Positions 1 to 64,000 of a stretch of DNA of 64,000 nucleotides are shown here, one piece after another. Position numbers and translations under genes: made by a program. The notes under the pieces were generated by a model that was not told where the DNA came from, did no database searches, and saw nothing but the letters and a program-made list of their open reading frames with translations. The stretch is from a virus, in the IMG/VR virus record IMGVR_UViG_3300049046_000039, positions 1 through 64,000 of that record; one strand, given 5' to 3'. Within the stretch, counting starts at the first letter, position 1. Every line of letters starts with the position of its first letter.

Positions 1-1
1 C

Positions 2-205
2 AAGATCGACTGGGCGAAGCCCCAGACGGTCGGGTCGGTGATCGACGCTGGCATCGTTCGTATGGACGATATCCGCAACGACCACGACAAGGGCTACATC
101 GTCGTCGGCGCCGAGAACATCAAGGCGCACGAAAAGGCGGCCGCCGAGGCTCACGCCAAGGCTGTCGAAGACGCCAAGAAGCTCCTGGCTTCGGTCGGCA
201 AGTAA
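2..205 (+). CDS. 3' end of an unidentified protein (5' truncated by window edge)
   Basis: Open from the window edge to TAA at 203-205, giving the last 67 residues. The tail is an Ala/Lys/Glu-rich helix (residues 43-67) typical of a C-terminal coiled helix. Codon usage is GC-rich. A strong terminator follows directly. I do not recognise the family. Confidence 0.7.
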   Translation, partial: KIDWAKPQTVGSVIDAGIVRMDDIRNDHDKGYIVVGAENIKAHEKAAAEAHAKAVEDAKKLLASVGK

Positions 206-211
206 TCCATC

Positions 212-243
212 GGGCCCGGGACTAACAACCCCGGGCCCTTTCC
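212..243 (+). terminator. Rho-independent terminator
   Basis: GGGCCCGGG pairs with CCCGGGCCC around a short loop and is followed by TTT. It lies 6 nt after the preceding stop codon. Confidence 0.8.
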
Positions 244-314
244 TGTGCCTCGAGTCTGAGACGACTGGTGACGAAAAGTCGCCACTCTCGAGGTCGATAA
301 ATCGGAGGTAAATC

Positions 315-524
315 ATGGACGATATCGACAAAGAAATATTCGAGTCGCTGAAGTCGCAGTTCGAGACTCTTCTCGGAATGTGCGTCTCGAACTACCGCGA
401 TCAGAACTTCGAGCGCGGTCACCGTCAGTACTCAGCGCTGATCAAGACCTTCAACGACGGTGTAGACTCTCGGATGAAGCTGCTGGAGCGCATCAAAGAG
501 CTGGAATTGCAGCTCGCCGAATAA
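315..524 (+). CDS. Small coiled-coil protein, unknown function
   Basis: 69 residues, ATG preceded by GGAGG at good spacing. The sequence is almost wholly charged helix (Glu/Lys/Leu heptad-like pattern, residues 40-69), suggesting a small coiled coil. A single-gene unit bounded by terminators on both sides. No family recognised. Confidence 0.75.
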   Translation: MDDIDKEIFESLKSQFETLLGMCVSNYRDQNFERGHRQYSALIKTFNDGVDSRMKLLERIKELELQLAE

Positions 525-564
525 ATCGCTAAGTAATTCGACCAATAAATCGATTGAATAATAC

Positions 565-600
565 GAGGGTGCGCTGCATGAGCAGCGGCCCTCTTTTTTT
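565..600 (+). terminator. Rho-independent terminator
   Basis: GAGGG-GC-GCTGC pairs with GCAGC-GG-CCCTC and is followed by seven T residues. It ends the preceding small gene. Confidence 0.85.
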
Positions 601-984
601 GCGCCGGATTCGCGAGCGCTCGCACACGAACGAACAGCGGGACGACGACTGGGTTGAGTCTCATAGGGCGTCTGAGAGCGCTGATGAGTTCTGACGAGCG
701 TCTGAGCGTACTGTCGTGCGTGACTACGCGGTGACGAGTGTTAGCACGACAGGGATTTATTTATCCATGCTCGTCGGCATTGCGCGCGCGATCGTATAAA
801 CGCTGGCTGTCAGTATTCTGTTATAGCTGATCACTTCTGTCTATTAGACGAGCTACTACAGCAAGACGTGTATCATTTATACGCGAGTAGTCTATACTCT
901 GTTATCGTGTATAGTCTATACTCTGCTGTAGATGATGATCGCTGTCTACGATTCTGATGATATTCTTCTGTTCTCAGACGAGAG
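601..984. other. Non-coding convergence zone with direct repeats
   Basis: About 385 bases without a credible gene on either strand, between a + strand gene and the end of a long - strand operon series. It contains a 14-bp direct repeat, TAGTCTATACTCTG, at 888-901 and 912-925, and several near repeats of GAGCGTCTGAG at 660-710. No tRNA, terminator or promoter stands out. It may be a boundary or replication-related region, but nothing in it proves that. Confidence 0.5.
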
Positions 985-1407
985 TTAGTAGTCGCTGTAC
1001 GGCGTGCTACTGTCGATGAGGATGTCTTGTAGCTCTCTACTCGTGAAGACGTGCTTCGAGTAGATGACGATGTGCCACTCGAGAGACTCGCAGGAGCTGT
1101 AGTCGAAGAACTTCCGCTCGACGAGATTAAGCGACACGACTCGAACTTCGTGACCAGACTGATCGAGCTGGTTCAGCACGTCTTCGATGCTTCGAGCGCG
1201 ATCGGACGAGCCGTATTCGCGGTGTCTTATCGTCTGATAGACTCCGTTCGTGTCTAGCATCGCGTCTTCGAGGCTGGCCATCAGCTCGAGAGCTTCGGGA
1301 TCGTCGCCCTCTTCGGCGCCCCAGTTCTCCTGCAACTCGAGCAGCAGTCTCTCGAGCACGCTCTTGGACTTCTCGACTAGAGACTTACTTACGACTAGTG
1401 TCGACAC
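985..1407 (-). CDS. Unknown small acidic phage protein
   Basis: 140 residues, GTG start with GAGGAG upstream; the start lies inside the end of the preceding zinc-protein gene (1385-1555), as in a tightly coupled operon. The N-terminal half is helical, the C-terminal half looks beta-rich. Last gene of the operon. No family recognised. Confidence 0.7.
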   Translation of the reverse strand: MSTLVVSKSLVEKSKSVLERLLLELQENWGAEEGDDPEALELMASLEDAMLDTNGVYQTIRHREYGSSDRARSIEDVLNQLDQSGHEVRVVSLNLVERKFFDYSSCESLEWHIVIYSKHVFTSRELQDILIDSSTPYSDY

Positions 1408-1555
1408 GACTGCTTCTCCTCGCTTTAATGAAGTGGGACGGTCCGTGCTGAGCTATGACGCCAGTACTCCCGCAGCCCTGACACGGCCAGTAAGTCAGTC
1501 CCAACCATCGCGTGGTGACGTGACTTCCCGAACCGCGGCAGAGCGGACATATCAC
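1385..1555 (-). CDS. Small zinc-finger protein, DnaJ-type CxxCxGxG repeats
   Basis: 56 residues. It has C-P-L-C-R-G-S-G near the N terminus and C-Q-G-C-G-S-T-G near residue 25, the two-knuckle pattern of DnaJ-like zinc centres. The GTG start overlaps the TGA of the upstream gene (GTGA), which fixes the start. Role unknown; such mini zinc proteins are common in phage accessory operons. Confidence 0.7.
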   Translation of the reverse strand: MICPLCRGSGSHVTTRWLGLTYWPCQGCGSTGVIAQHGPSHFIKARRSSRVDTSRK

Positions 1556-1770
1556 GACTCGTCGTCCACGATCTTCTCGAGCCTTTCGACGATGCTCGCC
1601 TCGCGCTGAGCGTACTCTTCGCGATACTTCCTGACCGGAGTGTCGCCGTCGAACCGCGGCTTGAAGATGAACGTGCTGTAGTGACGGTCGGCGTCGCTCG
1701 CGATCTTTTCGCGCACGATCTCGATCGCTTCTCGCAGCAGCTCGATCTCGTCTTCGTCTAGCGAGGTCAC
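1552..1770 (-). CDS. Unknown helical protein
   Basis: 72 residues, GTG start with GAGAGGAG upstream. Highly charged, mostly helical by composition. It overlaps both neighbours by a few bases, indicating translational coupling. No recognised domain. Confidence 0.65.
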   Translation of the reverse strand: MTSLDEDEIELLREAIEIVREKIASDADRHYSTFIFKPRFDGDTPVRKYREEYAQREASIVERLEKIVDDES

Positions 1771-1973
1771 TGGTCTCTCCTCTCGAGCTCGAGGCTGGCC
1801 ATGCGCAGCTTGAAGAGCACGTCCTCGAGCGGCTCGTCGATCTTCCAGCCACCGTTGTTGTGGTGACCGTTCTCTAGCCGCACGCAGTTCTCCTGCTTGT
1901 CGACGTGTACTGAGATGCCGAGATCGGGAAAGATCACCAGCTTCTCTTTCGTCTTGAGTGTAAACTCGATCAC
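1767..1973 (-). CDS. Unknown small protein
   Basis: 68 residues, GTG start. Begins with a short beta-like stretch followed by a Gly/Asn/His-rich turn (residues 35-43) and a charged helical tail. Overlaps the next gene by 4 bases. Not recognised. Confidence 0.6.
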   Translation of the reverse strand: MIEFTLKTKEKLVIFPDLGISVHVDKQENCVRLENGHHNNGGWKIDEPLEDVLFKLRMASLELERRDQ

Positions 1974-1974
1974 G

Positions 1975-2133
1975 TCACTTGCTCTCCTCGGCCCAGAGGT
2001 CGACGATGTCGCCGTCGTTGGTGCAGCCCTTCAGGTCGAAGTCTCGACTCCTCTCGCCGACCGACGTCGTTACGCTGATACGCGCGAACGGGTCGCACTT
2101 CTGTAGAGCTGCAATGAGTTCATGCACGAGCAT
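1975..2133 (-). CDS. Unknown small protein
   Basis: 52 residues, ATG with GGAGAGAACGA upstream, filling the gap between neighbouring coupled genes. One Cys near residue 13 and one near 38. The start lies within the end of the upstream gene. Not recognised. Confidence 0.6.
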   Translation of the reverse strand: MLVHELIAALQKCDPFARISVTTSVGERSRDFDLKGCTNDGDIVDLWAEESK

Positions 2134-2395
2134 TCGTTCTCTCCTTACGCTTGAGGGCGATCATCAGGTTGCGGCTCTCGCGCATGTAGAGCCGCCACTC
2201 GTTCTTGAGCTCGCGAGCGATGCGCTTCTTGCTGAAGCCCATCATGCGCATCAGCGACTCGCTCTCGTTCAGGTCGACGCGCTGGTACGACATGAACCTT
2301 CGGATGTCGGTCCTCGTAGCTCGCTCGAGCGGAATGAGCTCGTCGACGTAGCCGTCCTCGCCACCGACGTAGCGTACTCGCGTGATGTTCATCAT
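2120..2395 (-). CDS. Unknown basic protein
   Basis: 91 residues with an Arg/Lys-rich C-terminal half and no Cys. Tandem ATGs at the start follow TAGGAGAC. The basic charge could fit nucleic-acid binding, but no motif supports it. Confidence 0.6.
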   Translation of the reverse strand: MMNITRVRYVGGEDGYVDELIPLERATRTDIRRFMSYQRVDLNESESLMRMMGFSKKRIARELKNEWRLYMRESRNLMIALKRKERTNARA

Positions 2396-2405
2396 GATCT
2401 GTCTC

Positions 2406-2699
2406 CTAGATGTACATCGAGGGGTGACCCATCGGGTCGGCGTAGTAGAAGCGCTCGTGATAGATGTCGTTGGCTCGAGCGATCGTCAGACCGGTCAGGA
2501 TCAAGAACCGAGCCTGGATGTACTCGTCGTCGTAGACGCGAGCCTCCTGGACTCCATTGATCGTGAACTGACCGTAGCCGAGGCCGCCCTCGCGAAGCTG
2601 GATGACTGTGCCGTCCGTCTTGGTGAACGTGATCTCGGACCACGAGTACGGATCGTGCCTCGGGCCTTCAGTGCCGGAGCGAATCGAAATTCTTGCCAT
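2406..2699 (-). CDS. Unknown protein, first gene of an operon
   Basis: 97 residues from the ATG that follows AGGAGGTG at ideal spacing; an upstream GTG is too close to the ribosome binding site. Beta-rich N-terminal half, then a helical segment. It is the first gene behind the promoter at 2722-2750 and starts an operon running down to 985. Confidence 0.7.
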   Translation of the reverse strand: MARISIRSGTEGPRHDPYSWSEITFTKTDGTVIQLREGGLGYGQFTINGVQEARVYDDEYIQARFLILTGLTIARANDIYHERFYYADPMGHPSMYI

Positions 2700-2721
2700 A
2701 ACTAACACCTCCTATTCTGTA

Positions 2722-2750
2722 ATTCTATCACAAGGTGTGGCAGTTGTAAA
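2722..2750 (-). promoter_or_regulatory. Sigma-70-like promoter
   Basis: TTTACA, 17 bp, TAGAAT on the - strand. The surrounding block, CCTTTACA and a preceding AACATAGT, recurs upstream of other operons in this region. Confidence 0.8.
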
Positions 2751-2770
2751 GGACTATGTTATCGCTCGAT

Positions 2771-3139
2771 TCAGTCCATCATCGGGACGTGCTTCTCGAT
2801 GTAGTCCGCGATGTCCTCGAACGTATAGTCTCCGGAATCGTTCATCTGCATCAGAGTTCGAATATTGCTGTATCCGTAGATGAAGTGCTTCATCTCGAAG
2901 TTCTTGTCGAGCAGTGCCGTGCTTCGAAAGAACATGTATTTGTCAGACCTCGGAAAGTTAAACGTGTAGGTTAGCGACCCTCCGAGTATCTCGTTCGGCA
3001 CTTCGCATACTTCAGCCAGCACGCCGAGACAGCAGTGTCGCGTTTCGCCGTCAAAGTCGATCTGCTTGAGACACGTCTTGCCCTGCTTGTAGTCGCCGGA
3101 TCGAAGCGCTTCGACCCACTTCTTCTTGATCTCGCTCAT
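2771..3139 (-). CDS. Phage protein with K-W-V-E-A-L-R-S-G motif (paralogue 1)
   Basis: 122 residues. The N terminus K-W-V-E-A-L-R-S-G and a H-C-C-L-G-V-L block mark a family of small proteins common in phages of many hosts, function unknown. It is a paralogue of the next gene upstream, implying a local duplication. The C terminus has a repeated D-Y-I-E element. Confidence 0.75.
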   Translation of the reverse strand: MSEIKKKWVEALRSGDYKQGKTCLKQIDFDGETRHCCLGVLAEVCEVPNEILGGSLTYTFNFPRSDKYMFFRSTALLDKNFEMKHFIYGYSNIRTLMQMNDSGDYTFEDIADYIEKHVPMMD

Positions 3140-3516
3140 GCTGGTTCCTTCATTCTGACCTTAGACTCGATGTAGTCGGCGATCTCTTCGAAGCTCTTTC
3201 CAGCGTCGTTGAGCTCGATCAGCTTCCACGGGTCGTTCTCGCTCGAGAAGTGCTGATTTACGAAATTGTACGGAAGCGTAGCCGTGGAGCGAGAAGTAAC
3301 GCCTCTGAACACGTAGCCGTGAATGGCCACACCCTCGTCCATGTGCATCTTGATGTGTGGAATTTCTGCGACCTCGCACAGAACACCGAGACAGCAGTGA
3401 TACGTCCTGCCGTTCTCGACCTTCCTCAGCTTTCCCTGTCCCTGTTCGTACTCACCCGATCGAAGAGCCTCGACCCACTTCCTCTTGAGTGCTGACCCAC
3501 GAAACTTTTTCGGCAT
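3136..3516 (-). CDS. Phage protein with K-W-V-E-A-L-R-S-G motif (paralogue 2)
   Basis: 126 residues with the same K-W-V-E-A-L-R-S-G start, H-C-C-L-G-V-L centre and D-Y-I-E end as its downstream neighbour, overlapping it by 4 bases. Tandem duplication is the simplest explanation. Function unknown. Confidence 0.75.
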   Translation of the reverse strand: MPKKFRGSALKRKWVEALRSGEYEQGQGKLRKVENGRTYHCCLGVLCEVAEIPHIKMHMDEGVAIHGYVFRGVTSRSTATLPYNFVNQHFSSENDPWKLIELNDAGKSFEEIADYIESKVRMKEPA

Positions 3517-3525
3517 CTCTCGTCC

Positions 3526-3639
3526 CTAGAATATAAGCGTTAGTGCTTTCACTACTATAGCCACCAAGACCCACGATAGTAGTGCGGCGTTGAATATCAC
3601 GTAAATCTTCTCGTGATGAGTGAGTGGTCTATTATCCAT
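3526..3639 (-). CDS. Single-span membrane micro-protein
   Basis: 37 residues with one strongly hydrophobic segment (residues 13-37) after a polar, His-containing N terminus. The ATG overlaps the upstream stop codon. It ends in TAG, which matters because the phage encodes an amber-suppressor tRNA. Function unknown. Confidence 0.55.
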   Translation of the reverse strand: MDNRPLTHHEKIYVIFNAALLSWVLVAIVVKALTLIF

Positions 3640-3823
3640 CGAAGTAGAACTTCTCGCTCTCCTTGTCCTGTATCACAGCGAGGCCGAAGCCGCCGTCCCA
3701 GATTCGCACGTTGTCGTACTCGTAGTGCGGCTTGTCGGCCGACCACTCGTTGTGCTTGAGATGATCTTCTGCCTCGGACGTAATGTCCTCCAGCTGGCTA
3801 TAGTCTACCGTGTAGTGAGCCAA
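3632..3823 (-). CDS. Unknown small acidic protein
   Basis: 63 residues, TTG start following GATAGGAGA. Rich in Asp/Glu/Tyr. Overlaps the downstream membrane micro-gene. Not recognised. Confidence 0.6.
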   Translation of the reverse strand: MAHYTVDYSQLEDITSEAEDHLKHNEWSADKPHYEYDNVRIWDGGFGLAVIQDKESEKFYFDG

Positions 3824-3833
3824 CGCGCGTCTC

Positions 3834-4133
3834 CTATCTCAGAGGTTCTAACATGTGATTGATGCACGACTTGAAGTGCGAGAACAGCGGCTCGACGCGT
3901 CCTTCGTGCACTCGTGCAGGAACGTCCTCGTAGTACGTGTCGTAGAAGACGAGAGCGAGATTATCGTCGATAATCATGATACACGTCATGCACTTCTGGT
4001 CGCACATGTAAGACCAGCATCCGATCTCGGGATGAAACGTGAGCTCGTCGAAGATAGTCACGGTACCGAGACCAGAGTGGCTGCCTATCGACAGGTTGAC
4101 CGAGTCGATGTAGGCTTGAAGTTCTTCTCTCAT
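3834..4133 (-). CDS. Unknown protein, first gene of operon
   Basis: 99 residues from the ATG after AGGAGG. Contains C-W-S-Y-M-C-D-Q-K-C-M-T-C near the middle, four cysteines close enough to bind a metal. Directly behind the promoter at 4153-4181. Confidence 0.65.
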   Translation of the reverse strand: MREELQAYIDSVNLSIGSHSGLGTVTIFDELTFHPEIGCWSYMCDQKCMTCIMIIDDNLALVFYDTYYEDVPARVHEGRVEPLFSHFKSCINHMLEPLR

Positions 4134-4152
4134 ACACACCTCCTATTCTCTT

Positions 4153-4181
4153 ATTCTATCATAGAGAGTGGTGGTTGTAAA
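4153..4181 (-). promoter_or_regulatory. Sigma-70-like promoter
   Basis: TTTACA, 17 bp, TAGAAT on the - strand, with the same upstream AACATAGTCC block as the promoter at 2722. Confidence 0.8.
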
Positions 4182-4196
4182 GGACTATGTTATAGC

Positions 4197-4376
4197 CTAG
4201 ATCGTAGTCGCCTGAATTACGGGCTTACCGTCCTTCTCGACCAGATAGCCGTGGACCATGTGACGGCTGCCGCGCGAAGGCTGGAAGTGAGCTACTGCTT
4301 TCTCCTTCGCTTCGAGCATCGAGTCCGCGCGGATTTCAGTCTTTCGACCACTGTAGAAGAACACGTAACCGTTCAC
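4197..4376 (-). CDS. Unknown small protein
   Basis: 59 residues; the GTG start overlaps the TGA of the upstream gene (GTGA), which identifies it. Beta-rich with a central helix. Last gene before the promoter at 4153. Confidence 0.6.
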   Translation of the reverse strand: MNGYVFFYSGRKTEIRADSMLEAKEKAVAHFQPSRGSRHMVHGYLVEKDGKPVIQATTI

Positions 4377-4588
4377 TGCTGATGCTCCTTCATTCGCAAG
4401 CCGACGTACTCGCCGTCCTCGAGCTGACCGTTGAGATAGTGCGATCCTTCGTCGCACTCGACGTAGAGGTATCCTTCGTGGTCGACGTGGACTGTCTTCT
4501 CCTCGCCTTCCTTCATGCACGTAAAGCCGCCGTCTGTGACTACGACGATGCCGGCTTTCGCTTCCTCGATGGTGAGATAGTCGCTCAT
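4373..4588 (-). CDS. Unknown small acidic protein
   Basis: 71 residues, start overlapping the stop of the preceding gene. Rich in Gly, Glu and Val, predicted beta. No family recognised. Confidence 0.6.
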   Translation of the reverse strand: MSDYLTIEEAKAGIVVVTDGGFTCMKEGEEKTVHVDHEGYLYVECDEGSHYLNGQLEDGEYVGLRMKEHQQ

Positions 4589-4812
4589 TACAGCTCCTCG
4601 ACTACGGTCAGACTTACTCGAGCGATGCGCACACCGTATCGACTAGCGATAGCTTCGTACACGACGTCGACAGAGTCGACCATCTGATGGTCTACGGTGA
4701 TGCCACCCTGCTCGAGATACTTGTTCTTGGCGTCTCGAATGTTAGTCGAGAGTGTCTCGGCCATTATGTATCCGTCTCTAGAGACTGCGGCGTAATACTT
4801 CTGCTCCCCCAC
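4588..4812 (-). CDS. Unknown small protein
   Basis: 74 residues from a GTG lying one base after the upstream TGA. A longer reading upstream would run through the neighbouring gene and is rejected. Not recognised. Confidence 0.6.
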   Translation of the reverse strand: MGEQKYYAAVSRDGYIMAETLSTNIRDAKNKYLEQGGITVDHQMVDSVDVVYEAIASRYGVRIARVSLTVVEEL

Positions 4813-4813
4813 G

Positions 4814-5038
4814 TCACGCTCCCCAGTAGTTGTAGTCGCCTTCGTACTCGGCGTTGGCTCGCTCGTAGATGAGTCGCTCACGCTCGCGAGTCTGCTCCTC
4901 GTCTTCGAGCTGGTCGACGCGAGACTCGGGATACATCTCCTCGAGCTCTTCGTAAGCCTTGTCGCGAGTCTCGGCTTCGAGCGACACGCCGAACTCGCAG
5001 CCAGTCTCGTCGATCATTACAGCGTGATACTTGGTCAA
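4814..5038 (-). CDS. Unknown small acidic protein
   Basis: 74 residues, TTG start overlapping the upstream TGA. Central highly charged helix rich in Glu and Arg, then a Tyr-rich tail. Not recognised. Confidence 0.6.
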   Translation of the reverse strand: MTKYHAVMIDETGCEFGVSLEAETRDKAYEELEEMYPESRVDQLEDEEQTRERERLIYERANAEYEGDYNYWGA

Positions 5039-5277
5039 GACACGTACTCCTCTTCTCGAATGTCACGCACTATCGTCGCGATCTTGACGTTCTCGTACTT
5101 CTTGCCGTCCGAAGCGAAAATCTTCCACGTGGCGAGAAGCTCTGAGATTGACGAAAAGTATCCGTAGTACTCCTCGCTACAGCTGTTAGGCTCATCGTAC
5201 AAGACGACGTACCACTTCATGGGTTCGGGCTTCTTAGCGAAGACGGGACCTAGAAACCACTCGATCAAAGCTTTCAT
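5035..5277 (-). CDS. Unknown small protein
   Basis: 80 residues from the ATG that overlaps the upstream TGA (ATGA). Starts with a hydrophobic stretch (residues 3-13, containing A-L-I-E-W-F-L) that could be a membrane anchor or amphipathic helix. Not recognised. Confidence 0.6.
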   Translation of the reverse strand: MKALIEWFLGPVFAKKPEPMKWYVVLYDEPNSCSEEYYGYFSSISELLATWKIFASDGKKYENVKIATIVRDIREEEYVS

Positions 5278-5492
5278 GACTTCCACTCCTCGCTAAACAA
5301 AAGCGTCCCGTCATCGAATCGAATGCCAAGCTGGACTTCTGATTCGCGCATCACGACTCGCTGTCCTATGCGGTTCTTTACGACGACGTGTCTGACTAGC
5401 TCAGAGTCGTCGATGTCAGAGAACGTGCAGAGAACGGGTGAGACGATGTTCTCACCTAGACCGTTCACCCACTTCGCTACGACTCTGGCCAT
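5274..5492 (-). CDS. Unknown small protein
   Basis: 72 residues from the ATG overlapping the upstream TGA (TGATG). Composition suggests a small beta-barrel. Not recognised. Confidence 0.6.
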   Translation of the reverse strand: MARVVAKWVNGLGENIVSPVLCTFSDIDDSELVRHVVVKNRIGQRVVMRESEVQLGIRFDDGTLLFSEEWKS

Positions 5493-5662
5493 CAGGCTTT
5501 CTCGCACTTCTTGATCGTGACTTCGAAAAGCTCCTGGCCGATCCAGAGGACGAACTTGTCGGGCTCGGTGCTACCGTTGGTAAGCATTACCTCGGTGTCG
5601 TGGCTGAGGTTCTCGCCAGTGAGGAAGTTGCGAAGTTGTTCGATAAGCTGCTTGACAGACAC
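5492..5662 (-). CDS. Unknown small protein
   Basis: 56 residues, GTG start with ACAGGAGA upstream. The stop TGA overlaps the start of the next gene. Not recognised. Confidence 0.6.
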   Translation of the reverse strand: MSVKQLIEQLRNFLTGENLSHDTEVMLTNGSTEPDKFVLWIGQELFEVTIKKCEKA

Positions 5663-5676
5663 GACTTTCTCCTGTG

Positions 5677-5907
5677 TTATACGTCTCTCTTGATGGAGAG
5701 AGACAGACCGCGCTCGAAGTTAGTGATAGAGACTTTCTTTCCCTGCTTAACGTCGTTCTTCTGACTTTCGGTCAGATCGAAGTCGCTTTCAGAGATAGAG
5801 TAGACGTAGTTCCACTGCGCGTACCAGAGTATAGCGTTAGCAAACGGCGCCTTCTTCCATTGAATAGAGCGCTTGCGAACTAGGTCGTACACTTCAACGT
5901 GGAACAT
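5677..5907 (-). CDS. Unknown protein, first gene of operon
   Basis: 76 residues, ATG after AGAGGG. Aromatic-rich (W, Y, F) in the first half. First gene after the promoter at 5932-5960. Not recognised. Confidence 0.65.
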   Translation of the reverse strand: MFHVEVYDLVRKRSIQWKKAPFANAILWYAQWNYVYSISESDFDLTESQKNDVKQGKKVSITNFERGLSLSIKRDV

Positions 5908-5931
5908 TTTTGGTACCCTCTTTACTCTATA

Positions 5932-5960
5932 ATCTTATAACATTTTTTATCACATGTAAA
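5932..5960 (-). promoter_or_regulatory. Sigma-70-like promoter
   Basis: TTTACA, 17 bp, TAAGAT on the - strand. Confidence 0.75.
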
Positions 5961-5979
5961 TATTCATTTTACACGGTCG

Positions 5980-6021
5980 AAAAAAAAGTGCCCTCTCAGT
6001 TCGTGGCCGAGAGGGCACTTT
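5980..6021 (-). terminator. Rho-independent terminator
   Basis: On the - strand AAGTGCCCTCTC pairs with GAGAGGGCACTT and is followed by eight T residues. It ends the operon 7209-6050 just upstream of the next promoter. Confidence 0.85.
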
Positions 6022-6049
6022 CGTATCTTGTCGAGTGCATTACGCCGTA

Positions 6050-6301
6050 CTACACGGGTTCGAGAGAGCACTCCAGACACTCGGCGAGAGTGAGGCAGTC
6101 AGGCTGAAGCCACTCGCCTTCGCCTGTCAGGACAAAAGCGCTGTGGACCTTCATTCCGTACTTTTCCTCGAGATCGTAGACGATCGATATCAGATCGTCA
6201 TCATCACGAACGTCAATCGGAACGCTGCTAGCGTTTGGTTCGTGGTCGTAGACTTTCACGACGTAGTGCGTCTTGGTGCCGTTCTCTGCCAGAATGTACA
6301 T
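6050..6301 (-). CDS. Unknown acidic protein
   Basis: 83 residues with an Asp-rich loop (D-D-D-D near residue 34) and two Cys near the C terminus. Last gene of its operon. Not recognised. Confidence 0.6.
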   Translation of the reverse strand: MYILAENGTKTHYVVKVYDHEPNASSVPIDVRDDDDLISIVYDLEEKYGMKVHSAFVLTGEGEWLQPDCLTLAECLECSLEPV

Positions 6302-6305
6302 GAGT

Positions 6306-6608
6306 CTACTCCTTGTGTTCGAGGGCCTTGAGGATGGTGGTGTTGTGCTTGAAGTAGTCGCGAAGAGACGCGTCGTCCATGTCGCATATCACGGACTCGT
6401 AGTGCGCTGCCTCTTCGCAGAACCAGGCTTCGGTGCGCTCGTCTTCGATACATCCACTTGCGAGATTGACCACGTCAAACTCTGCGCTACCGGTGCAGGT
6501 CGAGTCTATCGTGGTCGCACTATCTTTGAGAACGTGCTCGAAGCCGAGGTTGATGATCGCGGCGATCGCAGACACTCTACCGATGAGCTTCTGGCGGTCA
6601 CTCGTCAT
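6306..6608 (-). CDS. Unknown protein
   Basis: 100 residues, four cysteines spread through the sequence. The start lies within the end of the upstream gene. Not recognised. Confidence 0.6.
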   Translation of the reverse strand: MTSDRQKLIGRVSAIAAIINLGFEHVLKDSATTIDSTCTGSAEFDVVNLASGCIEDERTEAWFCEEAAHYESVICDMDDASLRDYFKHNTTILKALEHKE

Positions 6609-6828
6609 TCATACCACCTTCGATCAAGAGCCAGCGGTCGTCTTCCTGTCTCTCGTACTTCTGCCCGAAGCCTACGCCCAGTCGACACCTGTAGGCTTCG
6701 AACGCTTCCTGGCCGATGTTACCCCACTGACCCGTGGGAAGCCGAGCGTCGTACATAACGTCGCCGAGCGGCTTGTTCGTGATCTGGCAGTGCGTGATCT
6801 TGCCGTTCCAGTACACGGGCTTACTCAT
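6598..6828 (-). CDS. Conserved phage protein of the G-Q-K-Y type
   Basis: 76 residues. The pattern C-x2-(T/C)-N-K-P-L-G, then F-Y/M-Y-D, G-x-W-G-N, and G-V-G-F-G-Q-K-Y is one I know from many small phage proteins of unknown function. Overlaps both neighbours (ATGA-type coupling). Confidence 0.65.
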   Translation of the reverse strand: MSKPVYWNGKITHCQITNKPLGDVMYDARLPTGQWGNIGQEAFEAYRCRLGVGFGQKYERQEDDRWLLIEGGMNDE

Positions 6829-6992
6829 TGAAGCATCTCCGTAATGCTGATGGGTTGCGGGTTCACGTCCATGATGACGATGTCCGTCGCGTCAGGAAAC
6901 ATCTCGCGCAAGTCGACGAGAGTGCTGTCAAGCGAGATCAGATGCTCGGTCGGCGTGCTGCCACTTCCATACGATACGTGGATTAGGATCAT
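6825..6992 (-). CDS. Unknown small protein
   Basis: 55 residues, ATG with AAGGAG upstream; its TGA overlaps the next ATG. Hydrophobic beta-strands alternate with polar loops. Not recognised. Confidence 0.6.
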   Translation of the reverse strand: MILIHVSYGSGSTPTEHLISLDSTLVDLREMFPDATDIVIMDVNPQPISITEMLQ

Positions 6993-7209
6993 ATGCGTGC
7001 TCCTTGTTCGAAAATTCCGGATCGATGACTGACGTGGCTGCGTTGAATCGAGACAGACGCTGCTTCTTCGTCGCGATGACGTATGCAGCGTGGCCGATGT
7101 TCTCGTAGTGAGTCCACGGTGCTTTGCCCTTGGCAGTGACGCCCTTCTTGATCTCCAGCATGTCGCATAGCTCGTTAGCCGGAGTCAGCGTGATCGGTTC
7201 GAATCCCAT
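6928..7209 (-). CDS. Unknown protein
   Basis: 93 residues from the ATG after AGGGGG. It overlaps the downstream gene by 65 bases, unusually long for this region, so either its C terminus or the neighbour's start could be mis-set. Not recognised. Confidence 0.5.
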   Translation of the reverse strand: MGFEPITLTPANELCDMLEIKKGVTAKGKAPWTHYENIGHAAYVIATKKQRLSRFNAATSVIDPEFSNKEHAYDPNPRIVWKWQHADRASDLA

Positions 7210-7222
7210 GTTATGCCCCCTG

Positions 7223-7612
7223 TTAGTAGTATACAACGTGAGGATGACCATCCTCGAACGCTTCGGCCGCAAGATCGCGAGTGTGAGACTGCGGCGTGAT
7301 CTTGTCCGGCGACACGAAGTAGCTATGGTCAGGCCCTTCAAGCGAATCATGATAGTCGCTCCTCCACTTCTTGAAAGCCGCGACGCTGCTGAAGCCATCC
7401 ATCACTCGCTCGGAGTAATACTTGGTGCAGTCGCAGTCCATGCCGGATCGAACGAAGCCGATCTTGCCGTCGCGCTGATTGTCGTTGAGAATGGCTCGAA
7501 GCCTGGCGTTTTCGTCGCATACCGCAGCCCGATAGTTACGGGGACCGCGCTCTTCGATAAGATCGCGCATGCCACGCCGGAAAGCCCGCTTCACTTTGTT
7601 GGTAAAGATCAT
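7223..7612 (-). CDS. Unknown protein, first gene of operon
   Basis: 129 residues from the ATG after GGAGGTATGGA. Basic N terminus, C-D-C-T motif near the centre. Behind the promoter at 7638-7666. Not recognised. Confidence 0.65.
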   Translation of the reverse strand: MIFTNKVKRAFRRGMRDLIEERGPRNYRAAVCDENARLRAILNDNQRDGKIGFVRSGMDCDCTKYYSERVMDGFSSVAAFKKWRSDYHDSLEGPDHSYFVSPDKITPQSHTRDLAAEAFEDGHPHVVYY

Positions 7613-7637
7613 TCCATACCTCCTCATCTGATAGCTA

Positions 7638-7666
7638 ATTCTATAACAACCAGTATCAAATGTAAA
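7638..7666 (-). promoter_or_regulatory. Sigma-70-like promoter
   Basis: TTTACA, 17 bp, TAGAAT on the - strand, inside the recurring AACAAAGTCC block. Confidence 0.8.
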
Positions 7667-7688
7667 GGACTTTGTTATCGTAATGATC

Positions 7689-7856
7689 CTACGCCAATAC
7701 GACCTGCCGAGGTTCGACCTTTTCGGTAAGAGTTACCTTCTCGTAGGTTCCACCGATAGAAGTAGAGGTTCCTGCAGCTCGAACCTCGTCGGCGTAGTCA
7801 ACGATTGCCTTACCAGAAGCGTCGCGAACACGAAAGAAAGTTGAAACAACACTCAT
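7689..7856 (-). CDS. Unknown small protein ending in an amber codon
   Basis: 55 residues, ends with TAG. Read-through by the phage suppressor tRNA would add 10 residues before TGA. Thr/Val-rich, beta-like. Not recognised. Confidence 0.6.
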   Translation of the reverse strand: MSVVSTFFRVRDASGKAIVDYADEVRAAGTSTSIGGTYEKVTLTEKVEPRQVVLA

Positions 7857-7870
7857 GACGAACTCCATAC

Positions 7871-8071
7871 TTACTGTGGTAGTGGTCTAGCCACTGTCTC
7901 GATGACTGTCTTCTTGTCGACGATGTCGAATCTCGCTACGACTGGACTGGTGTACATCCACGTCAGATTGCGATACCAACGCGTGGACTTGTATCTGCTT
8001 CCTGCCCACGTAAAGCAGTACTCTTTAACGAGGCGGCCTCGCCCGTTGTAGGCTTTAATCTTCAGGAACAA
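7871..8071 (-). CDS. Unknown basic protein
   Basis: 66 residues from a TTG that overlaps the end of the upstream gene; the longer reading frame upstream is its shadow. Many Arg, Lys, Trp and Tyr residues. Not recognised. Confidence 0.5.
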   Translation of the reverse strand: MFLKIKAYNGRGRLVKEYCFTWAGSRYKSTRWYRNLTWMYTSPVVARFDIVDKKTVIETVARPLPQ

Positions 8072-8261
8072 TGAGGTCGAGCTGCGCTTGCTGTTCTTCG
8101 AGAAACTCGACTTCCTCTGAAGACAGGCCGTAGTACTCGTACGGATCGACAGCGAATCGACCACACTCGCTCTCACGAGGATAGATGATCATCGTGTCTT
8201 TCACGACGACTCCCATGCACGGATTGCCATTGCAGTCGGTTGTTGGTTGAAGTCTTGACAT
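8055..8261 (-). CDS. Unknown small protein
   Basis: 68 residues from the ATG following AGGAGGG. C-N-G-N-P-C-M near residue 10. C-terminal half strongly acidic. Not recognised. Confidence 0.6.
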   Translation of the reverse strand: MSRLQPTTDCNGNPCMGVVVKDTMIIYPRESECGRFAVDPYEYYGLSSEEVEFLEEQQAQLDLIVPED

Positions 8262-8271
8262 GTTCGCCCTC

Positions 8272-8526
8272 CTAAAGTACGCCAAGATGAGTGAGATAGC
8301 TGTCGACGATGAAGTCAGTGACAGGATTCACGGACCGACCAGCGAAGTCGACGTATACGCTAGCCAACCAGGGAGACTCGTCCAGGAGATGGTCGGCGTA
8401 GTCGAGCTGCTGCTCTTCGAGCCCGAGCTTGTCGAGCGGAATGTCGTCAGGCTTGATAGCCTCGCTAGACATGAGAACTTTGTTGTGAATGTTCGAGAGA
8501 AGTTCTCGTACCTTAGCGTGCTGCAT
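8272..8526 (-). CDS. Unknown protein
   Basis: 84 residues, mostly helical; start overlaps the stop of the gene upstream by one base. Not recognised. Confidence 0.6.
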   Translation of the reverse strand: MQHAKVRELLSNIHNKVLMSSEAIKPDDIPLDKLGLEEQQLDYADHLLDESPWLASVYVDFAGRSVNPVTDFIVDSYLTHLGVL

Positions 8527-8858
8527 TACCTACATCTTCCCCACTCTAGTGCCCTGACCGCAGCCGGGTCGAGATAGCCCTGAGGCGAAGACTCGGCGAG
8601 ATACACGACCTCCTTGACTTCTTGCTTGTCCTCGTCTTCTTCAAAGACGACCTCACCGCGATCAGCCTGGCGCTCAGCTCGCTCCTGCTCTTCCTCGGAC
8701 ATAGCTTCGAAACGTTCCCGAGTGATGACGCGCGGCTTCTCAGTCTTTACGACTTGGCCAATCGACATTTCGAGAGGCCAAGAGGGCTGATAAGCGATGC
8801 GCACTTCGAGCTCTGGGTCGAACTCTTGAAGCGCTTCGATGAGATCGCCTACTCGCAC
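8526..8858 (-). CDS. Conserved phage protein with V-G-D-L-I-E-A-L N terminus
   Basis: 110 residues. The opening V-G-D-L-I-E-A-L-Q-E-F-D-P-x-x-E-V and the following Q-P-S-W-P-L-E block are widespread in small phage and plasmid proteins of unknown function. A Glu-rich linker sits near residues 50-80. Confidence 0.65.
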   Translation of the reverse strand: MRVGDLIEALQEFDPELEVRIAYQPSWPLEMSIGQVVKTEKPRVITRERFEAMSEEEQERAERQADRGEVVFEEDEDKQEVKEVVYLAESSPQGYLDPAAVRALEWGRCR

Positions 8859-9220
8859 GACACGGTCTCCTTCTGAGACTGCAGCCGCTGGCGCTCGTTG
8901 TAGTTGGCGGTCATCATCTGCGCTTCGAAGATTCGCTTCATCCAGCTGGCGCGAGTCTCGTTGCTGACGTTGGTGCGAAGGCCGACGTACTTCATGACGG
9001 TCTCAGGAGTCATGTTCCTGTTCGCGTCATCGTGAACGTTGAAGCCGCCGAGCATGTTGGCGCGAACGGCGAACTCGACGTAGTTCGCCTCGGTGATCTG
9101 GCCGATGCCGACGGCCATCGTCGTGAAGATGATGTTCTGGCACTCGACGGTCATGTAACCGTCGACGAAGCACACCTCGCTGCGGTTCTTGATCTGCGAA
9201 AGGTCATAATCGAGACTCAT
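8849..9220 (-). CDS. Unknown protein, first gene of operon
   Basis: 123 residues. A central stretch with several Met residues (A-N-M-L-G-G ... R-N-M-T-P) is followed by a helical tail rich in Gln and Arg. First gene after the promoter at 9248-9276. Not recognised. Confidence 0.65.
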   Translation of the reverse strand: MSLDYDLSQIKNRSEVCFVDGYMTVECQNIIFTTMAVGIGQITEANYVEFAVRANMLGGFNVHDDANRNMTPETVMKYVGLRTNVSNETRASWMKRIFEAQMMTANYNERQRLQSQKETVSCE

Positions 9221-9247
9221 GATACACTCCTTCTCAATTGATAACCC

Positions 9248-9276
9248 ATTCTATAACGAGGGATATGGTATGTAAA
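9248..9276 (-). promoter_or_regulatory. Sigma-70-like promoter
   Basis: TTTACA, 17 bp, TAGAAT on the - strand, same block as at 7638. Confidence 0.8.
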
Positions 9277-9295
9277 GGACTTTGTTATCGATGAG

Positions 9296-9384
9296 GGGAC
9301 GGAGCGAGGGTCGCAGTTCGCTCCGTCCCCTGGCCAGACTTGTAGGTGGGGGCAAAGTCTGGCCAATGCGATCTCTATCTATTA
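9296..9384 (-). ncRNA. Candidate double-hairpin small RNA
   Basis: Downstream of its own promoter-like site (9390-9417) lie two adjacent perfect hairpins and no reading frame: TGGCCAGACTT with AAGTCTGGCCA, then GGGGACGGAGCGA with TCGCTCCGTCCCC. Neither is followed by a T run. It could be a small RNA or a transcription block protecting the next promoter. Confidence 0.45.
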
Positions 9385-9389
9385 ACTAG

Positions 9390-9417
9390 ATATTAAAAGG
9401 CCGAGATAAAATGTCAA
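9390..9417 (-). promoter_or_regulatory. Promoter-like site for the double-hairpin RNA
   Basis: TTGACA, 16 bp, TAATAT on the - strand, with no gene before the hairpins. Confidence 0.55.
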
Positions 9418-9424
9418 TCACTTT

Positions 9425-9652
9425 TTAAGCGATATGATTTTTTCCGATATAGCTGAAGACATAACCGTCTTCATTCCCGCGTCCCTTGCAGGTAGAACGG
9501 TTCGCAAGAATGATAATGATCTCGCCCATGTCTGTCTCCAGGCTTTCGCCGTCCTCCCATACCTGATAGCCCGTTACAGGCCTGCCGACGCTATCAGGTT
9601 CATCTACATTTTGATCTACAAGTATGAACAAGCGCGCAACCTCGTTACTCAT
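9425..9652 (-). CDS. Unknown small protein
   Basis: 75 residues from the ATG preceded by CGGAG. Acidic with a Lys/Arg/Cys patch near residue 55. Single gene behind the promoter at 9678-9706. Not recognised. Confidence 0.6.
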   Translation of the reverse strand: MSNEVARLFILVDQNVDEPDSVGRPVTGYQVWEDGESLETDMGEIIIILANRSTCKGRGNEDGYVFSYIGKNHIA

Positions 9653-9677
9653 AAGGTGTTTTTCTCCGACCGATCCC

Positions 9678-9706
9678 ATTGTATCACATTTTAACCACTC
9701 TGTAAA
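9678..9706 (-). promoter_or_regulatory. Sigma-70-like promoter
   Basis: TTTACA, 17 bp, TACAAT on the - strand. Confidence 0.75.
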
Positions 9707-9716
9707 CAGGCGTTTA

Positions 9717-9965
9717 TTAGAGAGGCTGCTTGTAAGTGTACACGTCCTGCTTGTTTTCTACTTCGTATGTTACTCCGTTGATTACGACGTGAGTGGCTGT
9801 CTTGCCTTCCAGCTTAATTTCGTCGAGAGTCTCTAGGCTCTCTCTGAACATGTAGCCATCGTTGTCTTGGTTGTCGAGATTCAGGATGCTGACCGTACCG
9901 TCTGGATTCTCTTTGTACGTGAGAGTCCACACTGAGTCAGCTCTTGTGAGACATGCTTTCTTCAT
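9717..9965 (-). CDS. Unknown small protein
   Basis: 82 residues with alternating polar and hydrophobic residues suggesting a small beta protein. Not recognised. Confidence 0.6.
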   Translation of the reverse strand: MKKACLTRADSVWTLTYKENPDGTVSILNLDNQDNDGYMFRESLETLDEIKLEGKTATHVVINGVTYEVENKQDVYTYKQPL

Positions 9966-9975
9966 TGGTGGTTGC

Positions 9976-10167
9976 TTATAGTTCGAGGATTGTTTTTGGC
10001 GGATTGTCGTTAACTGCCGAGACTCGAATGCGGCGCATCGTAGCGTACGTGGGGATGCACTCTACTAGCGATCCATTCATTAGGCCGTGAAACGGTACGG
10101 GAACGAAGGGGATGCGCACGTAATATACTGGCATTCCGTATATCATCGGGACTGGGTGTTCGGACAT
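9976..10167 (-). CDS. Unknown small protein, possibly leaderless
   Basis: 63 residues from an ATG placed 7 bases after a perfect TATAAT, so the transcript would begin at or next to the start codon. Pro/Val/Met-rich. Two further in-frame ATGs upstream lie before the expected transcription start. Not recognised. Confidence 0.5.
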   Translation of the reverse strand: MSEHPVPMIYGMPVYYVRIPFVPVPFHGLMNGSLVECIPTYATMRRIRVSAVNDNPPKTILEL

Positions 10168-10174
10168 ACCATGC

Positions 10175-10203
10175 ATTATATCATTCCCGAGTAAAAATGT
10201 CAA
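10175..10203 (-). promoter_or_regulatory. Consensus sigma-70 promoter
   Basis: TTGACA, 17 bp, TATAAT on the - strand: both hexamers match the consensus. Confidence 0.8.
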
Positions 10204-10208
10204 TGGAT

Positions 10209-10406
10209 TTATTTCGTAATTCCATTTCTCTGCTCGAGAACCTTTACTTCGCAGAGTCGCACTGAGTATGTCTCGTCGAAGTTTGAAGCGACTGCATTAT
10301 ACCTACGAACAGCAGCGCCATACGTGTCGCGGAAGATGCGACCGTGGCGCTTCCACTCTCCTCCGTTGCATATTTCGATGCAGTAATACAAGCAACCCTT
10401 GGCCAT
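10209..10406 (-). CDS. Unknown small protein
   Basis: 65 residues; C-L-Y-Y-C and C-N-G-G near the N terminus. It precedes the promoter of the next gene. Not recognised. Confidence 0.55.
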   Translation of the reverse strand: MAKGCLYYCIEICNGGEWKRHGRIFRDTYGAAVRRYNAVASNFDETYSVRLCEVKVLEQRNGITK

Positions 10407-10422
10407 GTCTATCTCACGATGT

Positions 10423-10447
10423 GGGGAGCGGAGGCTGTCCGCTCCCC
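10423..10447 (-). terminator. Strong hairpin, probable terminator
   Basis: GGGGAGCGG pairs perfectly with CCGCTCCCC just after the stop of the gene at 10455. There is no T run on either strand, so termination is likely but not certain. Confidence 0.5.
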
Positions 10448-10454
10448 GTGGTGG

Positions 10455-11414
10455 TCACTTGATGTCGGCGATCGCGCGGAGCGTGCCGTCTTCCTCGATC
10501 GAGAGGAGGAGGTTGTCACCCATCAGGTGCTTGTAGTAGTTGATCATCTGAATGGCGTGAACCAGACCGACCGAGTTCTTATCGATGCCGCGGTGGTGAG
10601 GAGGTCTGATTCGCGGCTGCTCGCCCATGATCTGCTCCGCGATCCTCGCGGGTTCGGGCTGAGGCGCGGGAGGCTTGGGTTCGACCCGTTCGACGGGCTT
10701 GAGCGGCTCGGCCTTGACGGGCTCAGGCTGCTTGACGGCCGGTGCGGGACTGAAGCCGGGGATCTTTTCAGGCTTCTTGAAACTCTTGGGAAGAGCGAAC
10801 GTCATGTGCCTTCCCTGATTGGAGATCAGTTCGATTTCCGTAGAGGAGAAGAACTGAACTCGCTCCTCGCCAGGAATGACTCCATTGCCAACCTGAAGGA
10901 TGTAGTTGCCGTTGTTGATGACCGATCCTCGAGCCTTGCCGCGCTCCTTCAACTTACCTTCTTCGGGCGGCGATTGTCTCGAAAGGATCAGGACGGGCTC
11001 TCCGGCGCGATCGATGCTGTATTCCATGGACCAGTAGTCCAGTGGCTTTCCGTCTTCGCCCACGAACGTCTTGAACAGGTCGTGTTCCGAGCTGATCATT
11101 AGTGCCGTGCTCTTGTCGCTGTGCGTAGCTTTGATCTTGTGCATTACGCTCATCTCCTCTTGCTTGGTCTTGGATGTGTTGCAGATAGGACATCTACACT
11201 TACCGCGTTTGAGGTCCCAACCCTGCTCGATAAGCTTCTTCCGAAATACTTCCGGCGGAAACCTACGAGCGATCTGGACGTCAGTCTTGTTCGAGCAGTC
11301 GGTGCATTCCAGATGTACCGTTACTCGACCGCCCTCTTGCATGTCGAAGTCTAGGGCGCTCTTCAGTCCGAGCTCGCTGGCTACGGACATTTCCCAGGTG
11401 CGTGGCTTGTGCAT
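10455..11414 (-). CDS. Unknown two-part protein with zinc-finger N terminus
   Basis: 319 residues. C-T-D-C near residue 37 and C-R-C-P-I-C near residue 73 form a likely zinc-binding knuckle, followed by a beta-rich middle and a Pro/Glu/Lys-rich linker (residues 195-265) before a small C-terminal domain. One of the largest proteins of the accessory block and on its own. No family recognised; a nucleic-acid-related role would be a guess. Confidence 0.65.
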   Translation of the reverse strand: MHKPRTWEMSVASELGLKSALDFDMQEGGRVTVHLECTDCSNKTDVQIARRFPPEVFRKKLIEQGWDLKRGKCRCPICNTSKTKQEEMSVMHKIKATHSDKSTALMISSEHDLFKTFVGEDGKPLDYWSMEYSIDRAGEPVLILSRQSPPEEGKLKERGKARGSVINNGNYILQVGNGVIPGEERVQFFSSTEIELISNQGRHMTFALPKSFKKPEKIPGFSPAPAVKQPEPVKAEPLKPVERVEPKPPAPQPEPARIAEQIMGEQPRIRPPHHRGIDKNSVGLVHAIQMINYYKHLMGDNLLLSIEEDGTLRAIADIK

Positions 11415-11502
11415 TCATCACTCCTTCCTCCTTGGGAATTTGATTATAAAACGATCTAAAATAAAAGTAAACAGGCATGTTCTTGTAAGAAACGGTTTCC
11501 TG

Positions 11503-11531
11503 TTGACAATTTTATAATAGTTGATTATAAT
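11503..11531 (+). promoter_or_regulatory. Perfect consensus sigma-70 promoter facing a non-coding stretch
   Basis: TTGACA, 17 bp, TATAAT on the + strand. It points away from the flanking - strand genes into 180 bases that contain no credible gene. Confidence 0.75.
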
Positions 11532-11537
11532 TGCTAT

Positions 11538-11715
11538 GGCACTGAAAGATGTATCATAACTAGTATCTGCAGAGCCATTCTGGATTGCAGTAAATTCCAG
11601 ACAATGGGATATACCATCCAGCACGATATTCAATTCTAGATCAATCTGACAGGGCCTCAAGAAGCAAACATGATTGAGCTGACAGGTATATACTAGTGCT
11701 CTTATTACGCACAAA
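11538..11715 (+). ncRNA. Candidate structured ncRNA, copy A
   Basis: Starts 7 bases after a consensus promoter. Visible pairs: ACTAGTAT (11558-) with ATACTAGT near 11690 closing the molecule; CCATT-CTGGA with TCCAG-AATGG; CTCAA with TTGAG. The central segment, CAATGGGATATACCAT then about 40 bases, matches a second element on the - strand at 14745-14865, so this is a repeated conserved element and not random spacer. Confidence 0.55.
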
Positions 11716-11716
11716 C

Positions 11717-11748
11717 AAAAGGGGCTCGGATTTCTCCAAGCCCCTTGT
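11717..11748 (-). terminator. Bidirectional-looking terminator hairpin
   Basis: GGGGCTCGGA pairs with TCCAAGCCCC; on the - strand it is followed by TTTTG, ending gene 12304-11771. It also lies at the end of the + strand ncRNA candidate. Confidence 0.75.
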
Positions 11749-11770
11749 TAAGTTTGGTGGATGCCGAGGA

Positions 11771-12304
11771 TTAGGCCGTCGCTTCTTCCTGCTTGGCTTC
11801 TTCGGCGGCCGGCGGCGCTTCGGCCTTCGGTTCGTCCATGTAGCCCCACTTGATCAGCTCGCGATCGCGGACGCCGAGGGTGCGGAGGAAGGCGCAGCGA
11901 TCTTCACGGCTTTCGAGGGCAGCGAAGTCGGTGGCGTGGGTCTCGCCCGTGGTCGGGTTATCCATGAGGATGTGCCGACGTTCAGCATCCCAGCTGATGT
12001 CCTTGCCGCGGACGCCGTCCTTGCGGACCTGGCTGAGCGTGGTGAGGACGCCGTGCTGACCACCGGTCGAGGCCTTGTACATCTCGTAGATGCCGTGGCT
12101 GGTGGTGCCGGCGCGCTTGGGGTTGGAAGCGACAACGACGAGGTTGATCTCGACCACTTCAGCCGCGGGTGCGGTTTCGGAGGTGTTGGCGTCGGTGCCG
12201 TCTTCCGGGCGGGGCGACGGTGCGCGGCCCTTCTTGGCGGTGGCGGTGCTTTCGTTGGTGGCGGCAGCGCGGGCTGCCGAACGGGCATTCTTCAGATCGG
12301 ACAT
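11771..12304 (-). CDS. Unknown Ala-rich phage protein
   Basis: 177 residues; Ala/Glu/Pro-rich at both ends (residues 1-45 and 160-177) around a folded-looking core. Markedly GC-rich codons compared with neighbours, as in highly expressed or recently acquired genes. Own promoter at 12362-12390 and terminator at 11717. Not recognised; abundance suggests a DNA-binding or host-takeover role, but that is a guess. Confidence 0.7.
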   Translation of the reverse strand: MSDLKNARSAARAAATNESTATAKKGRAPSPRPEDGTDANTSETAPAAEVVEINLVVVASNPKRAGTTSHGIYEMYKASTGGQHGVLTTLSQVRKDGVRGKDISWDAERRHILMDNPTTGETHATDFAALESREDRCAFLRTLGVRDRELIKWGYMDEPKAEAPPAAEEAKQEEATA

Positions 12305-12361
12305 GTTACTTCTCCTTGCTGGTGCTATCTAATGGAACCCGGTGTTCCATTTGATATGCTA

Positions 12362-12390
12362 ATACTATAACACTCCGATCATATTGTAAA
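12362..12390 (-). promoter_or_regulatory. Sigma-70-like promoter
   Basis: TTTACA, 17 bp, TAGTAT on the - strand. Confidence 0.75.
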
Positions 12391-12546
12391 GGCTTTTTTT
12401 ATCGTGCGTGAACAAAGTGCTACATGGCGCCGGAGTCACATTGCGAATGGATCACGCCTTTTAATTTCGCGTCACGCGCGCGTGTATATGGTTTTCTAGA
12501 AATGTCAACATATTTTTCAATTCCAAATCATATTTTACTTCGCCTA

Positions 12547-12575
12547 TTTACAACGAATATAAAGCAGATTATAAT
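12547..12575 (+). promoter_or_regulatory. Sigma-70-like promoter for the ATPase operon
   Basis: TTTACA, 17 bp, TATAAT on the + strand. Bases 12391-12546 upstream hold no gene that I can see, only AT-rich sequence. Confidence 0.8.
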
Positions 12576-12607
12576 TGGTAGTGTTGGATGCAGTGGAGTA
12601 GTATTAT

Positions 12608-13552
12608 ATGAATATGCCATTCGATCGAGTACCCCGTTACAACAAGGCGAAGCAGCAGAACGCGATGTCTTCGAGCAAGGACTCCAGTAATGGGCTGGTC
12701 CAGTTCTCGACCTCCTCTCCCGCTCTTCGCTACTCCAGTCTCCCGGACTTCAACTCCGAAGAGACTGACGAGATGATCATCAACAAGCTCAACGAGCGCT
12801 TTGAAGTCTTGCGGCTCATGACGCAGGATGCTATCGCCGGTGAGATTCGAGCGATGATCGTCTCCGGCCCCGGCGGCGTCGGCAAGACGTTCACCATCGA
12901 CGCCGAGCTCAAGAAGTGGGACCCAGACGGCGAGAACTACACGACGTCCTCGGGTTACATGCGCACCACCGGCCTCTACAAGATGCTCTACAAGCATCGC
13001 CGCAAGGGTGACATCATCAAGCTCGACGATATGGACTCGGTGTTCTACGACGAGAACTCTCTCAACTTTATCAAGATCGCGACTGATACTACTCAGAACC
13101 GCATCTTGACTTACGCGGCCGAGACGAAGCTGGAAGATGAAGAGACCGGCGAGCTTATTCCTCGCTCCTTCGAATACCACGGCACTATGCTGTTCATCAC
13201 CAACCTCGACTTTGACGCGATGATCGACAAGGGTAACAAGCTCTCGCCTCACCTTCAGGCACTCGTTACTCGGTCACACTACATCGACCTGATGATGAAG
13301 ACCAAGCGCGACTATCTTATTCGCGTCTTCCAGGTCGCCGAGGAAGGCTTGTTCGACAGTGTCGAAGGCGGTCTTACCGACGAGGAGATGGACGACGTCC
13401 TTAACTTCATCGACAAGTATCACCGCAACCTTCGCGAGTGCTCTCTGCGCATGGCTCTCAAGGTAGCCAATCTGCGCAAGGCGGCTCACGAGAGCGACTC
13501 GGTCAAGTGGGAGCGTAAGGCTCTCCTCACCTGCTGCAAGGGGGTTCTCTAA
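12608..13552 (+). CDS. P-loop ATPase
   Basis: 314 residues. Walker A G-P-G-G-V-G-K-T is near residue 94, followed by a Walker B-like I-I-K-L-D-D-M near residue 135 and a sensor-like F-I-T-N-L near residue 197, consistent with an AAA/DnaC-type ATPase of a kind seen in T4-like phages. The N-terminal 55 residues are Ser/Asn-rich and probably disordered. Substrate unknown. First gene of a five-gene + strand operon ending at the terminator at 14701. Confidence 0.75.
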   Translation: MNMPFDRVPRYNKAKQQNAMSSSKDSSNGLVQFSTSSPALRYSSLPDFNSEETDEMIINKLNERFEVLRLMTQDAIAGEIRAMIVSGPGGVGKTFTIDAELKKWDPDGENYTTSSGYMRTTGLYKMLYKHRRKGDIIKLDDMDSVFYDENSLNFIKIATDTTQNRILTYAAETKLEDEETGELIPRSFEYHGTMLFITNLDFDAMIDKGNKLSPHLQALVTRSHYIDLMMKTKRDYLIRVFQVAEEGLFDSVEGGLTDEEMDDVLNFIDKYHRNLRECSLRMALKVANLRKAAHESDSVKWERKALLTCCKGVL

Positions 13553-13842
13553 TGGGAGCCTGTTCGTTCTGCGTCATCGGCTACGGAACTTCGGCGGAGG
13601 CTGCTTTTAGCGCTCTAAGAAAGAGCGCTAAGGAGCGGCACGCCGATCGAGGTTACACCGGCACGATTGCCGAGAAAGATCGGCTCATCAGGCTAACGCC
13701 CTCGCACCCGATCACCGAAGACTTCTACCCTTACCAGAGCGACGATCCGTGCTGGGAAGTGGTTCAAGACAAGTGGGGTCCCGCCGGATGTTTCGATCTC
13801 GGCGACGGTAAGTACATGTTCATCGGCTTCGCGCCAGAGTAG
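13552..13842 (+). CDS. Unknown small protein
   Basis: 96 residues, coupled to the ATPase (ATG overlaps its stop). C-S-F-C near the N terminus. A perfect inverted repeat GCGCTCTAAG around 13610-13635 sits inside the coding sequence. Ends with TAG. Not recognised. Confidence 0.65.
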   Translation: MGACSFCVIGYGTSAEAAFSALRKSAKERHADRGYTGTIAEKDRLIRLTPSHPITEDFYPYQSDDPCWEVVQDKWGPAGCFDLGDGKYMFIGFAPE

Positions 13843-13850
13843 GATACGTT

Positions 13851-14189
13851 ATGAGCGAATACATGAAAGAACGTTGGCCGGGTCTTCTCGCCTATCTGGT
13901 CGAATATGGTCTCGACGAGAAGCTGATCTCCAATATCGATCGAGTCAAGGGTAACTACGACTCGGGCTACTACGTCGTCGGCTCTCTTCAAGAAGACGGA
14001 ATGATCCACATGATCGACGTCTCCAACACTCCCGACGGCATGATGAACAGCTCCAAGGGTACCGACCACCAGTGGAACATGTTGAACGACGGCATGGAGC
14101 CCGTAACCGAGGCCGAGTGGAAGAAGCTCAAGCTCGATCCTTATTGCGAGACGTTTACTATCGCAGGTCACGAGTCGTACGGAGCGTAA
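13851..14189 (+). CDS. Unknown acidic protein
   Basis: 112 residues, third gene of the ATPase operon. Asp/Glu/Met-rich, mixed alpha/beta. Not recognised. Confidence 0.65.
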   Translation: MSEYMKERWPGLLAYLVEYGLDEKLISNIDRVKGNYDSGYYVVGSLQEDGMIHMIDVSNTPDGMMNSSKGTDHQWNMLNDGMEPVTEAEWKKLKLDPYCETFTIAGHESYGA

Positions 14190-14190
14190 G

Positions 14191-14355
14191 ATGGACGAGC
14201 GCGAAGTGCAAATTCGACAGAGCATCGTAAACAATATCGGCGCTCTAGTCGAGAAGATCGAGACCGCTCGATCGAAAAAGAACCGCAAAGTTGGACAGAA
14301 AGACGTCGAGGCGATCAAGAAGATCGGCCGCGACATAGCGACAGGAGCACTGTAA
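14191..14355 (+). CDS. Unknown basic helical protein
   Basis: 54 residues, follows the previous stop by one base and its TAA overlaps the next ATG. Lys/Arg/Ile-rich single helix. Not recognised. Confidence 0.6.
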   Translation: MDEREVQIRQSIVNNIGALVEKIETARSKKNRKVGQKDVEAIKKIGRDIATGAL

Positions 14356-14672
14356 TGCACATCCAAGAGAAGGAAGAAAGAGAGATCGCGATAAAGCTCA
14401 TCGACGCTATCCTAGCGGCGGGGTGCGCGATCTCGGTTCACGAAGGCGAAGACTGGGCGATCGACGAGAACGCTAAGCCAGTCATCAAGTGTAAGGATCG
14501 CAATAGGATTGGAGGCAGCCTAGCCTCAACCGACTACGACAGTCTGATGGCGTATCGTGATGGCGTGCTTCTGGGTCAGTTCGTGTTGATATACGGCAAC
14601 GGAGAAGATCTGATTTCTGACTGCACCGACAACCAGTTCTGCAACGACATACTAATGTCGATTGTGAACTAA
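14355..14672 (+). CDS. Unknown protein
   Basis: 105 residues, last gene of the ATPase operon, start overlapping the previous stop. Mixed alpha/beta with three Cys. Not recognised. Confidence 0.65.
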   Translation: MHIQEKEEREIAIKLIDAILAAGCAISVHEGEDWAIDENAKPVIKCKDRNRIGGSLASTDYDSLMAYRDGVLLGQFVLIYGNGEDLISDCTDNQFCNDILMSIVN

Positions 14673-14700
14673 CTCCTCTAGCATCCAACACTAGAGGCGA

Positions 14701-14733
14701 AGCCCGGGAGACCCAACTCTCCCGGGCTTCTTT
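14701..14733 (+). terminator. Rho-independent terminator
   Basis: GCCCGGGAGA pairs with TCTCCCGGGC, followed by TTCTTTG. Ends the ATPase operon. Confidence 0.85.
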
Positions 14734-14744
14734 GTGTGTATTGA

Positions 14745-14865
14745 AAATTCCACCCTCTGGATTGATTAAATTGCCCTCTCTGGCCCTCTCAGATGATCCA
14801 GAATTGAATTATCGATATCCTATGGTATATCCCATTGCCAGAGAAATATTGTCAATTCTAGAGGC
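14745..14865 (-). ncRNA. Candidate structured ncRNA, copy B (homologue of 11538-11715)
   Basis: On the - strand, directly behind the stop of the fibre gene at 14872. ATTGCC pairs with GGCAAT around an AT-rich loop; then CAATGGGATATACCAT, CGATA, TTCAATTCTGGATCA, TCTGAGAGGGCC follow in the same order as in copy A. Two elements with shared order and sequence in non-coding DNA argue for a functional RNA or DNA element. Confidence 0.5.
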
Positions 14866-14871
14866 AATCTA

Positions 14872-15681
14872 TTACAACCAGAACGTAGTTCGCGGCTTTC
14901 TTCGTGAGAATCCTGTAGCTACGAATGCTGCGACGTCAGATCCGCTTTCAGACGAAGCAAAAGTTCCGGTGACTGGGTCTAGAATCGGTCTTAGCGCCAG
15001 CGTTACTGCCGACCAAGAGCCAGTGTTAGTACTAGTTGAACCACCGAAAGCAGCGGGGTCGAAAGCTCCACTCACCCAGTCTGTCTTAAGAGCGCCGCCG
15101 ATGTTAGCGTCGTTTGTTGTGGTAGTGATAGTGGCAGATCTAAAGTGGTTTGTAGTGGTAGACATACCAGTCGGGTTAGTAAACACAGCACCTGCCGCAA
15201 CTGCAGCACCCGCAAATACTGCAATCCAAGCACCTGGAGTAACTGGAGTAATTGCAGCGGCGTTAGCAACACCAGTGTTAGTAGCACCAGTCACTACGGG
15301 TGTAGCGTCCATGGGTGTAGTAGCGTTGACGCCTCTGAAAACGTAGATAGCGTACGCCACACCAGCAGTAGTCGCGTTTGAAGCAGGTATGGCTACAGAA
15401 GTATCTGGCGTAGTAGGCATGAACTTACCGCTGACTAGGAAGTTAGAGTCGTTAGAGTCGTTTCTATAGTCGTCAGTATGCAGAGCAGTGTAACCACTCG
15501 GAGTAAGCTGAGCCTGAGTTCGGTCTACAGTGCTAGCTACTTCTACAGCCACTAGCACGTAGTCGCCGGCTTGCAGCGTTGGTGTCGCGCCACTAGCATT
15601 GAGTAGTGATGAAAAGTTAACAGTCTGAGCAGACGTAGCCGCATGCGTACCAACGTGACTGCCAACAAAGGTAATTGCCAT
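14872..15681 (-). CDS. Tail-fibre-associated or adhesin-like structural protein
   Basis: 269 residues, very rich in Thr, Ala, Ser and Val with beta-strand periodicity, as in secreted or virion beta-sandwich proteins. Distal gene of a fibre cluster with collagen-like proteins. It ends in a short basic tail. A minor fibre tip or capsid decoration protein is most likely; no defined family recognised. Confidence 0.6.
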   Translation of the reverse strand: MAITFVGSHVGTHAATSAQTVNFSSLLNASGATPTLQAGDYVLVAVEVASTVDRTQAQLTPSGYTALHTDDYRNDSNDSNFLVSGKFMPTTPDTSVAIPASNATTAGVAYAIYVFRGVNATTPMDATPVVTGATNTGVANAAAITPVTPGAWIAVFAGAAVAAGAVFTNPTGMSTTTNHFRSATITTTTNDANIGGALKTDWVSGAFDPAAFGGSTSTNTGSWSAVTLALRPILDPVTGTFASSESGSDVAAFVATGFSRRKPRTTFWL

Positions 15682-15693
15682 ATGTAAAGCGCC

Positions 15694-16077
15694 TTACGCT
15701 GCGTGAGTAATAGTTCCCGTCGTGAGAGTCACGACCTGTCCAACCGTTATAGAGGTGCTGTTAATGATAATGTCTGCTGCTGAAGTTCCTACAGTAAGGT
15801 TAGATACGACTACGGTGCCGGCGCTGTCTTTAATTCGCGCGGCAGCAGCAGTTCCTGTAGCGTCGGCCGCCGTGTCCGATACGTCTGGATCGAAGTCAAA
15901 GGTTAGCACGTCACCAGAAACAGTGCCGCACGGGTCAGCTAGAGTTATGATAGCCAGCACCGTACCCATGCCTGTCGTACCTATCTCAAGAGTGCCGGGA
16001 CCAGCGCCTCCGTCGATCTGGTTAATCACTGCCTGTAAGCGAGCTGTCTTAGTTGCGGTTGAATATACGAGTGACAT
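15694..16077 (-). CDS. Unknown beta-rich virion protein of the fibre cluster
   Basis: 127 residues, Thr/Gly/Ala/Ile-rich, no cysteine, predicted all-beta. It lies between two fibre genes with short spacers. Not recognised. Confidence 0.6.
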   Translation of the reverse strand: MSLVYSTATKTARLQAVINQIDGGAGPGTLEIGTTGMGTVLAIITLADPCGTVSGDVLTFDFDPDVSDTAADATGTAAAARIKDSAGTVVVSNLTVGTSAADIIINSTSITVGQVVTLTTGTITHAA

Positions 16078-16080
16078 TTA

Positions 16081-16641
16081 TTACTCTCTGATTAAGAACG
16101 ATATGTCTGCTAGAGTAGCGTCTGGCGACGCTGGAGCTACTATGGTGATGTTGTCGTTAACTGCGACTGTAGTGGAAGTAAACGAGAAAGTTCCAACTGT
16201 AGCTGCTGCAGCAAAGGTTATAGTGCCAATTTCAGAACCAGCAATACGTATGCTGAATACAGTCGAAGCCGTCGCTGCTACTACTGCTCTAGCGGCACAG
16301 TTACCAGAAACGATAGTAAACGCGTATGGCGCTAGAGCTCCTGCCACTATTTCAGATGCTGCAGGCTTCCCGCTACAGAAGCCAGAAAGTCCTCGTATCT
16401 GCGTACCTGTCGAGCCAGTAAATCCAATCGAACCCGTGAAGCCTACAGAACCAGTGAAGCCAGTTGGTCCGGTGGCACCAGCAGAACCAGTGAAGCCAGT
16501 TGGTCCGGTCGCACCAGCAGAACCGGTGAAGCCTGTACCACTAGGCACAGACCAAGTAGGGACGCCACTTACGTTAGTCAGCACGTCGCCGTTACTAGCG
16601 CCGGTAGGATCGATCATGTATGGTGGAACGCGCTGTGTCAT
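16081..16641 (-). CDS. Short collagen-like tail protein
   Basis: 186 residues. Residues about 35-80 contain Gly-X-Y runs of the G-F-T-G-S and G-P-T type shared with the large gene upstream; the C-terminal 100 residues form a beta-rich globular domain. Probably a fibre component or a diverged copy of the C-terminal part of the large fibre. Confidence 0.7.
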   Translation of the reverse strand: MTQRVPPYMIDPTGASNGDVLTNVSGVPTWSVPSGTGFTGSAGATGPTGFTGSAGATGPTGFTGSVGFTGSIGFTGSTGTQIRGLSGFCSGKPAASEIVAGALAPYAFTIVSGNCAARAVVAATASTVFSIRIAGSEIGTITFAAAATVGTFSFTSTTVAVNDNITIVAPASPDATLADISFLIRE

Positions 16642-16657
16642 TTATACCTCTTTTATA

Positions 16658-19600
16658 TTACGCTACGCGTATTCTAACTAAAGCAACAGACCCTGCAGCG
16701 TCAATTACCGTTCCAGCCGTGGCTGGAAGAGCGCCTCCAACAAAGGTGTAGAAGCCATTAACACCACTAGCTCCATTATAATAAAGAACCATCGAAGCAG
16801 AGTTACCTATAGTTCGCACTGTAGTAGTAACAGACGCGGTAGTTGCGATGAAATACAGAGTTCCTGCATTTAACGTGATAGAACTGAACGTTCCCACCTT
16901 ATCGCCTGTAGAATCGCCTGCGACAGAAACAGAAACCAGTCTGTTGTTTGGTTTACGGCTAGCGTTGGAGTCGTAAATACCCAGTGAAATAGTACTTCCG
17001 CCCGAACCACTGGCAGTAGTTACTTCAATAGCTAGTGCGTCGACTACAATATCGTGAGAAGGAATGAACGGAGTCCATACCGCATTTCCTGTCACGACGT
17101 CTGTAGACGTAAATGATCCATTCAGTGTCTGACTCGTGTAGAGTCCACTTGGAAGAGTTATAGGATAGTGAGCTCCAGTACTACCGTTCGCACCAGCACC
17201 GTAACGTACAATTACGATATCTGAGCCGTTAGGCTGTGTGGTTGTTAGTGTAGTTCCTGTGATACTGTACTGCGAAGCTGGCTGATGCACACCCTCAACA
17301 AACACTAGAACCTGATTAGCAGTTGCCGTCTCTGGAATAGTTATGTTTTGAGAAGCACCAGTACCTGTTGCTGTTACCGGAGCCCATCCACCATCACCGC
17401 CGACTGAACCTGTGAAACCGGTTGGACCTGTCGGACCTGCCACAGTTGACGCCGAACCAGTGAAGCCAGTTGGTCCAGTCGCGCCCGCCGAGCCTGTGAA
17501 TCCTGTTGGCCCAGTCGCACCCTGCGAACCCGTAAAGCCCGTCGGACCAGTCGCACCAGCAGAACCAGTGAAGCCAGTTGGTCCAGCTACCGTAGAAGCC
17601 GAACCTGTGAAACCAGTTGGTCCAGTCGCACCAGCAGAACCAGTGAAGCCAGTTGGACCAGTCGCGCCCGCCGAGCCTGTGAATCCTGTTGGCCCAGTCG
17701 CACCAGCAGAACCTGTGAAGCCAACAGAGCCGTTGAAGCCAGTAGGACCAGTCGCGCCCTGCGAACCAGTAAAGCCGACGTCACCTGTTCTAGCAAAGCT
17801 TAAAACTAGTGAAGTGCCGTTAGTTGGAAGCGTTCCAGATACATATGATACGGTTAGAGTTCTGTAACCAGTGCTATTGACTACTGCGCCAGTGATCGTG
17901 AATATTATTGGCAGGCCAGTAGTAGAATTCTGAAATACTAACTTGCCGCGATTTGCAGTGTTCGTAGAAGTACCAAACGTATCGATCCACGCACTTACGT
18001 TAACACCAGTTGCGTCTAAGTCATCAATGTATATAGAGCTGACTGAAGCTATAGTAGCGTTGTTAAAGCGCACGGTGCCGGCACCAGGGTCTGCAGCAGT
18101 CGTGGTAGTACTAAACGTATACTGCACACCTCCGCGAATACCTTGCGAACCAGTGAATCCTGTCGTACCTTGAGAACCAGTGAAGCCAACAGAGCCGTTG
18201 AAGCCAGTCGGACCAGTAGCGCCTTGAGAGCCAGTAAATCCAACAGATCCGTTAAAGCCAGTTGGTCCAGTTGGACCAGTCGCACCCTGAGAACCAGTGA
18301 ACCCCGTCGGACCCGTTGGTCCAGTAGCACCCTGCGAACCAGTGAAGCCAGTTGGTCCAGCTACCGTAGAAGCCGAACCTGTGAAACCAGTTGGCCCAGT
18401 CGCACCAGCAGAACCTGTGAAGCCAACAGAGCCGTTAAAGCCAGTTGGTCCGGTTGGACCTGTTGCGCCCTGAGAGCCTGTAAAGCCAGTCGGACCTGCT
18501 ACTGTAGAAGCCGAACCTGTGAAACCAGTCGGACCTGTTGGTCCAGTTGGTCCAGTTGTACCTGCCGAGCCAGTAAATCCAGTCGGACCTACGGCGCCCT
18601 GAGAACCAGTAAATCCAGTCGGACCTACAGCGCCCTGAGAGCCAGTGAAGCCTGTCGGACCAGCTACTGTCGAAGCAGAGCCGGTAAAACCAGTCGAACC
18701 TGTAAAGCCCGTTGGTCCTGTCGCTCCAGCCGATCCGGTGAAGCCAGTCGGACCAGCTACAGTAGAAGCAGAACCCGTGAAGCCTGTAGGTCCTATCGGT
18801 CCAGTTGGTCCGGTAGCGCCTTGAGAACCAGTAAAGCCTGTCGAACCGTTAAATCCAGTCGGTCCTACAGCGCCCTGAGAGCCAGTAAATCCGGTAGGAC
18901 CAGTCGCACCCTGAGAACCAGTGAAGCCAGTCGCACCAGCCGGACCCTGAATGCTACCTACGTCCTGCCATGCAGAGCCGTTCCACACCCATAGGTTACC
19001 GCTAATTAAGTACGCGTCGCCAGAACTTCCTGTTGGCGGTAGTAAGCCAGGATTTGCTAGCTCACCGATGATGTTGATACCCTGACCGATCGAACCTGTA
19101 AATCCGACAGGTCCTGTCGCACCCTGCGAACCAGTTAGACCAGTCGGTCCAGTCGCACCCTGCGAACCAGTTAGACCTGTAGGACCAATAGGACCGGTAG
19201 CACCCTGCGAACCGGTGAAGCCACGAGAGCCAGTTAGACCAGTTGGTCCGGTCGCGCCGATAGAGCCGTTAAATCCTGTAGGACCAATAGCACCCTGCGA
19301 ACCTGTAAAGCCGATAGGACCGATTGCGCCTTGAGAGCCAGTAAGACCAACTACACCCTGCGAACCAGTTAGACCAGTAGGTCCTACTACACCTTGAGAG
19401 CCCGTGAAGCCGGTCGCACCAGTCGATCCCTGCGAACCCGTAAAGCCAATCGAACCAGTAAAGCCGGTTGGACCTACAGCAGTAGAAGCTGAACCAGTGA
19501 AGCCAGTCTCGCCCTGAGAGCCAGTGTAGCCAATCGAACCAGTGAAGCCGGTTGGACCTACAGCAGTAGAAGCAGAACCAGTGAAACCGGCCGAACCAGT

Positions 19601-19834
19601 GAAACCTATCGATCCAGTGTAACCAACAGAGCCGGTATAGCCGTCTCGACCGATAACACCGTCCTGACCAGCCGACCCAGTATAGCCTCGCATAGCAGCC
19701 ATAGCTCTTATCGCAAGATCTTCGCTGTACTCTTCGTAAGTTACTCTTGTCGTTGCCGCCGCCTCAGACACGACAACCTGCGTAGGAACCTGTCCTATCG
19801 TGTTTAGAACAGTAACTTTTATGTTATATGTCAT
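16658..19834 (-). CDS. Giant collagen-like tail-fibre protein
   Basis: 1058 residues. A short N-terminal domain (1-50) is followed by long Gly-X-Y arrays built from G-F-T-G-S, G-A-T-G-P and G-S-T-V-A-G-P units, interrupted by small globular inserts near residues 270-300 and 575-690, and ending in a beta-rich C-terminal domain of about 220 residues. Collagen-like triple helices are known in phage fibres. The repetitive DNA makes copy-number variation likely and creates long false reading frames on the + strand. Confidence 0.85.
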
Positions 19835-20144
19835 TTGCTACGTTCACCGGTATCTTGCTTCTGATGACTACAGTTCCGTCAGTCTTTTCGACTGTAGTAA
19901 CTAAAACGTATCCAGAGCCTCTAGAGTCTAATGACTCAGTTTGTTCGGACGTGAGCTCCACGATGTAACCGTTACCAGACGCTAATGAAGAAACAACGAA
20001 TGGCGACGGACCGACTTCGGTCTGCCACCTCAGCTGTATATCAGTCGTCCACGAACCATCGTTAAGATTGAGTGCCGTGTTGGCTTGAGTAGCCTCCACA
20101 AAGAGGCTGAATGGATAGCCTTTTACTATTCGAATGTTGCTCAT
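19824..20144 (-). CDS. Small fibre-cluster protein
   Basis: 106 residues, beta-rich, starts the fibre cluster and overlaps the giant fibre gene by 11 bases. A TAATAAATA late-type box lies upstream at about 20160. Probably a fibre attachment or assembly protein; family not recognised. Confidence 0.6.
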
Positions 20145-20184
20145 GCATTACCTCTCTTTACATTATTTATTAGACTGCAGCCTA

Positions 20185-20213
20185 TTGACATTTTTATAAG
20201 CCTATGATATAAT
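20185..20213 (+). promoter_or_regulatory. Consensus sigma-70 promoter for the ligase operon
   Basis: TTGACA, 17 bp, TATAAT on the + strand. Confidence 0.8.
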
Positions 20214-20241
20214 CTGATATCGGCTGAAAATAAGGATGATT

Positions 20242-21387
20242 ATGACCGTAGTAACACGTGAGACTATCTATAAGCGCACCAAGACTGGTAAGGTTCAGAT
20301 CTGGTACGGACAGTTAGAAGGTAACAAGTATCGAACTATCTCTGGTCAGGAAGACGGCAAGAAAACCGAGTCGGAATGGACAGTATGCGAGGGTAAGAAC
20401 TTAGGTCGCTCTAACGAGACTACGCCTAGACAACAGGCAGCTTTCGAACTCGACGCGATGTACAAGAAGAAGCTCGAAAGAGAGTATCACCGAACTAAGG
20501 ACACCATCGACGTAGAGCGCTACGTAAAGCCGATGAAGTCTATCAAGTGGTACGACGACTTCAAGAAGCGTCCTTCTGCTAACGTTCAGATCGCTCTTCA
20601 GCCCAAGCTGGACGGAATGAGATGCATCGCTACCGAAGATGGAATGAAGTCTCAGGACGGCAAGATCATTCCTGGTGCGGTGTTTCTTAACGAAGCTCTC
20701 AAGGAGCTGATGCAAGAGTATATCGGTCTGGCTCTCGACGGCGAGCTCTACAATCACGAATACTGTGACGACTTCGAAGGACTGATGAGCCTGCTAAAGA
20801 AAGAGACCAGAACGGTCGCCGAAGACGAAGAGATCAAGCAGAAAGTACAGTTCCACATCTACGACTTGGCTTCCAGTGCTGGCAACTACCAGGTAAGATA
20901 CGATCTGCTCGAAGGCACTATTATGCCGAAGCTTCAGCAGCACGGTTCGATGTTTCAACTAACGTACACCGAATTTCATATTCCTTCTTCAGTCGCAGAA
21001 AGAGACCAGACTGTCGAGGACTTCAACCAGGCCTGTCTCAACGCTCACTACGAAGGATCGATGGTACGAATCGTAAGTGGCAAGTACAAGAACGGTCGCA
21101 CTAACGACATGTTCAAGGTCAAGAAGTTCCAGGACGACGAGTTTCTTATCTTGGACGTGCACGAGGGTAAGGGTAACTGGACTGGATGCGCTAAAGCTCT
21201 CGTGGTAAGAGTTCCTAACGGTGAGTCCTGTAAGGCTACCGTAAAGGGAGACATGGAGTACTGCCGAGACCTCTGGAATCGTCGTGAAGAAGTTAAGGGT
21301 AAGATGGCGACAATTAACTTTCTTCGCTACTCCAAGAAGGGAATGCTTAATCTTCCGGTCGTTAAGACTATCAGATGGGATGTGTAA
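20242..21387 (+). CDS. ATP-dependent DNA ligase
   Basis: 381 residues from the ATG after AAGGA. The N-terminal 90 residues resemble a WGR-like domain (Y-K-R ... Q-I-W-Y ... G-N-K-Y-R-T ... G-R-S-N). The nucleotidyltransferase core carries motif I P-K-L-D-G with the AMP-accepting Lys near residue 122, G-E-L-Y as motif III, E-G-S-M-V as motif IV and a C-terminal OB-like part. It seals nicks in replication or repair. Confidence 0.88.
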   Translation: MTVVTRETIYKRTKTGKVQIWYGQLEGNKYRTISGQEDGKKTESEWTVCEGKNLGRSNETTPRQQAAFELDAMYKKKLEREYHRTKDTIDVERYVKPMKSIKWYDDFKKRPSANVQIALQPKLDGMRCIATEDGMKSQDGKIIPGAVFLNEALKELMQEYIGLALDGELYNHEYCDDFEGLMSLLKKETRTVAEDEEIKQKVQFHIYDLASSAGNYQVRYDLLEGTIMPKLQQHGSMFQLTYTEFHIPSSVAERDQTVEDFNQACLNAHYEGSMVRIVSGKYKNGRTNDMFKVKKFQDDEFLILDVHEGKGNWTGCAKALVVRVPNGESCKATVKGDMEYCRDLWNRREEVKGKMATINFLRYSKKGMLNLPVVKTIRWDV

Positions 21388-21752
21388 TGCATATATTTCT
21401 AGACGACGAGAGAGTGCCCGGCCACGTTAGTTGGGTAGCTATTCCTAGAGCGAACTGGACTATCGTAAGAAGTTACGAAGAGTTTGTCGAGCTCATCAAG
21501 TCTGCCGAACATATCGAGTTCGTGTCTTTCGATCACGATCTTGGATACGAACACTACGGGCACGGTCTTAACGGTGACATCATTCCGTACGACTCGTACG
21601 CCGAGAAGACTGGAATGCACTGCGCTAAAGCTCTCATAGACTGGTGCCTCGACCGAGGTAAGCTCTTACCTGAGTTTGAGGTGCACTCGCTAAATCCTGT
21701 TGGGCGAGACAATATTAGAAACATACTTAACAGGTTTAGATCTACGCAGTAA
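21387..21752 (+). CDS. Cyclic-phosphate processing receiver (cREC) domain protein
   Basis: 121 residues from the ATG that overlaps the ligase stop. F-L-D-D-E-R at the N terminus, S-F-D-H-D-L-G in the middle and H-S-L-N-P-V-G near the C terminus match the cREC receiver-like family, predicted (not proven) to act on cyclic-phosphate nucleic-acid ends. Coupling to a ligase supports an end-processing role. Confidence 0.75.
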   Translation: MHIFLDDERVPGHVSWVAIPRANWTIVRSYEEFVELIKSAEHIEFVSFDHDLGYEHYGHGLNGDIIPYDSYAEKTGMHCAKALIDWCLDRGKLLPEFEVHSLNPVGRDNIRNILNRFRSTQ

Positions 21753-21760
21753 CTTTGTAG

Positions 21761-21789
21761 TTTACAATTGTTTTAACTTGGTATATAAG
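21761..21789 (+). promoter_or_regulatory. Sigma-70-like promoter
   Basis: TTTACA, 17 bp, TATAAG on the + strand. The expected start falls inside the following hairpin, so the terminator of the upstream operon would be truncated in this transcript. Confidence 0.6.
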
Positions 21790-21838
21790 CCCTAGTACTA
21801 GTATGGTAATCAGGCCATATAGTACTAGGGCTTTTTTG
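21789..21838 (+). terminator. Rho-independent terminator overlapping a promoter
   Basis: AGCCCTAGTACTA pairs with TAGTACTAGGGCT and is followed by TTTTTTG. It ends the ligase operon. Confidence 0.8.
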
Positions 21839-21840
21839 TT

Positions 21841-22668
21841 ATGCAGCTTAGTGACGTTATCGATCATTTCATTACCAAAGAAGGTTCGTATCTCGACGAC
21901 AAGTGTCGCGTTGATAACGGCAAGTTCTACTACCTGGGCAATCTGGTAGCGATCAAGAGTAAGAGTGGAGTTCTTATCTCCAGCGGCGTCAATCAGGAGC
22001 TCAGCGATGCCCTGATCTACGGCCTCGCCAAGAACGGTCTGAGTCTGCAGCGGGTCAATCTCGGCAGCCTGACCAACTACACGGCAAGAATCAGCGATCT
22101 CGAAGGTGGAAAGATCGAGAGCTTCAAGCAGATCGCCGATCTCTACGGGATGGAGTACACCGAAGAAGAGGTCAACTCTTTCGCTACGGCGACGGCGTTC
22201 AAGGAGCGCGTCAAGGAGTTCTTCGAGAGAGTACACCAGCAAGAAGCTGAAGAGAGGCGCAAGGCCGAAGCCGCGGCTATGGACGCTATCACTCGCAAGG
22301 CTATCGAAGAGTGGGATCTCGGCAAGGGCAGCGCTCGCGACAGCCGAGTCAAGGGTGAGGGTGGTGGTCTCCGTCTTCGCCGGCACGACTCTGGTTCGAA
22401 GAATTACGTCTATACCAGCCAGGGTGAGAAGACTACTCTCAGCGTCGTTAGGAAGGCGTGGAACTTCGCGTGTCAGCACTGGTATCTCGGTAAGGAACTG
22501 CAGTACGGTGAAGCCACCAAGTCAGTTTCAAGCGGCAGCTATTACAGCTCTGGTCGATCTGCTACTGTAACCAAGGACACTATCGCTATCGGGTGTCAGA
22601 AGGTTACGAAGGCTGAAGCTGAGCGCTTCGCTGCTCTGCAGGGCTGGAACAAGGAAGGCACCAACTGA
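21841..22668 (+). CDS. Unknown protein, operon partner of a K+ channel
   Basis: 275 residues. It starts 3 bases after a terminator T run with no visible Shine-Dalgarno sequence. Central Glu/Ala/Arg-rich coiled segment (about residues 135-165), then a Ser/Gly-rich C terminus. Coupled to the channel gene (ATG overlaps the stop). Function unknown. Confidence 0.7.
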
Positions 22669-23090
22669 TGAAGAGCGCTCGCGAACATGGTGAAGATCTG
22701 CTGAAACAGCTCAACTGGTTTCATCGCCTTCTTCACAATTTTGGCGGGCTGCTCACACTGTACGCTCTTACTGTCTGCTTGTCGGCAGGTCTCTACTCGT
22801 ACTTCGAGAGCAAGACCTTCTTCGACTCAGTATGGTGGGCTATGGTGACTGGCACTACGGTGGGATACGGTGACATGTATCCCACCACTGTCGGTGGCAG
22901 GCTAGTCGGAATGTTTCAGATGCACGTAGTTCCGTTCTTTATCGTGCCGTTCATCGTTGCCAAGATCCTCAACACTATGATGATCGACGAGCACGAGTTC
23001 AATCACGAAGAGCAGGAACTGATGAAGAAGGACGTTAGAGAAATCAAGGACTCTCTTAACGCACTCGTCTCAGGACAGTCGAAAAGCTGA
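22668..23090 (+). CDS. Two-TM potassium channel
   Basis: 140 residues. TM1 at about 25-45, a pore helix and the selectivity filter T-T-V-G-Y-G-D near residues 63-69, then TM2 at about 80-105 and a cytosolic helix. This is the complete pore module of a KcsA-type tetrameric K+ channel. Such channels are best known from viruses of algae and are unusual in phages. The 3' end converges with the gp25 gene. Confidence 0.88.
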
Positions 23091-23478
23091 AGTTCTGGCT
23101 CTGATCGTTAACTAAGGCGAGCAGGATGTTTACTATGTAAGTGTCCTGCGTGCCGTTATAAGTCACGCTTATATCTCTTAGAGCAGCACGTGGTTCGTGC
23201 TGCTCTATTGTTGTTTGTATTGCAGACTTAAGAAGCTCTTCTGAGATAGAGTCGGCTGGTTCGAACAGTATTCTCTTGATGTTGCTGCCAATGCTAGAGT
23301 CAAACAGTCTCTCACCACGGTTAGTAAGAAGTAGGTTACGAATAGATCGAATCACGGCTTTCTCGTTAGACACGCGAGCTAGCTCGCCGCTGATAGGATT
23401 CCTGTCAAAGTTCATCAGGAAGTCTGCATAGTACTCAGACTTCTTCGACGTAACCGTTATTTTATCTGCTCTACTCAT
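23056..23478 (-). CDS. 25: Baseplate wedge protein gp25
   Basis: 140 residues (T4 gp25 is 132). The gp25/lysozyme-like wedge family features A-V[15 protein letters not shown] and F-D-S-x-I-G-S-N are clear. It initiates sheath polymerisation on the baseplate. Ends a - strand baseplate operon and overlaps the channel gene tail to tail. Confidence 0.88.
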
Positions 23479-24074
23479 TATAGACCTCTTACGATATTAA
23501 CCGACGCACCGCGAATAGTAACATCCGAGTCTGCTTTTATTCTTACGCTGGAAGCTTCCATGTCGATGCTTCCTCCGCCTACTATAGAAGTGTCGCCCTT
23601 TACGTCTATTTCGGCGTCCTTCTCGACTTTTACGTTCAGGTTGCTGTCAACCTTGGCAGTCATAGAACCCTCGACTTTAGTAACAGCATCGCCGCCTATC
23701 ATCTGGACTGAGTCACCGAGTGTAGCGACCGTAGAGTCGCCAGAGACTACAGTGTTCATGTTACCGTAGACTTCGGCCTGCACGTCACCCTCCACTACCA
23801 GCCTCAGGTTACCCGCAATCTTAATGTCGCCATTGTTCTCGACAGTAAGAGTTAGACCGCCCTTAACGTACTTATAGTCGTCTCCAACGACCAGCTCGAC
23901 TTTACGACCGTCAGCACTTACCTCAAAGAACGTTCCAGACTTGTGAGCCTGTCTCAGTCTTTCGTGACCTGGTGTGTCGTCGACGTGAAACTCGTGTCCA
24001 GACCTACTCACCGTGACGGCGTTGAATGGATACTGCGCGTTAAATGTAGACGCTGGTAGTCTGTTGTTAGCCAT
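23478..24074 (-). CDS. gp5-like C-terminal beta-helix (tail spike needle)
   Basis: 198 residues. After a 60-residue N-terminal part, strictly alternating V-x-G-x-V-type octads (residues 75-190) form the triple-stranded beta-helix of T4 gp5C/VgrG needles. Encoded separately from the OB-domain gene upstream, so the T4 gp5 architecture is split here and has no lysozyme domain in either part. Confidence 0.8.
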   Translation of the reverse strand: MANNRLPASTFNAQYPFNAVTVSRSGHEFHVDDTPGHERLRQAHKSGTFFEVSADGRKVELVVGDDYKYVKGGLTLTVENNGDIKIAGNLRLVVEGDVQAEVYGNMNTVVSGDSTVATLGDSVQMIGGDAVTKVEGSMTAKVDSNLNVKVEKDAEIDVKGDTSIVGGGSIDMEASSVRIKADSDVTIRGASVNIVRGL

Positions 24075-25008
24075 TGTTCTTTCTTCTAGCTGCTCTCTTA
24101 ATCTGGTCGAAAGTTCTCTCGACAGATCTGACTCTAGTCGTCATAGTAAACGCTAGACCAGATACTCTATTTACAGCATCCTGAGACGAGCCTATACTCT
24201 TCTTTGATAGTCTCTCACTAATCGATCCGACTAAGTGATTGGCTCTGTCGAACTCTACGCCGTCGATGTTAGTGACTATGCCGATAGTATCGCTTACTGT
24301 TGGAGGAACTATCTCACCGCGTCCTGTTATCGCACCGAAGATAGAACCACCCACCCCAGTCACTAGCTGAGGATTTACGTTTAAGTCGTCTAGACCCTCT
24401 TCTATAGTGCTGTCAATGGCATTAGTCAGGTCACTAGTAAATCCCGAGATAATACTATTAAGCTGCTCAACTGGCGCATCAATCAGTGTTGATCTAAGGG
24501 ATTGAATCTGTTGTGATATTTGACGCATACTTTGGATCGCGTTGGAAAACTGGCCATTTTCAATAAAACCCACCATATCCTCAATATTTTGGCCAGTATA
24601 CTCAATAGATCCTATAGTTTTGCTTTCTATGAACTTGAGCTCTGAAGTCGCTACGTTAAAGATGCTGTCTTCGAGAACTTCGTTAAAGTCCTCACCCGCG
24701 TTTGCTTTTGGAAAGTCTCTGACCGTGTCCGAGTTTCTACCAAGAGTACCCTCGACAATAGGAATCTGACGTATGTCGCCGTCAGCAAACGTACCTACTA
24801 CGACCGTGCCTACCACGACTCCAGTGATAGGTCCAGCGATGCCAGAGCTAACTGGATTCGTTACTGGATATATACACCTAGCCCAAGGAAGCATGTTGTC
24901 TGGAACGCTCTGCTCGTCGTCGTGCATTCCAAATATTCTGATTCGTAGACGACCTGCCTGCTCTGGATCGTTTACGTCTACGACTCGAGCTATAAATCTA
25001 CCGTTCAT
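24067..25008 (-). CDS. 5: gp5-like baseplate hub protein with OB fold
   Basis: 313 residues. The N-terminal 100 residues (A-R-V-V-D-V-N-D-P ... G-R-L-R-I-R-I-F-G ... W-A-R) match the gp5/VgrG OB domain. The following coiled part is helical. No gp5 lysozyme catalytic residues seen. Confidence 0.75.
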   Translation of the reverse strand: MNGRFIARVVDVNDPEQAGRLRIRIFGMHDDEQSVPDNMLPWARCIYPVTNPVSSGIAGPITGVVVGTVVVGTFADGDIRQIPIVEGTLGRNSDTVRDFPKANAGEDFNEVLEDSIFNVATSELKFIESKTIGSIEYTGQNIEDMVGFIENGQFSNAIQSMRQISQQIQSLRSTLIDAPVEQLNSIISGFTSDLTNAIDSTIEEGLDDLNVNPQLVTGVGGSIFGAITGRGEIVPPTVSDTIGIVTNIDGVEFDRANHLVGSISERLSKKSIGSSQDAVNRVSGLAFTMTTRVRSVERTFDQIKRAARRKNNG

Positions 25009-26231
25009 CTTCTAACGTCCTTATAAGCGCCCTTGATGCACTCCATCGAGCACGTGTATCTCGGGTTGTTGCCAGAAGGACCTATCTCGTGTCTTATAGA
25101 TCCGATTATGTACTTACCGCTCATCTGAGCGTGTAGTTCTGGCGCTCTAGTTGCGGTCGATGTCTCGACGATATTAGCCTCAAGACCGATTCCCGCAGTG
25201 AGCTCAGAATCCCCAAAAGTATTTAACCATAGGATACCTTGCCTATACAGGCTTGTCCCACTCGAGAGGGCTCCAGATCCATCTGAGATAAACGTATCTG
25301 GATTGCCTGAGTCATGGGCTATCCATGCATTGGAACCGGCAGTTCTACCATAGTTAACTCTAGTGAGTTCGTAATCTGGATCTGTAGAATTACCGTCGGC
25401 GCTGGCAAAGTCTTCGGGATTAAACGTCGATAGCTTCGCGGTGTACTCTAGAGTCTTGTAGTCGAACTTCTGTATCTCTTTGGCTAGACCACCCTTGTGT
25501 AGTCTGTCAACCATGTCGAACTGCTTGGACTGCGAGTAAGCCAGGATATTTCTGAAGACTGGTCTAGATATGTCTACGTTACTCGTAGGATTGTTGAAGA
25601 ACACTCTGTCTCCGACCTGGATGTTCTTCAACATGTTCTCGATAGTCTTGTAGTGTATTCCCTCTTGGTTCTCGAAGAATACGTAAGAAGAAGACATGTC
25701 TTCGCTAGAAGTCGATCTCTGTCTAAGAAGCTTAATAGCCTTGAATGGTCTTACGTTAGGCAGCACTACGTTCTGTATTCCGCGCGTTGGCTGAACCATC
25801 ACCTTCTTTCTAGTTCGTAGATACTGCTTGATTACGTCTTCTATGATGTTAGACACCGTGGTGTTGTACGCTTTAGAAACTCTGATAGTCTTGTTCTTAA
25901 GAACCTCTGGAGTCGTGGCGTATATCTTGTACACCTTAGATCGCATGTTCTCGCCAGGCTCTGCTTCCTGAATAGAAGTCACTCTTAGGTCGTATATCGC
26001 GGTCTTTCTACCTGGCGCGGTAAACTCGATATACAGTCGTTCCGTTCCTAAGATAGGAAGTAGAGAAGCTAGGTTCATCGTATCCCATACGACTAGCTCG
26101 GCTATAGTTCCAGGCATGAAGATAGACTCTTCGACCATCAGTCCCTGAACGTGCTCTACTAAGTTAAGCACACCCCTGTTAGTGTAGAGACTTATAGTGT
26201 TGATCACTACCTCTCCGGCTACGGTGTTCAT
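25005..26231 (-). CDS. 27: gp27-like baseplate hub protein
   Basis: 408 residues (T4 gp27 is 391), overlapping the gp5-like gene by 4 bases. The region R-V-S-K-A-Y-N-T-T-V-S-N-I-I-E-D and the tail-hub order hub-OB-needle support gp27, the trimeric ring holding gp5. Confidence 0.78.
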   Translation of the reverse strand: MNTVAGEVVINTISLYTNRGVLNLVEHVQGLMVEESIFMPGTIAELVVWDTMNLASLLPILGTERLYIEFTAPGRKTAIYDLRVTSIQEAEPGENMRSKVYKIYATTPEVLKNKTIRVSKAYNTTVSNIIEDVIKQYLRTRKKVMVQPTRGIQNVVLPNVRPFKAIKLLRQRSTSSEDMSSSYVFFENQEGIHYKTIENMLKNIQVGDRVFFNNPTSNVDISRPVFRNILAYSQSKQFDMVDRLHKGGLAKEIQKFDYKTLEYTAKLSTFNPEDFASADGNSTDPDYELTRVNYGRTAGSNAWIAHDSGNPDTFISDGSGALSSGTSLYRQGILWLNTFGDSELTAGIGLEANIVETSTATRAPELHAQMSGKYIIGSIRHEIGPSGNNPRYTCSMECIKGAYKDVRR

Positions 26232-26232
26232 C

Positions 26233-26886
26233 TTAATCTCTTAATAGTTGTCTGAGGTTAGAAGCTGCAGTTTCGGCTAGCCTGTTGTCCAGCAGACGAA
26301 TGTGCGCTTTGTCTGCGTTTCTCTCTTCTTCCATGTCGTATGCTGTTACAGGAGACCAGTAAGACTGCTCTTCGACTGGAACCGACAAAGTGACGTTTCC
26401 TTCGTCATCTTTAGCGACAGCCTCGTAGTCTATCTTCTTGCGCTCGTAGACCATTGGAAGATTATTGCTGTCAAACGCTGGAGTCCAGTACTTCTTTGCG
26501 TAGGCTGGAAGATTGTTGTACTGAGTGTTGTTTAGCTTCGTAGTATCCTCGTACCAGTTAACTCGATACGACACTATCTTGGCTCTGGCCTGCTCCATAG
26601 AGCCGTACTTGTCTCGTATGTAGTCGTTAAAAGTCATGCTGTCCATAGGCCACTCGTAGTAAGGATCTACGATGTTGTTGCTCATGTAGACGAGCCACAC
26701 AAAGTCAGTGCTGCCGTAGTATCTCTCTGCAACCTGATCTGGACGAATGCCGTCCTTTACCTGATACGGATAGAACGCTAGACGATTACCAAATATGCTG
26801 TTGAGGATTGCAACTCGCTTGGTTATATCTATCGCTATAGATCCATTGTAGTTTATAGTCGAAAAGTTTTGAAAGTATCTACTCAT
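26233..26886 (-). CDS. 53: Baseplate wedge protein gp53
   Basis: 217 residues (T4 gp53 is 196). P-D-Q-V-A-E-R-Y-Y-G-S-T-D and W-L-V-Y-M-S-N-N-I-V-D-P-Y-Y-E-W-P match gp53. It links the hub and wedges. Confidence 0.88.
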   Translation of the reverse strand: MSRYFQNFSTINYNGSIAIDITKRVAILNSIFGNRLAFYPYQVKDGIRPDQVAERYYGSTDFVWLVYMSNNIVDPYYEWPMDSMTFNDYIRDKYGSMEQARAKIVSYRVNWYEDTTKLNNTQYNNLPAYAKKYWTPAFDSNNLPMVYERKKIDYEAVAKDDEGNVTLSVPVEEQSYWSPVTAYDMEEERNADKAHIRLLDNRLAETAASNLRQLLRD

Positions 26887-27968
26887 AGGCCACCTCCTCC
26901 TACGTTTCCAAGATCTATTACTCTTGGAGAAGCTATGTCGTTAAAGTCTCCGTTACCAACTGTAGGAAGCTTTCCATCTAGAAGAGAGTCGTTATCGCCA
27001 TTTCTCCATAGTTCTATTTCATTTAGACTTATAGAGAAAGATATGTTTACAGGTGCCTTAGTTCTACCGAAGAATCCAGGCACTTTCTGAGGAGCGTAGT
27101 CTACGTCTATTCCAGATATAACGCATGGCTTGAATCTATATAAGTTTTCAGCAATTTCAGTCGGACCAAAGTTTGGTATAACTATCATCGGATACTTGTA
27201 AAAGCCACCAGCACCAAGCTCCATAAGTTCAGGATATGCTGCTTTCTTAAACGTGTTTATGATAGTCTTAACTATCGATGATTCGTCTTCGTTGTTTGGT
27301 GAAAAGTTCCAAGTGAACTGATGCGTCTTGAGTTCAGGACCTTTAAACACAACAGTTGAGAACGGGTTCTCTGCTATACCAGCCGCGCTAAGCGCTCCAT
27401 CTACTATATCGTTTCCTGCTATGCCTCTTGCTGCAGATAGAGTTGCACCTATACCAGCAGCGCCAGCACCCTGAAGTATATTAGTAAGACCTTCAGTCGA
27501 AAGTACTCTCTTCTTAAGAGAGTCGATTAAGCCGTCTGCGTTTGTAGCGCTAGCTTCAGTCGATCTAATTAGATTAGCTAGAGCTTCACCAAGAACACCA
27601 CCCTTTGCTATGCCGTAGTCTAGCTTACTAGAGTCTACTAGGTTGCTTGGTATAGGAAGAGAGATGTAGTTCTTTATTCCGTCAGTCTTTAAAGGCTCGA
27701 ACTGACTCGGTCTCTTATACTCCATAAAGGCGAAAGAAACGTATACCAGAGGAAAGTCTGTCGGATACTTTATAGCGTACTTGTTTGCAATGTATGAAGG
27801 ATCGCTGTCATCAATATACTTTCCAGGGTCTTCACTCTGGTCGAATCTAGCTCGCGTTCTGTCTGGCTCTCGATTGTCTAAAAACTCATTGATAGCAGAA
27901 GTCGCCCCCTGCACAGACGAAGGGATTCCATTGACTATTGCTGGCAGTAGAAATGGATTGATAGCCAT
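26883..27968 (-). CDS. 48: Tail-tube cap / baseplate protein gp48-like
   Basis: 361 residues (T4 gp48 is 364) from the internal ATG that follows AGGATCG; the upstream in-frame ATG at 28014-28016 lacks a ribosome binding site. I-S-L-P-I-P and a gp19-like tube fold region are seen. A TATAAATA late box sits 30 bases upstream. Probable tail-tube initiator/cap. Confidence 0.75.
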   Translation of the reverse strand: MAINPFLLPAIVNGIPSSVQGATSAINEFLDNREPDRTRARFDQSEDPGKYIDDSDPSYIANKYAIKYPTDFPLVYVSFAFMEYKRPSQFEPLKTDGIKNYISLPIPSNLVDSSKLDYGIAKGGVLGEALANLIRSTEASATNADGLIDSLKKRVLSTEGLTNILQGAGAAGIGATLSAARGIAGNDIVDGALSAAGIAENPFSTVVFKGPELKTHQFTWNFSPNNEDESSIVKTIINTFKKAAYPELMELGAGGFYKYPMIVIPNFGPTEIAENLYRFKPCVISGIDVDYAPQKVPGFFGRTKAPVNISFSISLNEIELWRNGDNDSLLDGKLPTVGNGDFNDIASPRVIDLGNVGGGGL

Positions 27969-27997
27969 TTGCGATCCTATAATTATAGCGTATGAGT

Positions 27998-28005
27998 TAT
28001 TTATA
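27998..28005 (-). promoter_or_regulatory. T4-type late promoter TATAAATA
   Basis: Perfect TATAAATA on the - strand upstream of the baseplate operon. Fits use of a gp55/gp33/gp45-type late system; a gp33-like gene is at 38332. Confidence 0.75.
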
Positions 28006-28014
28006 GGTGCTACC

Positions 28015-28455
28015 ATGGCTTACAAAGGATTGTTCAAGCCAATAAACCCCCACAAATACAGAGGCGACGTTAACAACATCGTATATCGATCTAGATGGGA
28101 GTCTAGGTTCATGTCGTTCTGCGACACTAATCCTGACATAGTCGAGTGGTCTAGCGAAGAGTTCTTCATTCCGTATCGCTGCAAGACAGACGGTAGAATA
28201 CATCGGTACTTTCCAGACTTTAAGGTAAAGTGGCGTAAGAAAGACGGCACGACTGTAATTCAGGTCGTAGAGATAAAGCCACACCATCAGACAATTCCTC
28301 CGAGCAAGCCTCCTAGAATGAGTAAGCGTTACCTCAACGAGGCTATGACTTACGCTAAGAATAAGTCTAAGTGGGAGTATGCTCGAGAGTGGTGCGCTAA
28401 TAGAAACTACCAGTTTCTGATACTAACCGAAAAGAGTCTAGGCCTTCGCTTTTAA
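28015..28455 (+). CDS. 4: Head-completion protein gp4
   Basis: 146 residues (T4 gp4 is 150). R-S-x-W-E-x-R-F, then E-W-S-S-E, and R-Y-F-P-D-F-x-V with V-V-E-I-K-P form the PD-(D/E)XK/TnsA-like nuclease fold of gp4. It caps the filled head before tail joining. Confidence 0.85.
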   Translation: MAYKGLFKPINPHKYRGDVNNIVYRSRWESRFMSFCDTNPDIVEWSSEEFFIPYRCKTDGRIHRYFPDFKVKWRKKDGTTVIQVVEIKPHHQTIPPSKPPRMSKRYLNEAMTYAKNKSKWEYAREWCANRNYQFLILTEKSLGLRF

Positions 28456-28470
28456 CACATAAATAATTGT

Positions 28471-29118
28471 ATGAAGAGAACTGAAGGTAAACTAAGCTAC
28501 ATATTCCAGCGCTTAGCGCAAGGTAAGCCTGACTCACTGAACTTAAATCAGCGAGGACAGCGTCAGGCTGCTCGAGACTGGTACAGAAAAGTAGCTTCTG
28601 AAATACAGTCTGTTAACGTTCCAAATCTGTTTCGTGGAAATGAAAGAGATCGTGTAGTAAAGACTATCAGCTACGACAACATCGGTCAGATGATAACTTT
28701 TAACTACGACGCTAAGTTAAAGGATAAGCTTCCGTACTGGGATAGAGTTCCACTCATATTCCCGATTGAAGTGTACGCCGACGGATTTCTTGGAATCAAC
28801 CTGCACTACCTTCCACCAATGTACAGAGCTAAGCTGATGGACGCTCTGTACACGACTATGAACAACGACAAGTACGACGCGACTACTAAGTTGCAGATAT
28901 CGTACAGCATAATGAAGGGTGTTCAGAAGTTTAGATACTTCGAACCATGCATTAAGAGATACCTAAACAGCCACGTTCAGTCTCAATTTGTACGCATCAA
29001 TCCTGACGAGTGGGACATGGCTCTAATGCTACCTACAGAAAGATTCGTCAAGAAGAGAAAAGAGTTCGTCTGGTCTGAAAGTGTTAAGAGACTAGGAAGA
29101 AGAAGGAAGCCTCGATAA
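28471..29118 (+). CDS. Conserved T4-like structural-region protein
   Basis: 215 residues. The core block G-F-L-G-I-N-L-H-Y-L-P-P and a basic C terminus recall a conserved protein of cyanophage-type T4 relatives; I cannot name it with certainty. A CATAAATA late-type box lies just upstream. Coupled to the next gene by overlap. Confidence 0.7.
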   Translation: MKRTEGKLSYIFQRLAQGKPDSLNLNQRGQRQAARDWYRKVASEIQSVNVPNLFRGNERDRVVKTISYDNIGQMITFNYDAKLKDKLPYWDRVPLIFPIEVYADGFLGINLHYLPPMYRAKLMDALYTTMNNDKYDATTKLQISYSIMKGVQKFRYFEPCIKRYLNSHVQSQFVRINPDEWDMALMLPTERFVKKRKEFVWSESVKRLGRRRKPR

Positions 29119-29849
29119 TGGCCAACAAGGGCTTTAATGTTCAGGAGTTTAAGTCTGTTATCGACAGAGGTGGTGGCCTTAAGCTGGGCAGCCGCTTCCT
29201 AGTGGAGTTTCCCGTTCCTGAGTATCTCGAAAGAAACAGACGAGTTAAGAACAACGTCGGAGGTAGAGCAGGCAAGCTGTCTTTCTATTGTAAGGCTGCT
29301 GCAATTCCGGGTATTGGTGTCATGTCTGCAGACGTCTATAGATATGGATACGGTCCTATTGAGCGTAAGCCATACGGCACCGTGTTTAACGACGTCATGA
29401 TGATGTTCTACATCGACGGTGAAGGACAAGTAGACGAGTGGATGTACGAGTGGGTACGTTCTATCATCAACTTCAACATGGCTAACGGAATCGGCGGCGA
29501 GTTCTACAACATGGATCCTAGCGCTGAATTCGTAAGAGGAGCAGGTCCAGACGTAGAGCCTTACTTCTTCAGATACAAGAAGGAGTACGCAGTAGACCTT
29601 AAGATCACGACGTTCGATCCCGAAGGTCGCTTCGAGAAAGCAATAGTTCTTTCGGAGTGCTATCCAAACTACATCGGCGACAAGCAGGTAGACTGGGATG
29701 AGAAGAACCAGCTCACCATGCTTCCAGTGTCGTTTACGTTTAAAGACTGGTATCCCGAGAGATATCAGACCGGCCCTAGAATCGAGTTCACGGACGACCC
29801 CAACGCAAATCAATCAACACCAGTACCAGATAGTAGTGATACTAAATAA
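29118..29849 (+). CDS. 54: Tail-tube initiator gp54-like (gp19 fold)
   Basis: 243 residues. A-A-x-P-G motif (A-I-P-G-I-G-V), F-N-D-V-M-M-M-F-Y and F-T-F-K-D-W-Y are tube-family signatures. T4 gp54 is longer (320), so gp54 is the best but not certain assignment. Confidence 0.7.
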   Translation: MANKGFNVQEFKSVIDRGGGLKLGSRFLVEFPVPEYLERNRRVKNNVGGRAGKLSFYCKAAAIPGIGVMSADVYRYGYGPIERKPYGTVFNDVMMMFYIDGEGQVDEWMYEWVRSIINFNMANGIGGEFYNMDPSAEFVRGAGPDVEPYFFRYKKEYAVDLKITTFDPEGRFEKAIVLSECYPNYIGDKQVDWDEKNQLTMLPVSFTFKDWYPERYQTGPRIEFTDDPNANQSTPVPDSSDTK

Positions 29850-29861
29850 GGAAATATCGTA

Positions 29862-30566
29862 ATGCCACTACCAAAGACATCTCACCCTCTGTTTGAGATG
29901 ACAATGCCATCTACAGGTAAGAACGTACTATACAGACAGATGCTAGTCAAGGATGAGAAGATCCTTCTTATGGCCAAGGCCAGTGAAGACGAAGCTGATA
30001 TCTACCGAGCAGTAAAGCAGGTCGTTAACAACTGCCTTATAGAAGTAGACGTAGACTCTCTTACTACTTTCGACATCGAGTACGTATTCCTTAAGATAAG
30101 AAGCATCTCTATTGGAGATCAAGTAAGTCTCTCTTTCCGAGATATGGAAGACGAAGAGAAGTACGACTTTGTCGTAGATCTAGACGACGTAGAGATTCTA
30201 TATCCAGAAGACGCCGACAGCGTCGTAAAAGTTAGCGATGAAGTATCGATTAAGCTTAGGTATCCACCAGCAAAGTTGTTCGATGATGCTAAGGCAATTA
30301 AGGACACCGAAGAAGCTTACGAGTGGATCGCTTCGAAGTGTATCGAGACTATATTTGAAGGCGACGACGTTTATCTTGCAGAAGACTACAATGACGAAGA
30401 GCTGCTAGAGTACGTTCTAAACTTAGACACTAAGTCGTACTCTAAGGTCAAGAAATTCATCGGAAGCATGCCTCGCCTAAACTACGTGATCGAGTACACC
30501 AACTCCAAGGGGACTCCTCGAAAGATTAGTCTGACTACGTTAACTGATTTTTTTACGTTGCGCTAA
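29862..30566 (+). CDS. 26: Baseplate hub assembly protein gp26 family
   Basis: 234 residues (T4 gp26 is 208). L-P-K-T near the start and L-V-K-D-E-K-I-L-L-M-A match the T4 baseplate gp26 family. The zero-frame stop follows a run of seven T residues, and a -1 frame continues for 60 codons (see next entry). Confidence 0.82.
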   Translation: MPLPKTSHPLFEMTMPSTGKNVLYRQMLVKDEKILLMAKASEDEADIYRAVKQVVNNCLIEVDVDSLTTFDIEYVFLKIRSISIGDQVSLSFRDMEDEEKYDFVVDLDDVEILYPEDADSVVKVSDEVSIKLRYPPAKLFDDAKAIKDTEEAYEWIASKCIETIFEGDDVYLAEDYNDEELLEYVLNLDTKSYSKVKKFIGSMPRLNYVIEYTNSKGTPRKISLTTLTDFFTLR

Positions 30567-30733
30567 GTCATAATACCCTTGAAGATCACCTCCAGTTGAT
30601 GTTCGCACTTGAACAGCATCATAAATACTTGACAAGCGAGGTTGAGAATTGGATAGTCTTCGAGAAAGACATTAAAGTCGACATGTTGATACAACTTCTA
30701 GAAAAGCAGAGAAATGATGAAAGAGGAGTTTAA
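30548..30733 (+). CDS. Probable -1 frameshift extension of gene 26
   Basis: The heptamer T-TTT-TTT at 30548-30554 is in the correct phase for -1 slippage. The -1 frame then reads about 60 codons without a start codon near its beginning, ending TAA at 30731, just before the next gene. The product has a helical, assembly-chaperone-like sequence (E-D-H-L-Q-L-M-F-A-L-E-Q-H-H). Compare gp51 or tail-chaperone frameshifts in other phages. Confidence 0.65.
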   Translation, partial: FFYVALSHNTLEDHLQLMFALEQHHKYLTSEVENWIVFEKDIKVDMLIQLLEKQRNDERGV

Positions 30734-30738
30734 GCATC

Positions 30739-31065
30739 ATGGAAGACGATCACATCGAGGATATAAGCTTTAACGAGCACTCTCAACACACGCACCCCGC
30801 GCCTCCACCACCTACCACACTGTCACCAGTAGACTCTCGCTTAGATTCTAAGCAGGTCGAAGAGATATGGGATGGGCGTAGAAGAATAGCGTGGATCGCT
30901 CTATTCGCGATGATAATTCCAACGTTCTACATCATTGGATTCGTAACCTCTGTTCCTCTTATAACTCAGTTCGCCGAGCTTCTAACTTGGTTCTACCTAG
31001 CCATGGCTTCTATAGTTTGCGCTTTCTTCGGATTCAGCAGCTGGGCTAACATGAAGGGTAAGTAA
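30739..31065 (+). CDS. Small membrane protein, holin candidate
   Basis: 108 residues: His/Pro-rich N terminus (15-35), then two hydrophobic segments at about 52-72 and 82-102. Two TMs and small size fit a holin, but the location in the tail operon also allows a structural membrane-interacting protein. Confidence 0.6.
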   Translation: MEDDHIEDISFNEHSQHTHPAPPPPTTLSPVDSRLDSKQVEEIWDGRRRIAWIALFAMIIPTFYIIGFVTSVPLITQFAELLTWFYLAMASIVCAFFGFSSWANMKGK

Positions 31066-33044
31066 TGTTTCCTACGATATCAGATCTAAATAAGCCGACA
31101 AACGATAACGACGGTGTAGTTATTAGAGCAGCTAATGACTCATACCTCGAGAAGTCGATGTCTTCAACTTTAGATCGAGTCATAACCAAGCACAATCTAC
31201 ATACCGATAAGAAGTTAAACGCCGTCAACGATAAAGTGGACGCCATAGTTTCTACTATGGGTAAGCTTATCGACAAGTTTAACTACAACGCTGGAGCTCC
31301 TAGATGGATCGAGCGTCGAAATGGTATCAATGACAACGACGTAGTTCCTGACGCTCTTGGATCTGTTACAGATCAGACTGGTATTGTAAGTCGAACCATG
31401 GATAGAATCATGGACCGACACAACTATCACGACTACAGTAAGAACAAGGCTAACGACAACTATCGCGACGTTCTTGGCGACTACCTCTTTATGCCAGAAG
31501 AGCTACCTGAGTTTGCTAACGACTGGAAGTCAGGTAAGAAGAAGCCTGACATCTACGGTCATACGTCTAGACTAAAGCCAGCCACCGCTCAGAGAGCAAA
31601 GTCTTCGAGAAGAAAGTCTGAAGACTCTGACAATTATTCTAATGAAGAGATGATAGATGTTCTACACAGCATTGAGGCCAACACGGCCGAGACTGCTTCT
31701 CTTCTTACTATGTTAGTTGGCTCTTTTGACGAGGCGGGTATAGACAATCTAAGAAGACAAGAGTATGAGAGAGAAGAGGCACTAAACTCTAAAGCAAGCT
31801 CGGCTGTCTCTACTGAAAATGGTAGCGAAAGAGAAGACAAGAAGGAAGAGTCTCAAAGCTGGCTTAAGACTGGAATAATGGCAGCTCTAGGTGGCGCTGG
31901 GATACTAACAACAGGTGCCGAAGACGCTCTAAACAATCTCCCAGAAAACGCTACACCAGAACAAAAGGCAAAAGCACTACAGAGTGGATTAGCTGGTGGT
32001 ATTGGTGCCGCGCTTGGTGTTAAGCCTGAATATATTGCTGATCTTCAGTCGCAGATTACCGGTGGTGGAAAAGACGTTGGTCCTACTGTTACTGGTAATT
32101 TTACAGGTAGAGAAGCTGCGTTTATCGACATGATCTCTAGAAGAGAGGGTGCTGGATACGACACGGAATTTGATAACGGTAATTACGGTAGCGCTGAAAA
32201 GATGTTTGGTAAGAAGCTGTCCGAGCTTACTATAGAAGAAGCTCAGCAACTACAAAAACAAATAAACAAGAACACTAGAGCGGCTGGTATAGGACGAAAC
32301 TCTAGAGGCCAGATAGTGGGAACTAGCGCTATAGGTAAGGGTCAGTGGATTTCTGGAACTATGGTTGAAACACTAGAGGGTATGGGCTACACTAAAGATC
32401 AGTTTAGCACTCTTAAGTTTACACCAGAGCTACAAGACAGAATGATACTAAGTACTGCTATTAAGAAGAGAGGTCTCGATCCAAACAAGATCGACCAGTG
32501 GTCTAACAGCGATCTAGTAAAGCTCGGTCTTGAGTGGGAATCTTTAGACGTATCTAAAGGTAAGATAAGCATGGGCGACCTAAAAGAAGAAATTAAGAAG
32601 ATAGCTTCAGCATCTACAGCACGCCGTGCTGGTGGAGTCACTCCACTGACACCTAAGAGTGAAGTTGAGAGCGAGTCTAGCTTCTTAGGTGGTCTATTTA
32701 AGACTAAGAGAACTAAAGACAAGGGCGACAGCTGGGCTGACACGGCCTTTCAGTTCACGTCAAAGATTATGCAAGTATATGATGACGTGACTGATAATGG
32801 GTTGTTTGTTATTAAGAAAGACTCACCTACAGCTAGAAAGCTTGAGAGCACTATAGCTCCTAGAGGTAAGGCTCTAAATCAAACATCTCAGGCAGCTCAA
32901 GGCTCTAAGAAAGACAAACCTGTAGTCATAAACAACACGACTAACGTTGCTGCCGGCGGTAAAGCTACGTCAGCTCCAAAAGGAAAGCCCGCGACTCAAC
33001 CAAAGCCTTCGCTCTGGGAGCAGTTTACTGACTGGTTTGACTAA
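31065..33044 (+). CDS. Large tail protein with lysozyme-like domain
   Basis: 659 residues, following the gp26 region. Residues about 345-510 (F-I-D-M-I-S-R-R-E-G-A-G-Y ... G-K-G-Q-W-I-S) resemble lysozyme/transglycosylase folds; the rest is helical and low complexity. Given that the gp5-like proteins lack a lysozyme domain, this could be the tail-associated wall hydrolase or a gp29-like hub protein carrying it. Confidence 0.65.
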   Translation: MFPTISDLNKPTNDNDGVVIRAANDSYLEKSMSSTLDRVITKHNLHTDKKLNAVNDKVDAIVSTMGKLIDKFNYNAGAPRWIERRNGINDNDVVPDALGSVTDQTGIVSRTMDRIMDRHNYHDYSKNKANDNYRDVLGDYLFMPEELPEFANDWKSGKKKPDIYGHTSRLKPATAQRAKSSRRKSEDSDNYSNEEMIDVLHSIEANTAETASLLTMLVGSFDEAGIDNLRRQEYEREEALNSKASSAVSTENGSEREDKKEESQSWLKTGIMAALGGAGILTTGAEDALNNLPENATPEQKAKALQSGLAGGIGAALGVKPEYIADLQSQITGGGKDVGPTVTGNFTGREAAFIDMISRREGAGYDTEFDNGNYGSAEKMFGKKLSELTIEEAQQLQKQINKNTRAAGIGRNSRGQIVGTSAIGKGQWISGTMVETLEGMGYTKDQFSTLKFTPELQDRMILSTAIKKRGLDPNKIDQWSNSDLVKLGLEWESLDVSKGKISMGDLKEEIKKIASASTARRAGGVTPLTPKSEVESESSFLGGLFKTKRTKDKGDSWADTAFQFTSKIMQVYDDVTDNGLFVIKKDSPTARKLESTIAPRGKALNQTSQAAQGSKKDKPVVINNTTNVAAGGKATSAPKGKPATQPKPSLWEQFTDWFD

Positions 33045-33420
33045 TACCTTCCACGTCTCGCGAGTAGTCTTTAACAAATCTCGCGAGCTCTTGCTGAGTG
33101 GGTATCATTCTTAGATCGTATTCTTCGATCAAGTTGGCCTGCTCTTCAGTAAAACGAAAGCCTTGATCCTTGTACGTTCTAGCGATCTGAAAGTATGTCT
33201 CTTTCAAATGGCAGTCGCTCTGCGATCCATCTTGACACGCAAGAACTGAAGAATAAGTTAGTGCGGCTAGGCCTACAGGAGTCACTTCAGTCAGAGCTTG
33301 ATCTAACGAAGGATTGACTATACCCTTTACTTCGTCTTCTGTTGAAGACGTAACAACGTCTTCCTGAACGCTACATCCTGCTACTAATAGAGCTACGGCA
33401 GCGATTACAAACTTATTCAT
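33025..33420 (-). CDS. Putative lipoprotein, paralogue 1
   Basis: 131 residues with a signal peptide ending in V-A-G-C (lipobox, Cys 16). Shares E-V-T-x-x-G-L, C-x-x-x-x-x-x-D-C and Y-x-Q-I motifs with the next gene, so the two are paralogues. Envelope location is expected; function unknown (superinfection or lysis is possible). Confidence 0.7.
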   Translation of the reverse strand: MNKFVIAAVALLVAGCSVQEDVVTSSTEDEVKGIVNPSLDQALTEVTPVGLAALTYSSVLACQDGSQSDCHLKETYFQIARTYKDQGFRFTEEQANLIEEYDLRMIPTQQELARFVKDYSRDVEGISQTSQ

Positions 33421-33442
33421 AAATTCACCTCAGCAAATAAGA

Positions 33443-33805
33443 TTAAGGATTGTTAGCCTCTATCTCTCTTCCCTTGTCGACGTAGTCTTCAAGTTCGTCG
33501 AGTGACGGCAAGACTCGAAGTCCATGCCTATTGAAGAACTGCATTTGTTGGTCGCTAAACTGATAATCCTGCTGCTTGTACGTCTCGTATATCTGAAGAT
33601 ACAGCATCTTCATCTCGCAGTCCTGCTCCAAGCCGCGATTGCAGCGCTGGTGCATACCATAAGAAATGGCTAGCAAACCATCGGCCGTGACTTCAGTCAT
33701 AGCCTTCTCATAGTCTGGGTTGTCCATGTCCATAGCCGACTCGCCCTGTTGGACATTACAAGCCGACATTAGTAGACTTGCTGTCGCAATCAAAAATATG
33801 CGCAT
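33443..33805 (-). CDS. Putative lipoprotein, paralogue 2
   Basis: 120 residues with signal peptide and lipobox M-S-A-C (Cys 16). Paralogue of the downstream gene. First gene behind the promoter at 33827. Confidence 0.7.
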   Translation of the reverse strand: MRIFLIATASLLMSACNVQQGESAMDMDNPDYEKAMTEVTADGLLAISYGMHQRCNRGLEQDCEMKMLYLQIYETYKQQDYQFSDQQMQFFNRHGLRVLPSLDELEDYVDKGREIEANNP

Positions 33806-33826
33806 AGTTAAATTCCTTCCATTCCC

Positions 33827-33855
33827 ATTATATCACGATTTAGAATATTTGTAAA
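33827..33855 (-). promoter_or_regulatory. Sigma-70-like promoter
   Basis: TTTACA, 17 bp, TATAAT on the - strand, upstream of the two lipoprotein genes. Confidence 0.8.
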
Positions 33856-33878
33856 CATATTTTATATCGTTTGAATAC

Positions 33879-33910
33879 AAAAAAGGGGAGCGCTTGGAGG
33901 CGCTCCCCTT
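33879..33910 (-). terminator. Rho-independent terminator of gene 32
   Basis: On the - strand GGGGAGCGC pairs with GCGCTCCCC, followed by TTTTTTG. Confidence 0.85.
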
Positions 33911-33931
33911 AGTACGAGGTACTTATTGTTC

Positions 33932-34876
33932 TTAGTCAGCCGCGAGATTCTTGAAGAAGTCGAGGCCGTCGTCATCGTCAGAACCAGTGTTCCAAGGAAG
34001 ATCGTCGTCAGAGCTCGAAGAAGGAAGAGCTGTAGCTTCCATAGAAGGAGCTACGTCATCCTCGTCCTCGATAGTTCTACGAGAGTTAGCCGCTGCACGC
34101 TGATGAGCGGCAGTGTTCTGATCACCCAGGCCTAGAACCATCTCAAGCTTACGCTTAAGTTCGTCATAGCTCTTGAACTGGTCAGGAGCGATAACTGCCT
34201 CGAGGCTGTGGCAAGACTTCCAGATAGCTTCGAGAGCGTCGTCGTCACCGGCGATCGCACTTGGCTCGTCGAACTCAGACTTATCGTAGTTACGATAGCC
34301 TTCGACCTGACGAATCTTAAGCTTGAAGTCCGCACCTTCCCAGAGGTCGAACGGGTTCATCGGCGTTTCATCTTCAAACTCAGGGTTCATCTTCTCGTTG
34401 AGCTTATTGAAGATCTTCTTACCGTACTTGTACTTGAAGACCTTACCCTCGTTCTCGGGATTAGCCGAGTCCTTAATGACGAGAATGTTAGATATGAAGT
34501 GGAGGCGGCGCTTCTGGTTACGAGCCTGCTTACGTTCAGGAGAGTTATCGTCCTGAGAAGCGTTCCAGAGCTTGCCGTTGAATTGGGCGACAGGGTCTTC
34601 CTGTCCGATAGAGGTCAGACTCTTCTCGATGTACCACTTACCGGTCGGGCCTTGGAAGCCATGGTCCCAGTAGCGTACGTAAGGGGCAGATTCGCCCGGA
34701 GGAGCTGGAAGGAATCGAATAACAGCGTAACCATTACCAGCCTTATCGACGGTGGGTGCCCAGAAGCTCTCGTCCTTGGAGCGTTCATTACCCTTGGTTA
34801 GCTTTTCGAGATCGGCTGCGAGAGAAGCAGCGCTAGACTTACGGTTCTTTTTTAGATCAGCAAAACTTGATGCCAT
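33932..34876 (-). CDS. 32: Single-stranded DNA-binding protein gp32
   Basis: 314 residues (T4 gp32 is 301). K-K-N-R-K-S-S and the OB core F-W-A-P-T-V-D-K-A-G-N-G-Y-A-V-I-R-F-L-P-A-P match gp32; a strongly acidic C terminus ends D-D-D-G-L-D-F-F-K-N-L. Only one Cys is visible, so the zinc ribbon of T4 gp32 is missing. Coats ssDNA and coordinates replication, recombination and repair. Confidence 0.9.
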   Translation of the reverse strand: MASSFADLKKNRKSSAASLAADLEKLTKGNERSKDESFWAPTVDKAGNGYAVIRFLPAPPGESAPYVRYWDHGFQGPTGKWYIEKSLTSIGQEDPVAQFNGKLWNASQDDNSPERKQARNQKRRLHFISNILVIKDSANPENEGKVFKYKYGKKIFNKLNEKMNPEFEDETPMNPFDLWEGADFKLKIRQVEGYRNYDKSEFDEPSAIAGDDDALEAIWKSCHSLEAVIAPDQFKSYDELKRKLEMVLGLGDQNTAAHQRAAANSRRTIEDEDDVAPSMEATALPSSSSDDDLPWNTGSDDDDGLDFFKNLAAD

Positions 34877-34998
34877 TGTATTTTCCTGTATGATTTGTAT
34901 GTTGTTGTATATGATTTGTATAGCATGTCACTTCACCATAATGTAAATGCAGCAAGAGTTTGCTCCCTCGTGGGCCAGCCTTATCTTGCTGCATTGTA

Positions 34999-35027
34999 TT
35001 TATATCACAGTAATGCAAGAATGTCAA
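34999..35027 (-). promoter_or_regulatory. Sigma-70-like promoter for gene 32
   Basis: TTGACA, 17 bp, TATAAA on the - strand; the -10 region also reads TATAAATA-like, so early and late expression could share the site. Confidence 0.7.
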
Positions 35028-36397
35028 CCATTTTTTGCATTATTTCTCACTTGCTCAAACGTGACTTGATTTTGAAGAGCTCCGTTTCTGAAGCGAGTCT
35101 TCAATAGAGAAGGACCGACTGGAGCTCCAGTCTCTAACTTGATTGTTCTATACTCGTCACCTACTTTAATAAGGTCGAGCATTCCGCGCTTAGACTTCTT
35201 GCCCGGGTCGGTAATCGGGTCCTTATATACGTCTCTCCATTCGCCGTCGACGCAGATCGCCGAGCACTTCATTGCAAACTTCAGAGTATCACGATTGACC
35301 TGCTGAAGCAGGGCGCCACCTTGACCAAAGGTAACATTGTCTGCACTATAGTTAGCCATCTCGAGAGAGTACAGAATAGACCTGATGCTAGAGTGGTCGA
35401 TTCCGTCGCCTTGGATGACTCTTACATTATTGAGGACTCTAAACCCTTTATCATTGACAGTGTGACCGAAGTACTTGTCAAGGATTTGAACGCACTTGGT
35501 AACGACCGCAGCCGGGTCGCCCGAGTCGGGACGGACTACCAAAGTAGCCCCGCTCTTAAGCACCTGGTCCTTAAGGATGGTGCCCCACATCTTGCACGCT
35601 TCGAAGATACTGTAGCTGTCGCTAACACATGCGACCAAGCCACCTGGTTTTGCGTGCTTCTGTAAGATGTTGCTGTAGGCTCTAGCCTCGTTCTCTCGAC
35701 CCCAGCTAGTGATGGTAGAGTGCTCTGAAGCAGGAATGCTGAAGCCTACGATGTCTTTAGTATTGTAGTACTTTCTCGCGAAGAGAAGAGATTCGACTGT
35801 GTCGGTTCCCATAAAGTTGATGAGGTGAGCCAGGCCGCCGATGCCGGCAGACTCTAGACTCGAAACACCTCGAGCGCCGAAGTCGTGAAGCTTGAAGTCG
35901 ATTAGAGAAGGATCGCCGGTTCTCTCGAGAGCGTTGAGGATGATCTTCTTGCTATAGTAGCTGTTAGTGGCTACGGTGGTAGGATACCAGATAGCTCTGA
36001 GCAGCGCTGTCTCGAGAAAAGATACTAACCACCAGCACTTCGGGTCGGTGTTCCAGATGTCTACGAGAACATTGCTGGTTGGGAGAATAGTTCCCTCGTC
36101 TACACCCCGGATGTTGACTGGCAGGAATCCGTCGTGTTCATAGACGATGTACTCCCAGCCTTCGCGATAGAAGGGAAGTCCGTGTGCTGTAATGACTGCT
36201 TCGGCTTCGTCGATCATTTCCATTGTGACCTGGTGTGACAGATACTCCTTGAGGAACATCTGAAGTCCGAAGTATACGGTATCGTCGTACTTACCGCCGC
36301 GCGACTCAATGTAAGAGTAGACGTACTCCGTCTTGTCGGGATACTGATTCCACTGACTGTACTTGTACGAGTCGCTGTTAAGAATGATGTTTTGCAT
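35024..36397 (-). CDS. nadV: Nicotinamide phosphoribosyltransferase (NAMPT)
   Basis: 457 residues, full length for the family. G-A-T-L-V-V-R-P-D-S-G-D-P is the phosphoribosyl-binding signature and F-G-Q-G-G-A-L-L-Q the C-terminal catalytic loop; S-R-G-G near residue 33. Makes NMN from nicotinamide and PRPP. Adjacent NMNAT-Nudix gene completes a two-step route to NAD+. Confidence 0.93.
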   Translation of the reverse strand: MQNIILNSDSYKYSQWNQYPDKTEYVYSYIESRGGKYDDTVYFGLQMFLKEYLSHQVTMEMIDEAEAVITAHGLPFYREGWEYIVYEHDGFLPVNIRGVDEGTILPTSNVLVDIWNTDPKCWWLVSFLETALLRAIWYPTTVATNSYYSKKIILNALERTGDPSLIDFKLHDFGARGVSSLESAGIGGLAHLINFMGTDTVESLLFARKYYNTKDIVGFSIPASEHSTITSWGRENEARAYSNILQKHAKPGGLVACVSDSYSIFEACKMWGTILKDQVLKSGATLVVRPDSGDPAAVVTKCVQILDKYFGHTVNDKGFRVLNNVRVIQGDGIDHSSIRSILYSLEMANYSADNVTFGQGGALLQQVNRDTLKFAMKCSAICVDGEWRDVYKDPITDPGKKSKRGMLDLIKVGDEYRTIKLETGAPVGPSLLKTRFRNGALQNQVTFEQVRNNAKNG

Positions 36398-36437
36398 TGT
36401 AAAACTCCTTTACAAGATGTAGCTAAGCGTCTATCGC

Positions 36438-37496
36438 TTAACCTTTAATAGCTGGGATGAAGTGTTGAATGATGTCGAAGTGATCGTCGAACAGAAAGTC
36501 TCGCTTGATCTGCGAGATGGGGAACCACTTAGCCTTCTCGGCGTCGTCACTTCCTCTCACTCTCGGCAAGTTCCACTCACCGTCACTCAGACGGATGAAA
36601 CCAGCGAATGTTACAGACCTACCTAGAAGCGATCGACCTGGAGCAGCGAAGTGCTGAACTCTGTCGAGAGAACCACGAAGAACCTTATCTGGAACGTCGA
36701 TCTTGGTCTCTTCTCGAAGCTCTCGGAATATGCCGTCGACAGGATCGCGGTCTCTGTTAGCGTCGAAGTATCCACCAGGAAGAGCCCACAGACCCTTACC
36801 AGGAATCGACCTGCGCCTGATAAGAAGAACGTGTCCGGCCTGAACTACTACAGCGTCGCAGGTAACTCCTACGATGGGATACTCGTAGACTTCCTTCTTC
36901 TTTATGTAGTTGTCGATGAACTTCTTCTCTTCGACGATAGAGTCGTAGGTGTCCGCATCGAACTCGTCGAGGAACTCCATTACGGCTCCTGGAACGACGC
37001 CAGCGATAAAGCCGCGGTGCATGTTTGGATTGAAGTACATCTCGCGAATCTTAGTCGCGTCGAGGATGTCAGTGTGAGTGGTGTTATGGCGAGCCCACTG
37101 AGGAAACATGTTGAGGTAGCGACTGGTGTCGCCGTCTTTGGAGTATCCTATTAGGACGATCTCGCTGTCTTCTTTACAGTAGTTGGAGACGATAGACTGA
37201 ACTCGTTCTATCCACGCGTTGTCGTCGTAGATAGTGTCGATGTTAGGCTCGATCGTGACTCTGATTAGCTCACTGTTCTCTTCTTGCTTGCGCAAGTCCG
37301 CGATCGAGTACATTATCATGCACCGACGCTCTTCAAACGTAAACGGATTCTTGTGAGTTCTTGGTTGGTCTGCCGAACCGACTATGACCAGAACGCGATC
37401 TGCGATCTTAGAAGCTTCTACAATGGTCTTGAGGTGCGCATTATGTAGTGGCTGAAAGCGGCCAATGTACACCGCTAGCTTGTACTTTTTACTCAT
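36438..37496 (-). CDS. nadM: Bifunctional NMN adenylyltransferase / Nudix hydrolase
   Basis: 352 residues. N-terminal nucleotidyltransferase with G-R-F-Q-P-L-H-N-A-H (residues about 12-21) and a Y-S-K-D-G-D motif; C-terminal Nudix domain with G-G-Y-F-D ... F-R-E-L-R-E-E-T. Converts NMN to NAD+; the Nudix part may hydrolyse ADP-ribose or related products. Domain order matches the known NadM-Nudix fusion. Confidence 0.93.
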   Translation of the reverse strand: MSKKYKLAVYIGRFQPLHNAHLKTIVEASKIADRVLVIVGSADQPRTHKNPFTFEERRCMIMYSIADLRKQEENSELIRVTIEPNIDTIYDDNAWIERVQSIVSNYCKEDSEIVLIGYSKDGDTSRYLNMFPQWARHNTTHTDILDATKIREMYFNPNMHRGFIAGVVPGAVMEFLDEFDADTYDSIVEEKKFIDNYIKKKEVYEYPIVGVTCDAVVVQAGHVLLIRRRSIPGKGLWALPGGYFDANRDRDPVDGIFRELREETKIDVPDKVLRGSLDRVQHFAAPGRSLLGRSVTFAGFIRLSDGEWNLPRVRGSDDAEKAKWFPISQIKRDFLFDDHFDIIQHFIPAIKG

Positions 37497-37551
37497 ACAG
37501 CAAAACTCCTTTGCTTATCTTAAGGGCAAGTCTTTCTCGCCCTGTTACATT

Positions 37552-37580
37552 ACTATATATCTAATCACCATAAATGTCAA
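37552..37580 (-). promoter_or_regulatory. Sigma-70-like promoter of the NAD+ operon
   Basis: TTGACA, 17 bp, TATAGT on the - strand, 55 bases before the NMNAT gene. It overlaps the 3' end of gene 59. Confidence 0.75.
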
Positions 37581-38148
37581 TAACTATGTCGCGTAACTTT
37601 TTTGCGTCATATTGCATGAATGGATGATACTTACGTATCTTAAGAGCTACCTCCTGCCAGACTGGATCGAAGTCCATCTTGCGATTCCAGTAGTTGTAGC
37701 AACCGCTAAGGTGAACTAGAATTACTAAGGTTTCAAGACTGATCGACTGACGTAAGTATTCGCGGAGAAGGGGTGGATGCCTTCCGTCTCCAGCCCTAAA
37801 CATCTCGTCGAAGGACTGATAGGTCTCACTGAGCTTATTGACTTCCTCCTTGAACGTATAAGAAAGAGATTGGTTCCGTTTGGCCCAACTTCGATATACA
37901 GTCTCGGCGTTGTCGTTAGTCGTAAGTTCTCCGACCCATACTTTAGGATCGACAAGAAGGTTTGCAAGCATGAAGCCGAAGGGGTCTCTCTTCTTTGCCA
38001 GCTTCTCAAAATGGTATCTGTCGCGACGGGTATCAAATGACTTGGCACTGGCGGAAACTTTCCCTGCATACTTGTGGTAGTCATATGATTCTTTCGTTAG
38101 ATGATTCTTGAGTGCTAGGTAGGTCTTATAAACGTCGAATGGCTTCAT
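37561..38148 (-). CDS. 59: Helicase loader gp59
   Basis: 195 residues from the ATG reading K-P-F-D-V-Y-K (T4 gp59 is 217). Conserved D-x-x-K-Y, R-R-D-R-Y-x-F-x-K-L and A-N-L-L-V features. Loads the replicative helicase onto gp32-coated DNA at forks. The next gene upstream overlaps it. Confidence 0.85.
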   Translation of the reverse strand: MKPFDVYKTYLALKNHLTKESYDYHKYAGKVSASAKSFDTRRDRYHFEKLAKKRDPFGFMLANLLVDPKVWVGELTTNDNAETVYRSWAKRNQSLSYTFKEEVNKLSETYQSFDEMFRAGDGRHPPLLREYLRQSISLETLVILVHLSGCYNYWNRKMDFDPVWQEVALKIRKYHPFMQYDAKKLRDIVIDIYGD

Positions 38149-38335
38149 CGTATGGCCCGTTATCGCACTTAGCACAAGTGCCCTTATAACGGCACGTGCC
38201 TGTTAAACATCTTATCTTTTCGAAAATTGTGGTTGGAATATACCACAGAGGGACTGGCGAGGTCTTACACTCGCACCATCTTCCCGTCTCAGTCATTTGA
38301 GTGTGTTGTTGGCAGCGTCCACAGAACCACTTCAT
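38126..38335 (-). CDS. Small multi-cysteine zinc protein
   Basis: 69 residues with nine Cys arranged as C-x2-C, C-x-C, then C-x4-C-x5-C-x2-C, suggesting two zinc sites. Overlaps both gene 59 and gene 33. Unknown function. Confidence 0.65.
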   Translation of the reverse strand: MKWFCGRCQQHTQMTETGRWCECKTSPVPLWYIPTTIFEKIRCLTGTCRYKGTCAKCDNGPYDEAIRRL

Positions 38336-38589
38336 ATGGGTAGCTTAGCCGACGATGGAATGATGTTGAGCTCTTCAGCTTCGTTCTGAATCTTAGCTCT
38401 TAGGACAGGGTCTTTCTTTATGAGCGCCGCTGCAGTCTCTACGTCTACGTTATTCTCTTCGCACCAGTGACATATCGCGTCGATAATGTCTCCAGCATTA
38501 TTCTTGGTTAGTCGATCTACTTCTTTGTTTAGATCGACGTTAAACTTACTACTTGACATCTTCAATCTTTCCATTAATGAGTCTATCAT
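38332..38589 (-). CDS. 33: Late-transcription co-activator gp33
   Basis: 85 residues. I-I-D-A-I-x-H-W-C-E-E-N ... V-E-T-A-A-A-L-I and L-N-I-I-P match gp33 homologues. It bridges RNA polymerase and the sliding clamp at late promoters, consistent with the TATAAATA boxes in this window. Confidence 0.8.
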   Translation of the reverse strand: MIDSLMERLKMSSSKFNVDLNKEVDRLTKNNAGDIIDAICHWCEENNVDVETAAALIKKDPVLRAKIQNEAEELNIIPSSAKLPI

Positions 38590-38827
38590 GCCTCATTATA
38601 AACCAAGTTAGCATGAAAGTAAAGGAAAAACCGTACATGAACTTACCAAATAGCAGAGGTGCGTACATGGTAGATAGCGTGGTAGTAACTAGAAGAACGA
38701 CTAAAGTCAGTGTGTAGAGATCGAATCTCTTGTAAGGTGAAGCGGTCGATAGAAATATCGTGATTGCCGCGACCATCGCGCAAATGTAGCCTAGTATGCT
38801 ACTGATCAATATTACGAAATACAACAT
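38549..38827 (-). CDS. Three-TM membrane protein
   Basis: 92 residues with hydrophobic segments at about 1-25, 38-55 and 62-82. Overlaps gene 33 by 41 bases. Holin-like size, but no evidence of that role. Confidence 0.65.
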   Translation of the reverse strand: MLYFVILISSILGYICAMVAAITIFLSTASPYKRFDLYTLTLVVLLVTTTLSTMYAPLLFGKFMYGFSFTFMLTWFIMRHDRLINGKIEDVK

Positions 38828-39033
38828 TATCTAGTTAGACTATCTTTCGCTTTCTTCGGGTCGGCATCCATCATCTTAATAACGTACTCACATTGCCTAG
38901 TGTATTCGATTAGGATTAGTAGATCCTCACCGCTAACAGTTACGTTCTTCTGCTTTGCGGGCGTTTTAAGAACAGCCAGCTCAAGATCGTCTATCAACGC
39001 TTCCATGAGCCCGTGCTTACTAAGATGTGCCAT
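38827..39033 (-). CDS. Unknown small protein
   Basis: 68 residues, ATG followed by helical sequence; coupled to the membrane gene by one-base overlap. Not recognised. Confidence 0.65.
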   Translation of the reverse strand: MAHLSKHGLMEALIDDLELAVLKTPAKQKNVTVSGEDLLILIEYTRQCEYVIKMMDADPKKAKDSLTR

Positions 39034-39094
39034 AGGGTACTCCTTGTTTGTACCCTATATTTAGGCCGAAGATAGTCTTAAACGCCCGCAAAAG

Positions 39095-39247
39095 TTAAGA
39101 TTGGCTAACTACAGGCCCCGCTGTGATGTAAGATTCGATTGTAGTTGCAATGGTAATGAGGTCGTTTATGTCTGTATAGTTGTTGGTGGAGGCGACGAAA
39201 CGAATGGCTTCGTCGATACAGTACATTCTTAGTTCTCTGTCTGACAT
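39095..39247 (-). CDS. Conserved small phage protein
   Basis: 50 residues. The opening S-D-R-E-L-R-M-Y-C-x-x-E-A is typical of a small protein widespread in T4-like phages, function unknown. Its start overlaps the stop of the next gene upstream. Confidence 0.6.
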   Translation of the reverse strand: MSDRELRMYCIDEAIRFVASTNNYTDINDLITIATTIESYITAGPVVSQS

Positions 39248-39528
39248 TACGTAGTGTATCCCTGATTAGCTAACTCGTAGCCATACATCATCATGCGGCA
39301 CTGAAGAGCGAAGTCTCGAACCTTACGATTAGTATCTAGCTTGTAAGCAGTTATAACTTCGTTAGACTGTAGCTCGTCAGTGGCTAGGCTGGCACAGACG
39401 AGAGCTCGCTGTGCTAACTCAGTGTCGGTAATATCCTGATCGTCATTAGGAACGATCAGTTGTTGCTGAGCATACAGCGCGGCCGGAACGCACACTAAGG
39501 CTGCAGCAGCTAAAAGCAGCTTCTTCAT
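39247..39528 (-). CDS. Secreted small protein
   Basis: 93 residues with a classical signal peptide (K-K-L-L-L-A-A-A-A ... A-L-Y-A, cleavage about residue 20) and two Cys that could form a periplasmic disulfide. Function unknown. Confidence 0.7.
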   Translation of the reverse strand: MKKLLLAAAALVCVPAALYAQQQLIVPNDDQDITDTELAQRALVCASLATDELQSNEVITAYKLDTNRKVRDFALQCRMMMYGYELANQGYTT

Positions 39529-39544
39529 ACAAATTTTCCTTGAA

Positions 39545-39866
39545 AAGTGGTGGGATTCTGTTGCTAGGTTCCCACCGGACCCCAGGACTCACTGCTTAGG
39601 CAGCGAGCGCAAGGACATTGTTGTCGTTTGCGGTTATTTTGTGTGGGCCTTAGCGTGGACCCAAACGATCTTCTCAGTCTAGCCTTCAGCGACCATCGAT
39701 CCTAGTTCGGCCCCATCAGAAGCAGTGGTTGGAAGTCTCTTCATACCAACTTTCATTAAGATCGTCTATAGCCAACCTTAAGACCGTCACTGCTTCTGGT
39801 GGAGCCGCCGGGTACTGCCCCCGGGTCTGATCTCCTATCGTTCAACTTCTGGCATATCTCTATGCC
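39545..39866 (-). ncRNA. ssrA: Circularly permuted two-piece tmRNA (alphaproteobacterial type)
   Basis: - strand order: acceptor piece first, ending CGGCTCC-A-CCA at 39797; an intervening segment of about 80 nt whose ends pair (GAAGCAGTG with CACTGCTTC); then the coding piece starting GGGGCCG at 39714. GGGGCCG and CGGCTCC form a 7-bp acceptor stem with a G3-U70 pair, the alanine identity element. The T arm reads CCGGG-GGCAGTA-CCCGG. The tag frame GCA (39631-39629) to TAA encodes ANDNNVLALAA. It frees stalled ribosomes. Exact outer ends are estimates. Confidence 0.93.
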
Positions 39867-39880
39867 GCGAAGATAGAGTA

Positions 39881-39909
39881 TTTATAACATAGCTTGACTA
39901 AAATGTCAA
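39881..39909 (-). promoter_or_regulatory. tmRNA promoter
   Basis: TTGACA, 17 bp, TATAAA on the - strand; TATAAATA-like overlap means a late promoter is also possible. Confidence 0.75.
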
Positions 39910-40217
39910 GGCCTTTTTTTGCGTCTCTTAATCATAGTCAAGAGCTTGTTCTCAACCTTAGACTTCTTGTTGTTGCAACCTGCGCAGATAAGCTGCCAGT
40001 TGTCTTCTTCGTCTGGTCCACCAAGACACTGAGCCACCATGTGGTCTACACTAGCCTGAAGCGCCCAAGGCTTCTCTTCGGAGTGCTCGATGTGCATCTC
40101 CTGCTCGCATATCCAGCAAGTCTTGTTCTTACGCCATTGGGTCATCTTCCACTGAAACTGTGGATACATCTTTTGCATACGCCTAGCGTGGCCGGCGTTC
40201 TCGTATACGATAGGCAT
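39906..40217 (-). CDS. HNH endonuclease
   Basis: 103 residues. C-W-I-C, then D-H-M-V with a preceding S-V, N-W-Q-L-I-C-A-G-C-N and N-K-K form a zinc-stabilised HNH fold. Such free-standing HNH proteins are often homing endonucleases, but it is coupled to the next gene and may have a phage role. Confidence 0.8.
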   Translation of the reverse strand: MPIVYENAGHARRMQKMYPQFQWKMTQWRKNKTCWICEQEMHIEHSEEKPWALQASVDHMVAQCLGGPDEEDNWQLICAGCNNKKSKVENKLLTMIKRRKKRP

Positions 40218-41383
40218 TACTTCTTAACAACCCTTACTAAGACAGTGTTCTCGTTCATTCGTTGCTGAAGCTTCTGGTCTGAACCGTTAACGGTGTCCAT
40301 AAACTTTCGCAATGATACTTTGCCTGCGGCTTGCAGTTCTCTTAGAACGCCGTCGACTCTATTGGCTCTGATCTTCTTGGTTACAGAAGAGCTCTCGTCA
40401 TAATTGATGATCGCTGTTCGATGCACGCTCAGACCCTTGATAGGATCGCTAGCTCTGAACACTGTAAGCTGATTGTACTTACAGTTGAACGTCCACAGCT
40501 CTAGAGCACCGACGACTTCTGAAGGATAGACCGACTGTATCTTGAAGACGTTATCGAACTCCTTATACTTAAAGTCCTTGAGGAGCTTTTCGGTAGTCAT
40601 CGTCTTCGGCTTGCGAGGCTTACGAGTCTTCTTCTTGTTGTTCTGATACTGCTCGATATCTTCGACCAGCATTACGTAGAATCCGTACAGCTTCTCGAGG
40701 TGATCTTTGGTGTAACCCTCGTAACCCTCGACCTTACCGTGATAGGCCAACTCGATGTCTTCGAGTTCTGGGTTGTACTTGTCGTGAAGCTGCTTAGCGA
40801 TCTGCTGAGATACTTCGTTAGCCTGAAGGAAGTCGAACATGCTGAATTCCGACTTCCAGTTGTCTAGGAAGTCGTCAATCTTAACTTCGACCTGACAAGC
40901 CAGGTGATCGTAGAGCGCGGCCATTCGATCCTGTACGGTGGGCTTTTTGGGCTCATTGCCCATACCATCCTCAGGCTCGGGTTGCTCATTCTCGGCCCTT
41001 CTCTGGCCATCTGAGATGGCTTCCTGAAGGCGGGTCTCAAAGTAATTCTTGGTCTTGTCTGGAAGAATAGCGCCTTGAGACCGCATCCTAGCGATCCAGC
41101 ATATCGTAGACGGAATGAACTTGTCTGGAATCGCTCGTACAGCACGAAGATCGGCAGTGCGATTTGTGTTCTTGAGATACTCGACAAGGAACTCTTTCGC
41201 TTCCTTGGTCTCGCACATGTAGTTGTACCAGTTGTATGCCTGAGTCAGCTGACTGGCATTCAGTTCTTTGCTGGTGTAGACTGGTTCTCCGCCGTAAGCT
41301 TTGCTGTTTACTAAAAACTGTTCTTGCTTAGACTTCGTCTTCTTCTTTGACTTGAGCTTGATAAGTGCTGGGCGCTTTGCCAT
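40217..41383 (-). CDS. Large conserved phage protein, unknown
   Basis: 388 residues. Basic N terminus (residues 1-25), acidic insertion (130-150), Lys-rich stretch near residue 260 (N-N-K-K-K-T-R-K-P-R-K-P-K), and a beta-rich C-terminal part. Reminiscent of long hypothetical proteins of cyanophage-type T4 relatives; I cannot assign a function. Confidence 0.7.
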   Translation of the reverse strand: MAKRPALIKLKSKKKTKSKQEQFLVNSKAYGGEPVYTSKELNASQLTQAYNWYNYMCETKEAKEFLVEYLKNTNRTADLRAVRAIPDKFIPSTICWIARMRSQGAILPDKTKNYFETRLQEAISDGQRRAENEQPEPEDGMGNEPKKPTVQDRMAALYDHLACQVEVKIDDFLDNWKSEFSMFDFLQANEVSQQIAKQLHDKYNPELEDIELAYHGKVEGYEGYTKDHLEKLYGFYVMLVEDIEQYQNNKKKTRKPRKPKTMTTEKLLKDFKYKEFDNVFKIQSVYPSEVVGALELWTFNCKYNQLTVFRASDPIKGLSVHRTAIINYDESSSVTKKIRANRVDGVLRELQAAGKVSLRKFMDTVNGSDQKLQQRMNENTVLVRVVKK

Positions 41384-41424
41384 GTAATACTCGCACGTGT
41401 AGTGTTGAAACTTTATTTGGAGGG

Positions 41425-41453
41425 ATTATATATCTAAGTAAAGCGAAAGTAAA
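41425..41453 (-). promoter_or_regulatory. Sigma-70-like promoter
   Basis: TTTACT, 17 bp, TATAAT on the - strand, serving the 388-residue gene. Confidence 0.65.
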
Positions 41454-41687
41454 CTACTTTTTTCTCAGCTTTACAAGTTCGCGCGAGCTTACGACAACAG
41501 CTCCAGCAGCGACGGCGAGCTCGAACTCGTGCTCGCGAAGATCGTAGTGATCTCGATCGAACCAACAGCGTTTGCAGCCGATTCTAGCTGCAAACGCGTG
41601 TAGTTCGTCCAAAGTATCTGCCATGAGATGACAGTACTTCTTTCGTTTGTGGAAGAAAGCTCTAGGCTTGTCTACGTAGACTGTCAC
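41454..41687 (-). CDS. DUF4031 family protein
   Basis: 77 residues. C-H-L-M-A-D-T-L-D-E-L-H-A-F-A-A-R-I-G and H-Y-D-L match the DUF4031 family of small phage and bacterial proteins, function unknown. Confidence 0.8.
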   Translation of the reverse strand: MTVYVDKPRAFFHKRKKYCHLMADTLDELHAFAARIGCKRCWFDRDHYDLREHEFELAVAAGAVVVSSRELVKLRKK

Positions 41688-42757
41688 AGAACCTTCGAGA
41701 TGTCGAATGTTCCATTGATCTTCGTCTTGATAGTAACCTCAGTACCCTCGACGTCTCTGTAGCAGATTCTACCCTGCTGAGCGTCGTACTGATACATGTC
41801 GTCGATGGACATAACGATCACGTCGTCTTCCATGGCGACTTCGATGCTCGAAGCTCGGAAAGGATTGAGATACAGCGAGTTGGTCTCGACGTCCTTAGTT
41901 ACGTCCTTGCCGTTGATGACGACCTTTTCGATAGTCCAGTATTGATAGCCAGGGCCGTCGTTTTCGGGCTTGACGTTGAGATACTTCACTGCGTCGAGGG
42001 GATCGCATCCATAGCGATTGATCTCTTCGACGATAGTCTGAAGCATGTCGAAGTTGAACGCCTTGAAGAGGCCGCTGATCTTGACGATCTCGTCGGTAAA
42101 CTTTTCGTGCTTGAGGTTTTCGCTAAGAAACTCTCGAATGAACTCTTCTTCAAGACCGACATAGTCGATCATGTAGTAGATTCGACTGGGTCTGTTGCGG
42201 AGGTGAGTGTCGATCTTGTACTTGTCGTTGCAGGTAAAGATGAAGAGCTTGTTGCTCGCGAAGAGCCCGTCGAGCAGAGTCAGAATCGACTGCTGATCTT
42301 CGTAATTGTCGTACATCTTCTCGAACTCGTCGAACAGAATTACCGACGGAGTGTCGATAGTCGACATAAACTTCAAGAAGCCGTCCTTGATCGTCTTGTT
42401 GTGTTCAGTGTTCGTAAACGCCGTGTTGACGATGATCGTCGGCATGTTATCGTTTACGCGAAGATCGTGTGAGATGAGCTTGGCGAGAAGAGTCTTACCA
42501 GAGCCCTTTTCGCCGGTAAGCATAACACCCGTAGACTGCGAGCGCATCTTGAAAGTGTTGATGATTCGCTCGGCTCTCTTCCTCGTATCGCCGTAGTAGC
42601 GAGGAATGAGGTTAAAGTCGACCGACTTCGTGAGATAGAAGTCTCCGGCGTCGTCTCTCTGAACGACGTAAGTGCCGACAGGAAGACTACTGCCGAGATC
42701 GATAGACTCCGAAGAGCGAACGTAGATTGCGTCTCCATACTTAATGTAGTGTGTCAT
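41684..42757 (-). CDS. AAA+ ATPase
   Basis: 357 residues. Walker A G-E-K-G-S-G-K-T near residue 82, Walker B V-I-L-F-D-E-F-E near residue 138, sensor I F-T-C-N-D near 180 and arginine-finger-like N-R-P-S-R. The N-terminal 60 residues and C-terminal 90 residues are phage-specific. Family resembles ATPases found in T4-like phages; substrate unknown. Confidence 0.85.
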   Translation of the reverse strand: MTHYIKYGDAIYVRSSESIDLGSSLPVGTYVVQRDDAGDFYLTKSVDFNLIPRYYGDTRKRAERIINTFKMRSQSTGVMLTGEKGSGKTLLAKLISHDLRVNDNMPTIIVNTAFTNTEHNKTIKDGFLKFMSTIDTPSVILFDEFEKMYDNYEDQQSILTLLDGLFASNKLFIFTCNDKYKIDTHLRNRPSRIYYMIDYVGLEEEFIREFLSENLKHEKFTDEIVKISGLFKAFNFDMLQTIVEEINRYGCDPLDAVKYLNVKPENDGPGYQYWTIEKVVINGKDVTKDVETNSLYLNPFRASSIEVAMEDDVIVMSIDDMYQYDAQQGRICYRDVEGTEVTIKTKINGTFDISKVL

Positions 42758-43026
42758 GCGTATTCCATATCGTTAGAGTATTGCCACGTATTTTGGTAGT
42801 CCCATATGTATCTGTGCATCTCCCGCTGCATGTCATTGTCGACTATCTCTCGAGCCAAGTCCATGTGCTTGCACGGCCCTCTGGCGTAGCAACTGCACGA
42901 AACAGATCTAGGCTTTACTATAAGAGTGTAGGTGTCTACAGGTTCTTTTTCGCTGCTCCACTTAGAGCACTCGAACATAAATCTACCACCGTACTCAGAC
43001 AGCAGTCTAAACGTGTAGACACTCAT
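42754..43026 (-). CDS. SWIM-type zinc-finger protein
   Basis: 90 residues with C-S-C-Y-A-R-G-P-C-K-H, the C-x-C-x(n)-C-x-H SWIM pattern, near residue 49. SWIM domains bind nucleic acid or proteins. Coupled to the AAA+ gene. Confidence 0.75.
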   Translation of the reverse strand: MSVYTFRLLSEYGGRFMFECSKWSSEKEPVDTYTLIVKPRSVSCSCYARGPCKHMDLAREIVDNDMQREMHRYIWDYQNTWQYSNDMEYA

Positions 43027-43571
43027 ACCAGGCGAGGATCGTATGCCCAGTGAAGAATAGCTTGGCGCTGCTTGCGGCGGCAGTTCATGTCGCCGACTTT
43101 GCAGTTAGCTCTGATCTGACCGAGATGGCGAGCCATAGCCTTCCAGCGGCCGATCTGGCGATTGTCGTCTGGATGACGACGACCGAGGTAGTAGCGACAG
43201 TACCACTGGAACCAGCCGCGCGGATCGTCTGGATGTATCCATCCCTTTTCACGCCAGACTGACAGTGGCTGAGATGCGTCGACTCTCATGAAGTTTAGAC
43301 GTACATCGGGCTTGGTACCCTTAGCGAACTTGGCATTTTCGAACCAAGACGCTGGAAACTCGTTAACGCAGTCGCGCATGTATATGCCACCGAATACGCC
43401 CATGCTGAGCATTTCAGCCGGTGTTAATTGTGGCGTAAAGTCATAGCGAAAGTTCTTGCCGGCGGGTTCGACCAGCTCGTAGCTGTAGCCATCCTGCATC
43501 TTGTCTCGAACAGAGATAATTCTACCGACTCTTTCCACGTCTCGACGATGTCCTGTTGATATGTGTGCCAT
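43023..43571 (-). CDS. Unknown Trp-rich protein
   Basis: 182 residues from the ATG at 43571, after an AGGA overlapping the -10 region. Contains W-F-Q-W-Y-C-R-Y-Y and basic C-terminal sequence R-R-K-Q-R-Q. The longer in-frame reading upstream is an artefact of a duplication in the neighbouring gene. Not recognised. Confidence 0.6.
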   Translation of the reverse strand: MAHISTGHRRDVERVGRIISVRDKMQDGYSYELVEPAGKNFRYDFTPQLTPAEMLSMGVFGGIYMRDCVNEFPASWFENAKFAKGTKPDVRLNFMRVDASQPLSVWREKGWIHPDDPRGWFQWYCRYYLGRRHPDDNRQIGRWKAMARHLGQIRANCKVGDMNCRRKQRQAILHWAYDPRLV

Positions 43572-43578
43572 AATGTAT

Positions 43579-43606
43579 ATCCTATCACGATTTAACACAA
43601 TGTCAA
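43579..43606 (-). promoter_or_regulatory. Sigma-70-like promoter
   Basis: TTGACA, 16 bp, TAGGAT on the - strand, between the zinc pseudogene and the Trp-rich gene. Confidence 0.65.
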
Positions 43607-43847
43607 CCACTATCTTCTTGTTCGAGTTCGTGCTCAGGGCGAGGCCACTGACCATCAACTCTTCCACAGTCCAGACACAATCCAGACACAATCCAAAGTA
43701 GAGGTAGTCACCGTCTCCGATTCCAAGGCCAGAAGGAACGTATCCAACGCTCTCTCTTCCCTTTATCTCGACGCAGCACATGTCAGAACACTTAGCGTTA
43801 ACGTTAAGGATTCTGGTGCTTAAACACTTAGAGCAGAATGACGCCAT
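43603..43847 (-). pseudogene. Zinc-ribbon gene frameshifted by an 11-bp tandem duplication
   Basis: The reading frame starts M-A-S-F-C-S-K-C and reaches G-L-C-L-D-C. An exact 11-bp tandem repeat (43671-43681 and 43682-43692, CCAGACACAAT on the + strand) shifts the frame. Removing one copy gives C-L-D-C-G-R-V-D-G-Q-W-P and a natural end at the TGA at 43603-43605. So this copy is disrupted, or the assembly has a duplicated 11-mer. Confidence 0.7.
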
Positions 43848-43925
43848 GTGTGCTTCTCGCCTGGCCTTTACCATTTTCTATTATAAACATTTAATCTAAA
43901 ATGTAAAGGCATTTTATACCACGCA

Positions 43926-43956
43926 CAAAGAGAGGGAGATCAGCTCTCCCTCTCTT
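43926..43956 (-). terminator. Rho-independent terminator
   Basis: GAGAGGGAG pairs with CTCCCTCTC on the - strand, then CTTTG. Confidence 0.7.
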
Positions 43957-43976
43957 CGCCGTCCTGTTGTGGACAA

Positions 43977-44630
43977 TTAGGCCATCGCGTGCGTGCGATT
44001 CTGAGCCAAGCGTCCGTCCCAGTGATTCTTCACTCGTCCGGGCCGGCCCTTCATTCGACCAGAAGGATTCTCGTCCTCGTGGCCGTCATGCACGGTCGGC
44101 TTGCGAGCGACCCTGGCTTTCGGGCTGGACTGCGTCGATCTGGTCATCGGAACGACGTTTGACTTGTCATCGGAAGCTCTGGGCTTCAGGTTCGATACCT
44201 GAGCTTCGATGATGAGAGGGTTCTCACCGCTCTCGATGCCATCCATGATTGGATCGATCGTGCTGACGCTCACCGAAGGGAGCTCTTCGTTCAGCAGGGC
44301 CGCTTCGATGATGATGTCGAAGACCTCGCCCTCGTCGTTACGGCACCAACCGCGAGTCGAGAAGTGCTGCTGCATTCCAGTCGTGGTCGGAACTTCAACG
44401 ATGTCGAGCTCGACGTGATCCTGGTTCTGTATCTTCAGACCAGACATCATGATCGCTCGGATGGCGAGTTCCCGATACGAATCGATCGGACGTTGGGATT
44501 GAAAGATCATCGCGTCGATCGCCGCCTCGCCCTTGGGCCAGACGAACACTCTTGATCGATTGCGACGGATCGTCTCGTTATCTTCCGGACTGACCAGAAG
44601 AATACGCGAGATGCGTGCTTCAGTATTCAT
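43977..44630 (-). CDS. Unknown phage protein with disordered basic tail
   Basis: 217 residues from the ATG after AGGAAGGA. Folded N-terminal part of about 130 residues, then a Ser/Arg/Lys-rich tail. Own promoter and terminator. Not recognised. Confidence 0.65.
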   Translation of the reverse strand: MNTEARISRILLVSPEDNETIRRNRSRVFVWPKGEAAIDAMIFQSQRPIDSYRELAIRAIMMSGLKIQNQDHVELDIVEVPTTTGMQQHFSTRGWCRNDEGEVFDIIIEAALLNEELPSVSVSTIDPIMDGIESGENPLIIEAQVSNLKPRASDDKSNVVPMTRSTQSSPKARVARKPTVHDGHEDENPSGRMKGRPGRVKNHWDGRLAQNRTHAMA

Positions 44631-44672
44631 AACATTCCTTCCTTGCTGCCGGTTATTCTTACCAGCAAGGAC

Positions 44673-44701
44673 CTTATAATACACGTGTTAAACAATGTAA
44701 A
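44673..44701 (-). promoter_or_regulatory. Sigma-70-like promoter
   Basis: TTTACA, 17 bp, TATAAG on the - strand. Confidence 0.75.
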
Positions 44702-44750
44702 CAGGTATTTTGCACCACGATTAGCGAAGCAAATACCTGTTTACAGTTGC

Positions 44751-45254
44751 TTACAAGCGCCTTAAGAGATCGGAATGATCGGACACCGCGTGGTCCTTCT
44801 CGATGAAGCGAGAGTAGAGCCCGACTTCTCGACCGTAAGCGTCGACTTCCCACGGGTAATCGTAGTAGTCCATGCTGTCGTATGCGATGTGATTTCCGTA
44901 CCACACGACGCCGTCTCCATGAGGAGACCATCTGGCGATGCCGGTAGAATATTGCCTGACGTGAGCGAACTCGTGTGCGAGAGTACACAGAGTCGCTTTC
45001 CTGTCTAGGTGAGCGTCTATTTCTACTACAAAGCTTCGCGGGTCTGCGTGACCGTCAATGTACGAGGTGTATGCGTCACACCGATGACTGTGCTTGAGGC
45101 CTACAACGTTATCGATCCTAACGCTTAGGTTATTGATCGTGTCCAGTTCCTGTTGAGTTATAAACAGCAGCTGACCGTAGAATCGGCAAGCCTCGCGAAT
45201 GAGCTCGTGGTTTACGTCTCTGTGGTGATGTCTTCCGCATACTTTTATTCTCAT
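44751..45254 (-). CDS. Zinc metallopeptidase-like protein (HExxH)
   Basis: 167 residues from the ATG after GAGGGG. L-A-H-E-F-A-H near residue 100 is a zincin HExxH motif, with a downstream acidic residue in W-E-V-D-A-Y that could be the third ligand, as in SprT-like domains. Function in infection unknown. Confidence 0.75.
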   Translation of the reverse strand: MRIKVCGRHHHRDVNHELIREACRFYGQLLFITQQELDTINNLSVRIDNVVGLKHSHRCDAYTSYIDGHADPRSFVVEIDAHLDRKATLCTLAHEFAHVRQYSTGIARWSPHGDGVVWYGNHIAYDSMDYYDYPWEVDAYGREVGLYSRFIEKDHAVSDHSDLLRRL

Positions 45255-45313
45255 TGACCCCTCATCATCAGATCCCCACGCCAACGTGAAACTAATCCCA
45301 TTGACTGGATTAA

Positions 45314-45342
45314 AATATAAACATGCCAGCCTGCATTGTAAA
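45314..45342 (-). promoter_or_regulatory. Sigma-70-like promoter
   Basis: TTTACA, 17 bp, TATATT on the - strand. Confidence 0.7.
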
Positions 45343-45349
45343 TATTAAA

Positions 45350-46015
45350 TTATTGCGCAGAGATAATTTTATTTTCTTCGAGCATGTCGTTGATCTTGTC
45401 GATGTAGTCTTCTTTTTTCTTTACGAAGACTTGAGGATCTTCATTGTCTACGCCAATGATCACTACGATCTGAGGAATTTGAACTCCAGTAATTTCCTCT
45501 ACCATGAGAGCGTACAGAGTACACTGGAGGAAGTAGTTTAGAATGTCTTCTTCGTTCTTAATGTACTTAGAAGTCTTAAAGTCTACAATAGACTTAGCGT
45601 CGTCCCATAGCGCGAGCATGTCAGCTCGTCCGGCTATCTTCATAGAGTCGGACCACAGACCTATCTCGAGTCCGTAAACAGCTCTCACTCTTTGAAGTAG
45701 AACTTTACGAATAGACTCGGCCATCATTAGGTTGTTGGGCATCTGGCCCCTAGAGTACTGAGGGTTGTTGAGAACCATCTGCTCTAGTATGTTGTGAACT
45801 GCAGTTCCGCGTCTTGAAGCTTGAACTGAGACTCTCTTTGCAGTCTCTTCGCCTACTCTCTCGATCCAGTCGTCTAGCCACTGATGGTCGCTAAACTTAG
45901 AGAGAAACGTGGTGACGCTCTGATACTTGTCACCCTTCGGTGTAGTATAGAATCTTCCGTTTGACGTATCTTCGGAATATATCTTAGGTAAGTCGATTAG
46001 TTTTAGATTAAACAT
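45350..46015 (-). CDS. PD-(D/E)XK exonuclease, Cas4/RecB-like
   Basis: 221 residues. R-G-T-A-V-H-N-I-L-E near residue 69, G-R-A-D-M-L-A-L-W near 130 and I-V-D-F-K-T-S-K near 147 give the GxH, D and DxK catalytic set. A typical phage recombination or repair nuclease of T4-like phages. Confidence 0.85.
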   Translation of the reverse strand: MFNLKLIDLPKIYSEDTSNGRFYTTPKGDKYQSVTTFLSKFSDHQWLDDWIERVGEETAKRVSVQASRRGTAVHNILEQMVLNNPQYSRGQMPNNLMMAESIRKVLLQRVRAVYGLEIGLWSDSMKIAGRADMLALWDDAKSIVDFKTSKYIKNEEDILNYFLQCTLYALMVEEITGVQIPQIVVIIGVDNEDPQVFVKKKEDYIDKINDMLEENKIISAQ

Positions 46016-46043
46016 GATGTTCTTCTATTGTGGCTACAGCGCA

Positions 46044-46072
46044 TTATACACTGTAGCCACAGAAATGTCAAC
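46044..46072 (-). promoter_or_regulatory. Consensus sigma-70 promoter
   Basis: TTGACA, 17 bp, TATAAT on the - strand. Confidence 0.8.
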
Positions 46073-46076
46073 TAAT

Positions 46077-46823
46077 TTAGACGGTAATCCTGAGCTCATC
46101 CTTCTGGATGATGTACTCTTTAACCAGGGACGACCTGACGATGTCTTGTCTCTGAAAGTCTACGAACTCGAATGACTTCATCGACTTAACGATGTTCATG
46201 AACTTACCTAGTCCGTTTCTTTCCTGCTCGTTAGTAAAGTCGGACTGTCTGAAGTCTCCTGCGAACACGATTCGAGTGTTCTTACCTACTCGAGTGATGA
46301 TACTGTCTAGTTCGTGGAGGTTGCAGTTCTGCATCTCGTCTACTAGAACGATAGCGTCATTGAAGGTGACGCCGCGCACGAAGCTGGTCGAGATGAACTG
46401 GATGATGCCCTTGTTCTCTAGTAGAGTGTAGGCGTCTCTTCGACCGAACAGCTCTTCGCATATAGCCACGTAGGGAGCCTTGTAGACCGCTTCCTTCTCC
46501 TTGGTCGTACCAGGAAGGAAGCCCATGTCTCTAGTTGGAACGACTGATCTTACGATGACCAGTCGAGTCTTAGTGGATAGACCTGAAAATATCTCACGTA
46601 GTGCGAAATACATACCAAGGAACGACTTACCAGTACCTGCGATGCCGTGAAGCATCAGGTTATGATCAGCATCATAAGCTTTAAACGCGTTATTTTGATT
46701 AATCGTTAGTGGCTTAATGACTTTGAGCTGAAGTCCAAAGTTTGGCTGTTCACTTTCTAACCTAGTCTGCTCTCTTAGCAGTCTACGTTCTCTCTTAGTA
46801 AGTCTTTTATTCTGGTGAGTCAT
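46077..46823 (-). CDS. phoH: PhoH-like ATPase
   Basis: 248 residues. Walker A G-I-A-G-T-G-K-S near residue 59, Walker B I-V-L-V-D-E-M-Q-N near 165, and F-A-G-D-x-R-Q-S. PhoH-like proteins are frequent in marine T4-like phages; an RNA-related helicase role is suspected but unproven. Confidence 0.9.
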   Translation of the reverse strand: MTHQNKRLTKRERRLLREQTRLESEQPNFGLQLKVIKPLTINQNNAFKAYDADHNLMLHGIAGTGKSFLGMYFALREIFSGLSTKTRLVIVRSVVPTRDMGFLPGTTKEKEAVYKAPYVAICEELFGRRDAYTLLENKGIIQFISTSFVRGVTFNDAIVLVDEMQNCNLHELDSIITRVGKNTRIVFAGDFRQSDFTNEQERNGLGKFMNIVKSMKSFEFVDFQRQDIVRSSLVKEYIIQKDELRITV

Positions 46824-46849
46824 CTATGCTCTCTTGTGTTATGAGACGA

Positions 46850-47074
46850 CTAAAATGTATTGATGTTACTCCTAGGACTATTTCTCTTAATGTCCCTCAG
46901 AATATCACGAAAGCTATCATCTGGTTTCTTAGCGTCGTTGTAGCTAATGCTAGAAGATGTCACTTTCCTACGCACATGAGTGTTCTCTTTCAAGAACTCT
47001 TCTACCTTGGAGTGAGGCATGAGCTCTTCGAACTCTTCATTTGTCTCGATGTTAACGAAAGTGTATAAAGGCAT
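46850..47074 (-). CDS. Small conserved T4-like protein, FmdB-like N terminus
   Basis: 74 residues: M-P-L-Y-T-F then F-L-K-E-N and D-I-L-R-D-I-K-R. The known family in cyanophages resembles the FmdB regulator but lacks its cysteines. Function unknown. Confidence 0.65.
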   Translation of the reverse strand: MPLYTFVNIETNEEFEELMPHSKVEEFLKENTHVRRKVTSSSISYNDAKKPDDSFRDILRDIKRNSPRSNINTF

Positions 47075-47220
47075 TAGTAGTCCTCGTCGTCGTCGCAGTG
47101 ATCTAAAAGGTAGTTGATATCTCGCGTCTTAAGAGCTCGTTGGAACTTCTTATTCTTTGGTTTACGCTTTTGAGATACTTCTTCCTCTTCTTCCCAGTTA
47201 TTCTTCCGAAACTTTTTCAT
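47074..47220 (-). CDS. Small basic/acidic protein
   Basis: 48 residues: basic Lys/Arg/Asn N-terminal two thirds and an Asp/Glu tail (D-D-D-E-D-Y). Its TAA overlaps the next ATG (TAATG). Not recognised. Confidence 0.6.
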   Translation of the reverse strand: MKKFRKNNWEEEEEVSQKRKPKNKKFQRALKTRDINYLLDHCDDDEDY

Positions 47221-47638
47221 CAGCTTCACTCGGAATAAGACCAGGCCACACTTCTTGGACTAGAGCGGGTGTTATACCTTTAGGTAGTTTTCTGTCCTTG
47301 ACCAGCAGAAGTAGTTCTGCATCTTTAGGCGCAATGGACTCAAGAATCTGAACAAAAATCTGCTCTAGTCGAGCCGGCTTAAGATTAGAGCCGTTCTTGT
47401 TCACGAATAGTGATAGCTTACGCATCTGCGTGTACAGCATATTCTCTTGGTCGAGAAAATCAGTAGGCTTGTAGGGAGGAGCGCCTTCTGGGAGGTCCCA
47501 GACTATAGCAGGATGCAGAGCGTATTGGATTAAGTCTTGTAAAGATCGACTATCGTTCTTCTGTAGATATTCTATCTTTTCTTTGCGACTCTTCAGTTTA
47601 GAAGCATTTTCTAGAATTTCGGCAAGACCGAGTTTCAT
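47198..47638 (-). CDS. DUF6433-like T4-phage protein
   Basis: 146 residues from the ATG after AAGGATAG. L-A-E-I-L-E, then L-P-E-G-A-P-P-Y-K-P and a C-terminal L-P-K-G-I-T recall a conserved T4-superfamily protein of unknown function. A TATAAATA late box lies 50 bases upstream. Confidence 0.7.
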   Translation of the reverse strand: MKLGLAEILENASKLKSRKEKIEYLQKNDSRSLQDLIQYALHPAIVWDLPEGAPPYKPTDFLDQENMLYTQMRKLSLFVNKNGSNLKPARLEQIFVQILESIAPKDAELLLLVKDRKLPKGITPALVQEVWPGLIPSEADEKVSEE

Positions 47639-47687
47639 TAATCTATCCTTGGTTGTTATTGTCAAAGGCTAAAAGCCATTCACGACT

Positions 47688-47695
47688 TATTTATA
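47688..47695 (-). promoter_or_regulatory. T4-type late promoter TATAAATA
   Basis: Perfect TATAAATA on the - strand. It sits inside an inverted repeat in which ATTGTCAAAGG on one side is complementary to CCTTTGACAAT on the other. Confidence 0.7.
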
Positions 47696-47713
47696 CCTTT
47701 GACAATAGCAACA

Positions 47714-48043
47714 TCACTTCTCAACCCAGATTTCTGCTTTACGGACTGGCACGAATCTAGGAACTTTCTTACCGTCTACTTCGACTTGATCCTTCCACTC
47801 GCGGAAAGGACGAGAGTAGACTACTTCTCCCTCTTTAAAGTACTCGAAGTTAGGCCCGTCGATTCTCATGTACGAGATCATCAACTCGCCAGTGTCGGTA
47901 TTGAATCCGAAAGGGTGCTTCATTTCGGTGAGTACTCGGTAGATTCCGCCCTTGTAGTGCTTCCACTCCTTACCCTTCGAGCTAAAAAACATCCATGCTA
48001 AGGATAGCTCTTCATTCATTTGTTCTGTTGTCTTATGTGGCAT
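47714..48043 (-). CDS. DUF1653-like protein
   Basis: 109 residues. W-K-H-Y-K-G-G-I-Y-R-V-L and T-G-E-L-M-I-S-Y resemble the beta-barrel DUF1653 family. Function unknown. Confidence 0.65.
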   Translation of the reverse strand: MPHKTTEQMNEELSLAWMFFSSKGKEWKHYKGGIYRVLTEMKHPFGFNTDTGELMISYMRIDGPNFEYFKEGEVVYSRPFREWKDQVEVDGKKVPRFVPVRKAEIWVEK

Positions 48044-48925
48044 TCAAAACTCGTTGATGTGTTCCATTAGGTGTTTCATTCGATTGTTGATAAGATAGTT
48101 GAAGATCTTATCGCGAGACTTACCAGCCTCGGCTTCGTACGCTTCGAAGATCTTATTCTTAACGTCTTCAGGAATTTGGCTAAGATCGATCATCTGCTTG
48201 TTGCGAAGATAGTTTCTGTGAGCCATCGACAGCTTAGGGTCTCTTAAGATCTCGCTCCAGTCTCCGCTCTTTACTGCTTTTGTAAGAGTTGCTAGTCTAG
48301 GCTTAGTCATCGTTGACTGTCTAATGCCAAGAACGATAGCATTGTCGGCCGAAAGAACGTTAGGAACGCCGTCTCCTCTGTCACCCTTGAGGACGTGCTC
48401 GATCAGGTATTCTTCTGGGTTGTTCTCAGTGATCTTCTTAGAGCGAACTGGATCGTACTGCTCTACATTCATGTATGACTGAAGCTGCTTGAAGTCCTTG
48501 TCGCCCGAGATAATCAGTATCTGTTCGCCGCCTGGAAGGTTAGAACCGTACTTATGGCATAACGCACCGATGATGTCATCGGCCTCGGCACCATCTACTT
48601 CCACTACTCTGTAGGGAAAATTATGCTTAAGATCGCTCCTAACTTCTCTAAGAGCATTGTGGATGCCCTCCCAGTCGAGAGTGGACGCATCTCGATCTTT
48701 TATGCGACTGGCCTTGTAGTATGGAAAGACTTCTCTACGCCACGACCTGCCAGTGTCGGTAGCGATAACAAGTTCACCGTACTTAGACCTGAACTTATTT
48801 CGATATGAGCGAAGAGAGTTGAGAACCATGTGCTTGAACATGTTGGTCTCGATAGTGCCGCCAGAGTTACCCATCTGCATCATGATAGATGCGATCATAA
48901 CCTGCTGTAAGTCTACAATAATCAA
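48044..48925 (-). CDS. rnh: RNase H / 5'-3' exonuclease (FEN family)
   Basis: 293 residues (T4 RNase H is 305). The acidic sites V-D-L-Q near the N terminus, A-T-D-T-G near residue 56, E-A-D-D near 113 and S-G-D-K-D-F-K-Q near 144 form the FEN metal centre; the H3TH part G-D-R-G-D-G-V-P-N is clear. Removes RNA primers. Confidence 0.92.
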   Translation of the reverse strand: MIIVDLQQVMIASIMMQMGNSGGTIETNMFKHMVLNSLRSYRNKFRSKYGELVIATDTGRSWRREVFPYYKASRIKDRDASTLDWEGIHNALREVRSDLKHNFPYRVVEVDGAEADDIIGALCHKYGSNLPGGEQILIISGDKDFKQLQSYMNVEQYDPVRSKKITENNPEEYLIEHVLKGDRGDGVPNVLSADNAIVLGIRQSTMTKPRLATLTKAVKSGDWSEILRDPKLSMAHRNYLRNKQMIDLSQIPEDVKNKIFEAYEAEAGKSRDKIFNYLINNRMKHLMEHINEF

Positions 48926-49254
48926 GTTTCGTCACTTTCGTCTTTAAAGTCTACGTATATGCCAGGCTCGATGAAGAGCATGTCGCCCTTGAACGTAAAC
49001 AAGTTTTCTGACACGTCTTGTACAGGATGGTATCTCTCTTGCAGCTTCATGAGATAAGATCGTATTGACTCATTAATGAGTGCCAGATCCTTAGTATATA
49101 CCATCTCACCTAAATTGTCAAAGCCTTCATCACGCATCCACTCGAAAAGTGATTCCGTAAGACTTTCGACAAGTACGTCTAGTAGGTCTTCTTTGTAGGG
49201 TTCTGCCGAATACGATACGGAGTTAACCCACGGTCCGATAATAACTTCACCCAT
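48922..49254 (-). CDS. Unknown protein
   Basis: 110 residues, overlapping the RNase H start by 4 bases. Mixed alpha/beta. Not recognised. Confidence 0.65.
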   Translation of the reverse strand: MGEVIIGPWVNSVSYSAEPYKEDLLDVLVESLTESLFEWMRDEGFDNLGEMVYTKDLALINESIRSYLMKLQERYHPVQDVSENLFTFKGDMLFIEPGIYVDFKDESDET

Positions 49255-49255
49255 A

Positions 49256-50257
49256 TTAAGCTCTATACGTAAAGCCAGCCTTGGGTAGCGCTTTGTCGGG
49301 ATTGCGCATGGTTATTTCTGTTAGAAGCCCAGTCCACTGACTAGACTTGATGAACCAGTTAAATCTGTAGTCAGCGTTAGTCTTCGCCAGCTTGATGATT
49401 GCTCCTGTCGAATCGTCGCTGTAGTGAGTGACGCATCCCTTTAGCAGATGATAGAGCTTAGTAGCGTGAGCGTTCTCGTCTTCATGGTACTGGTACATGT
49501 GAGTGTGACCGCCCGAAGTGTCTGACAGTGCGCCGAAGTTAGAGTGAACGCACATGAGTCCGGCCGACATCGCCTCGATCAAGCATAAGCAGCTCGTCTC
49601 TGGCCACTTAGAAGGATACGCGAAGATGTGTCCCTCGTTGGCTAGATAGTGTCTGATCTCGTCGTTAGACTTAGTGCCGTGATAGTTAACCTGAGGATGT
49701 TCTCGTAGAGCTTCAAATAGTTCCTTGTAGCTCTCGTCTCTCTGCTCCCATCCGTAGAGCTTAAACGAAGAGAAGACGTCTAGTACTATGTCGTCTCGCT
49801 CTTTTGCCAGAGCCTCGAATGCGGCGAATAGAATGTTTAGTCCGCGATGAGGCGTTGGGGTGTAGCAGATTCTGATAGGACCGTCGCCTACTGGCTTATG
49901 CTCTCCATCGACGATCGGTATAATCGAGTTCTCGATAACTTCGCAGTGAGACCACGGTATGTTGTAGTACGAAACGTAAGCCTGCATCTGCCAGTTACTT
50001 ACGAACACTATCTTGTGGAACTTTCTCCACCCTCCATTGTGGAGGAACTCAGACTCTGGATCGCCAGGCAGATCGTGCGCATAGAAAATACGGAACCTAG
50101 ACTCATCCAGGTCCCGTACTCTAGAAAACACGATCTGAAATTGCTCTAGTAGTTCTCGAGGAACGCGGCCGTCGTATAGCCGTTCTTGCAGAAGCTCCGT
50201 TCCGCCTCTAGAGTTCTTGTTTGTTTCGTTACGCTCAATTAGATCGATATTTGTCAT
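49256..50257 (-). CDS. GT4-type glycosyltransferase
   Basis: 333 residues. GT-B hallmarks: F-V-S-N-W, G-P-I-R-I-C-Y-T-P-T-P-H-R-G-L, Y-P-S-K-W-P-E-T-S-C-L-C-L-I-E-A-M-S-A-G. Could modify phage DNA bases, virion or host surface sugars. No base-modification partner visible in this window. Confidence 0.85.
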   Translation of the reverse strand: MTNIDLIERNETNKNSRGGTELLQERLYDGRVPRELLEQFQIVFSRVRDLDESRFRIFYAHDLPGDPESEFLHNGGWRKFHKIVFVSNWQMQAYVSYYNIPWSHCEVIENSIIPIVDGEHKPVGDGPIRICYTPTPHRGLNILFAAFEALAKERDDIVLDVFSSFKLYGWEQRDESYKELFEALREHPQVNYHGTKSNDEIRHYLANEGHIFAYPSKWPETSCLCLIEAMSAGLMCVHSNFGALSDTSGGHTHMYQYHEDENAHATKLYHLLKGCVTHYSDDSTGAIIKLAKTNADYRFNWFIKSSQWTGLLTEITMRNPDKALPKAGFTYRA

Positions 50258-50523
50258 TTACTACCATACATTTCCTCGGCAGCTATTCTCTGTTCTCGTC
50301 GTCTGCATTCAGCAAACAGAGCGTCGTCTGGAATGCTGCTGAGGAGTTCTTTCTGTTGTTCGGTGAGGTGAGTGCAATAGTATCCATAGTCTTCTGGATT
50401 CTTACCGAGCACGTTCTTGATGTAGTTGTACGTGCTGTCGGGATGCTCGGGATGGAGAGAGTCTCGAAGAACTCGAATTCCGAGTCCAGAAGTCCAAACT
50501 GGAACTTGTATTTCATCACTCAT
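50254..50523 (-). CDS. Unknown small protein
   Basis: 89 residues, coupled by 4-base overlap to the glycosyltransferase gene. C-terminal helical Arg/Glu-rich tail. Not recognised. Confidence 0.65.
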   Translation of the reverse strand: MSDEIQVPVWTSGLGIRVLRDSLHPEHPDSTYNYIKNVLGKNPEDYGYYCTHLTEQQKELLSSIPDDALFAECRRREQRIAAEEMYGSK

Positions 50524-50553
50524 TATATATCACCTCAGTCAGAATGTCAAGGC

Positions 50554-51180
50554 TTAATCACACTTGATAGTTCTCTCGATCTTCTGCAGTCGCATGATGT
50601 CAGCTGCCAAGTCGTGAATGCAGTTATGCTCTTCGAAGTGCTGAGCCCAGAGAGCCTCGTCGTCAATAGGACAGAATCCGTTCTTTACGTTAGGATTGAA
50701 GTCGAACTGCGTGTCGATGTAGGTTCTAGTATCGCGAACTAGCCAGAACTTCATAACCTCGTCCATCTTATCGCGGCCGATGCTCTCGTTAAAGAGGCGA
50801 GCCATGATGACAGGATCGAAGGTGTTAGCTCTCGACCACCACCGAAAGAGCTTTGGCTGACTCTTAAGATAGTTGTAGATGATGGTGCAGAACTCTTCTA
50901 CACTAACGTCTTCGGGAGACGGCTTAAGCTGGTTCTGAACCTTAGGTGGAAGTGACATCCACCAGTCGATATCGCGCTTGTTATACTTACATCCAGCAGC
51001 CAGCTGAGACTTGATGTCGAGCTTGGCGAACTGAATATTGCTTACTAGCTCGTTAAACGTATAGGGCTTGTCGGACGTAAATCGGTCCCAGTCGAAGACG
51101 TAGTACGCGCAGTTGACTACTGGAATCTTGAATACATCCTGTCCAATAGTCTCAAAGTCAAAGATAAAGTGATTATTCAT
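50554..51180 (-). CDS. dexA: Exodeoxyribonuclease A (DexA-like 3'-5' exonuclease)
   Basis: 208 residues (T4 DexA is 227). F-D-F-E-T-I-G near residue 7 and a C-terminal C-I-H-D-L-A-A-D give the DEDD catalytic set; W-W-S-R-A-N-T-F-D in between. Degrades DNA from 3' ends. Confidence 0.88.
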   Translation of the reverse strand: MNNHFIFDFETIGQDVFKIPVVNCAYYVFDWDRFTSDKPYTFNELVSNIQFAKLDIKSQLAAGCKYNKRDIDWWMSLPPKVQNQLKPSPEDVSVEEFCTIIYNYLKSQPKLFRWWSRANTFDPVIMARLFNESIGRDKMDEVMKFWLVRDTRTYIDTQFDFNPNVKNGFCPIDDEALWAQHFEEHNCIHDLAADIMRLQKIERTIKCD

Positions 51181-51249
51181 GGATAATGTTATGGCTCAGA
51201 TGGCCAGAAAATGGCCTAGAAATGGAAACACTAGTAATACATGGTATGC

Positions 51250-51477
51250 CTACCATGGCTGGTCTGGCATTGACATGTTATCATCTAGAGGGTACAGTAT
51301 TGGCTCGTTAGTGAGGTATTCTGATGGAAGATCGTCACCGCACGAGTAGTCAGACATGTTAACGTTTATGCCGACTTGAAATGTTTGATTGGCTGTAGTT
51401 CGAGGATGAAAGCACGGACGAACAGGTCCTGTTACGCATCCAGAAAGCAGAAGTGCGGCGATGAGAACACTAGCCCT
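51250..51477 (-). CDS. Small lipoprotein
   Basis: 75 residues from the ATG overlapping the upstream stop. Signal peptide with lipobox L-L-S-G-C (Cys about 14); three further Cys. Envelope location; function unknown. Confidence 0.7.
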   Translation of the reverse strand, partial: RASVLIAALLLSGCVTGPVRPCFHPRTTANQTFQVGINVNMSDYSCGDDLPSEYLTNEPILYPLDDNMSMPDQPW

Positions 51478-52030
51478 CATCGCCGTCTTTTCCAAAGACT
51501 TCATTAAAGTCACTGTAGCCTTCAGGAAGAGGGTCGCCTTCCTTATAGTCGGCAAAGTCGCGCTGGACCTGTTCTGCCATGTCTATAAGACTGTCTCTCT
51601 TCTCTTCCATAGTTTCGGGCCAGCCGAACCAAGTCATCTCGTAGTAGATGTGAGCTGCAAGTTCGTTAGTCGAGAGGTTCTTGTTAGTCTCGTCCTCGAC
51701 TTCCATCTCTTTCCAGACACCCCAGTCAGTCATGCTAAGACTGTAGACTTGCTTCGGGTCTAGAACCCTTCTAGCGCCAACGTGGAAGTACTGGTCGTGG
51801 TACTTGTCGTTATTAGGCCCGCCCCACTTTTGGTCGACCCACTCGATGACGACCTTACACTGGTCGTCACCTTCGTTAATGCCGATAGTAAAGTTAATGC
51901 GTTCGCGAAAGCGATCAAAGACTTCGGGCGACCCCCATCCGTCGTTACGCTCTCCGCTGTTGTAGGTCTCGTTATAGATACGAGCTACTTCAGAAGCATC
52001 AGCTTGATTAATAAGCTGGCCGACTTTCAT
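51470..52030 (-). CDS. Unknown protein ending in amber
   Basis: 186 residues, stop TAG. Central W-V-D-Q-K-W-G-G-P-N and Y-H-D-Q-Y-F-H. Read-through would run about 35 codons over the lipoprotein gene in another frame. Start overlaps the nucleotidase stop. Not recognised. Confidence 0.7.
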   Translation of the reverse strand: MKVGQLINQADASEVARIYNETYNSGERNDGWGSPEVFDRFRERINFTIGINEGDDQCKVVIEWVDQKWGGPNNDKYHDQYFHVGARRVLDPKQVYSLSMTDWGVWKEMEVEDETNKNLSTNELAAHIYYEMTWFGWPETMEEKRDSLIDMAEQVQRDFADYKEGDPLPEGYSDFNEVFGKDGDEG

Positions 52031-52509
52031 TATATAACTCCTAGTTCTCTCAGTTGTCTGATGCTGTTTTCAGCCGAAGTGTGGTGGATGAATACGTCAC
52101 CGTTCTCCTCCCAAGCGTCCTTATACTTAGTCCAGTCGTCGACTAGAACGTTAGTAACGCTAGGGTCCTTAGCTAGCTTCTTGTCCTTCGAAGCGCAGCA
52201 GGTCATCGGAAGATCGGGATAGTTATCCATCCTCCACGTCAGCTTCTCTTTGATAGCCCACGAACCGTTAGGTATGCCAGTAAGGATAGTGGGACGAGTA
52301 TGTCTAACAGCTTCAACGAGATTATCAGCATCTGGCATCTTCTTTAGTTGGTTGAAGAACCCTCCCTTAGCATGAGAGATGATCTTCCAGAACGGACCAG
52401 TTCCATGGCGCTCTTCGTAGCTGCGCGGATTGTGTCCAGTCAGTTCTTCGAAGTGTCTGTCAAAGTCAGCCAGAACACCGTCACAGTCTAAAAAGAGCTT
52501 AAACGTCAT
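52030..52509 (-). CDS. HAD-family 5'-deoxyribonucleotidase-like protein
   Basis: 159 residues. L-F-L-D-C-D-G-V-L-A-D-F is HAD motif I with the two catalytic Asp; I-L-T-G-I-P is motif II; V-L-V-D-D-W is motif IV. Probably dephosphorylates nucleotides during phage metabolism. Confidence 0.85.
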   Translation of the reverse strand: MTFKLFLDCDGVLADFDRHFEELTGHNPRSYEERHGTGPFWKIISHAKGGFFNQLKKMPDADNLVEAVRHTRPTILTGIPNGSWAIKEKLTWRMDNYPDLPMTCCASKDKKLAKDPSVTNVLVDDWTKYKDAWEENGDVFIHHTSAENSIRQLRELGVI

Positions 52510-52838
52510 AATACTTCCATATCTACTCTAGCTACTCCTCGATTGAGGATGCCTATCGCTCTCGCCGCGCCTCGAGACAAGTCTATCTCTCGATGCTTAT
52601 TAAACGGACCGCGATCATTGATGGTCACTACTACAGACTTATGGTTAGAGATGTTCGTCACTCTAACTTTAGTACCGAACGGAAGAGTTCGGTGTGCGGC
52701 CGTCAGGCCGTCTGGTTTGAATCTCTCACCACTGGCTGTAGTATGTCCGTGGTGATAGTAAGATGCTACAACTTCCTTAGCTGCAGTTGGGAATGCAGCT
52801 AAAGTAATAGCTGCTGCGATGATACACACTTTGCGCAT
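52506..52838 (-). CDS. RlpA-like double-psi beta-barrel protein, exported
   Basis: 110 residues: signal peptide (to about residue 21), then A-S-Y-Y-H-H-G ... T-A-S-G-E-R-F, A-A-H-R-T-L-P-F-G-T and N-D-R-G-P-F ... D-L-S-R-G-A-A. This is a complete RlpA-type DPBB domain. RlpA proteins are septal lytic transglycosylases or peptidoglycan binders, so a role in host wall remodelling or lysis is plausible. Confidence 0.88.
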   Translation of the reverse strand: MRKVCIIAAAITLAAFPTAAKEVVASYYHHGHTTASGERFKPDGLTAAHRTLPFGTKVRVTNISNHKSVVVTINDRGPFNKHREIDLSRGAARAIGILNRGVARVDMEVL

Positions 52839-52888
52839 CGTTGGTCCTTTCCTTGTTTAAGGGATTGGTCAACGGCCTTAGGTTGTAC

Positions 52889-53158
52889 TCAGGGAGCAGG
52901 ATTAAAGACGTGGTTGACTCGGTCTAACCGGAAAGCTCTCCAGTCGGACTTATCCATGTCCCAGACAGAAACAGAAAGATCGCTGTCATTAGCAGACCTC
53001 TGTTCGTATGCTGGGGTGTATGTTTCCATTTCCTTTTCGAGAATGGTTGGGTTTAGGGTGCAGCGCATGTCGCGCTTGCTACCGTCGGCTTTTGTAAAGT
53101 TTACGAGGATAACACCCTGGCGGAGTTCATTAAGCATTTCTTCACGATTTAGTAACAT
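52889..53158 (-). CDS. DUF2693-like SH3-fold protein
   Basis: 89 residues. V-N-F-T-K-A-D-G-S-K-R-D-M-R-C-T-L matches the V-x-F-x-K-x-D-G-x-x-R-x-M-x-C-T-L pattern of a small phage family of unknown function, and ends with V-W-D-M-D-K-S-D-W-R-A-F-R. Confidence 0.78.
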   Translation of the reverse strand: MLLNREEMLNELRQGVILVNFTKADGSKRDMRCTLNPTILEKEMETYTPAYEQRSANDSDLSVSVWDMDKSDWRAFRLDRVNHVFNPAP

Positions 53159-53382
53159 TATTTTAAGTGCTCTCTCAATTCAGTAAATCCTCCGATGTAA
53201 GTTCCATCTTCGGTTTCAATTTGCGGAAAAGTTTTCGCGTCGGGAAACTTTTCCAGAAGCTCTTCACGAGTAAAGTCTTCGTCTAGACTCTTGTACTCGT
53301 AAGTGTGTCCAGCGCTCTTTATAGCGATAATCGCTCTAGTGCAGAACTGACACTGTGGTTTACCATAAACAACGTATTGCAT
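53158..53382 (-). CDS. Glutaredoxin
   Basis: 74 residues. Y-G-K-P-Q-C-Q-F-C near the N terminus (CxxC redox site), T-F-P-Q-I with cis-Pro, and Y-I-G-G-F-T. Likely electron donor for ribonucleotide reductase, as phage NrdC. Confidence 0.88.
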   Translation of the reverse strand: MQYVVYGKPQCQFCTRAIIAIKSAGHTYEYKSLDEDFTREELLEKFPDAKTFPQIETEDGTYIGGFTELREHLK

Positions 53383-53397
53383 GTGTTCTCTAACATT

Positions 53398-53426
53398 AAG
53401 GGGCGCCAGACAAACTAGCGCCCCTG
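53398..53426 (-). terminator. Terminator behind tRNA-Thr
   Basis: GGGGCGC pairs with GCGCCCC on the - strand, then CTTAATG; short T run. Confidence 0.55.
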
Positions 53427-53433
53427 AAGGTAT

Positions 53434-53507
53434 GGTGCTTTCTAACAGAATCGAACTGTTGATCCCGGGTTACAAAGCCGGTGTTATACCACTTAACTAA
53501 GAAAGCG
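53434..53507 (-). tRNA. tRNA-Thr (TGT)
   Basis: 74 nt with CCA encoded. Acceptor GCTTTCT/AGAAAGC, anticodon loop TTTGTAA (TGT), T arm AACAG-TTCGATT-CTGTT, discriminator A. One C-C mismatch at the end of the anticodon stem. Linear, normal order. Confidence 0.93.
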
Positions 53508-53515
53508 TGTCGGTT

Positions 53516-53523
53516 ATTTATAC
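53516..53523 (-). promoter_or_regulatory. T4-type late promoter TATAAATA
   Basis: Perfect TATAAATA on the - strand, just ahead of tRNA-Thr. Confidence 0.65.
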
Positions 53524-54129
53524 TCAGAGATTGTGAGTATACTGACCGAAGTTCGGATGGCCGTATTGCTCTCGACGAGCCTTGATCTTGGCGCGAAGCT
53601 CGCTGAGCTCGATAGGACGATAGTCGATCTGCTCGACAGAGACGTTCATGTACAGAGGATCTGGCCAGTATGTGTACTCATTGTCGAATGAGTTAAAGTC
53701 TCGCTTCATTACTTCATTAGCGTGAAGGTGACCGTGAACGTTAACGTTCCAGCGCTGAGTTACCGACTCGGGGTGAAGTGGGACGTGCGAGAGGACCATG
53801 TCTTCCAGAACACGAACGCCATAGACTTCCTTGAAGTACTTCAAGTAGTCTTTGATCTTTCCATTGTCGTGGTTGCCACGAATCAGACGCTTAGAACCGT
53901 TAAGTCTCTCGAGAGTCGAGAGAAACTTAAGATTGATCACTACGTCTCCGAGGTGGTAGACCTTATCCTGCTCTCGTACCACCTCGTTCCAGCGACGCAC
54001 CATCTCTTCGTCCATCTCCTGAGCATTAGCGAAGGGACGAAGTGGCGAACCATCTTTGCGCTTGAACGTCGTGCAACACTTTTCGTGGCCGAAGTGAGTG
54101 TCAGAAATAAAGAAGATGTTCGCCGACAT
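53524..54129 (-). CDS. Calcineurin-like metallophosphoesterase
   Basis: 201 residues. I-S-D-T-H-F-G-H, H-L-G-D-V-V, I-R-G-N-H-D-N-G, S-H-V-P and N-V-H-G-H-L-H cover the complete metal site. Substrate unknown. Confidence 0.9.
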   Translation of the reverse strand: MSANIFFISDTHFGHEKCCTTFKRKDGSPLRPFANAQEMDEEMVRRWNEVVREQDKVYHLGDVVINLKFLSTLERLNGSKRLIRGNHDNGKIKDYLKYFKEVYGVRVLEDMVLSHVPLHPESVTQRWNVNVHGHLHANEVMKRDFNSFDNEYTYWPDPLYMNVSVEQIDYRPIELSELRAKIKARREQYGHPNFGQYTHNL

Positions 54130-54233
54130 AGTTACGTTCTCAGATGTTTTCTAAAAGCTTTGCGGCAGCAAAACCGATAATGCCGCCAATGATTAGCCCA
54201 GTGATCATAGTATATACTCTTTTCTTGGAAATG

Positions 54234-55391
54234 TCAAACAATAATGTGAGGAACGAATTTTGCAGTATTGCTAGTAATGAGGCCGTCCTCACGAATGCCC
54301 ATACCTACTGCAGCACCGTCGACCGACCAGACGCCGAGTACGGGATACTTACCACTGAACTCAGGAAGAGAGTAGCGCTCTTGATAGACGTAGCCGTCAG
54401 AACCGTACTCGCCACCGGTCGCGCTAAGAGTCTTACCGAACTGGTCCTTGACAAGGATGTTCGAACCTTCGCGAGCCAGAATAGGCTTCGAGACGTATCC
54501 GCTGGAGAAGTCACGATTGTTGACCGGAACTTCGAAGCTTGCGGCAAGGAGGTTCTTATGATTTGGGAACATCTTCCACAGAATCGGAAGAATCGCCTTG
54601 TTAGACCAGATCATCTTCCAGACAGGTTCGATCCACGTGGTGATGTCGGCTGAAGCGAGAATGTTGTTAGCGAACTTCTCGTTGACCATCCACTCCCAAG
54701 GATAGAGATGCTGAATCGTCGACATATGGTAATTGTCGAGATCAACGAAAGCTTCGCCATCCCAACCGATGTCGTTGATCAGAATACCGTGACTGATGAT
54801 GCCGGCTTCTTCTGCCATATCTCGCATGTAGGAGACATTGACGGCATCTTCACCGGCACCATCGTCGGCGTGAGTAAACCAGACGTGCTTCTCAGGAAGC
54901 AGAGGAGCGATGTACTTCCAGCGCTCGACGATAGCTTCGTGAATGCCATTGAACTGATCCACGCCCTCGCCGAACATGTCGTTCTTCCAGTGCCATTGGA
55001 CTACCGAAGCTTCGAGAAGACTGGTCGGAGTGTCGCAGTTGAACTCGAACATCTTGGGGTCGGTGCGACCGTCATAACCAAAGTCGAAGCGACCGTAGTT
55101 AAGAGCCGGTGGCTCGCTATCCCAAGTGTCGATAATGTACTGGTGGAAGTGAGGAGGAATCCCAAACTGGTTGAGGATGTGGTAGTTAGAGACGATATAG
55201 TCTCCAGCTACAATCATCATCTTGTAGCAGTTGTTAGCCGCTTCCTCAATTCTCTCGATGTCTGAAGACGAGAATGCGTAGTATGCGTCCTCGTTCCAGT
55301 AAGGTTCGGCCGAAGCACTGTGCCAGAGAAGACCCTGACCCTCGACGATCGCCTTCCAATTGTGGCGAGGAGTTGAAGAGTGACGCAGCAT
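54234..55391 (-). CDS. Glutathionylspermidine-synthase-like ATP-grasp enzyme (YgiC type)
   Basis: 385 residues. R-F-D-F-G-Y-D-G near residue 100, E-F-N-C-D-T-P-T-S-L near 114, E-P-V-W-K-M-I-W near 256 and K-P-I-L-A-R-E-G-S-N-I near 307 match the YgiC/YjfC branch of the glutathionylspermidine synthase C-terminal domain (ATP-grasp). It forms an amide bond between a peptide and an amine; the substrate of this branch is not established. It is directly joined to a YgiB-like gene, as in enterobacteria. Confidence 0.88.
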   Translation of the reverse strand: MLRHSSTPRHNWKAIVEGQGLLWHSASAEPYWNEDAYYAFSSSDIERIEEAANNCYKMMIVAGDYIVSNYHILNQFGIPPHFHQYIIDTWDSEPPALNYGRFDFGYDGRTDPKMFEFNCDTPTSLLEASVVQWHWKNDMFGEGVDQFNGIHEAIVERWKYIAPLLPEKHVWFTHADDGAGEDAVNVSYMRDMAEEAGIISHGILINDIGWDGEAFVDLDNYHMSTIQHLYPWEWMVNEKFANNILASADITTWIEPVWKMIWSNKAILPILWKMFPNHKNLLAASFEVPVNNRDFSSGYVSKPILAREGSNILVKDQFGKTLSATGGEYGSDGYVYQERYSLPEFSGKYPVLGVWSVDGAAVGMGIREDGLITSNTAKFVPHIIV

Positions 55392-55768
55392 TACGAAGAC
55401 GCCGAACCGTACGAGCTGGCCGAAGAGCCGAAGCCGCCGCGCTGGACGGTGCTGTTGCTCTTGGTGTAGCTGGTAGAGGAAGGCTTGTTGTATGTGCCAT
55501 AGCTGCGAGGAATGGTAGAGCCGTACGCAGGAACTCGCTGGCCATTGTTCATGAAGAACATGCCGTAGTATCCGCCGCCACCACCCGAAGAACCACGGCA
55601 GTAGCTGTCAGCTACACGCTTGTTAGTGCGCTTGTCGACACATGCGGCGTTGCGACGCTTATCGTCATCATCGTCGTCGTAGTAGTCCGTACGAGGCTGA
55701 CCACATCCAGCAACGGTCACTGCGAGAGCGGTAGCGACCGCCGTGGTAATATTCAGAGTCTTCTTCAT
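55391..55768 (-). CDS. YgiB/DUF1190-like lipoprotein
   Basis: 125 residues. Lipobox V-A-G-C (Cys about 22), Asp-rich stretch, a Gly-rich segment (residues 62-71), and the ending T-V-Q-R-G-G-F-G, which is the signature ending of YgiB-type proteins. One-base overlap with the YgiC-like gene gives the same gene pair as ygiB-ygiC in bacteria. Confidence 0.75.
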   Translation of the reverse strand: MKKTLNITTAVATALAVTVAGCGQPRTDYYDDDDDDKRRNAACVDKRTNKRVADSYCRGSSGGGGGYYGMFFMNNGQRVPAYGSTIPRSYGTYNKPSSTSYTKSNSTVQRGGFGSSASSYGSASS

Positions 55769-55823
55769 AATATCTCCTATTGTGGAGTGGCGATTACTAC
55801 CACCACTCCCATTTAGAATTCAC

Positions 55824-56507
55824 TTAGTACTGGTCGAACTTAAGCAAATTATATCCTCTTAGCAAGCCGCGCTTATGTTCTTCCAGAGGATATACTCCAA
55901 TCGAAGTCTTTTGATTTCCGATGTCCGGTTCTCTAAACACTACGTATGGAACTTTCATGCTCCCCAGAACTTTCTCTACTTCTTCGAGCTCGTACGCGTT
56001 ACGTACTCCGCAGCAAGTAAAGTGTAAGCCCTTAACGAGTTCTGGAGACTTTTGAGCGATGAGTGCGCCAAGTTCGAGAGCAGCGTGAGACGTCTGAACC
56101 AGCTGATACTCGTCGAAGATGTCTTGACGAGTGAAGAAGTAGGAGTACCTCCTGATCAGGAGCGCTCTATTTACGCTTAATCTAAGCGCGTGAAGCTCGG
56201 CGTGCTCTTCTTCGGTCAGAACTTCAGCAGCGTTTTGACCTAGAACAAAGTTCTTCAGACCAATGAGCATGCCGTTGTAGTTGTTGGTGATTGCGTCGAA
56301 TGGAACTCTACCGTTCGCCAGCTTGGACACCTTACTGACCGGAGGAAATGCTCGACGGAGAAGGTGAATGGCGATGTCTCTCTTATCGTCGAGAGATTCT
56401 GCACGGGAGTTGATAGCCTTTAGAAGACAGTAGTCGATCATGTCTCGCGTAGTGTTCTTCTTTTGAGAGGCGAGAGTCTTCCAGGCGGTTTTGTAATCAA
56501 AGTTCAT
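55824..56507 (-). CDS. Unknown protein
   Basis: 227 residues from the ATG after AAGGAATTC. N-terminal two thirds helical; the last 75 residues (T-C-C-G-V-R-N-A-Y-E-L ... S-I-G-V-Y-P-L) vaguely recall a peptidyl-tRNA-hydrolase-2-type sheet, too weak to assign. Not recognised. Confidence 0.65.
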   Translation of the reverse strand: MNFDYKTAWKTLASQKKNTTRDMIDYCLLKAINSRAESLDDKRDIAIHLLRRAFPPVSKVSKLANGRVPFDAITNNYNGMLIGLKNFVLGQNAAEVLTEEEHAELHALRLSVNRALLIRRYSYFFTRQDIFDEYQLVQTSHAALELGALIAQKSPELVKGLHFTCCGVRNAYELEEVEKVLGSMKVPYVVFREPDIGNQKTSIGVYPLEEHKRGLLRGYNLLKFDQY

Positions 56508-56530
56508 TATTGAATTCCTTAATCTTGAGT

Positions 56531-56559
56531 AATATAACACGTAATAAAACAAATGTAAA
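56531..56559 (-). promoter_or_regulatory. Sigma-70-like promoter
   Basis: TTTACA, 17 bp, TATATT on the - strand. Confidence 0.75.
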
Positions 56560-56607
56560 TAACATTTTTACGGTAAGATTAAGGCGGGCCGGTTGAGTTC
56601 TAACGCA

Positions 56608-56859
56608 TTACTCTTCTCCTGATATTGTTGCGACACCGTCAACAATTTCTACCGAGCACTTCTTGAGCTTGATAGAGCCTTTGGTGTGTGAGTTGTCTGG
56701 AGTTTCTTTTGTAGAGAAGCCGATGTTACAGTCGACATGGTCTACGTAAAACGTCTGCCCTTTTAGTTTAAGAACCCACATGGGAATCTTAGGATCGGCT
56801 AGGTGACCCTTATTGAAGTGAAATACTACTTCTTTACAGTTCTAAAAAGTCTGCTTCAT
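56608..56859 (-). CDS. Conserved phage protein with an in-frame amber codon
   Basis: ATG at 56859 after AAGGA, then M-K-Q-T-F, TAG at 56844-56842, then a further 77 sense codons to TAA. The continuation (V-V-F-H-F-N-K-G-H-L-A-D-P-K-I-P-M-W-V and later K-E-T-P-D-N) is well-formed coding sequence resembling a small T4-like family. No alternative start lies between the amber codon and the conserved part. Expression needs amber read-through, and the phage has a CTA-anticodon tRNA 480 bases upstream in the same direction. Disruption by point mutation is the alternative. Confidence 0.7.
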
Positions 56860-56863
56860 TTTG

Positions 56864-57322
56864 TTATTCCTTAAATTCGCTAGTAACATTTACCAACTCT
56901 GTTGGCAGATAGAATACTTCAAAATCTTCAACTACTCTCCAGTATTCGCCGTCAGCCCACGATCCTACTAGTTCTGTTACAGCATCGCGAAGAATGTCTT
57001 CTACGTACTTAGAGTCTTCCTCAGAAAGAATGTGATAGTCGAATTCTTTTGGAACTGACACGTTATTCTGGTTATATGAGTCTACAATCTTCTTAAGATC
57101 TGGAACAAGCTCCGAGTCATTTTCACGACCCTCGTAGTCGCTATGTCTATCGACATTTCCATACTTACCACCATCGTAAGTCGACCTAAACATAAGAGCG
57201 ACGTCGACGTAGAACTTAACATGGTCTACTTCCAGACCAGTGAATTCTTTAGTCATGTAGTTGTCGGCGTCATTTTCCCAAGTGGTCAGCTTAAGAATGT
57301 ATCCAGGCTTAATGTTTGTCAT
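56864..57322 (-). CDS. Unknown acidic protein
   Basis: 152 residues from the ATG after AAGGTG. Mixed alpha/beta, Asp/Glu/Val/Tyr-rich. Lies directly between the suppressor tRNA and the amber-containing gene. Not recognised. Confidence 0.7.
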   Translation of the reverse strand: MTNIKPGYILKLTTWENDADNYMTKEFTGLEVDHVKFYVDVALMFRSTYDGGKYGNVDRHSDYEGRENDSELVPDLKKIVDSYNQNNVSVPKEFDYHILSEEDSKYVEDILRDAVTELVGSWADGEYWRVVEDFEVFYLPTELVNVTSEFKE

Positions 57323-57336
57323 AATCACCTTAGTAA

Positions 57337-57413
57337 TGGTGCGCGTGACGGGACTCGAACCCGTGACGTCATGATTTTAGAGATCACCGCTCTTCCAACT
57401 GAGCTACACGCAC
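57337..57413 (-). tRNA. Amber-suppressor tRNA, anticodon CTA
   Basis: 77 nt with CCA. Acceptor GTGCGTG/CACGCGC, D arm GCTC/GAGC, anticodon stem GTGAT/ATCAT, loop CTCTAAA (U33, CTA, A37), T arm ACGGG-TTCGAGT-CCCGT, discriminator A. The anticodon reads UAG. Short variable region rules out Leu, Ser and Tyr bodies. Linear and canonical. Amino acid not determined. Confidence 0.92.
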
Positions 57414-57652
57414 ATATTGTTTCTTATGTATGATGCTACCGAACTTGGCGTCATCACGTTTACAGAACATTCATCGTCTGGATATCGGAACTCCGAAGTT
57501 TCGAGTTCTACCGCGTCCACTAACTTCTTAGTGCCAGTCTCTGAGTTTACTATCTCGACGTAAGAGCTACCACGATAGTAGTAATAGTCAGTGCCGTCGA
57601 CGTTAATCGTTCTAGCACCCTTGCGCTTATTTGTCTTGCTCGGTTTACTCAT
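57404..57652 (-). CDS. Small basic protein whose amber stop lies in the suppressor tRNA gene
   Basis: 82 residues from the ATG after GAGGCAG; longer upstream readings run through an RNA element and are rejected. Basic N terminus (S-K-P-S-K-T-N-K-R-K) and Y-Y-Y-Y-R. The stop TAG coincides with positions 8-10 of the suppressor tRNA gene, so mRNA and tRNA are mutually exclusive products of one transcript. Not recognised. Confidence 0.65.
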   Translation of the reverse strand: MSKPSKTNKRKGARTINVDGTDYYYYRGSSYVEIVNSETGTKKLVDAVELETSEFRYPDDECSVNVMTPSSVASYIRNNMCV

Positions 57653-57670
57653 GACTGCCTCTTTAATAGC

Positions 57671-57761
57671 GGGTTGCCGTGTTTTCCACCATTGGAAAAC
57701 GCCTGTTTTGGCGGCGTTTATTGGAATCGAACCAATTAGTACGGTTTGCTGTAAGCAACCC
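57671..57761 (-). ncRNA. Clamped tRNA-like element U3 (permuted)
   Basis: Closing stem GGGTTGC/GCAACCC. Inside: motif TTACAGCAAACC, T arm ATTGG-TTCGATT-CCAAT, acceptor 3' strand AAACGCC, G, CCA, linker AAACA, acceptor 5' strand GGCGTTT, a shortened D-arm region, then the closing stem. So T arm and 3' acceptor precede the 5' acceptor. An anticodon arm cannot be found. G follows the stem. Confidence 0.75.
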
Positions 57762-57771
57762 ATTTTTTTAC

Positions 57772-57878
57772 AGGATCAACTTGGTTTGTTGCCTTTACCG
57801 TTTGGCTATTCGTCGAAGTCGACAAAATGGGAATCGAACCCATAATACACAAATTGTGTGATTTGCTGAACTGATCCT
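57772..57878 (-). ncRNA. Clamped tRNA-like element U2 (permuted)
   Basis: Closing stem AGGATCA/TGATCCT. Inside: GTTCAGCAAATC, half anticodon stem TTTGT, T arm ATGGG-TTCGATT-CCCAT, acceptor TTTGTCG, A, linker CTT, acceptor CGACGAA, then TA-GCC...GGC D arm and ACAAA, which pairs with TTTGT. No CCA encoded. The joined anticodon loop would be 8 nt and its anticodon is ambiguous. Confidence 0.75.
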
Positions 57879-57888
57879 AAATTAGTAC

Positions 57889-57984
57889 AGGCTTCAGATT
57901 TAGGTGGGAATCGAACCCACACAGATCGATTAGAAGTCGATTGCTCTACCTTTGAGCTACTGAAAGGTTTGCTGTAAGAAGCCT
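57889..57984 (-). ncRNA. Clamped tRNA-like element U1 (Arg TCT body)
   Basis: Closing stem AGGCTTC/GAAGCCT; TTACAGCAAACC follows the 5' strand. The cargo is in normal order: D arm GCTC/GAGC, anticodon arm ATCGA-CTTCTAA-TCGAT (TCT), T arm GTGGG-TTCGATT-CCCAC. The inner acceptor is poor (CTTTCAG versus CTAAATC), so the clamp stem may replace it. First element behind the promoter at 57994. Confidence 0.75.
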
Positions 57985-57993
57985 TATAACCTA

Positions 57994-58022
57994 ATTATAT
58001 AACTTTTGTCTAAGAATGTCAA
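57994..58022 (-). promoter_or_regulatory. Promoter of the U1-U2-U3 array
   Basis: TTGACA, 17 bp, TATAAT on the - strand. The expected transcription start is 2-3 bases before the clamp stem of U1, so the transcript would begin with a base-paired end. Confidence 0.8.
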
Positions 58023-58035
58023 CTAGTTTTTTGCG

Positions 58036-58539
58036 TTAGCTAGTCGGCAGCTTAAGAGATTTTAGAGCAGCGATGCTCAGCGAGTTCTCGATCTTAAAGA
58101 TTCGATTGAGCTGAAGCGTAGAGCGTCTCCAGTGTGGAACCTTAAAGCTCTCGTACTCGTCCTTAATCTTTGATATGAAGTCTTGGCGAGCTACACCAGC
58201 AGCTCGATACTTATCCATCGCTTCTTTGTATTCTGGAGTTCCGGCCGGTGCCAGAGCCGCGTAGTCGGCCCACTTAGGATAGGCGTAGTCTTTAATGCGC
58301 TTATCGCTGTAGTAGTTCGGCACTTCAATACCAGTCTCGACGTGACGCCACTTAGTAGTGGGTTCGTACATCATTACTGTTACTGACTTACTGGTTCCAG
58401 TGGTAACAAATCCAGCGTAGACTGCAACTCTGGTATTGACATTGTGAGCGTATCCAGTGGTTACTGCTAGAACTTCTTCACCGACGTTAATAGTCTGCCC
58501 GATACTGTTAGTAAAGGGTTCACGAATTAACTTCTTCAT
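58036..58539 (-). CDS. Unknown protein between the two RNA arrays
   Basis: 167 residues. N-terminal 70 residues beta-rich (I-N-V-G-E-E-V-L-A-V-T-T), then a helical half with W-R-R-S-T-L-Q-L near the end. The N-terminal pattern suggests a small beta-barrel. Not recognised; may be cotranscribed with U4-U5. Confidence 0.7.
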   Translation of the reverse strand: MKKLIREPFTNSIGQTINVGEEVLAVTTGYAHNVNTRVAVYAGFVTTGTSKSVTVMMYEPTTKWRHVETGIEVPNYYSDKRIKDYAYPKWADYAALAPAGTPEYKEAMDKYRAAGVARQDFISKIKDEYESFKVPHWRRSTLQLNRIFKIENSLSIAALKSLKLPTS

Positions 58540-58557
58540 AATGATCCTATTGTTAGC

Positions 58558-58684
58558 AGGCTAGCTTTTGTGCTTTACGCGCTCTATCCAGCTGAGCTAC
58601 TCTCCCGCATGGTGGGAGAGGTGGGATTCGAACCACACGACCTCGTCCTTCTAATGGAATGCAATGAGTTGCTGAAACTAACCT
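58558..58684 (-). ncRNA. Clamped tRNA-like element U5 (permuted, anticodon TAG)
   Basis: Closing stem AGGTTAG/CTAGCCT (one G-U). Inside: TTTCAGCAACTC, anticodon loop ATTAGAA with GGACG behind it, T arm, acceptor CTCTCCC, A, CCA, linker TGC, acceptor GGGAGAG, TA, D arm GCTC/GAGC, GCG. Joining CG from the end to TCC from the beginning restores the perfect stem CGTCC/GGACG. The body looks Arg-like, the anticodon would read CUA (Leu). Confidence 0.78.
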
Positions 58685-58693
58685 AAAGTTAAC

Positions 58694-58818
58694 AGATTCG
58701 CTTTTTTATCTAACGTGCTACTATTACACCACACCCCGATAGATGGCCGGGGTGCCAGGAATTGCACCTGGACCTTTCCTTTAACAGAGGAATGATAGAG
58801 AGTTGCTGAAACGAATCT
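58694..58818 (-). ncRNA. Clamped tRNA-like element U4 (permuted, Asn GTT)
   Basis: Closing stem AGATTCG/CGAATCT. Inside: TTTCAGCAACTC, TCTA, anticodon arm TTCCT-CTGTTAA-AGGAA (GTT, 58783-58785), T arm CCAGG-TGCAATT-CCTGG, acceptor CACCCCG, G, CCA, linker TCTAT, acceptor CGGGGTG, D arm GTG/CAC, TAGA, A-rich strand. Discriminator G fits Asn. The break lies between D arm and anticodon arm. TCTA and TAGA form an extra inner helix. Confidence 0.82.
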
Positions 58819-58821
58819 AAA

Positions 58822-58941
58822 TCACAGTGACCAGACGTCGGCGTCGTCTAAGCCGTCATCGTAGCCTTTTCGGTTTGTTGGATCGATAGCTGCGGCCAGA
58901 ACTATGAGGCCGAAAGAAACCAAGATAATGGTAGCAATCAT
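58822..58941 (-). CDS. Single-span membrane micro-protein
   Basis: 39 residues, ATG after GGAGGG. Hydrophobic residues 2-19, then an acidic tail (D-D-G-L-D-D-A-D). Ends 4 bases before U4. Not recognised. Confidence 0.6.
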   Translation of the reverse strand: MIATIILVSFGLIVLAAAIDPTNRKGYDDGLDDADVWSL

Positions 58942-58945
58942 ACTA

Positions 58946-59110
58946 TTAACCCTCCAAAACTCGTGTTAGCACTATAAGTGCAGCGTTGAACTGCTTTCCC
59001 TTATTGTGTCGAATATCGTGAGCGAACCAAGGTTTGCCCTCGGCGTCGTATTGATCAGCCAGGAGGTTTCGTGCCTCCTGGCTGATCAGAGATGACTTAC
59101 CTGAAGTCAT
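58946..59110 (-). CDS. Small protein overlapping the end of the Ro-like gene
   Basis: 54 residues; ATG lies inside the last codons of the Ro-like gene in another frame. Its codons 8-21 coincide with a 15-bp palindrome at 59052-59088. Sequence (E-G-K-P-W-F-A-H-D-I-R-H-N) looks coding. No clear ribosome binding site, so coupling to the Ro-like gene is likely. Confidence 0.5.
   Translation of the reverse strand: MTSGKSSLISQEARNLLADQYDAEGKPWFAHDIRHNKGKQFNAALIVLTRVLEG
59052..59088. repeat. 15-bp perfect inverted repeat
   Basis: TGATCAGCCAGGAGG pairs with CCTCCTGGCTGATCA around 7 bases. No T run follows on either strand, so it is not a standard terminator. It begins 10 bases after the Ro-like stop codon. 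Confidence 0.75.
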
Positions 59111-60548
59111 ACTTAGACTGCATGACAGTCTTACGCATGATACCTTCGGGAGTCATGTCGTCGTAGTTAGCGCCGAGAACGGCCTTCATGATCGCTGGCG
59201 AGAAGCCAGAGACGAGGGCAGTTCCAGTCTCGTCGAATGAAACCGGCACGTTACCGTGAGAGTTGAGGTTCCAGAAGACTACTGCCGGAGCTTCGTAACC
59301 AGCACGACGGTACTCGTTACGGATCATCTCGATTGCTCGAGGGTCGTGAGCTTTCGCGCTAGAGCTCCAGCCGCCGCCACCAGTGCCTACGCACTGGTTG
59401 AACTGCATGTCAGACATGATTAGGAGCATCGTTGGCATTTCTGCCGCAGGCACCTTACCCTTGACTGCAGTATCGAGGATGCGATGGAGCGCCTTCTCGA
59501 GGTCGGTAGACATGTTCCAAGACGATCTCGCCATGGCGTTGTATCGCTGAGACAGCGTACCCTTGACGGTCACGAACTCAGGCTCACTGGAGAAGGTAAG
59601 GAACATGTCCTTGAACTTACCAGTGTTCTTGCTCGCGCAATAGAGACCTAGAGAGATCGCTACGTCGAGACAGGTGACATCCACGCCCTTCGTACCACCG
59701 CCGGCGCGGCAGCCCATAGAACCTGAAACGTCTACCAGAGGCAGAACGTTAGCGTCGCCGATAAAGTTAGGTAGAGCGTCCCACTGAGCGTTAGCCACGG
59801 TAGAGTCACCGTATCTCACGGTCTTGATGATGTCGTAAGGGTATACGGCACCAGCGTTGACCTTGACACCCTTGTCGCCACGCTTGAGAGCTTCCTTGTA
59901 TGCAGTGAACTGCGTAGGAGCCTTCTTAGCGAAAGCCTTGGTGTAGCGAGACATAGCCAGAGAAGGAACGTGGTTGAAGTTGATAGCTTCAAACTCACGG
60001 TTACACATCTGAGTCTCGACAACTCTCGTGAGGTTCACGAGCAGCTTGCGGTACTGCTTTGGAGACATTGCCATGAAGTTGCGCAGCTCTACAGCCTTAG
60101 CGCCCTTACGTGGCATCCACTTAGCGGCCAGACCATTACCGTTCTGGAGGTTCTCCTGAATGAGAGAGAACGCTACAGACTTCACTTCCTCGGTGTTGAA
60201 CACGAGAAGGTCGTCGAAGCGGCCCAGATCAGGAACACGCGACAGAAGGTTAGTCTTGGTGAGGTAGTCAGGGTTGACTTTCTCGAGATGGAGAAGGATG
60301 TCGCGGAAGAGCTTACGCTCACCGGCGCCGCCGCGGATGTCGCGAGCCCAGAGGGCGATACGGATAGCCAGTTCGCTGTCTTCTACCAGCGCCTTGTTGA
60401 AGAGGCCGGTAACGTCCTTGCCACGCATAGCGCCGATCTGACCAAAGAGGTCTACGTTGGCGCGCATGGTTGACTTGTATGCAGCCATGCCATTCGTGGT
60501 CTTGGTTTTTACAGGAGTGTTGTTTACTGCATTCGCAAAAGTATTCAT
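59097..60548 (-). CDS. Ro60/Rsr-like protein (TROVE plus vWA domains)
   Basis: 483 residues. TROVE-type HEAT-repeat region about 30-250 with A-R-D-I-R-G-G-A-G-E-R-K-L-F and R-V-P-D-L-G-R-F-D-D-L-L; vWA domain about 265-450 with the MIDAS motif D-V-S-G-S-M-G at 273-279. Ro orthologues form a ring that binds misfolded RNA ends and Y RNAs; some bacterial Y RNAs carry a tRNA-like module. Flanked on both sides by clamped tRNA-like elements, and its own leader carries one. DUF2828 is the closest alternative label. Confidence 0.85.
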   Translation of the reverse strand: MNTFANAVNNTPVKTKTTNGMAAYKSTMRANVDLFGQIGAMRGKDVTGLFNKALVEDSELAIRIALWARDIRGGAGERKLFRDILLHLEKVNPDYLTKTNLLSRVPDLGRFDDLLVFNTEEVKSVAFSLIQENLQNGNGLAAKWMPRKGAKAVELRNFMAMSPKQYRKLLVNLTRVVETQMCNREFEAINFNHVPSLAMSRYTKAFAKKAPTQFTAYKEALKRGDKGVKVNAGAVYPYDIIKTVRYGDSTVANAQWDALPNFIGDANVLPLVDVSGSMGCRAGGGTKGVDVTCLDVAISLGLYCASKNTGKFKDMFLTFSSEPEFVTVKGTLSQRYNAMARSSWNMSTDLEKALHRILDTAVKGKVPAAEMPTMLLIMSDMQFNQCVGTGGGGWSSSAKAHDPRAIEMIRNEYRRAGYEAPAVVFWNLNSHGNVPVSFDETGTALVSGFSPAIMKAVLGANYDDMTPEGIMRKTVMQSKYDFR

Positions 60549-60568
60549 GTTGTATTCTCCTAATTCAC

Positions 60569-60622
60569 GGGCTCAGTTTGGTTTGCTGTTTTCCGAAAGC
60601 TATGAGTTGCGGAATTGAGCCC
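60569..60622 (-). ncRNA. Clamped element U6 in the leader of the Ro-like gene
   Basis: Closing stem GGGCTCA/TGAGCCC. Inside: ATTCCGCAACTC on the 5' side and CAGCAAACCAAAC on the 3' side around an inner stem TTCCG/CGGAA. Followed by G and, 6 bases later, the AGGAG of the Ro-like gene. It looks like a minimal copy of the clamp without tRNA cargo, well placed for autoregulation. Confidence 0.65.
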
Positions 60623-60631
60623 TAATAAAAC

Positions 60632-60816
60632 GGGATGCGCGGCTTGCTTACTGCCTGCTGAACTAGCCACACGTCGCAGTGACCTCGATCTCTTATTCGG
60701 AGGAGCACCTACACCGTTTATGCTCATGAAACGGTACAATTGGGACGGCGGCCGAAGCCCCGCCGATCGCTAGAAGACCTCGTTAGAGGCCGGTCAGTTT
60801 TTGCTGAAGTCATCCC
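60632..60816 (-). ncRNA. Large clamped RNA element UX with possible pseudoknot
   Basis: Closing stem GGGATG/CATCCC, motif ACTTCAGCAAAAAC after the 5' strand, G after the 3' strand, 9-nt spacer to U6. Inside: GGC-TTCG-GCC hairpin extended by CGGC/GCCG; ACCGTTT/AAACGGT hairpin whose loop GAGCA can pair with TGCTC just downstream (pseudoknot); a second TTCAGCA at the 3' side. No T arm, so not a tRNA. I cannot match it to a known RNA family. Confidence 0.6.
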
Positions 60817-60824
60817 ATGACTTG

Positions 60825-60898
60825 TGGAGCGGATAGCGAGACTCGAACTCGCCTCATCTGGTTGGAAGCCAGGTGCTTTACCTCTAAGCTATACCCGC
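60825..60898 (-). tRNA. tRNA-Gly (TCC)
   Basis: 74 nt with CCA. Acceptor GCGGGTA/TATCCGC, anticodon TCC in CCTGG-CTTCCAA-CCAGA, T arm GCGAG-TTCGAGT-CTCGC, discriminator T as in Gly tRNAs. Canonical linear tRNA heading the Ro operon. Confidence 0.93.
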
Positions 60899-60918
60899 CC
60901 TATTGGATTATGTGCTAA

Positions 60919-60947
60919 TATATATACCCGTTCCAAATAAATGTCAA
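60919..60947 (-). promoter_or_regulatory. Promoter of the tRNA-Gly/UX/U6/Ro-like operon
   Basis: TTGACA, 17 bp, TATATA on the - strand. Confidence 0.75.
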
Positions 60948-60967
60948 CAGGTTTTTAACATTTTTTC

Positions 60968-61522
60968 TTAATCGTGATCGTAATCACTGACTTCGATGCC
61001 GTTAGCTCGAGTGATCATTACAGTAACGTGATCGCCGAACATAGCGCGCATAATGTCTTCGTTATTAGACACCAGACCGTTAAACCTACGCATGGCTTCT
61101 CTCTCGGACTCAGGAATGGCCATGTCCTTCTTAAGTCGATCGATCGCGTCCTGCCAGTACTGAGAGTCTCGATCCTGATTGAGGTACCCCTCGTATCGCT
61201 TTACTTCAGACTCACTGGCGTCGAAGTTAATATGAACGCCGTAGTAGCGGTCTGCGTAGCTCTCGTCTTCATCTTCACTGAAGAGATCCTCTTCTCGAAC
61301 AAAATAGAGAGTGTTTACGCTAAATACGCACTCCTCACCGTCATTGAAGTAGGGTGTGTACTGCGTCCAAGTAACTGCTGCTACTGTCGGAGCTTCATTG
61401 AAGAATGCTTCAACGACAGACTTAAACTTTTCTTGAACAGAAGCCTGAAATGCTTCGGCCTGAGCCTGAAGCGTGGCCTGATGCGCGCTGATGGCGTCGG
61501 TAATTTGCTTAAGCTCACTCAA
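60968..61522 (-). CDS. Unknown acidic protein
   Basis: 184 residues. N-terminal helix (residues 1-45) rich in Ala, Gln and Glu, acidic centre (E-D-E-D-E-S), mixed C-terminal part. Coupled to the next gene by overlap. Not recognised. Confidence 0.7.
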   Translation of the reverse strand: MSELKQITDAISAHQATLQAQAEAFQASVQEKFKSVVEAFFNEAPTVAAVTWTQYTPYFNDGEECVFSVNTLYFVREEDLFSEDEDESYADRYYGVHINFDASESEVKRYEGYLNQDRDSQYWQDAIDRLKKDMAIPESEREAMRRFNGLVSNNEDIMRAMFGDHVTVMITRANGIEVSDYDHD

Positions 61523-61886
61523 CTTTCTTACCCTTTTCCTCAGGCGTCTTATGCGCCATCTTATGCTTCATTGTTCCAGACATCCAACCCTCGATTGGCA
61601 TGGTGCCTAACCACTTCTCGACTGTTGGAATGAAGCCCAAGTCCTCGATGATGTGCTCTTCGGCGATGTCTCGAGTACTGACTTCCTTACCGTCGAGATT
61701 GATGATAGTCTTACCGAACACTTGCTCTACGAGATAGCATCCGAAAGACGAGTGAAGAATAGCTCTATGCCGAATGTCTGGCATAGCGATCTTCGTCTGA
61801 TCGATAAAGTCGTGAATCGGCATGTAGTCAGAAGGAGTTCCACCCCATCGCTTTACGCTAATTCTCGCGTGAAGAAAGGGCTTCAT
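61515..61886 (-). CDS. DUF6915-like protein
   Basis: 123 residues. H-A-R-I-S-V-K-R-W-G-G-T-P-S-D-Y, I-H-D-F-I-D-Q-T-K, R-H-R-A-I-L-H and E-D-L-G-F-I-P-T match a conserved phage/bacterial family with a conserved His/Asp set, function unknown. Confidence 0.8.
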   Translation of the reverse strand: MKPFLHARISVKRWGGTPSDYMPIHDFIDQTKIAMPDIRHRAILHSSFGCYLVEQVFGKTIINLDGKEVSTRDIAEEHIIEDLGFIPTVEKWLGTMPIEGWMSGTMKHKMAHKTPEEKGKKVE

Positions 61887-62260
61887 TACCAGTCTCCGCT
61901 AGAGCCGCCACCGCCAAAGTCTCCACCGCCGCCAGAGAAGCTACTCGAAGAGTCTGAGGAACTAGAAGAGTCCGAAGAACTCCATCCGTAGTCGCTCGAA
62001 GAGTCTGAGCTGCCAGATGATCCACCAAAGATCATAGCGCTGGAAGTGGGTGTGTAGTCGTCGTCAGATCTACGCGAGTAGCTCGATCCGTAAGTAGAAG
62101 TCTTTCTCTTCGGCTTTGACTTGTAAGAGTCTAGGCGAAGCCGAGCCGCATTGATGCTGTCGCGAAGCTGCTCTTTGCTCTCGAGAGTCTTAGCGACTTC
62201 AGAAGTAGAGTAGACGCGCTCTGACTTATTGCGCTTAAACAAGCGCTTGAGGAAACACAT
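61886..62260 (-). CDS. Low-complexity Ser/Gly-rich protein
   Basis: 124 residues from the ATG after TTGGAG. Basic N terminus M-C-F-L-K-R-L-F-K-R, then Ser/Asp-rich sequence ending in F-S-G-G-G-G-D-F-G-G-G-G-S-S-G-D-W, like the tails of YgcG/TPM-type membrane proteins but without the domain. Function unknown. Confidence 0.65.
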   Translation of the reverse strand: MCFLKRLFKRNKSERVYSTSEVAKTLESKEQLRDSINAARLRLDSYKSKPKRKTSTYGSSYSRRSDDDYTPTSSAMIFGGSSGSSDSSSDYGWSSSDSSSSSDSSSSFSGGGGDFGGGGSSGDW

Positions 62261-62281
62261 ATTGTTCTCCAAAAAAGAAGG

Positions 62282-62404
62282 TGGGGCATCACTCTCGCGT
62301 TAAGAGAAGGAGAAAACGCAGCAAGGAGGTGATTAGAGTGATGCCCCGTTTAGCCGTGCCTGCCAGCACCGGCTAAACTCGTTATCAAGCCATCTAGTCT
62401 TGAT
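62282..62404 (-). ncRNA. Structured leader RNA with an anti-Shine-Dalgarno-like loop
   Basis: Between the promoter at 62411 and gene 62260. Hairpin 1: GTTTAGCC-GTGC with GCAC-GGCTAAAC. Hairpin 2: GGGGCATCACTCT with AGAGTGATGCCCC (13 bp), then CTTCTTTTTT, terminator-like. The loop of hairpin 2 contains ATCACCTCCTT, identical to the 3' tail of 16S rRNA. Could be an attenuator or a free small RNA. Confidence 0.55.
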
Positions 62405-62410
62405 GGAGTG

Positions 62411-62439
62411 ATTATACTATAGTCACGGGAAAATGTCAA
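62411..62439 (-). promoter_or_regulatory. Consensus sigma-70 promoter
   Basis: TTGACA, 17 bp, TATAAT on the - strand. The remaining 62440-62537 stretch shows no other feature. Confidence 0.8.
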
Positions 62440-62537
62440 CAGGTTTTTAGCGACTATTCAATATTTGCTTTCGTATTTCGTTCACTATATGTTCCGTTTT
62501 GGAGGTTTCCGACCGGTTTTACGGGCACTCAACAATA

Positions 62538-62795
62538 CTAGAAATATTCGCTAGCGCGAAGCAGCGCGTCCTCACAATCTTCCAGTTCAGACTCGGATAT
62601 GCGCTTCCACATAGCGTCGGTGATGGGATGATCGGAAAGAAACGCGATGTCGTCTATCTCGGGTGTTGGATAGTCTACGCCCACGTCTGGCTCGGGTGGA
62701 TGAACTCGACCGTACACTAGTACCGGAAGACCACCTAATATTCTAGCTTCGGCTTCTACAGTGTTGTAGTAGATTCTGCGGTGCTTCTTCTTCAC
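62538..62795 (-). CDS. Unknown small protein
   Basis: 85 residues. Basic N terminus K-K-K-H-R-R, a Pro-rich turn (H-P-P-E-P), acidic helical C terminus. Not recognised. Confidence 0.6.
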   Translation of the reverse strand: MKKKHRRIYYNTVEAEARILGGLPVLVYGRVHPPEPDVGVDYPTPEIDDIAFLSDHPITDAMWKRISESELEDCEDALLRASEYF

Positions 62796-62796
62796 G

Positions 62797-63066
62797 CTAC
62801 TTACCGAACGTGTTCTTGAACGGACTGGGCATAGTGGACTGCTTCTTGGGAGTAGCGTCCTGCCACTCCTGGTAGTAGTCCTCCAGCTTCTTCCACTCCT
62901 TGTCGAAGTCTTTCTTGCCGTTCGAGCTGAGAGTCTCTTTGTAGGCGGCGATCCACTCTTCGGCCTCGATCCAGAAGCGGATGTTCTTACCGTTGATTCT
63001 GTTCGCCTCGTCCATCTGGACCGCTCGGCGATACCTCTCCCAGAAGAACCTTACTATATCCTGCAC
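62797..63066 (-). CDS. Unknown Trp-rich helical protein
   Basis: 89 residues with six Trp and many Lys/Glu, predicted all-helical. One base after the preceding start region. Not recognised. Confidence 0.6.
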   Translation of the reverse strand: MQDIVRFFWERYRRAVQMDEANRINGKNIRFWIEAEEWIAAYKETLSSNGKKDFDKEWKKLEDYYQEWQDATPKKQSTMPSPFKNTFGK

Positions 63067-63067
63067 G

Positions 63068-63373
63068 CTAACCTCCCGTGTATCCCCAAGTCTTAGTGAT
63101 GTCGTTTACTGTAGACGAGTACTTGATGTCGTCTAGAAGCAGAGTGCAGAACGCAAGAAGAACTAGCGAGTCTCGATCTTCTACTCCGTCTATCTGAAAG
63201 TGCCTCGCTTCGACGCCACACCGCATCATTCGTTCTTGAATTGCTGGAGTCAAGCTGTCCATGCTCGGAGAAGCTGGAGTGTTGTTAAACGTCTCAGTCC
63301 AGCGAGACTTTACGTCTTTAACCCAGCTACGAAATTCAGCCTTCTTGCTTACCGACGATGCTATATCCGGCAT
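63068..63373 (-). CDS. Unknown protein
   Basis: 101 residues from the ATG after TTTGGAGG. Helical. Start lies inside the end of the zinc mini-gene upstream. Not recognised. Confidence 0.6.
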   Translation of the reverse strand: MPDIASSVSKKAEFRSWVKDVKSRWTETFNNTPASPSMDSLTPAIQERMMRCGVEARHFQIDGVEDRDSLVLLAFCTLLLDDIKYSSTVNDITKTWGYTGG

Positions 63374-63479
63374 ACGGACCTCCAAAATGACATCTTGACG
63401 AACCCTTCTCGCGATAGCACTTATCGCACACCGGGCAACTGCACTCTTCGTACTCTGGCTCTACTCGCTTCTTACTCAT
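63336..63479 (-). CDS. Zinc-binding mini-protein
   Basis: 47 residues with C-S-C-P-V-C-D-K-C-Y ... C-H, five or six potential zinc ligands. Overlaps both neighbours. Function unknown. Confidence 0.6.
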   Translation of the reverse strand: MSKKRVEPEYEECSCPVCDKCYREKGSSRCHFGGPYAGYSIVGKQEG

Positions 63480-63591
63480 CGTCTTCTCCTGGCCAGTAGA
63501 CCGGATGTCCCGGCGGTAAGTGGAAAGCGTTAGAGCAGAACTGGCCGCCCTCGTAAGGCTCGCCGCAGGTAGGGCACACTTTACTCTCCAT
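63472..63591 (-). CDS. Zinc-binding mini-protein
   Basis: 39 residues with C-P-T-C-G-E ... Q-F-C, a zinc-ribbon half site. Start overlaps the end of the kinase-like gene. Function unknown. Confidence 0.6.
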   Translation of the reverse strand: MESKVCPTCGEPYEGGQFCSNAFHLPPGHPVYWPGEDDE

Positions 63592-64000
63592 GGTAGAAGT
63601 ACAGTATCTCTGAGAAGCCCTCGCTCTCGTGCGGCGGCTGCATTCTCTTTCTCATGTTCTCTACCACTTCGTGTGAGACCACCTTCTCGGGTCGTCTCGC
63701 TCTGCGATGGAGTAGGACTTCGTACTCGACGTCGTGAAACACTGCCACTACGTCGTATCCAGCTTTCCTAAGCGGAGTAATGAGCGCGGCTCTGGCATCT
63801 CTACTCAAGTTTGTACGATCGATTACTAAATTCTTATCGGTCTCGATAGCTCGATCTATGTCTCTGTTGAAGACTCGGTTAGCGAACTGGATGAGATCGT
63901 GAAACACTTCGTTGTAGCCAAAGTCGTACTTCGAGGATACGAAGTCTATGACGTGATCGCTAGAAGCTGCTATATAACTGCCATCGTGGAAAGCATTGTT
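63581..64000 (-). CDS. Polynucleotide-kinase-like P-loop kinase (5' truncated by window edge)
   Basis: Open to the window edge; 139 residues present. V-I-D-R-T-N-L-S near residue 60 and R-R-x-R-R-P-E-K-V-V ... M-R-K-R-M-Q-P-P are the middle and lid regions of AAA_33/Pnkp-type 5'-kinases. The Walker A part lies outside the window. Would fit nucleic-acid end repair. Confidence 0.75.
   Translation of the reverse strand, partial: NNAFHDGSYIAASSDHVIDFVSSKYDFGYNEVFHDLIQFANRVFNRDIDRAIETDKNLVIDRTNLSRDARAALITPLRKAGYDVVAVFHDVEYEVLLHRRARRPEKVVSHEVVENMRKRMQPPHESEGFSEILYFYHGE

What the first reader, a model, noticed from the sequence alone, without database searches (positions are those of the whole stretch)
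39545..39866. Phage-borne permuted two-piece tmRNA with tag ANDNNVLALAA
All diagnostic parts are visible: G3-U70 acceptor stem across the permutation, paired intervening segment and tag frame ending L-A-L-A-A. A tmRNA of host type in a lytic-type phage could tag host proteins or keep ribosomes free late in infection. The permuted arrangement also parallels the permuted tRNA-like elements in the same genome.
Basis: partly seen in the sequence, partly recalled or inferred. Interest (0 to 1): 0.8.

Follow-up and report, generated by a model that had tools for sequence, protein, structure and literature searches.

The report
Phage permuted tmRNA behind late promoter
This bacterial virus carries its own two-piece tmRNA, the RNA that frees stalled ribosomes and tags the unfinished protein; phages with such RNAs are already known, but here the gene sits at a locus shared by a whole group of related phages, behind a site that looks like the phage's own late promoter, and its tag was found in no bacterial genome searched.

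Summary
A complete permuted tmRNA lies on the minus strand at 39546-39873 (Rfam alpha_tmRNA 130.8 bits, E=2e-35; ARAGORN tag ANDNNVLALAA; fold z=-6.0). It has the G3-U70 acceptor stem, T-arm, encoded CCA, an 82-nt spacer closed by a 9-bp stem, tag ORF with UAA, and 3' terminal hairpin. The 115.8-kb record is a T4-superfamily myophage with 34 tRNAs and no SmpB, not host contamination. In all 32 contigs that hold both flanks and a tmRNA, it lies on the same strand between a phrog_11903 gene and gp33; 15 contigs have the interval without it. All 24 distinct phage upstream regions carry the T4-type late-promoter box TATAAATA (>=7/8) at a fixed place, against 6/171 host ssrA genes; the window also has a perfect TTGACA-N17. 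The tag is absent from 84,980 bacterial and archaeal genomes. Most likely function: working trans-translation with host SmpB and ClpXP, through infection and especially late. Phage two-piece tmRNAs, including one beside gp33 in phage Melnitz, are published, so this is a new member of a known kind; the late promoter, lineage-wide locus and phage-specific tags are the added findings.

The parts
39904..39909 (-). TTGACA, -35 hexamer; 17 nt before the -10 box
   Evidence: TTGACA-N17-TATAAATA with 0 mismatches, one of only two such sites in the window (the other lies before gp32, the ssDNA-binding protein); same -35 and spacing in L002, L006, L030, L037, L042, L234 and Melnitz
39879..39886 (-). TATAAATA, exact match to the T4-type late promoter box, also usable as a sigma-70 -10
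   Evidence: 10 sites in the record, all on the minus strand, reversed control pattern 1; >=7/8 match at 66-82 nt before the CCA end in 24/24 phage loci, 6/171 host loci
39797..39873 (-). 5' piece: acceptor 3' strand, T-arm, encoded CCA (ends at 39797; 5' end predicted about 39873)
39715..39796 (-). intervening sequence removed in processing; arms 39796-39788 and 39727-39719 pair (9 bp) and extend the acceptor stem
   Evidence: pairing ends in 25/26 phage sequences that differ in sequence; fold
39546..39714 (-). coding (mRNA-like) piece: acceptor 5' strand GGGGCCG, D-arm-like part, tag, 3' terminal hairpin
39596..39631 (-). tag reading frame ANDNNVLALAA and UAA stop; resume codon GCA
39549..39576 (-). 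3' terminal hairpin GGUGGGA...UCCCACC holding CAACAGAA, conserved in the alphaproteobacterial tmRNA model
40217..41383 (-). phrog_11903 protein (388 aa), upstream marker of the locus, function unknown
39906..40217 (-). HNH endonuclease-like ORF (103 aa); an HNH ORF is also at this locus in L002
39247..39528 (-). small ORF (93 aa) with signal-peptide-like start, directly after the tmRNA
   Evidence: no family
38332..38589 (-). gp33, late-transcription coactivator
37561..38175 (-). gp59, helicase loader

Best explanation
It is a functional phage tmRNA. Inferred steps: host RNA polymerase transcribes it early from the TTGACA-N17-TATAAA promoter, and the phage-modified polymerase (gp55/gp33 type) transcribes it late from the overlapping TATAAATA box. 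The precursor folds so that the spacer stem extends the acceptor stem; tRNA-processing enzymes of the host cut out the spacer, leaving two RNAs held by the acceptor helix. Host AlaRS charges it through G3-U70. Host SmpB and EF-Tu carry it to ribosomes stalled on broken phage or host mRNA. The ribosome switches to the tag ORF, adds ANDNNVLALAA and is released; the LAA end sends the product to host ClpXP. The gain to the phage is free ribosomes and recycled amino acids while host DNA and mRNA are being destroyed. Shown: gene anatomy, constrained structure, promoter motifs, conserved locus, absence of SmpB from the record. Inferred: transcription, processing, charging, tagging, timing and benefit.
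For: All tmRNA parts are intact. The acceptor stem pairs in 26/26 distinct phage sequences, with double-sided changes at pairs 4-6 but G3-U70 never changed. Tags differ between phages, yet all in the phrog_11903-linked group keep ANDN at or near the start and [LI]AA at the end. Window and L002 tags differ by three synonymous changes and no amino-acid change (about 0.02 by chance at a 0.25 synonymous fraction). The order phrog_11903 - tmRNA - gp33 is kept in 32/32 contigs that hold both flanks and a tmRNA; phage Melnitz has tmRNA - gp33 - gp59. The late box occurs in 24/24 phage upstream regions against 6/171 host ones, and the -35 is kept in the nearest relatives. The record carries 34 tRNAs, so a translation-support gene fits the genome. 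SmpB was not found in 12 phage records while the control genomes gave it.
Against: No expression, charging or tagging data. No gp55 sigma factor was identified among the ORFs scanned (the scan was not exhaustive), so the late-promoter reading rests on the motif and on gp33. 15 related contigs that hold both phrog_11903 and gp33 show no tmRNA between them, so it is not essential to the group. The host presumably has its own tmRNA, so the benefit is not obvious.
Confidence: 0.78

Rival explanations
1. Recent capture of a host (Sphingomonadales) ssrA gene, carried as cargo without a settled role.
For: The tag end LALAA and the acceptor stem GGGGCCG/CGGCUCC are typical of Sphingomonadales. A tree with the window inside the Sphingomonadales clade is not rejected (p-AU 0.40).
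Against: Same locus and promoter in divergent relatives and the same tag in L002; exact tag in no genome of the bacterial collection; nearest rows in the tree are phage tmRNAs L002 and L006; only 55/62 identity to the best host tRNA-like core.
Confidence: 0.1
2. The RNA acts on the host tmRNA system rather than for rescue: it competes for SmpB or ribosomes (decoy), or its altered tag changes the fate of tagged proteins.
For: A tRNA-like-domain-only form in mycobacteriophage DS6A resembles a molecule that inhibits tmRNA (PMC4131195, PMC11915505). The phage brings no SmpB, so it must compete for the host's.
Against: The tag frame, stop and degradation signal are kept, and the tag ends are constrained across the group; a plain decoy would need none of them.
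Confidence: 0.08
3. A remnant of an attachment site: ssrA is a common integration target and the gene was carried off by a past temperate ancestor.
For: ssrA is a known integration site (PMC11915505), and the Melnitz authors raised this origin (PMC9004378).
Against: The gene is complete, with a phage-type promoter and lineage-wide gene order, in a record with T4-superfamily replication and tail genes. No integrase search was run.
Confidence: 0.03
4. Host DNA joined to phage in assembly.
For: None found.
Against: Phage genes on both sides in one record and the same arrangement in dozens of independent contigs.
Confidence: 0.01

Closest known systems
Permuted (two-piece) tmRNA of Alphaproteobacteria, Rfam RF01849 / RF04321
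   Same: Order of pieces, tRNA-like domain with G3-U70 and CCA, tag start ANDN and end LAA, 3' terminal hairpin with CAACAGAA
   Different: Phage-borne; T4-type late box as -10; tag ANDNNVLALAA not in any genome of the collection searched; shorter stretch between tag and terminal hairpin than the Rfam model
ssrA of Methylophilales phage Melnitz and related marine myophages (PMC9004378)
   Same: Two-piece tmRNA upstream of gp33 and gp59, TTGACA-N17-TATAAATA promoter
   Different: Different tag (ANDNYVPVDYALAA); phrog_11903 upstream here; no glutamine riboswitch reached Rfam's cut-off in the window; the authors read the promoter as early only
tmRNA of mycobacteriophages (Bxz1 group) and Bacillus phage G (PMC4131195)
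   Same: Phage-encoded tmRNA in a large phage
   Different: The window's is permuted and of alphaproteobacterial type; that those are one-piece is from my own knowledge, not tested
ArfA (PF03889) of relatives of this phage
   Same: Phage-borne ribosome-rescue factor in the same phage group, in some records without tmRNA
   Different: A protein that works with RF2 and adds no tag (PMC10107115 for ArfA/RF2); it also co-occurs with tmRNA in G013-G015

Membership tests
Permuted two-piece tmRNA (RF04321 / RF01849) | Covariance-model score above the curated cut-off | tested here: met
   130.8 bits against 50 and 91.2 bits against 47
Permuted two-piece tmRNA (RF04321 / RF01849) | Acceptor piece encoded upstream of the coding piece, with a spacer between | tested here: met
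   CCA at 39797, spacer 39796-39715, GGGG at 39714 on the minus strand
Permuted two-piece tmRNA (RF04321 / RF01849) | G3-U70 alanine determinant and A73-CCA | tested here: met
   Present; G-U kept in 26/26 distinct phage sequences
Permuted two-piece tmRNA (RF04321 / RF01849) | Short tag frame ending in a ClpXP-type hydrophobic/Ala end and a stop | tested here: met
   ANDNNVLALAA-UAA
Permuted two-piece tmRNA (RF04321 / RF01849) | Processed into two RNAs, alanylated, bound by SmpB, tags proteins | not testable with these tools
   Needs RNA and protein from infected cells
Melnitz-type phage ssrA | Next to gp33-gp59 of a T4-superfamily phage | tested here: met
   tmRNA, two small ORFs, gp33, gp59
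Melnitz-type phage ssrA | Glutamine riboswitch in the 3' part | tested here: not met
   No such match in the window at gathering threshold, nor at E<=1 in 38500-41500; the authors themselves call it non-defining (PMC9004378)
tRNA-like-domain-only phage tmRNA (DS6A type) | No tag coding region | tested here: not met
   Tag frame present and conserved
T4-type late promoter | 8-bp TATAAATA box about one turn before the start, no -35 needed | tested here: met
   Exact box in window; 24/24 phage loci >=7/8; NATAAATA/TATAAATA described in PMC2984593, 8-bp box in PMC2988020. The start site itself was not mapped
T4-type late promoter | Dependence on gp55 | tested here: inconclusive
   gp33 found; gp55 not found among the ORFs scanned, scan incomplete
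Recently captured Sphingomonadales ssrA | Groups with Sphingomonadales tmRNA | tested here: inconclusive
   Free tree puts it with phage tmRNAs; AU test does not reject the other placement

The most novel reading that the evidence does not exclude
Across a lineage of T4-superfamily phages of Alphaproteobacteria, tmRNA is a phage-controlled late gene: a phage late promoter drives it beside the late-transcription gene gp33, so that the phage replaces host trans-translation late in infection with its own fast-diversifying tags, and some members use ArfA instead or as well.
Probability: 0.4. Interest if true: 0.62.

Novelty: new member of a known kind. Interest (0 to 1): 0.42.

Why it matters
The role and origin of phage tmRNAs are open; the Melnitz paper suggests a stray host gene and offers two untested roles. 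A gene kept at one locus in dozens of phages, behind a late-promoter box, with G3-U70 fixed while its neighbours covary and with tags that differ from hosts, points to selection for function in the phage and gives a testable timing. It makes the question 'does a lytic phage run its own ribosome rescue?' directly addressable, and adds ArfA as a second phage-borne rescue factor in the same group.

Tried and rejected
1) tmRNA and ArfA as mutually exclusive: suggested, rejected (G013-G015 have both). 2) Donor from tag: exact tag absent from genome contigs; the looser pattern points to Sphingomonadales but also to one-piece Myxococcota tags, and the tree does not settle it. 3) All phrog_11903-linked phage tmRNAs as one clade: neither shown nor rejected (p-AU 0.30); long branches and 209 columns limit the tree. 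4) Finding relatives by the HNH protein or the tail-tube cap protein: no confirmed loci; blastn of the tmRNA against phage isolates: none. 5) Genome-wide use of TAG as a sense codon with the CUA tRNA: 5 of 80 long ORFs still end in TAG, and only one is followed by a long in-frame ORF, so not pursued. 7) The consensus promoter scanner missed the site because it demands T at the last -10 position.

Full report
WHAT IS THERE. ARAGORN and two Rfam models find a permuted tmRNA on the minus strand of the window. Reading 5' to 3' on that strand: promoter 39909-39879; acceptor/T-arm piece from about 39873 to the encoded CCA at 39797; an 82-nt spacer 39796-39715; the coding piece from GGGG at 39714; tag GCA AAC GAC AAC AAU GUC CUU GCG CUC GCU GCC UAA (ANDNNVLALAA) at 39631-39596; terminal hairpin 39576-39549. 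The predicted precursor folds far better than shuffles (z=-6.0). In the fold the first and last nine bases of the spacer pair and extend the acceptor stem, which is the expected substrate for tRNA-type processing (established knowledge of two-piece tmRNA; cleavage itself not shown).

IT IS A PHAGE GENE. The record is a 115.8-kb virus record with T4-superfamily genes: tail tube cap related to the Sinorhizobium phage phiM12 group, gp32, gp33, gp59, PhoH, UvsX-like recombinase, sliding clamp, ribonucleotide reductase and 34 tRNA genes. SmpB was not found in it or in 11 other phage records, while the control genomes gave it as expected.

THE LOCUS IS SHARED. The 388-aa upstream neighbour (phrog_11903) led to 80 related loci. 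Permuted tmRNAs above cut-off were found in 38 of those 80 records (33 of 50, 5 of 30). Among contigs that hold both phrog_11903 and gp33 I count 32 with a tmRNA (window included), always between the two and on the coding strand, and 15 without (counted by hand). Phage Melnitz has the same tmRNA-gp33-gp59 order. The nearest sequence relative, L002, has the same tag with three synonymous differences and the same promoter, although the DNA around it has diverged.

SIGNS OF SELECTION. In 26 distinct phage sequences all seven acceptor pairs form in every sequence; pairs 4, 5 and 6 change on both sides, while G3-U70 never changes. L230 has GGGCCAG/CUGGUCC, three changed pairs next to a kept G-U. 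The spacer ends pair in 25 of 26 with different sequences. The tags of the phrog_11903-linked group keep ANDN at or near the start and [LI]AA at the end while the middle varies in length and sequence. The window-L002 comparison (3 synonymous, 0 non-synonymous) is in the expected direction but small; other close pairs do show amino-acid changes in the middle of the tag.

A LATE PROMOTER. The -10 region is TATAAATA, the T4 late promoter box; NATAAATA is reported as the late promoter of cyanophage S-PM2 (PMC2984593), and T4 late promoters have an 8-bp box, no -35, and A for T at position -13 in some sites (PMC2988020). In this record TATAAATA occurs 10 times, all on the minus strand, against one for the reversed control pattern; in the window 5 against 1.03 expected, none of 100 shuffles reaching 5. 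Sites lie before or at the start of the tail-tube-cap gene, gp32, tRNA-Thr and the tmRNA. Upstream of the tmRNA, 24 of 24 distinct phage sequences match the box in at least 7 of 8 places, 66-82 nt before the CCA end (14 perfectly), against 6 of 171 host ssrA genes, 0 of 4 isolates outside this locus, and 13% of shuffled phage sequences. Several, the window included, also have a perfect TTGACA 17 nt upstream; in the record only the tmRNA and gp32 have both. I infer early and late transcription. The Melnitz paper called its promoter early (PMC9004378); the same sequence there contains the late box.

ORIGIN. The exact tag is absent from the collection of 84,980 bacterial and archaeal genomes and from 93 alphaproteobacterial tags sampled. 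Tags of the form ANDNxxLALAA belong mostly to Sphingomonadales (ANDNEALALAA) and to one-piece tmRNAs of Myxococcota. The window's acceptor stem GGGGCCG/CGGCUCC is also the Sphingomonadales form (71/85 against 1/86). In the tree the window sits with L002 and L006, and next with L033 and Melnitz, apart from the Sphingomonadales clade; but with 209 columns and long branches the AU test cannot reject the alternative. A Sphingomonadales host is plausible; recent capture is unlikely.

FUNCTION. The simplest reading is ordinary trans-translation run from a phage gene with host SmpB, AlaRS, EF-Tu and ClpXP. The gain is inferred: ribosomes freed from broken messages while host DNA and mRNA are destroyed. 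That relatives carry ArfA, an unrelated rescue factor, fits a need for rescue in this phage group, although ArfA and tmRNA are not exclusive.

NOVELTY. Two-piece tmRNAs in phages are published (53 two-piece of 133 unique phage tmRNA structures; 17 of 47 Melnitz-cluster contigs; PMC9004378), so this is a new member of a known kind. New here, as far as I could check: the late-promoter assignment, the lineage-wide locus with phrog_11903, the phage-specific tags, and ArfA in the same group.

Noticed in passing
L242:7230-7427; L362 (Cr30) 1498-1650; L038:5441-5554; L364; L367-L369: ArfA-like proteins (PF03889, above cut-off) in relatives of this phage: Ochrobactrum phage vB_OspM_OC, Caulobacter phage Cr30 and several viral contigs, some without and some with tmRNA. 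The OC gene has a hairpin plus T-run inside the frame, as known for bacterial arfA; the Cr30 and L038 proteins end soon after the KGKGS core.
   Followed up: partly
34997-35027 (-): The ssDNA-binding protein gene (gp32) has the only other perfect TTGACA-N17-TATAAATA site of the record, i.e. the same combined early/late promoter as the tmRNA.
   Followed up: partly
57337-57413 (-): tRNA with CUA (amber) anticodon, apparently an amber suppressor; 5 of 80 long ORFs end in TAG. One of them (81901-82614 of the record) is followed in frame by a 370-aa DUF6267 ORF.
   Followed up: partly
57740-57990 (-): Just after an early-type promoter (58022-57992) lie several T-arm-like repeats (GGGTTCGATTCCC) and a tRNA-like body at 57966-57896 (anticodon loop reads UCU) whose normal acceptor stem does not pair; GGCTTC/GAAGCC arms enclose it.
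   Followed up: no
L342 (record 84001-104000): 31 tRNA genes in about 11 kb, together with the window 34 in the record; probably a near-complete set.
   Followed up: no
L245, L246, L247: Two-piece tmRNAs not annotated in isolated phages Erythrobacter phage vB_EliS-L02 (VNDNDVVVARDEVRLAA), Roseobacter phage DSS3P8 (ANINNAPMEMAIAA) and Rhodobacter phage RcXuper (ANENFAPMEMRLAA), with a long tRNA array next to it in L02.
   Followed up: partly
L341:1021-1590 (-), record 65021-65590: Acb1-like anti-CBASS protein (PF23474, 81 bits).
   Followed up: no
16658-19834 (-): 1058-aa protein made of collagen-like GxTGFTGS repeats (PF01391).
   Followed up: no
35024-37496 (-): NAD salvage pair: nicotinamide phosphoribosyltransferase and a nucleotidyltransferase-NUDIX fusion.
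   Followed up: no
59097-60548 (-): 483-aa DUF2828/DUF7788 protein, possibly Ro/TROVE-like RNA-binding by appearance (not tested).
   Followed up: no
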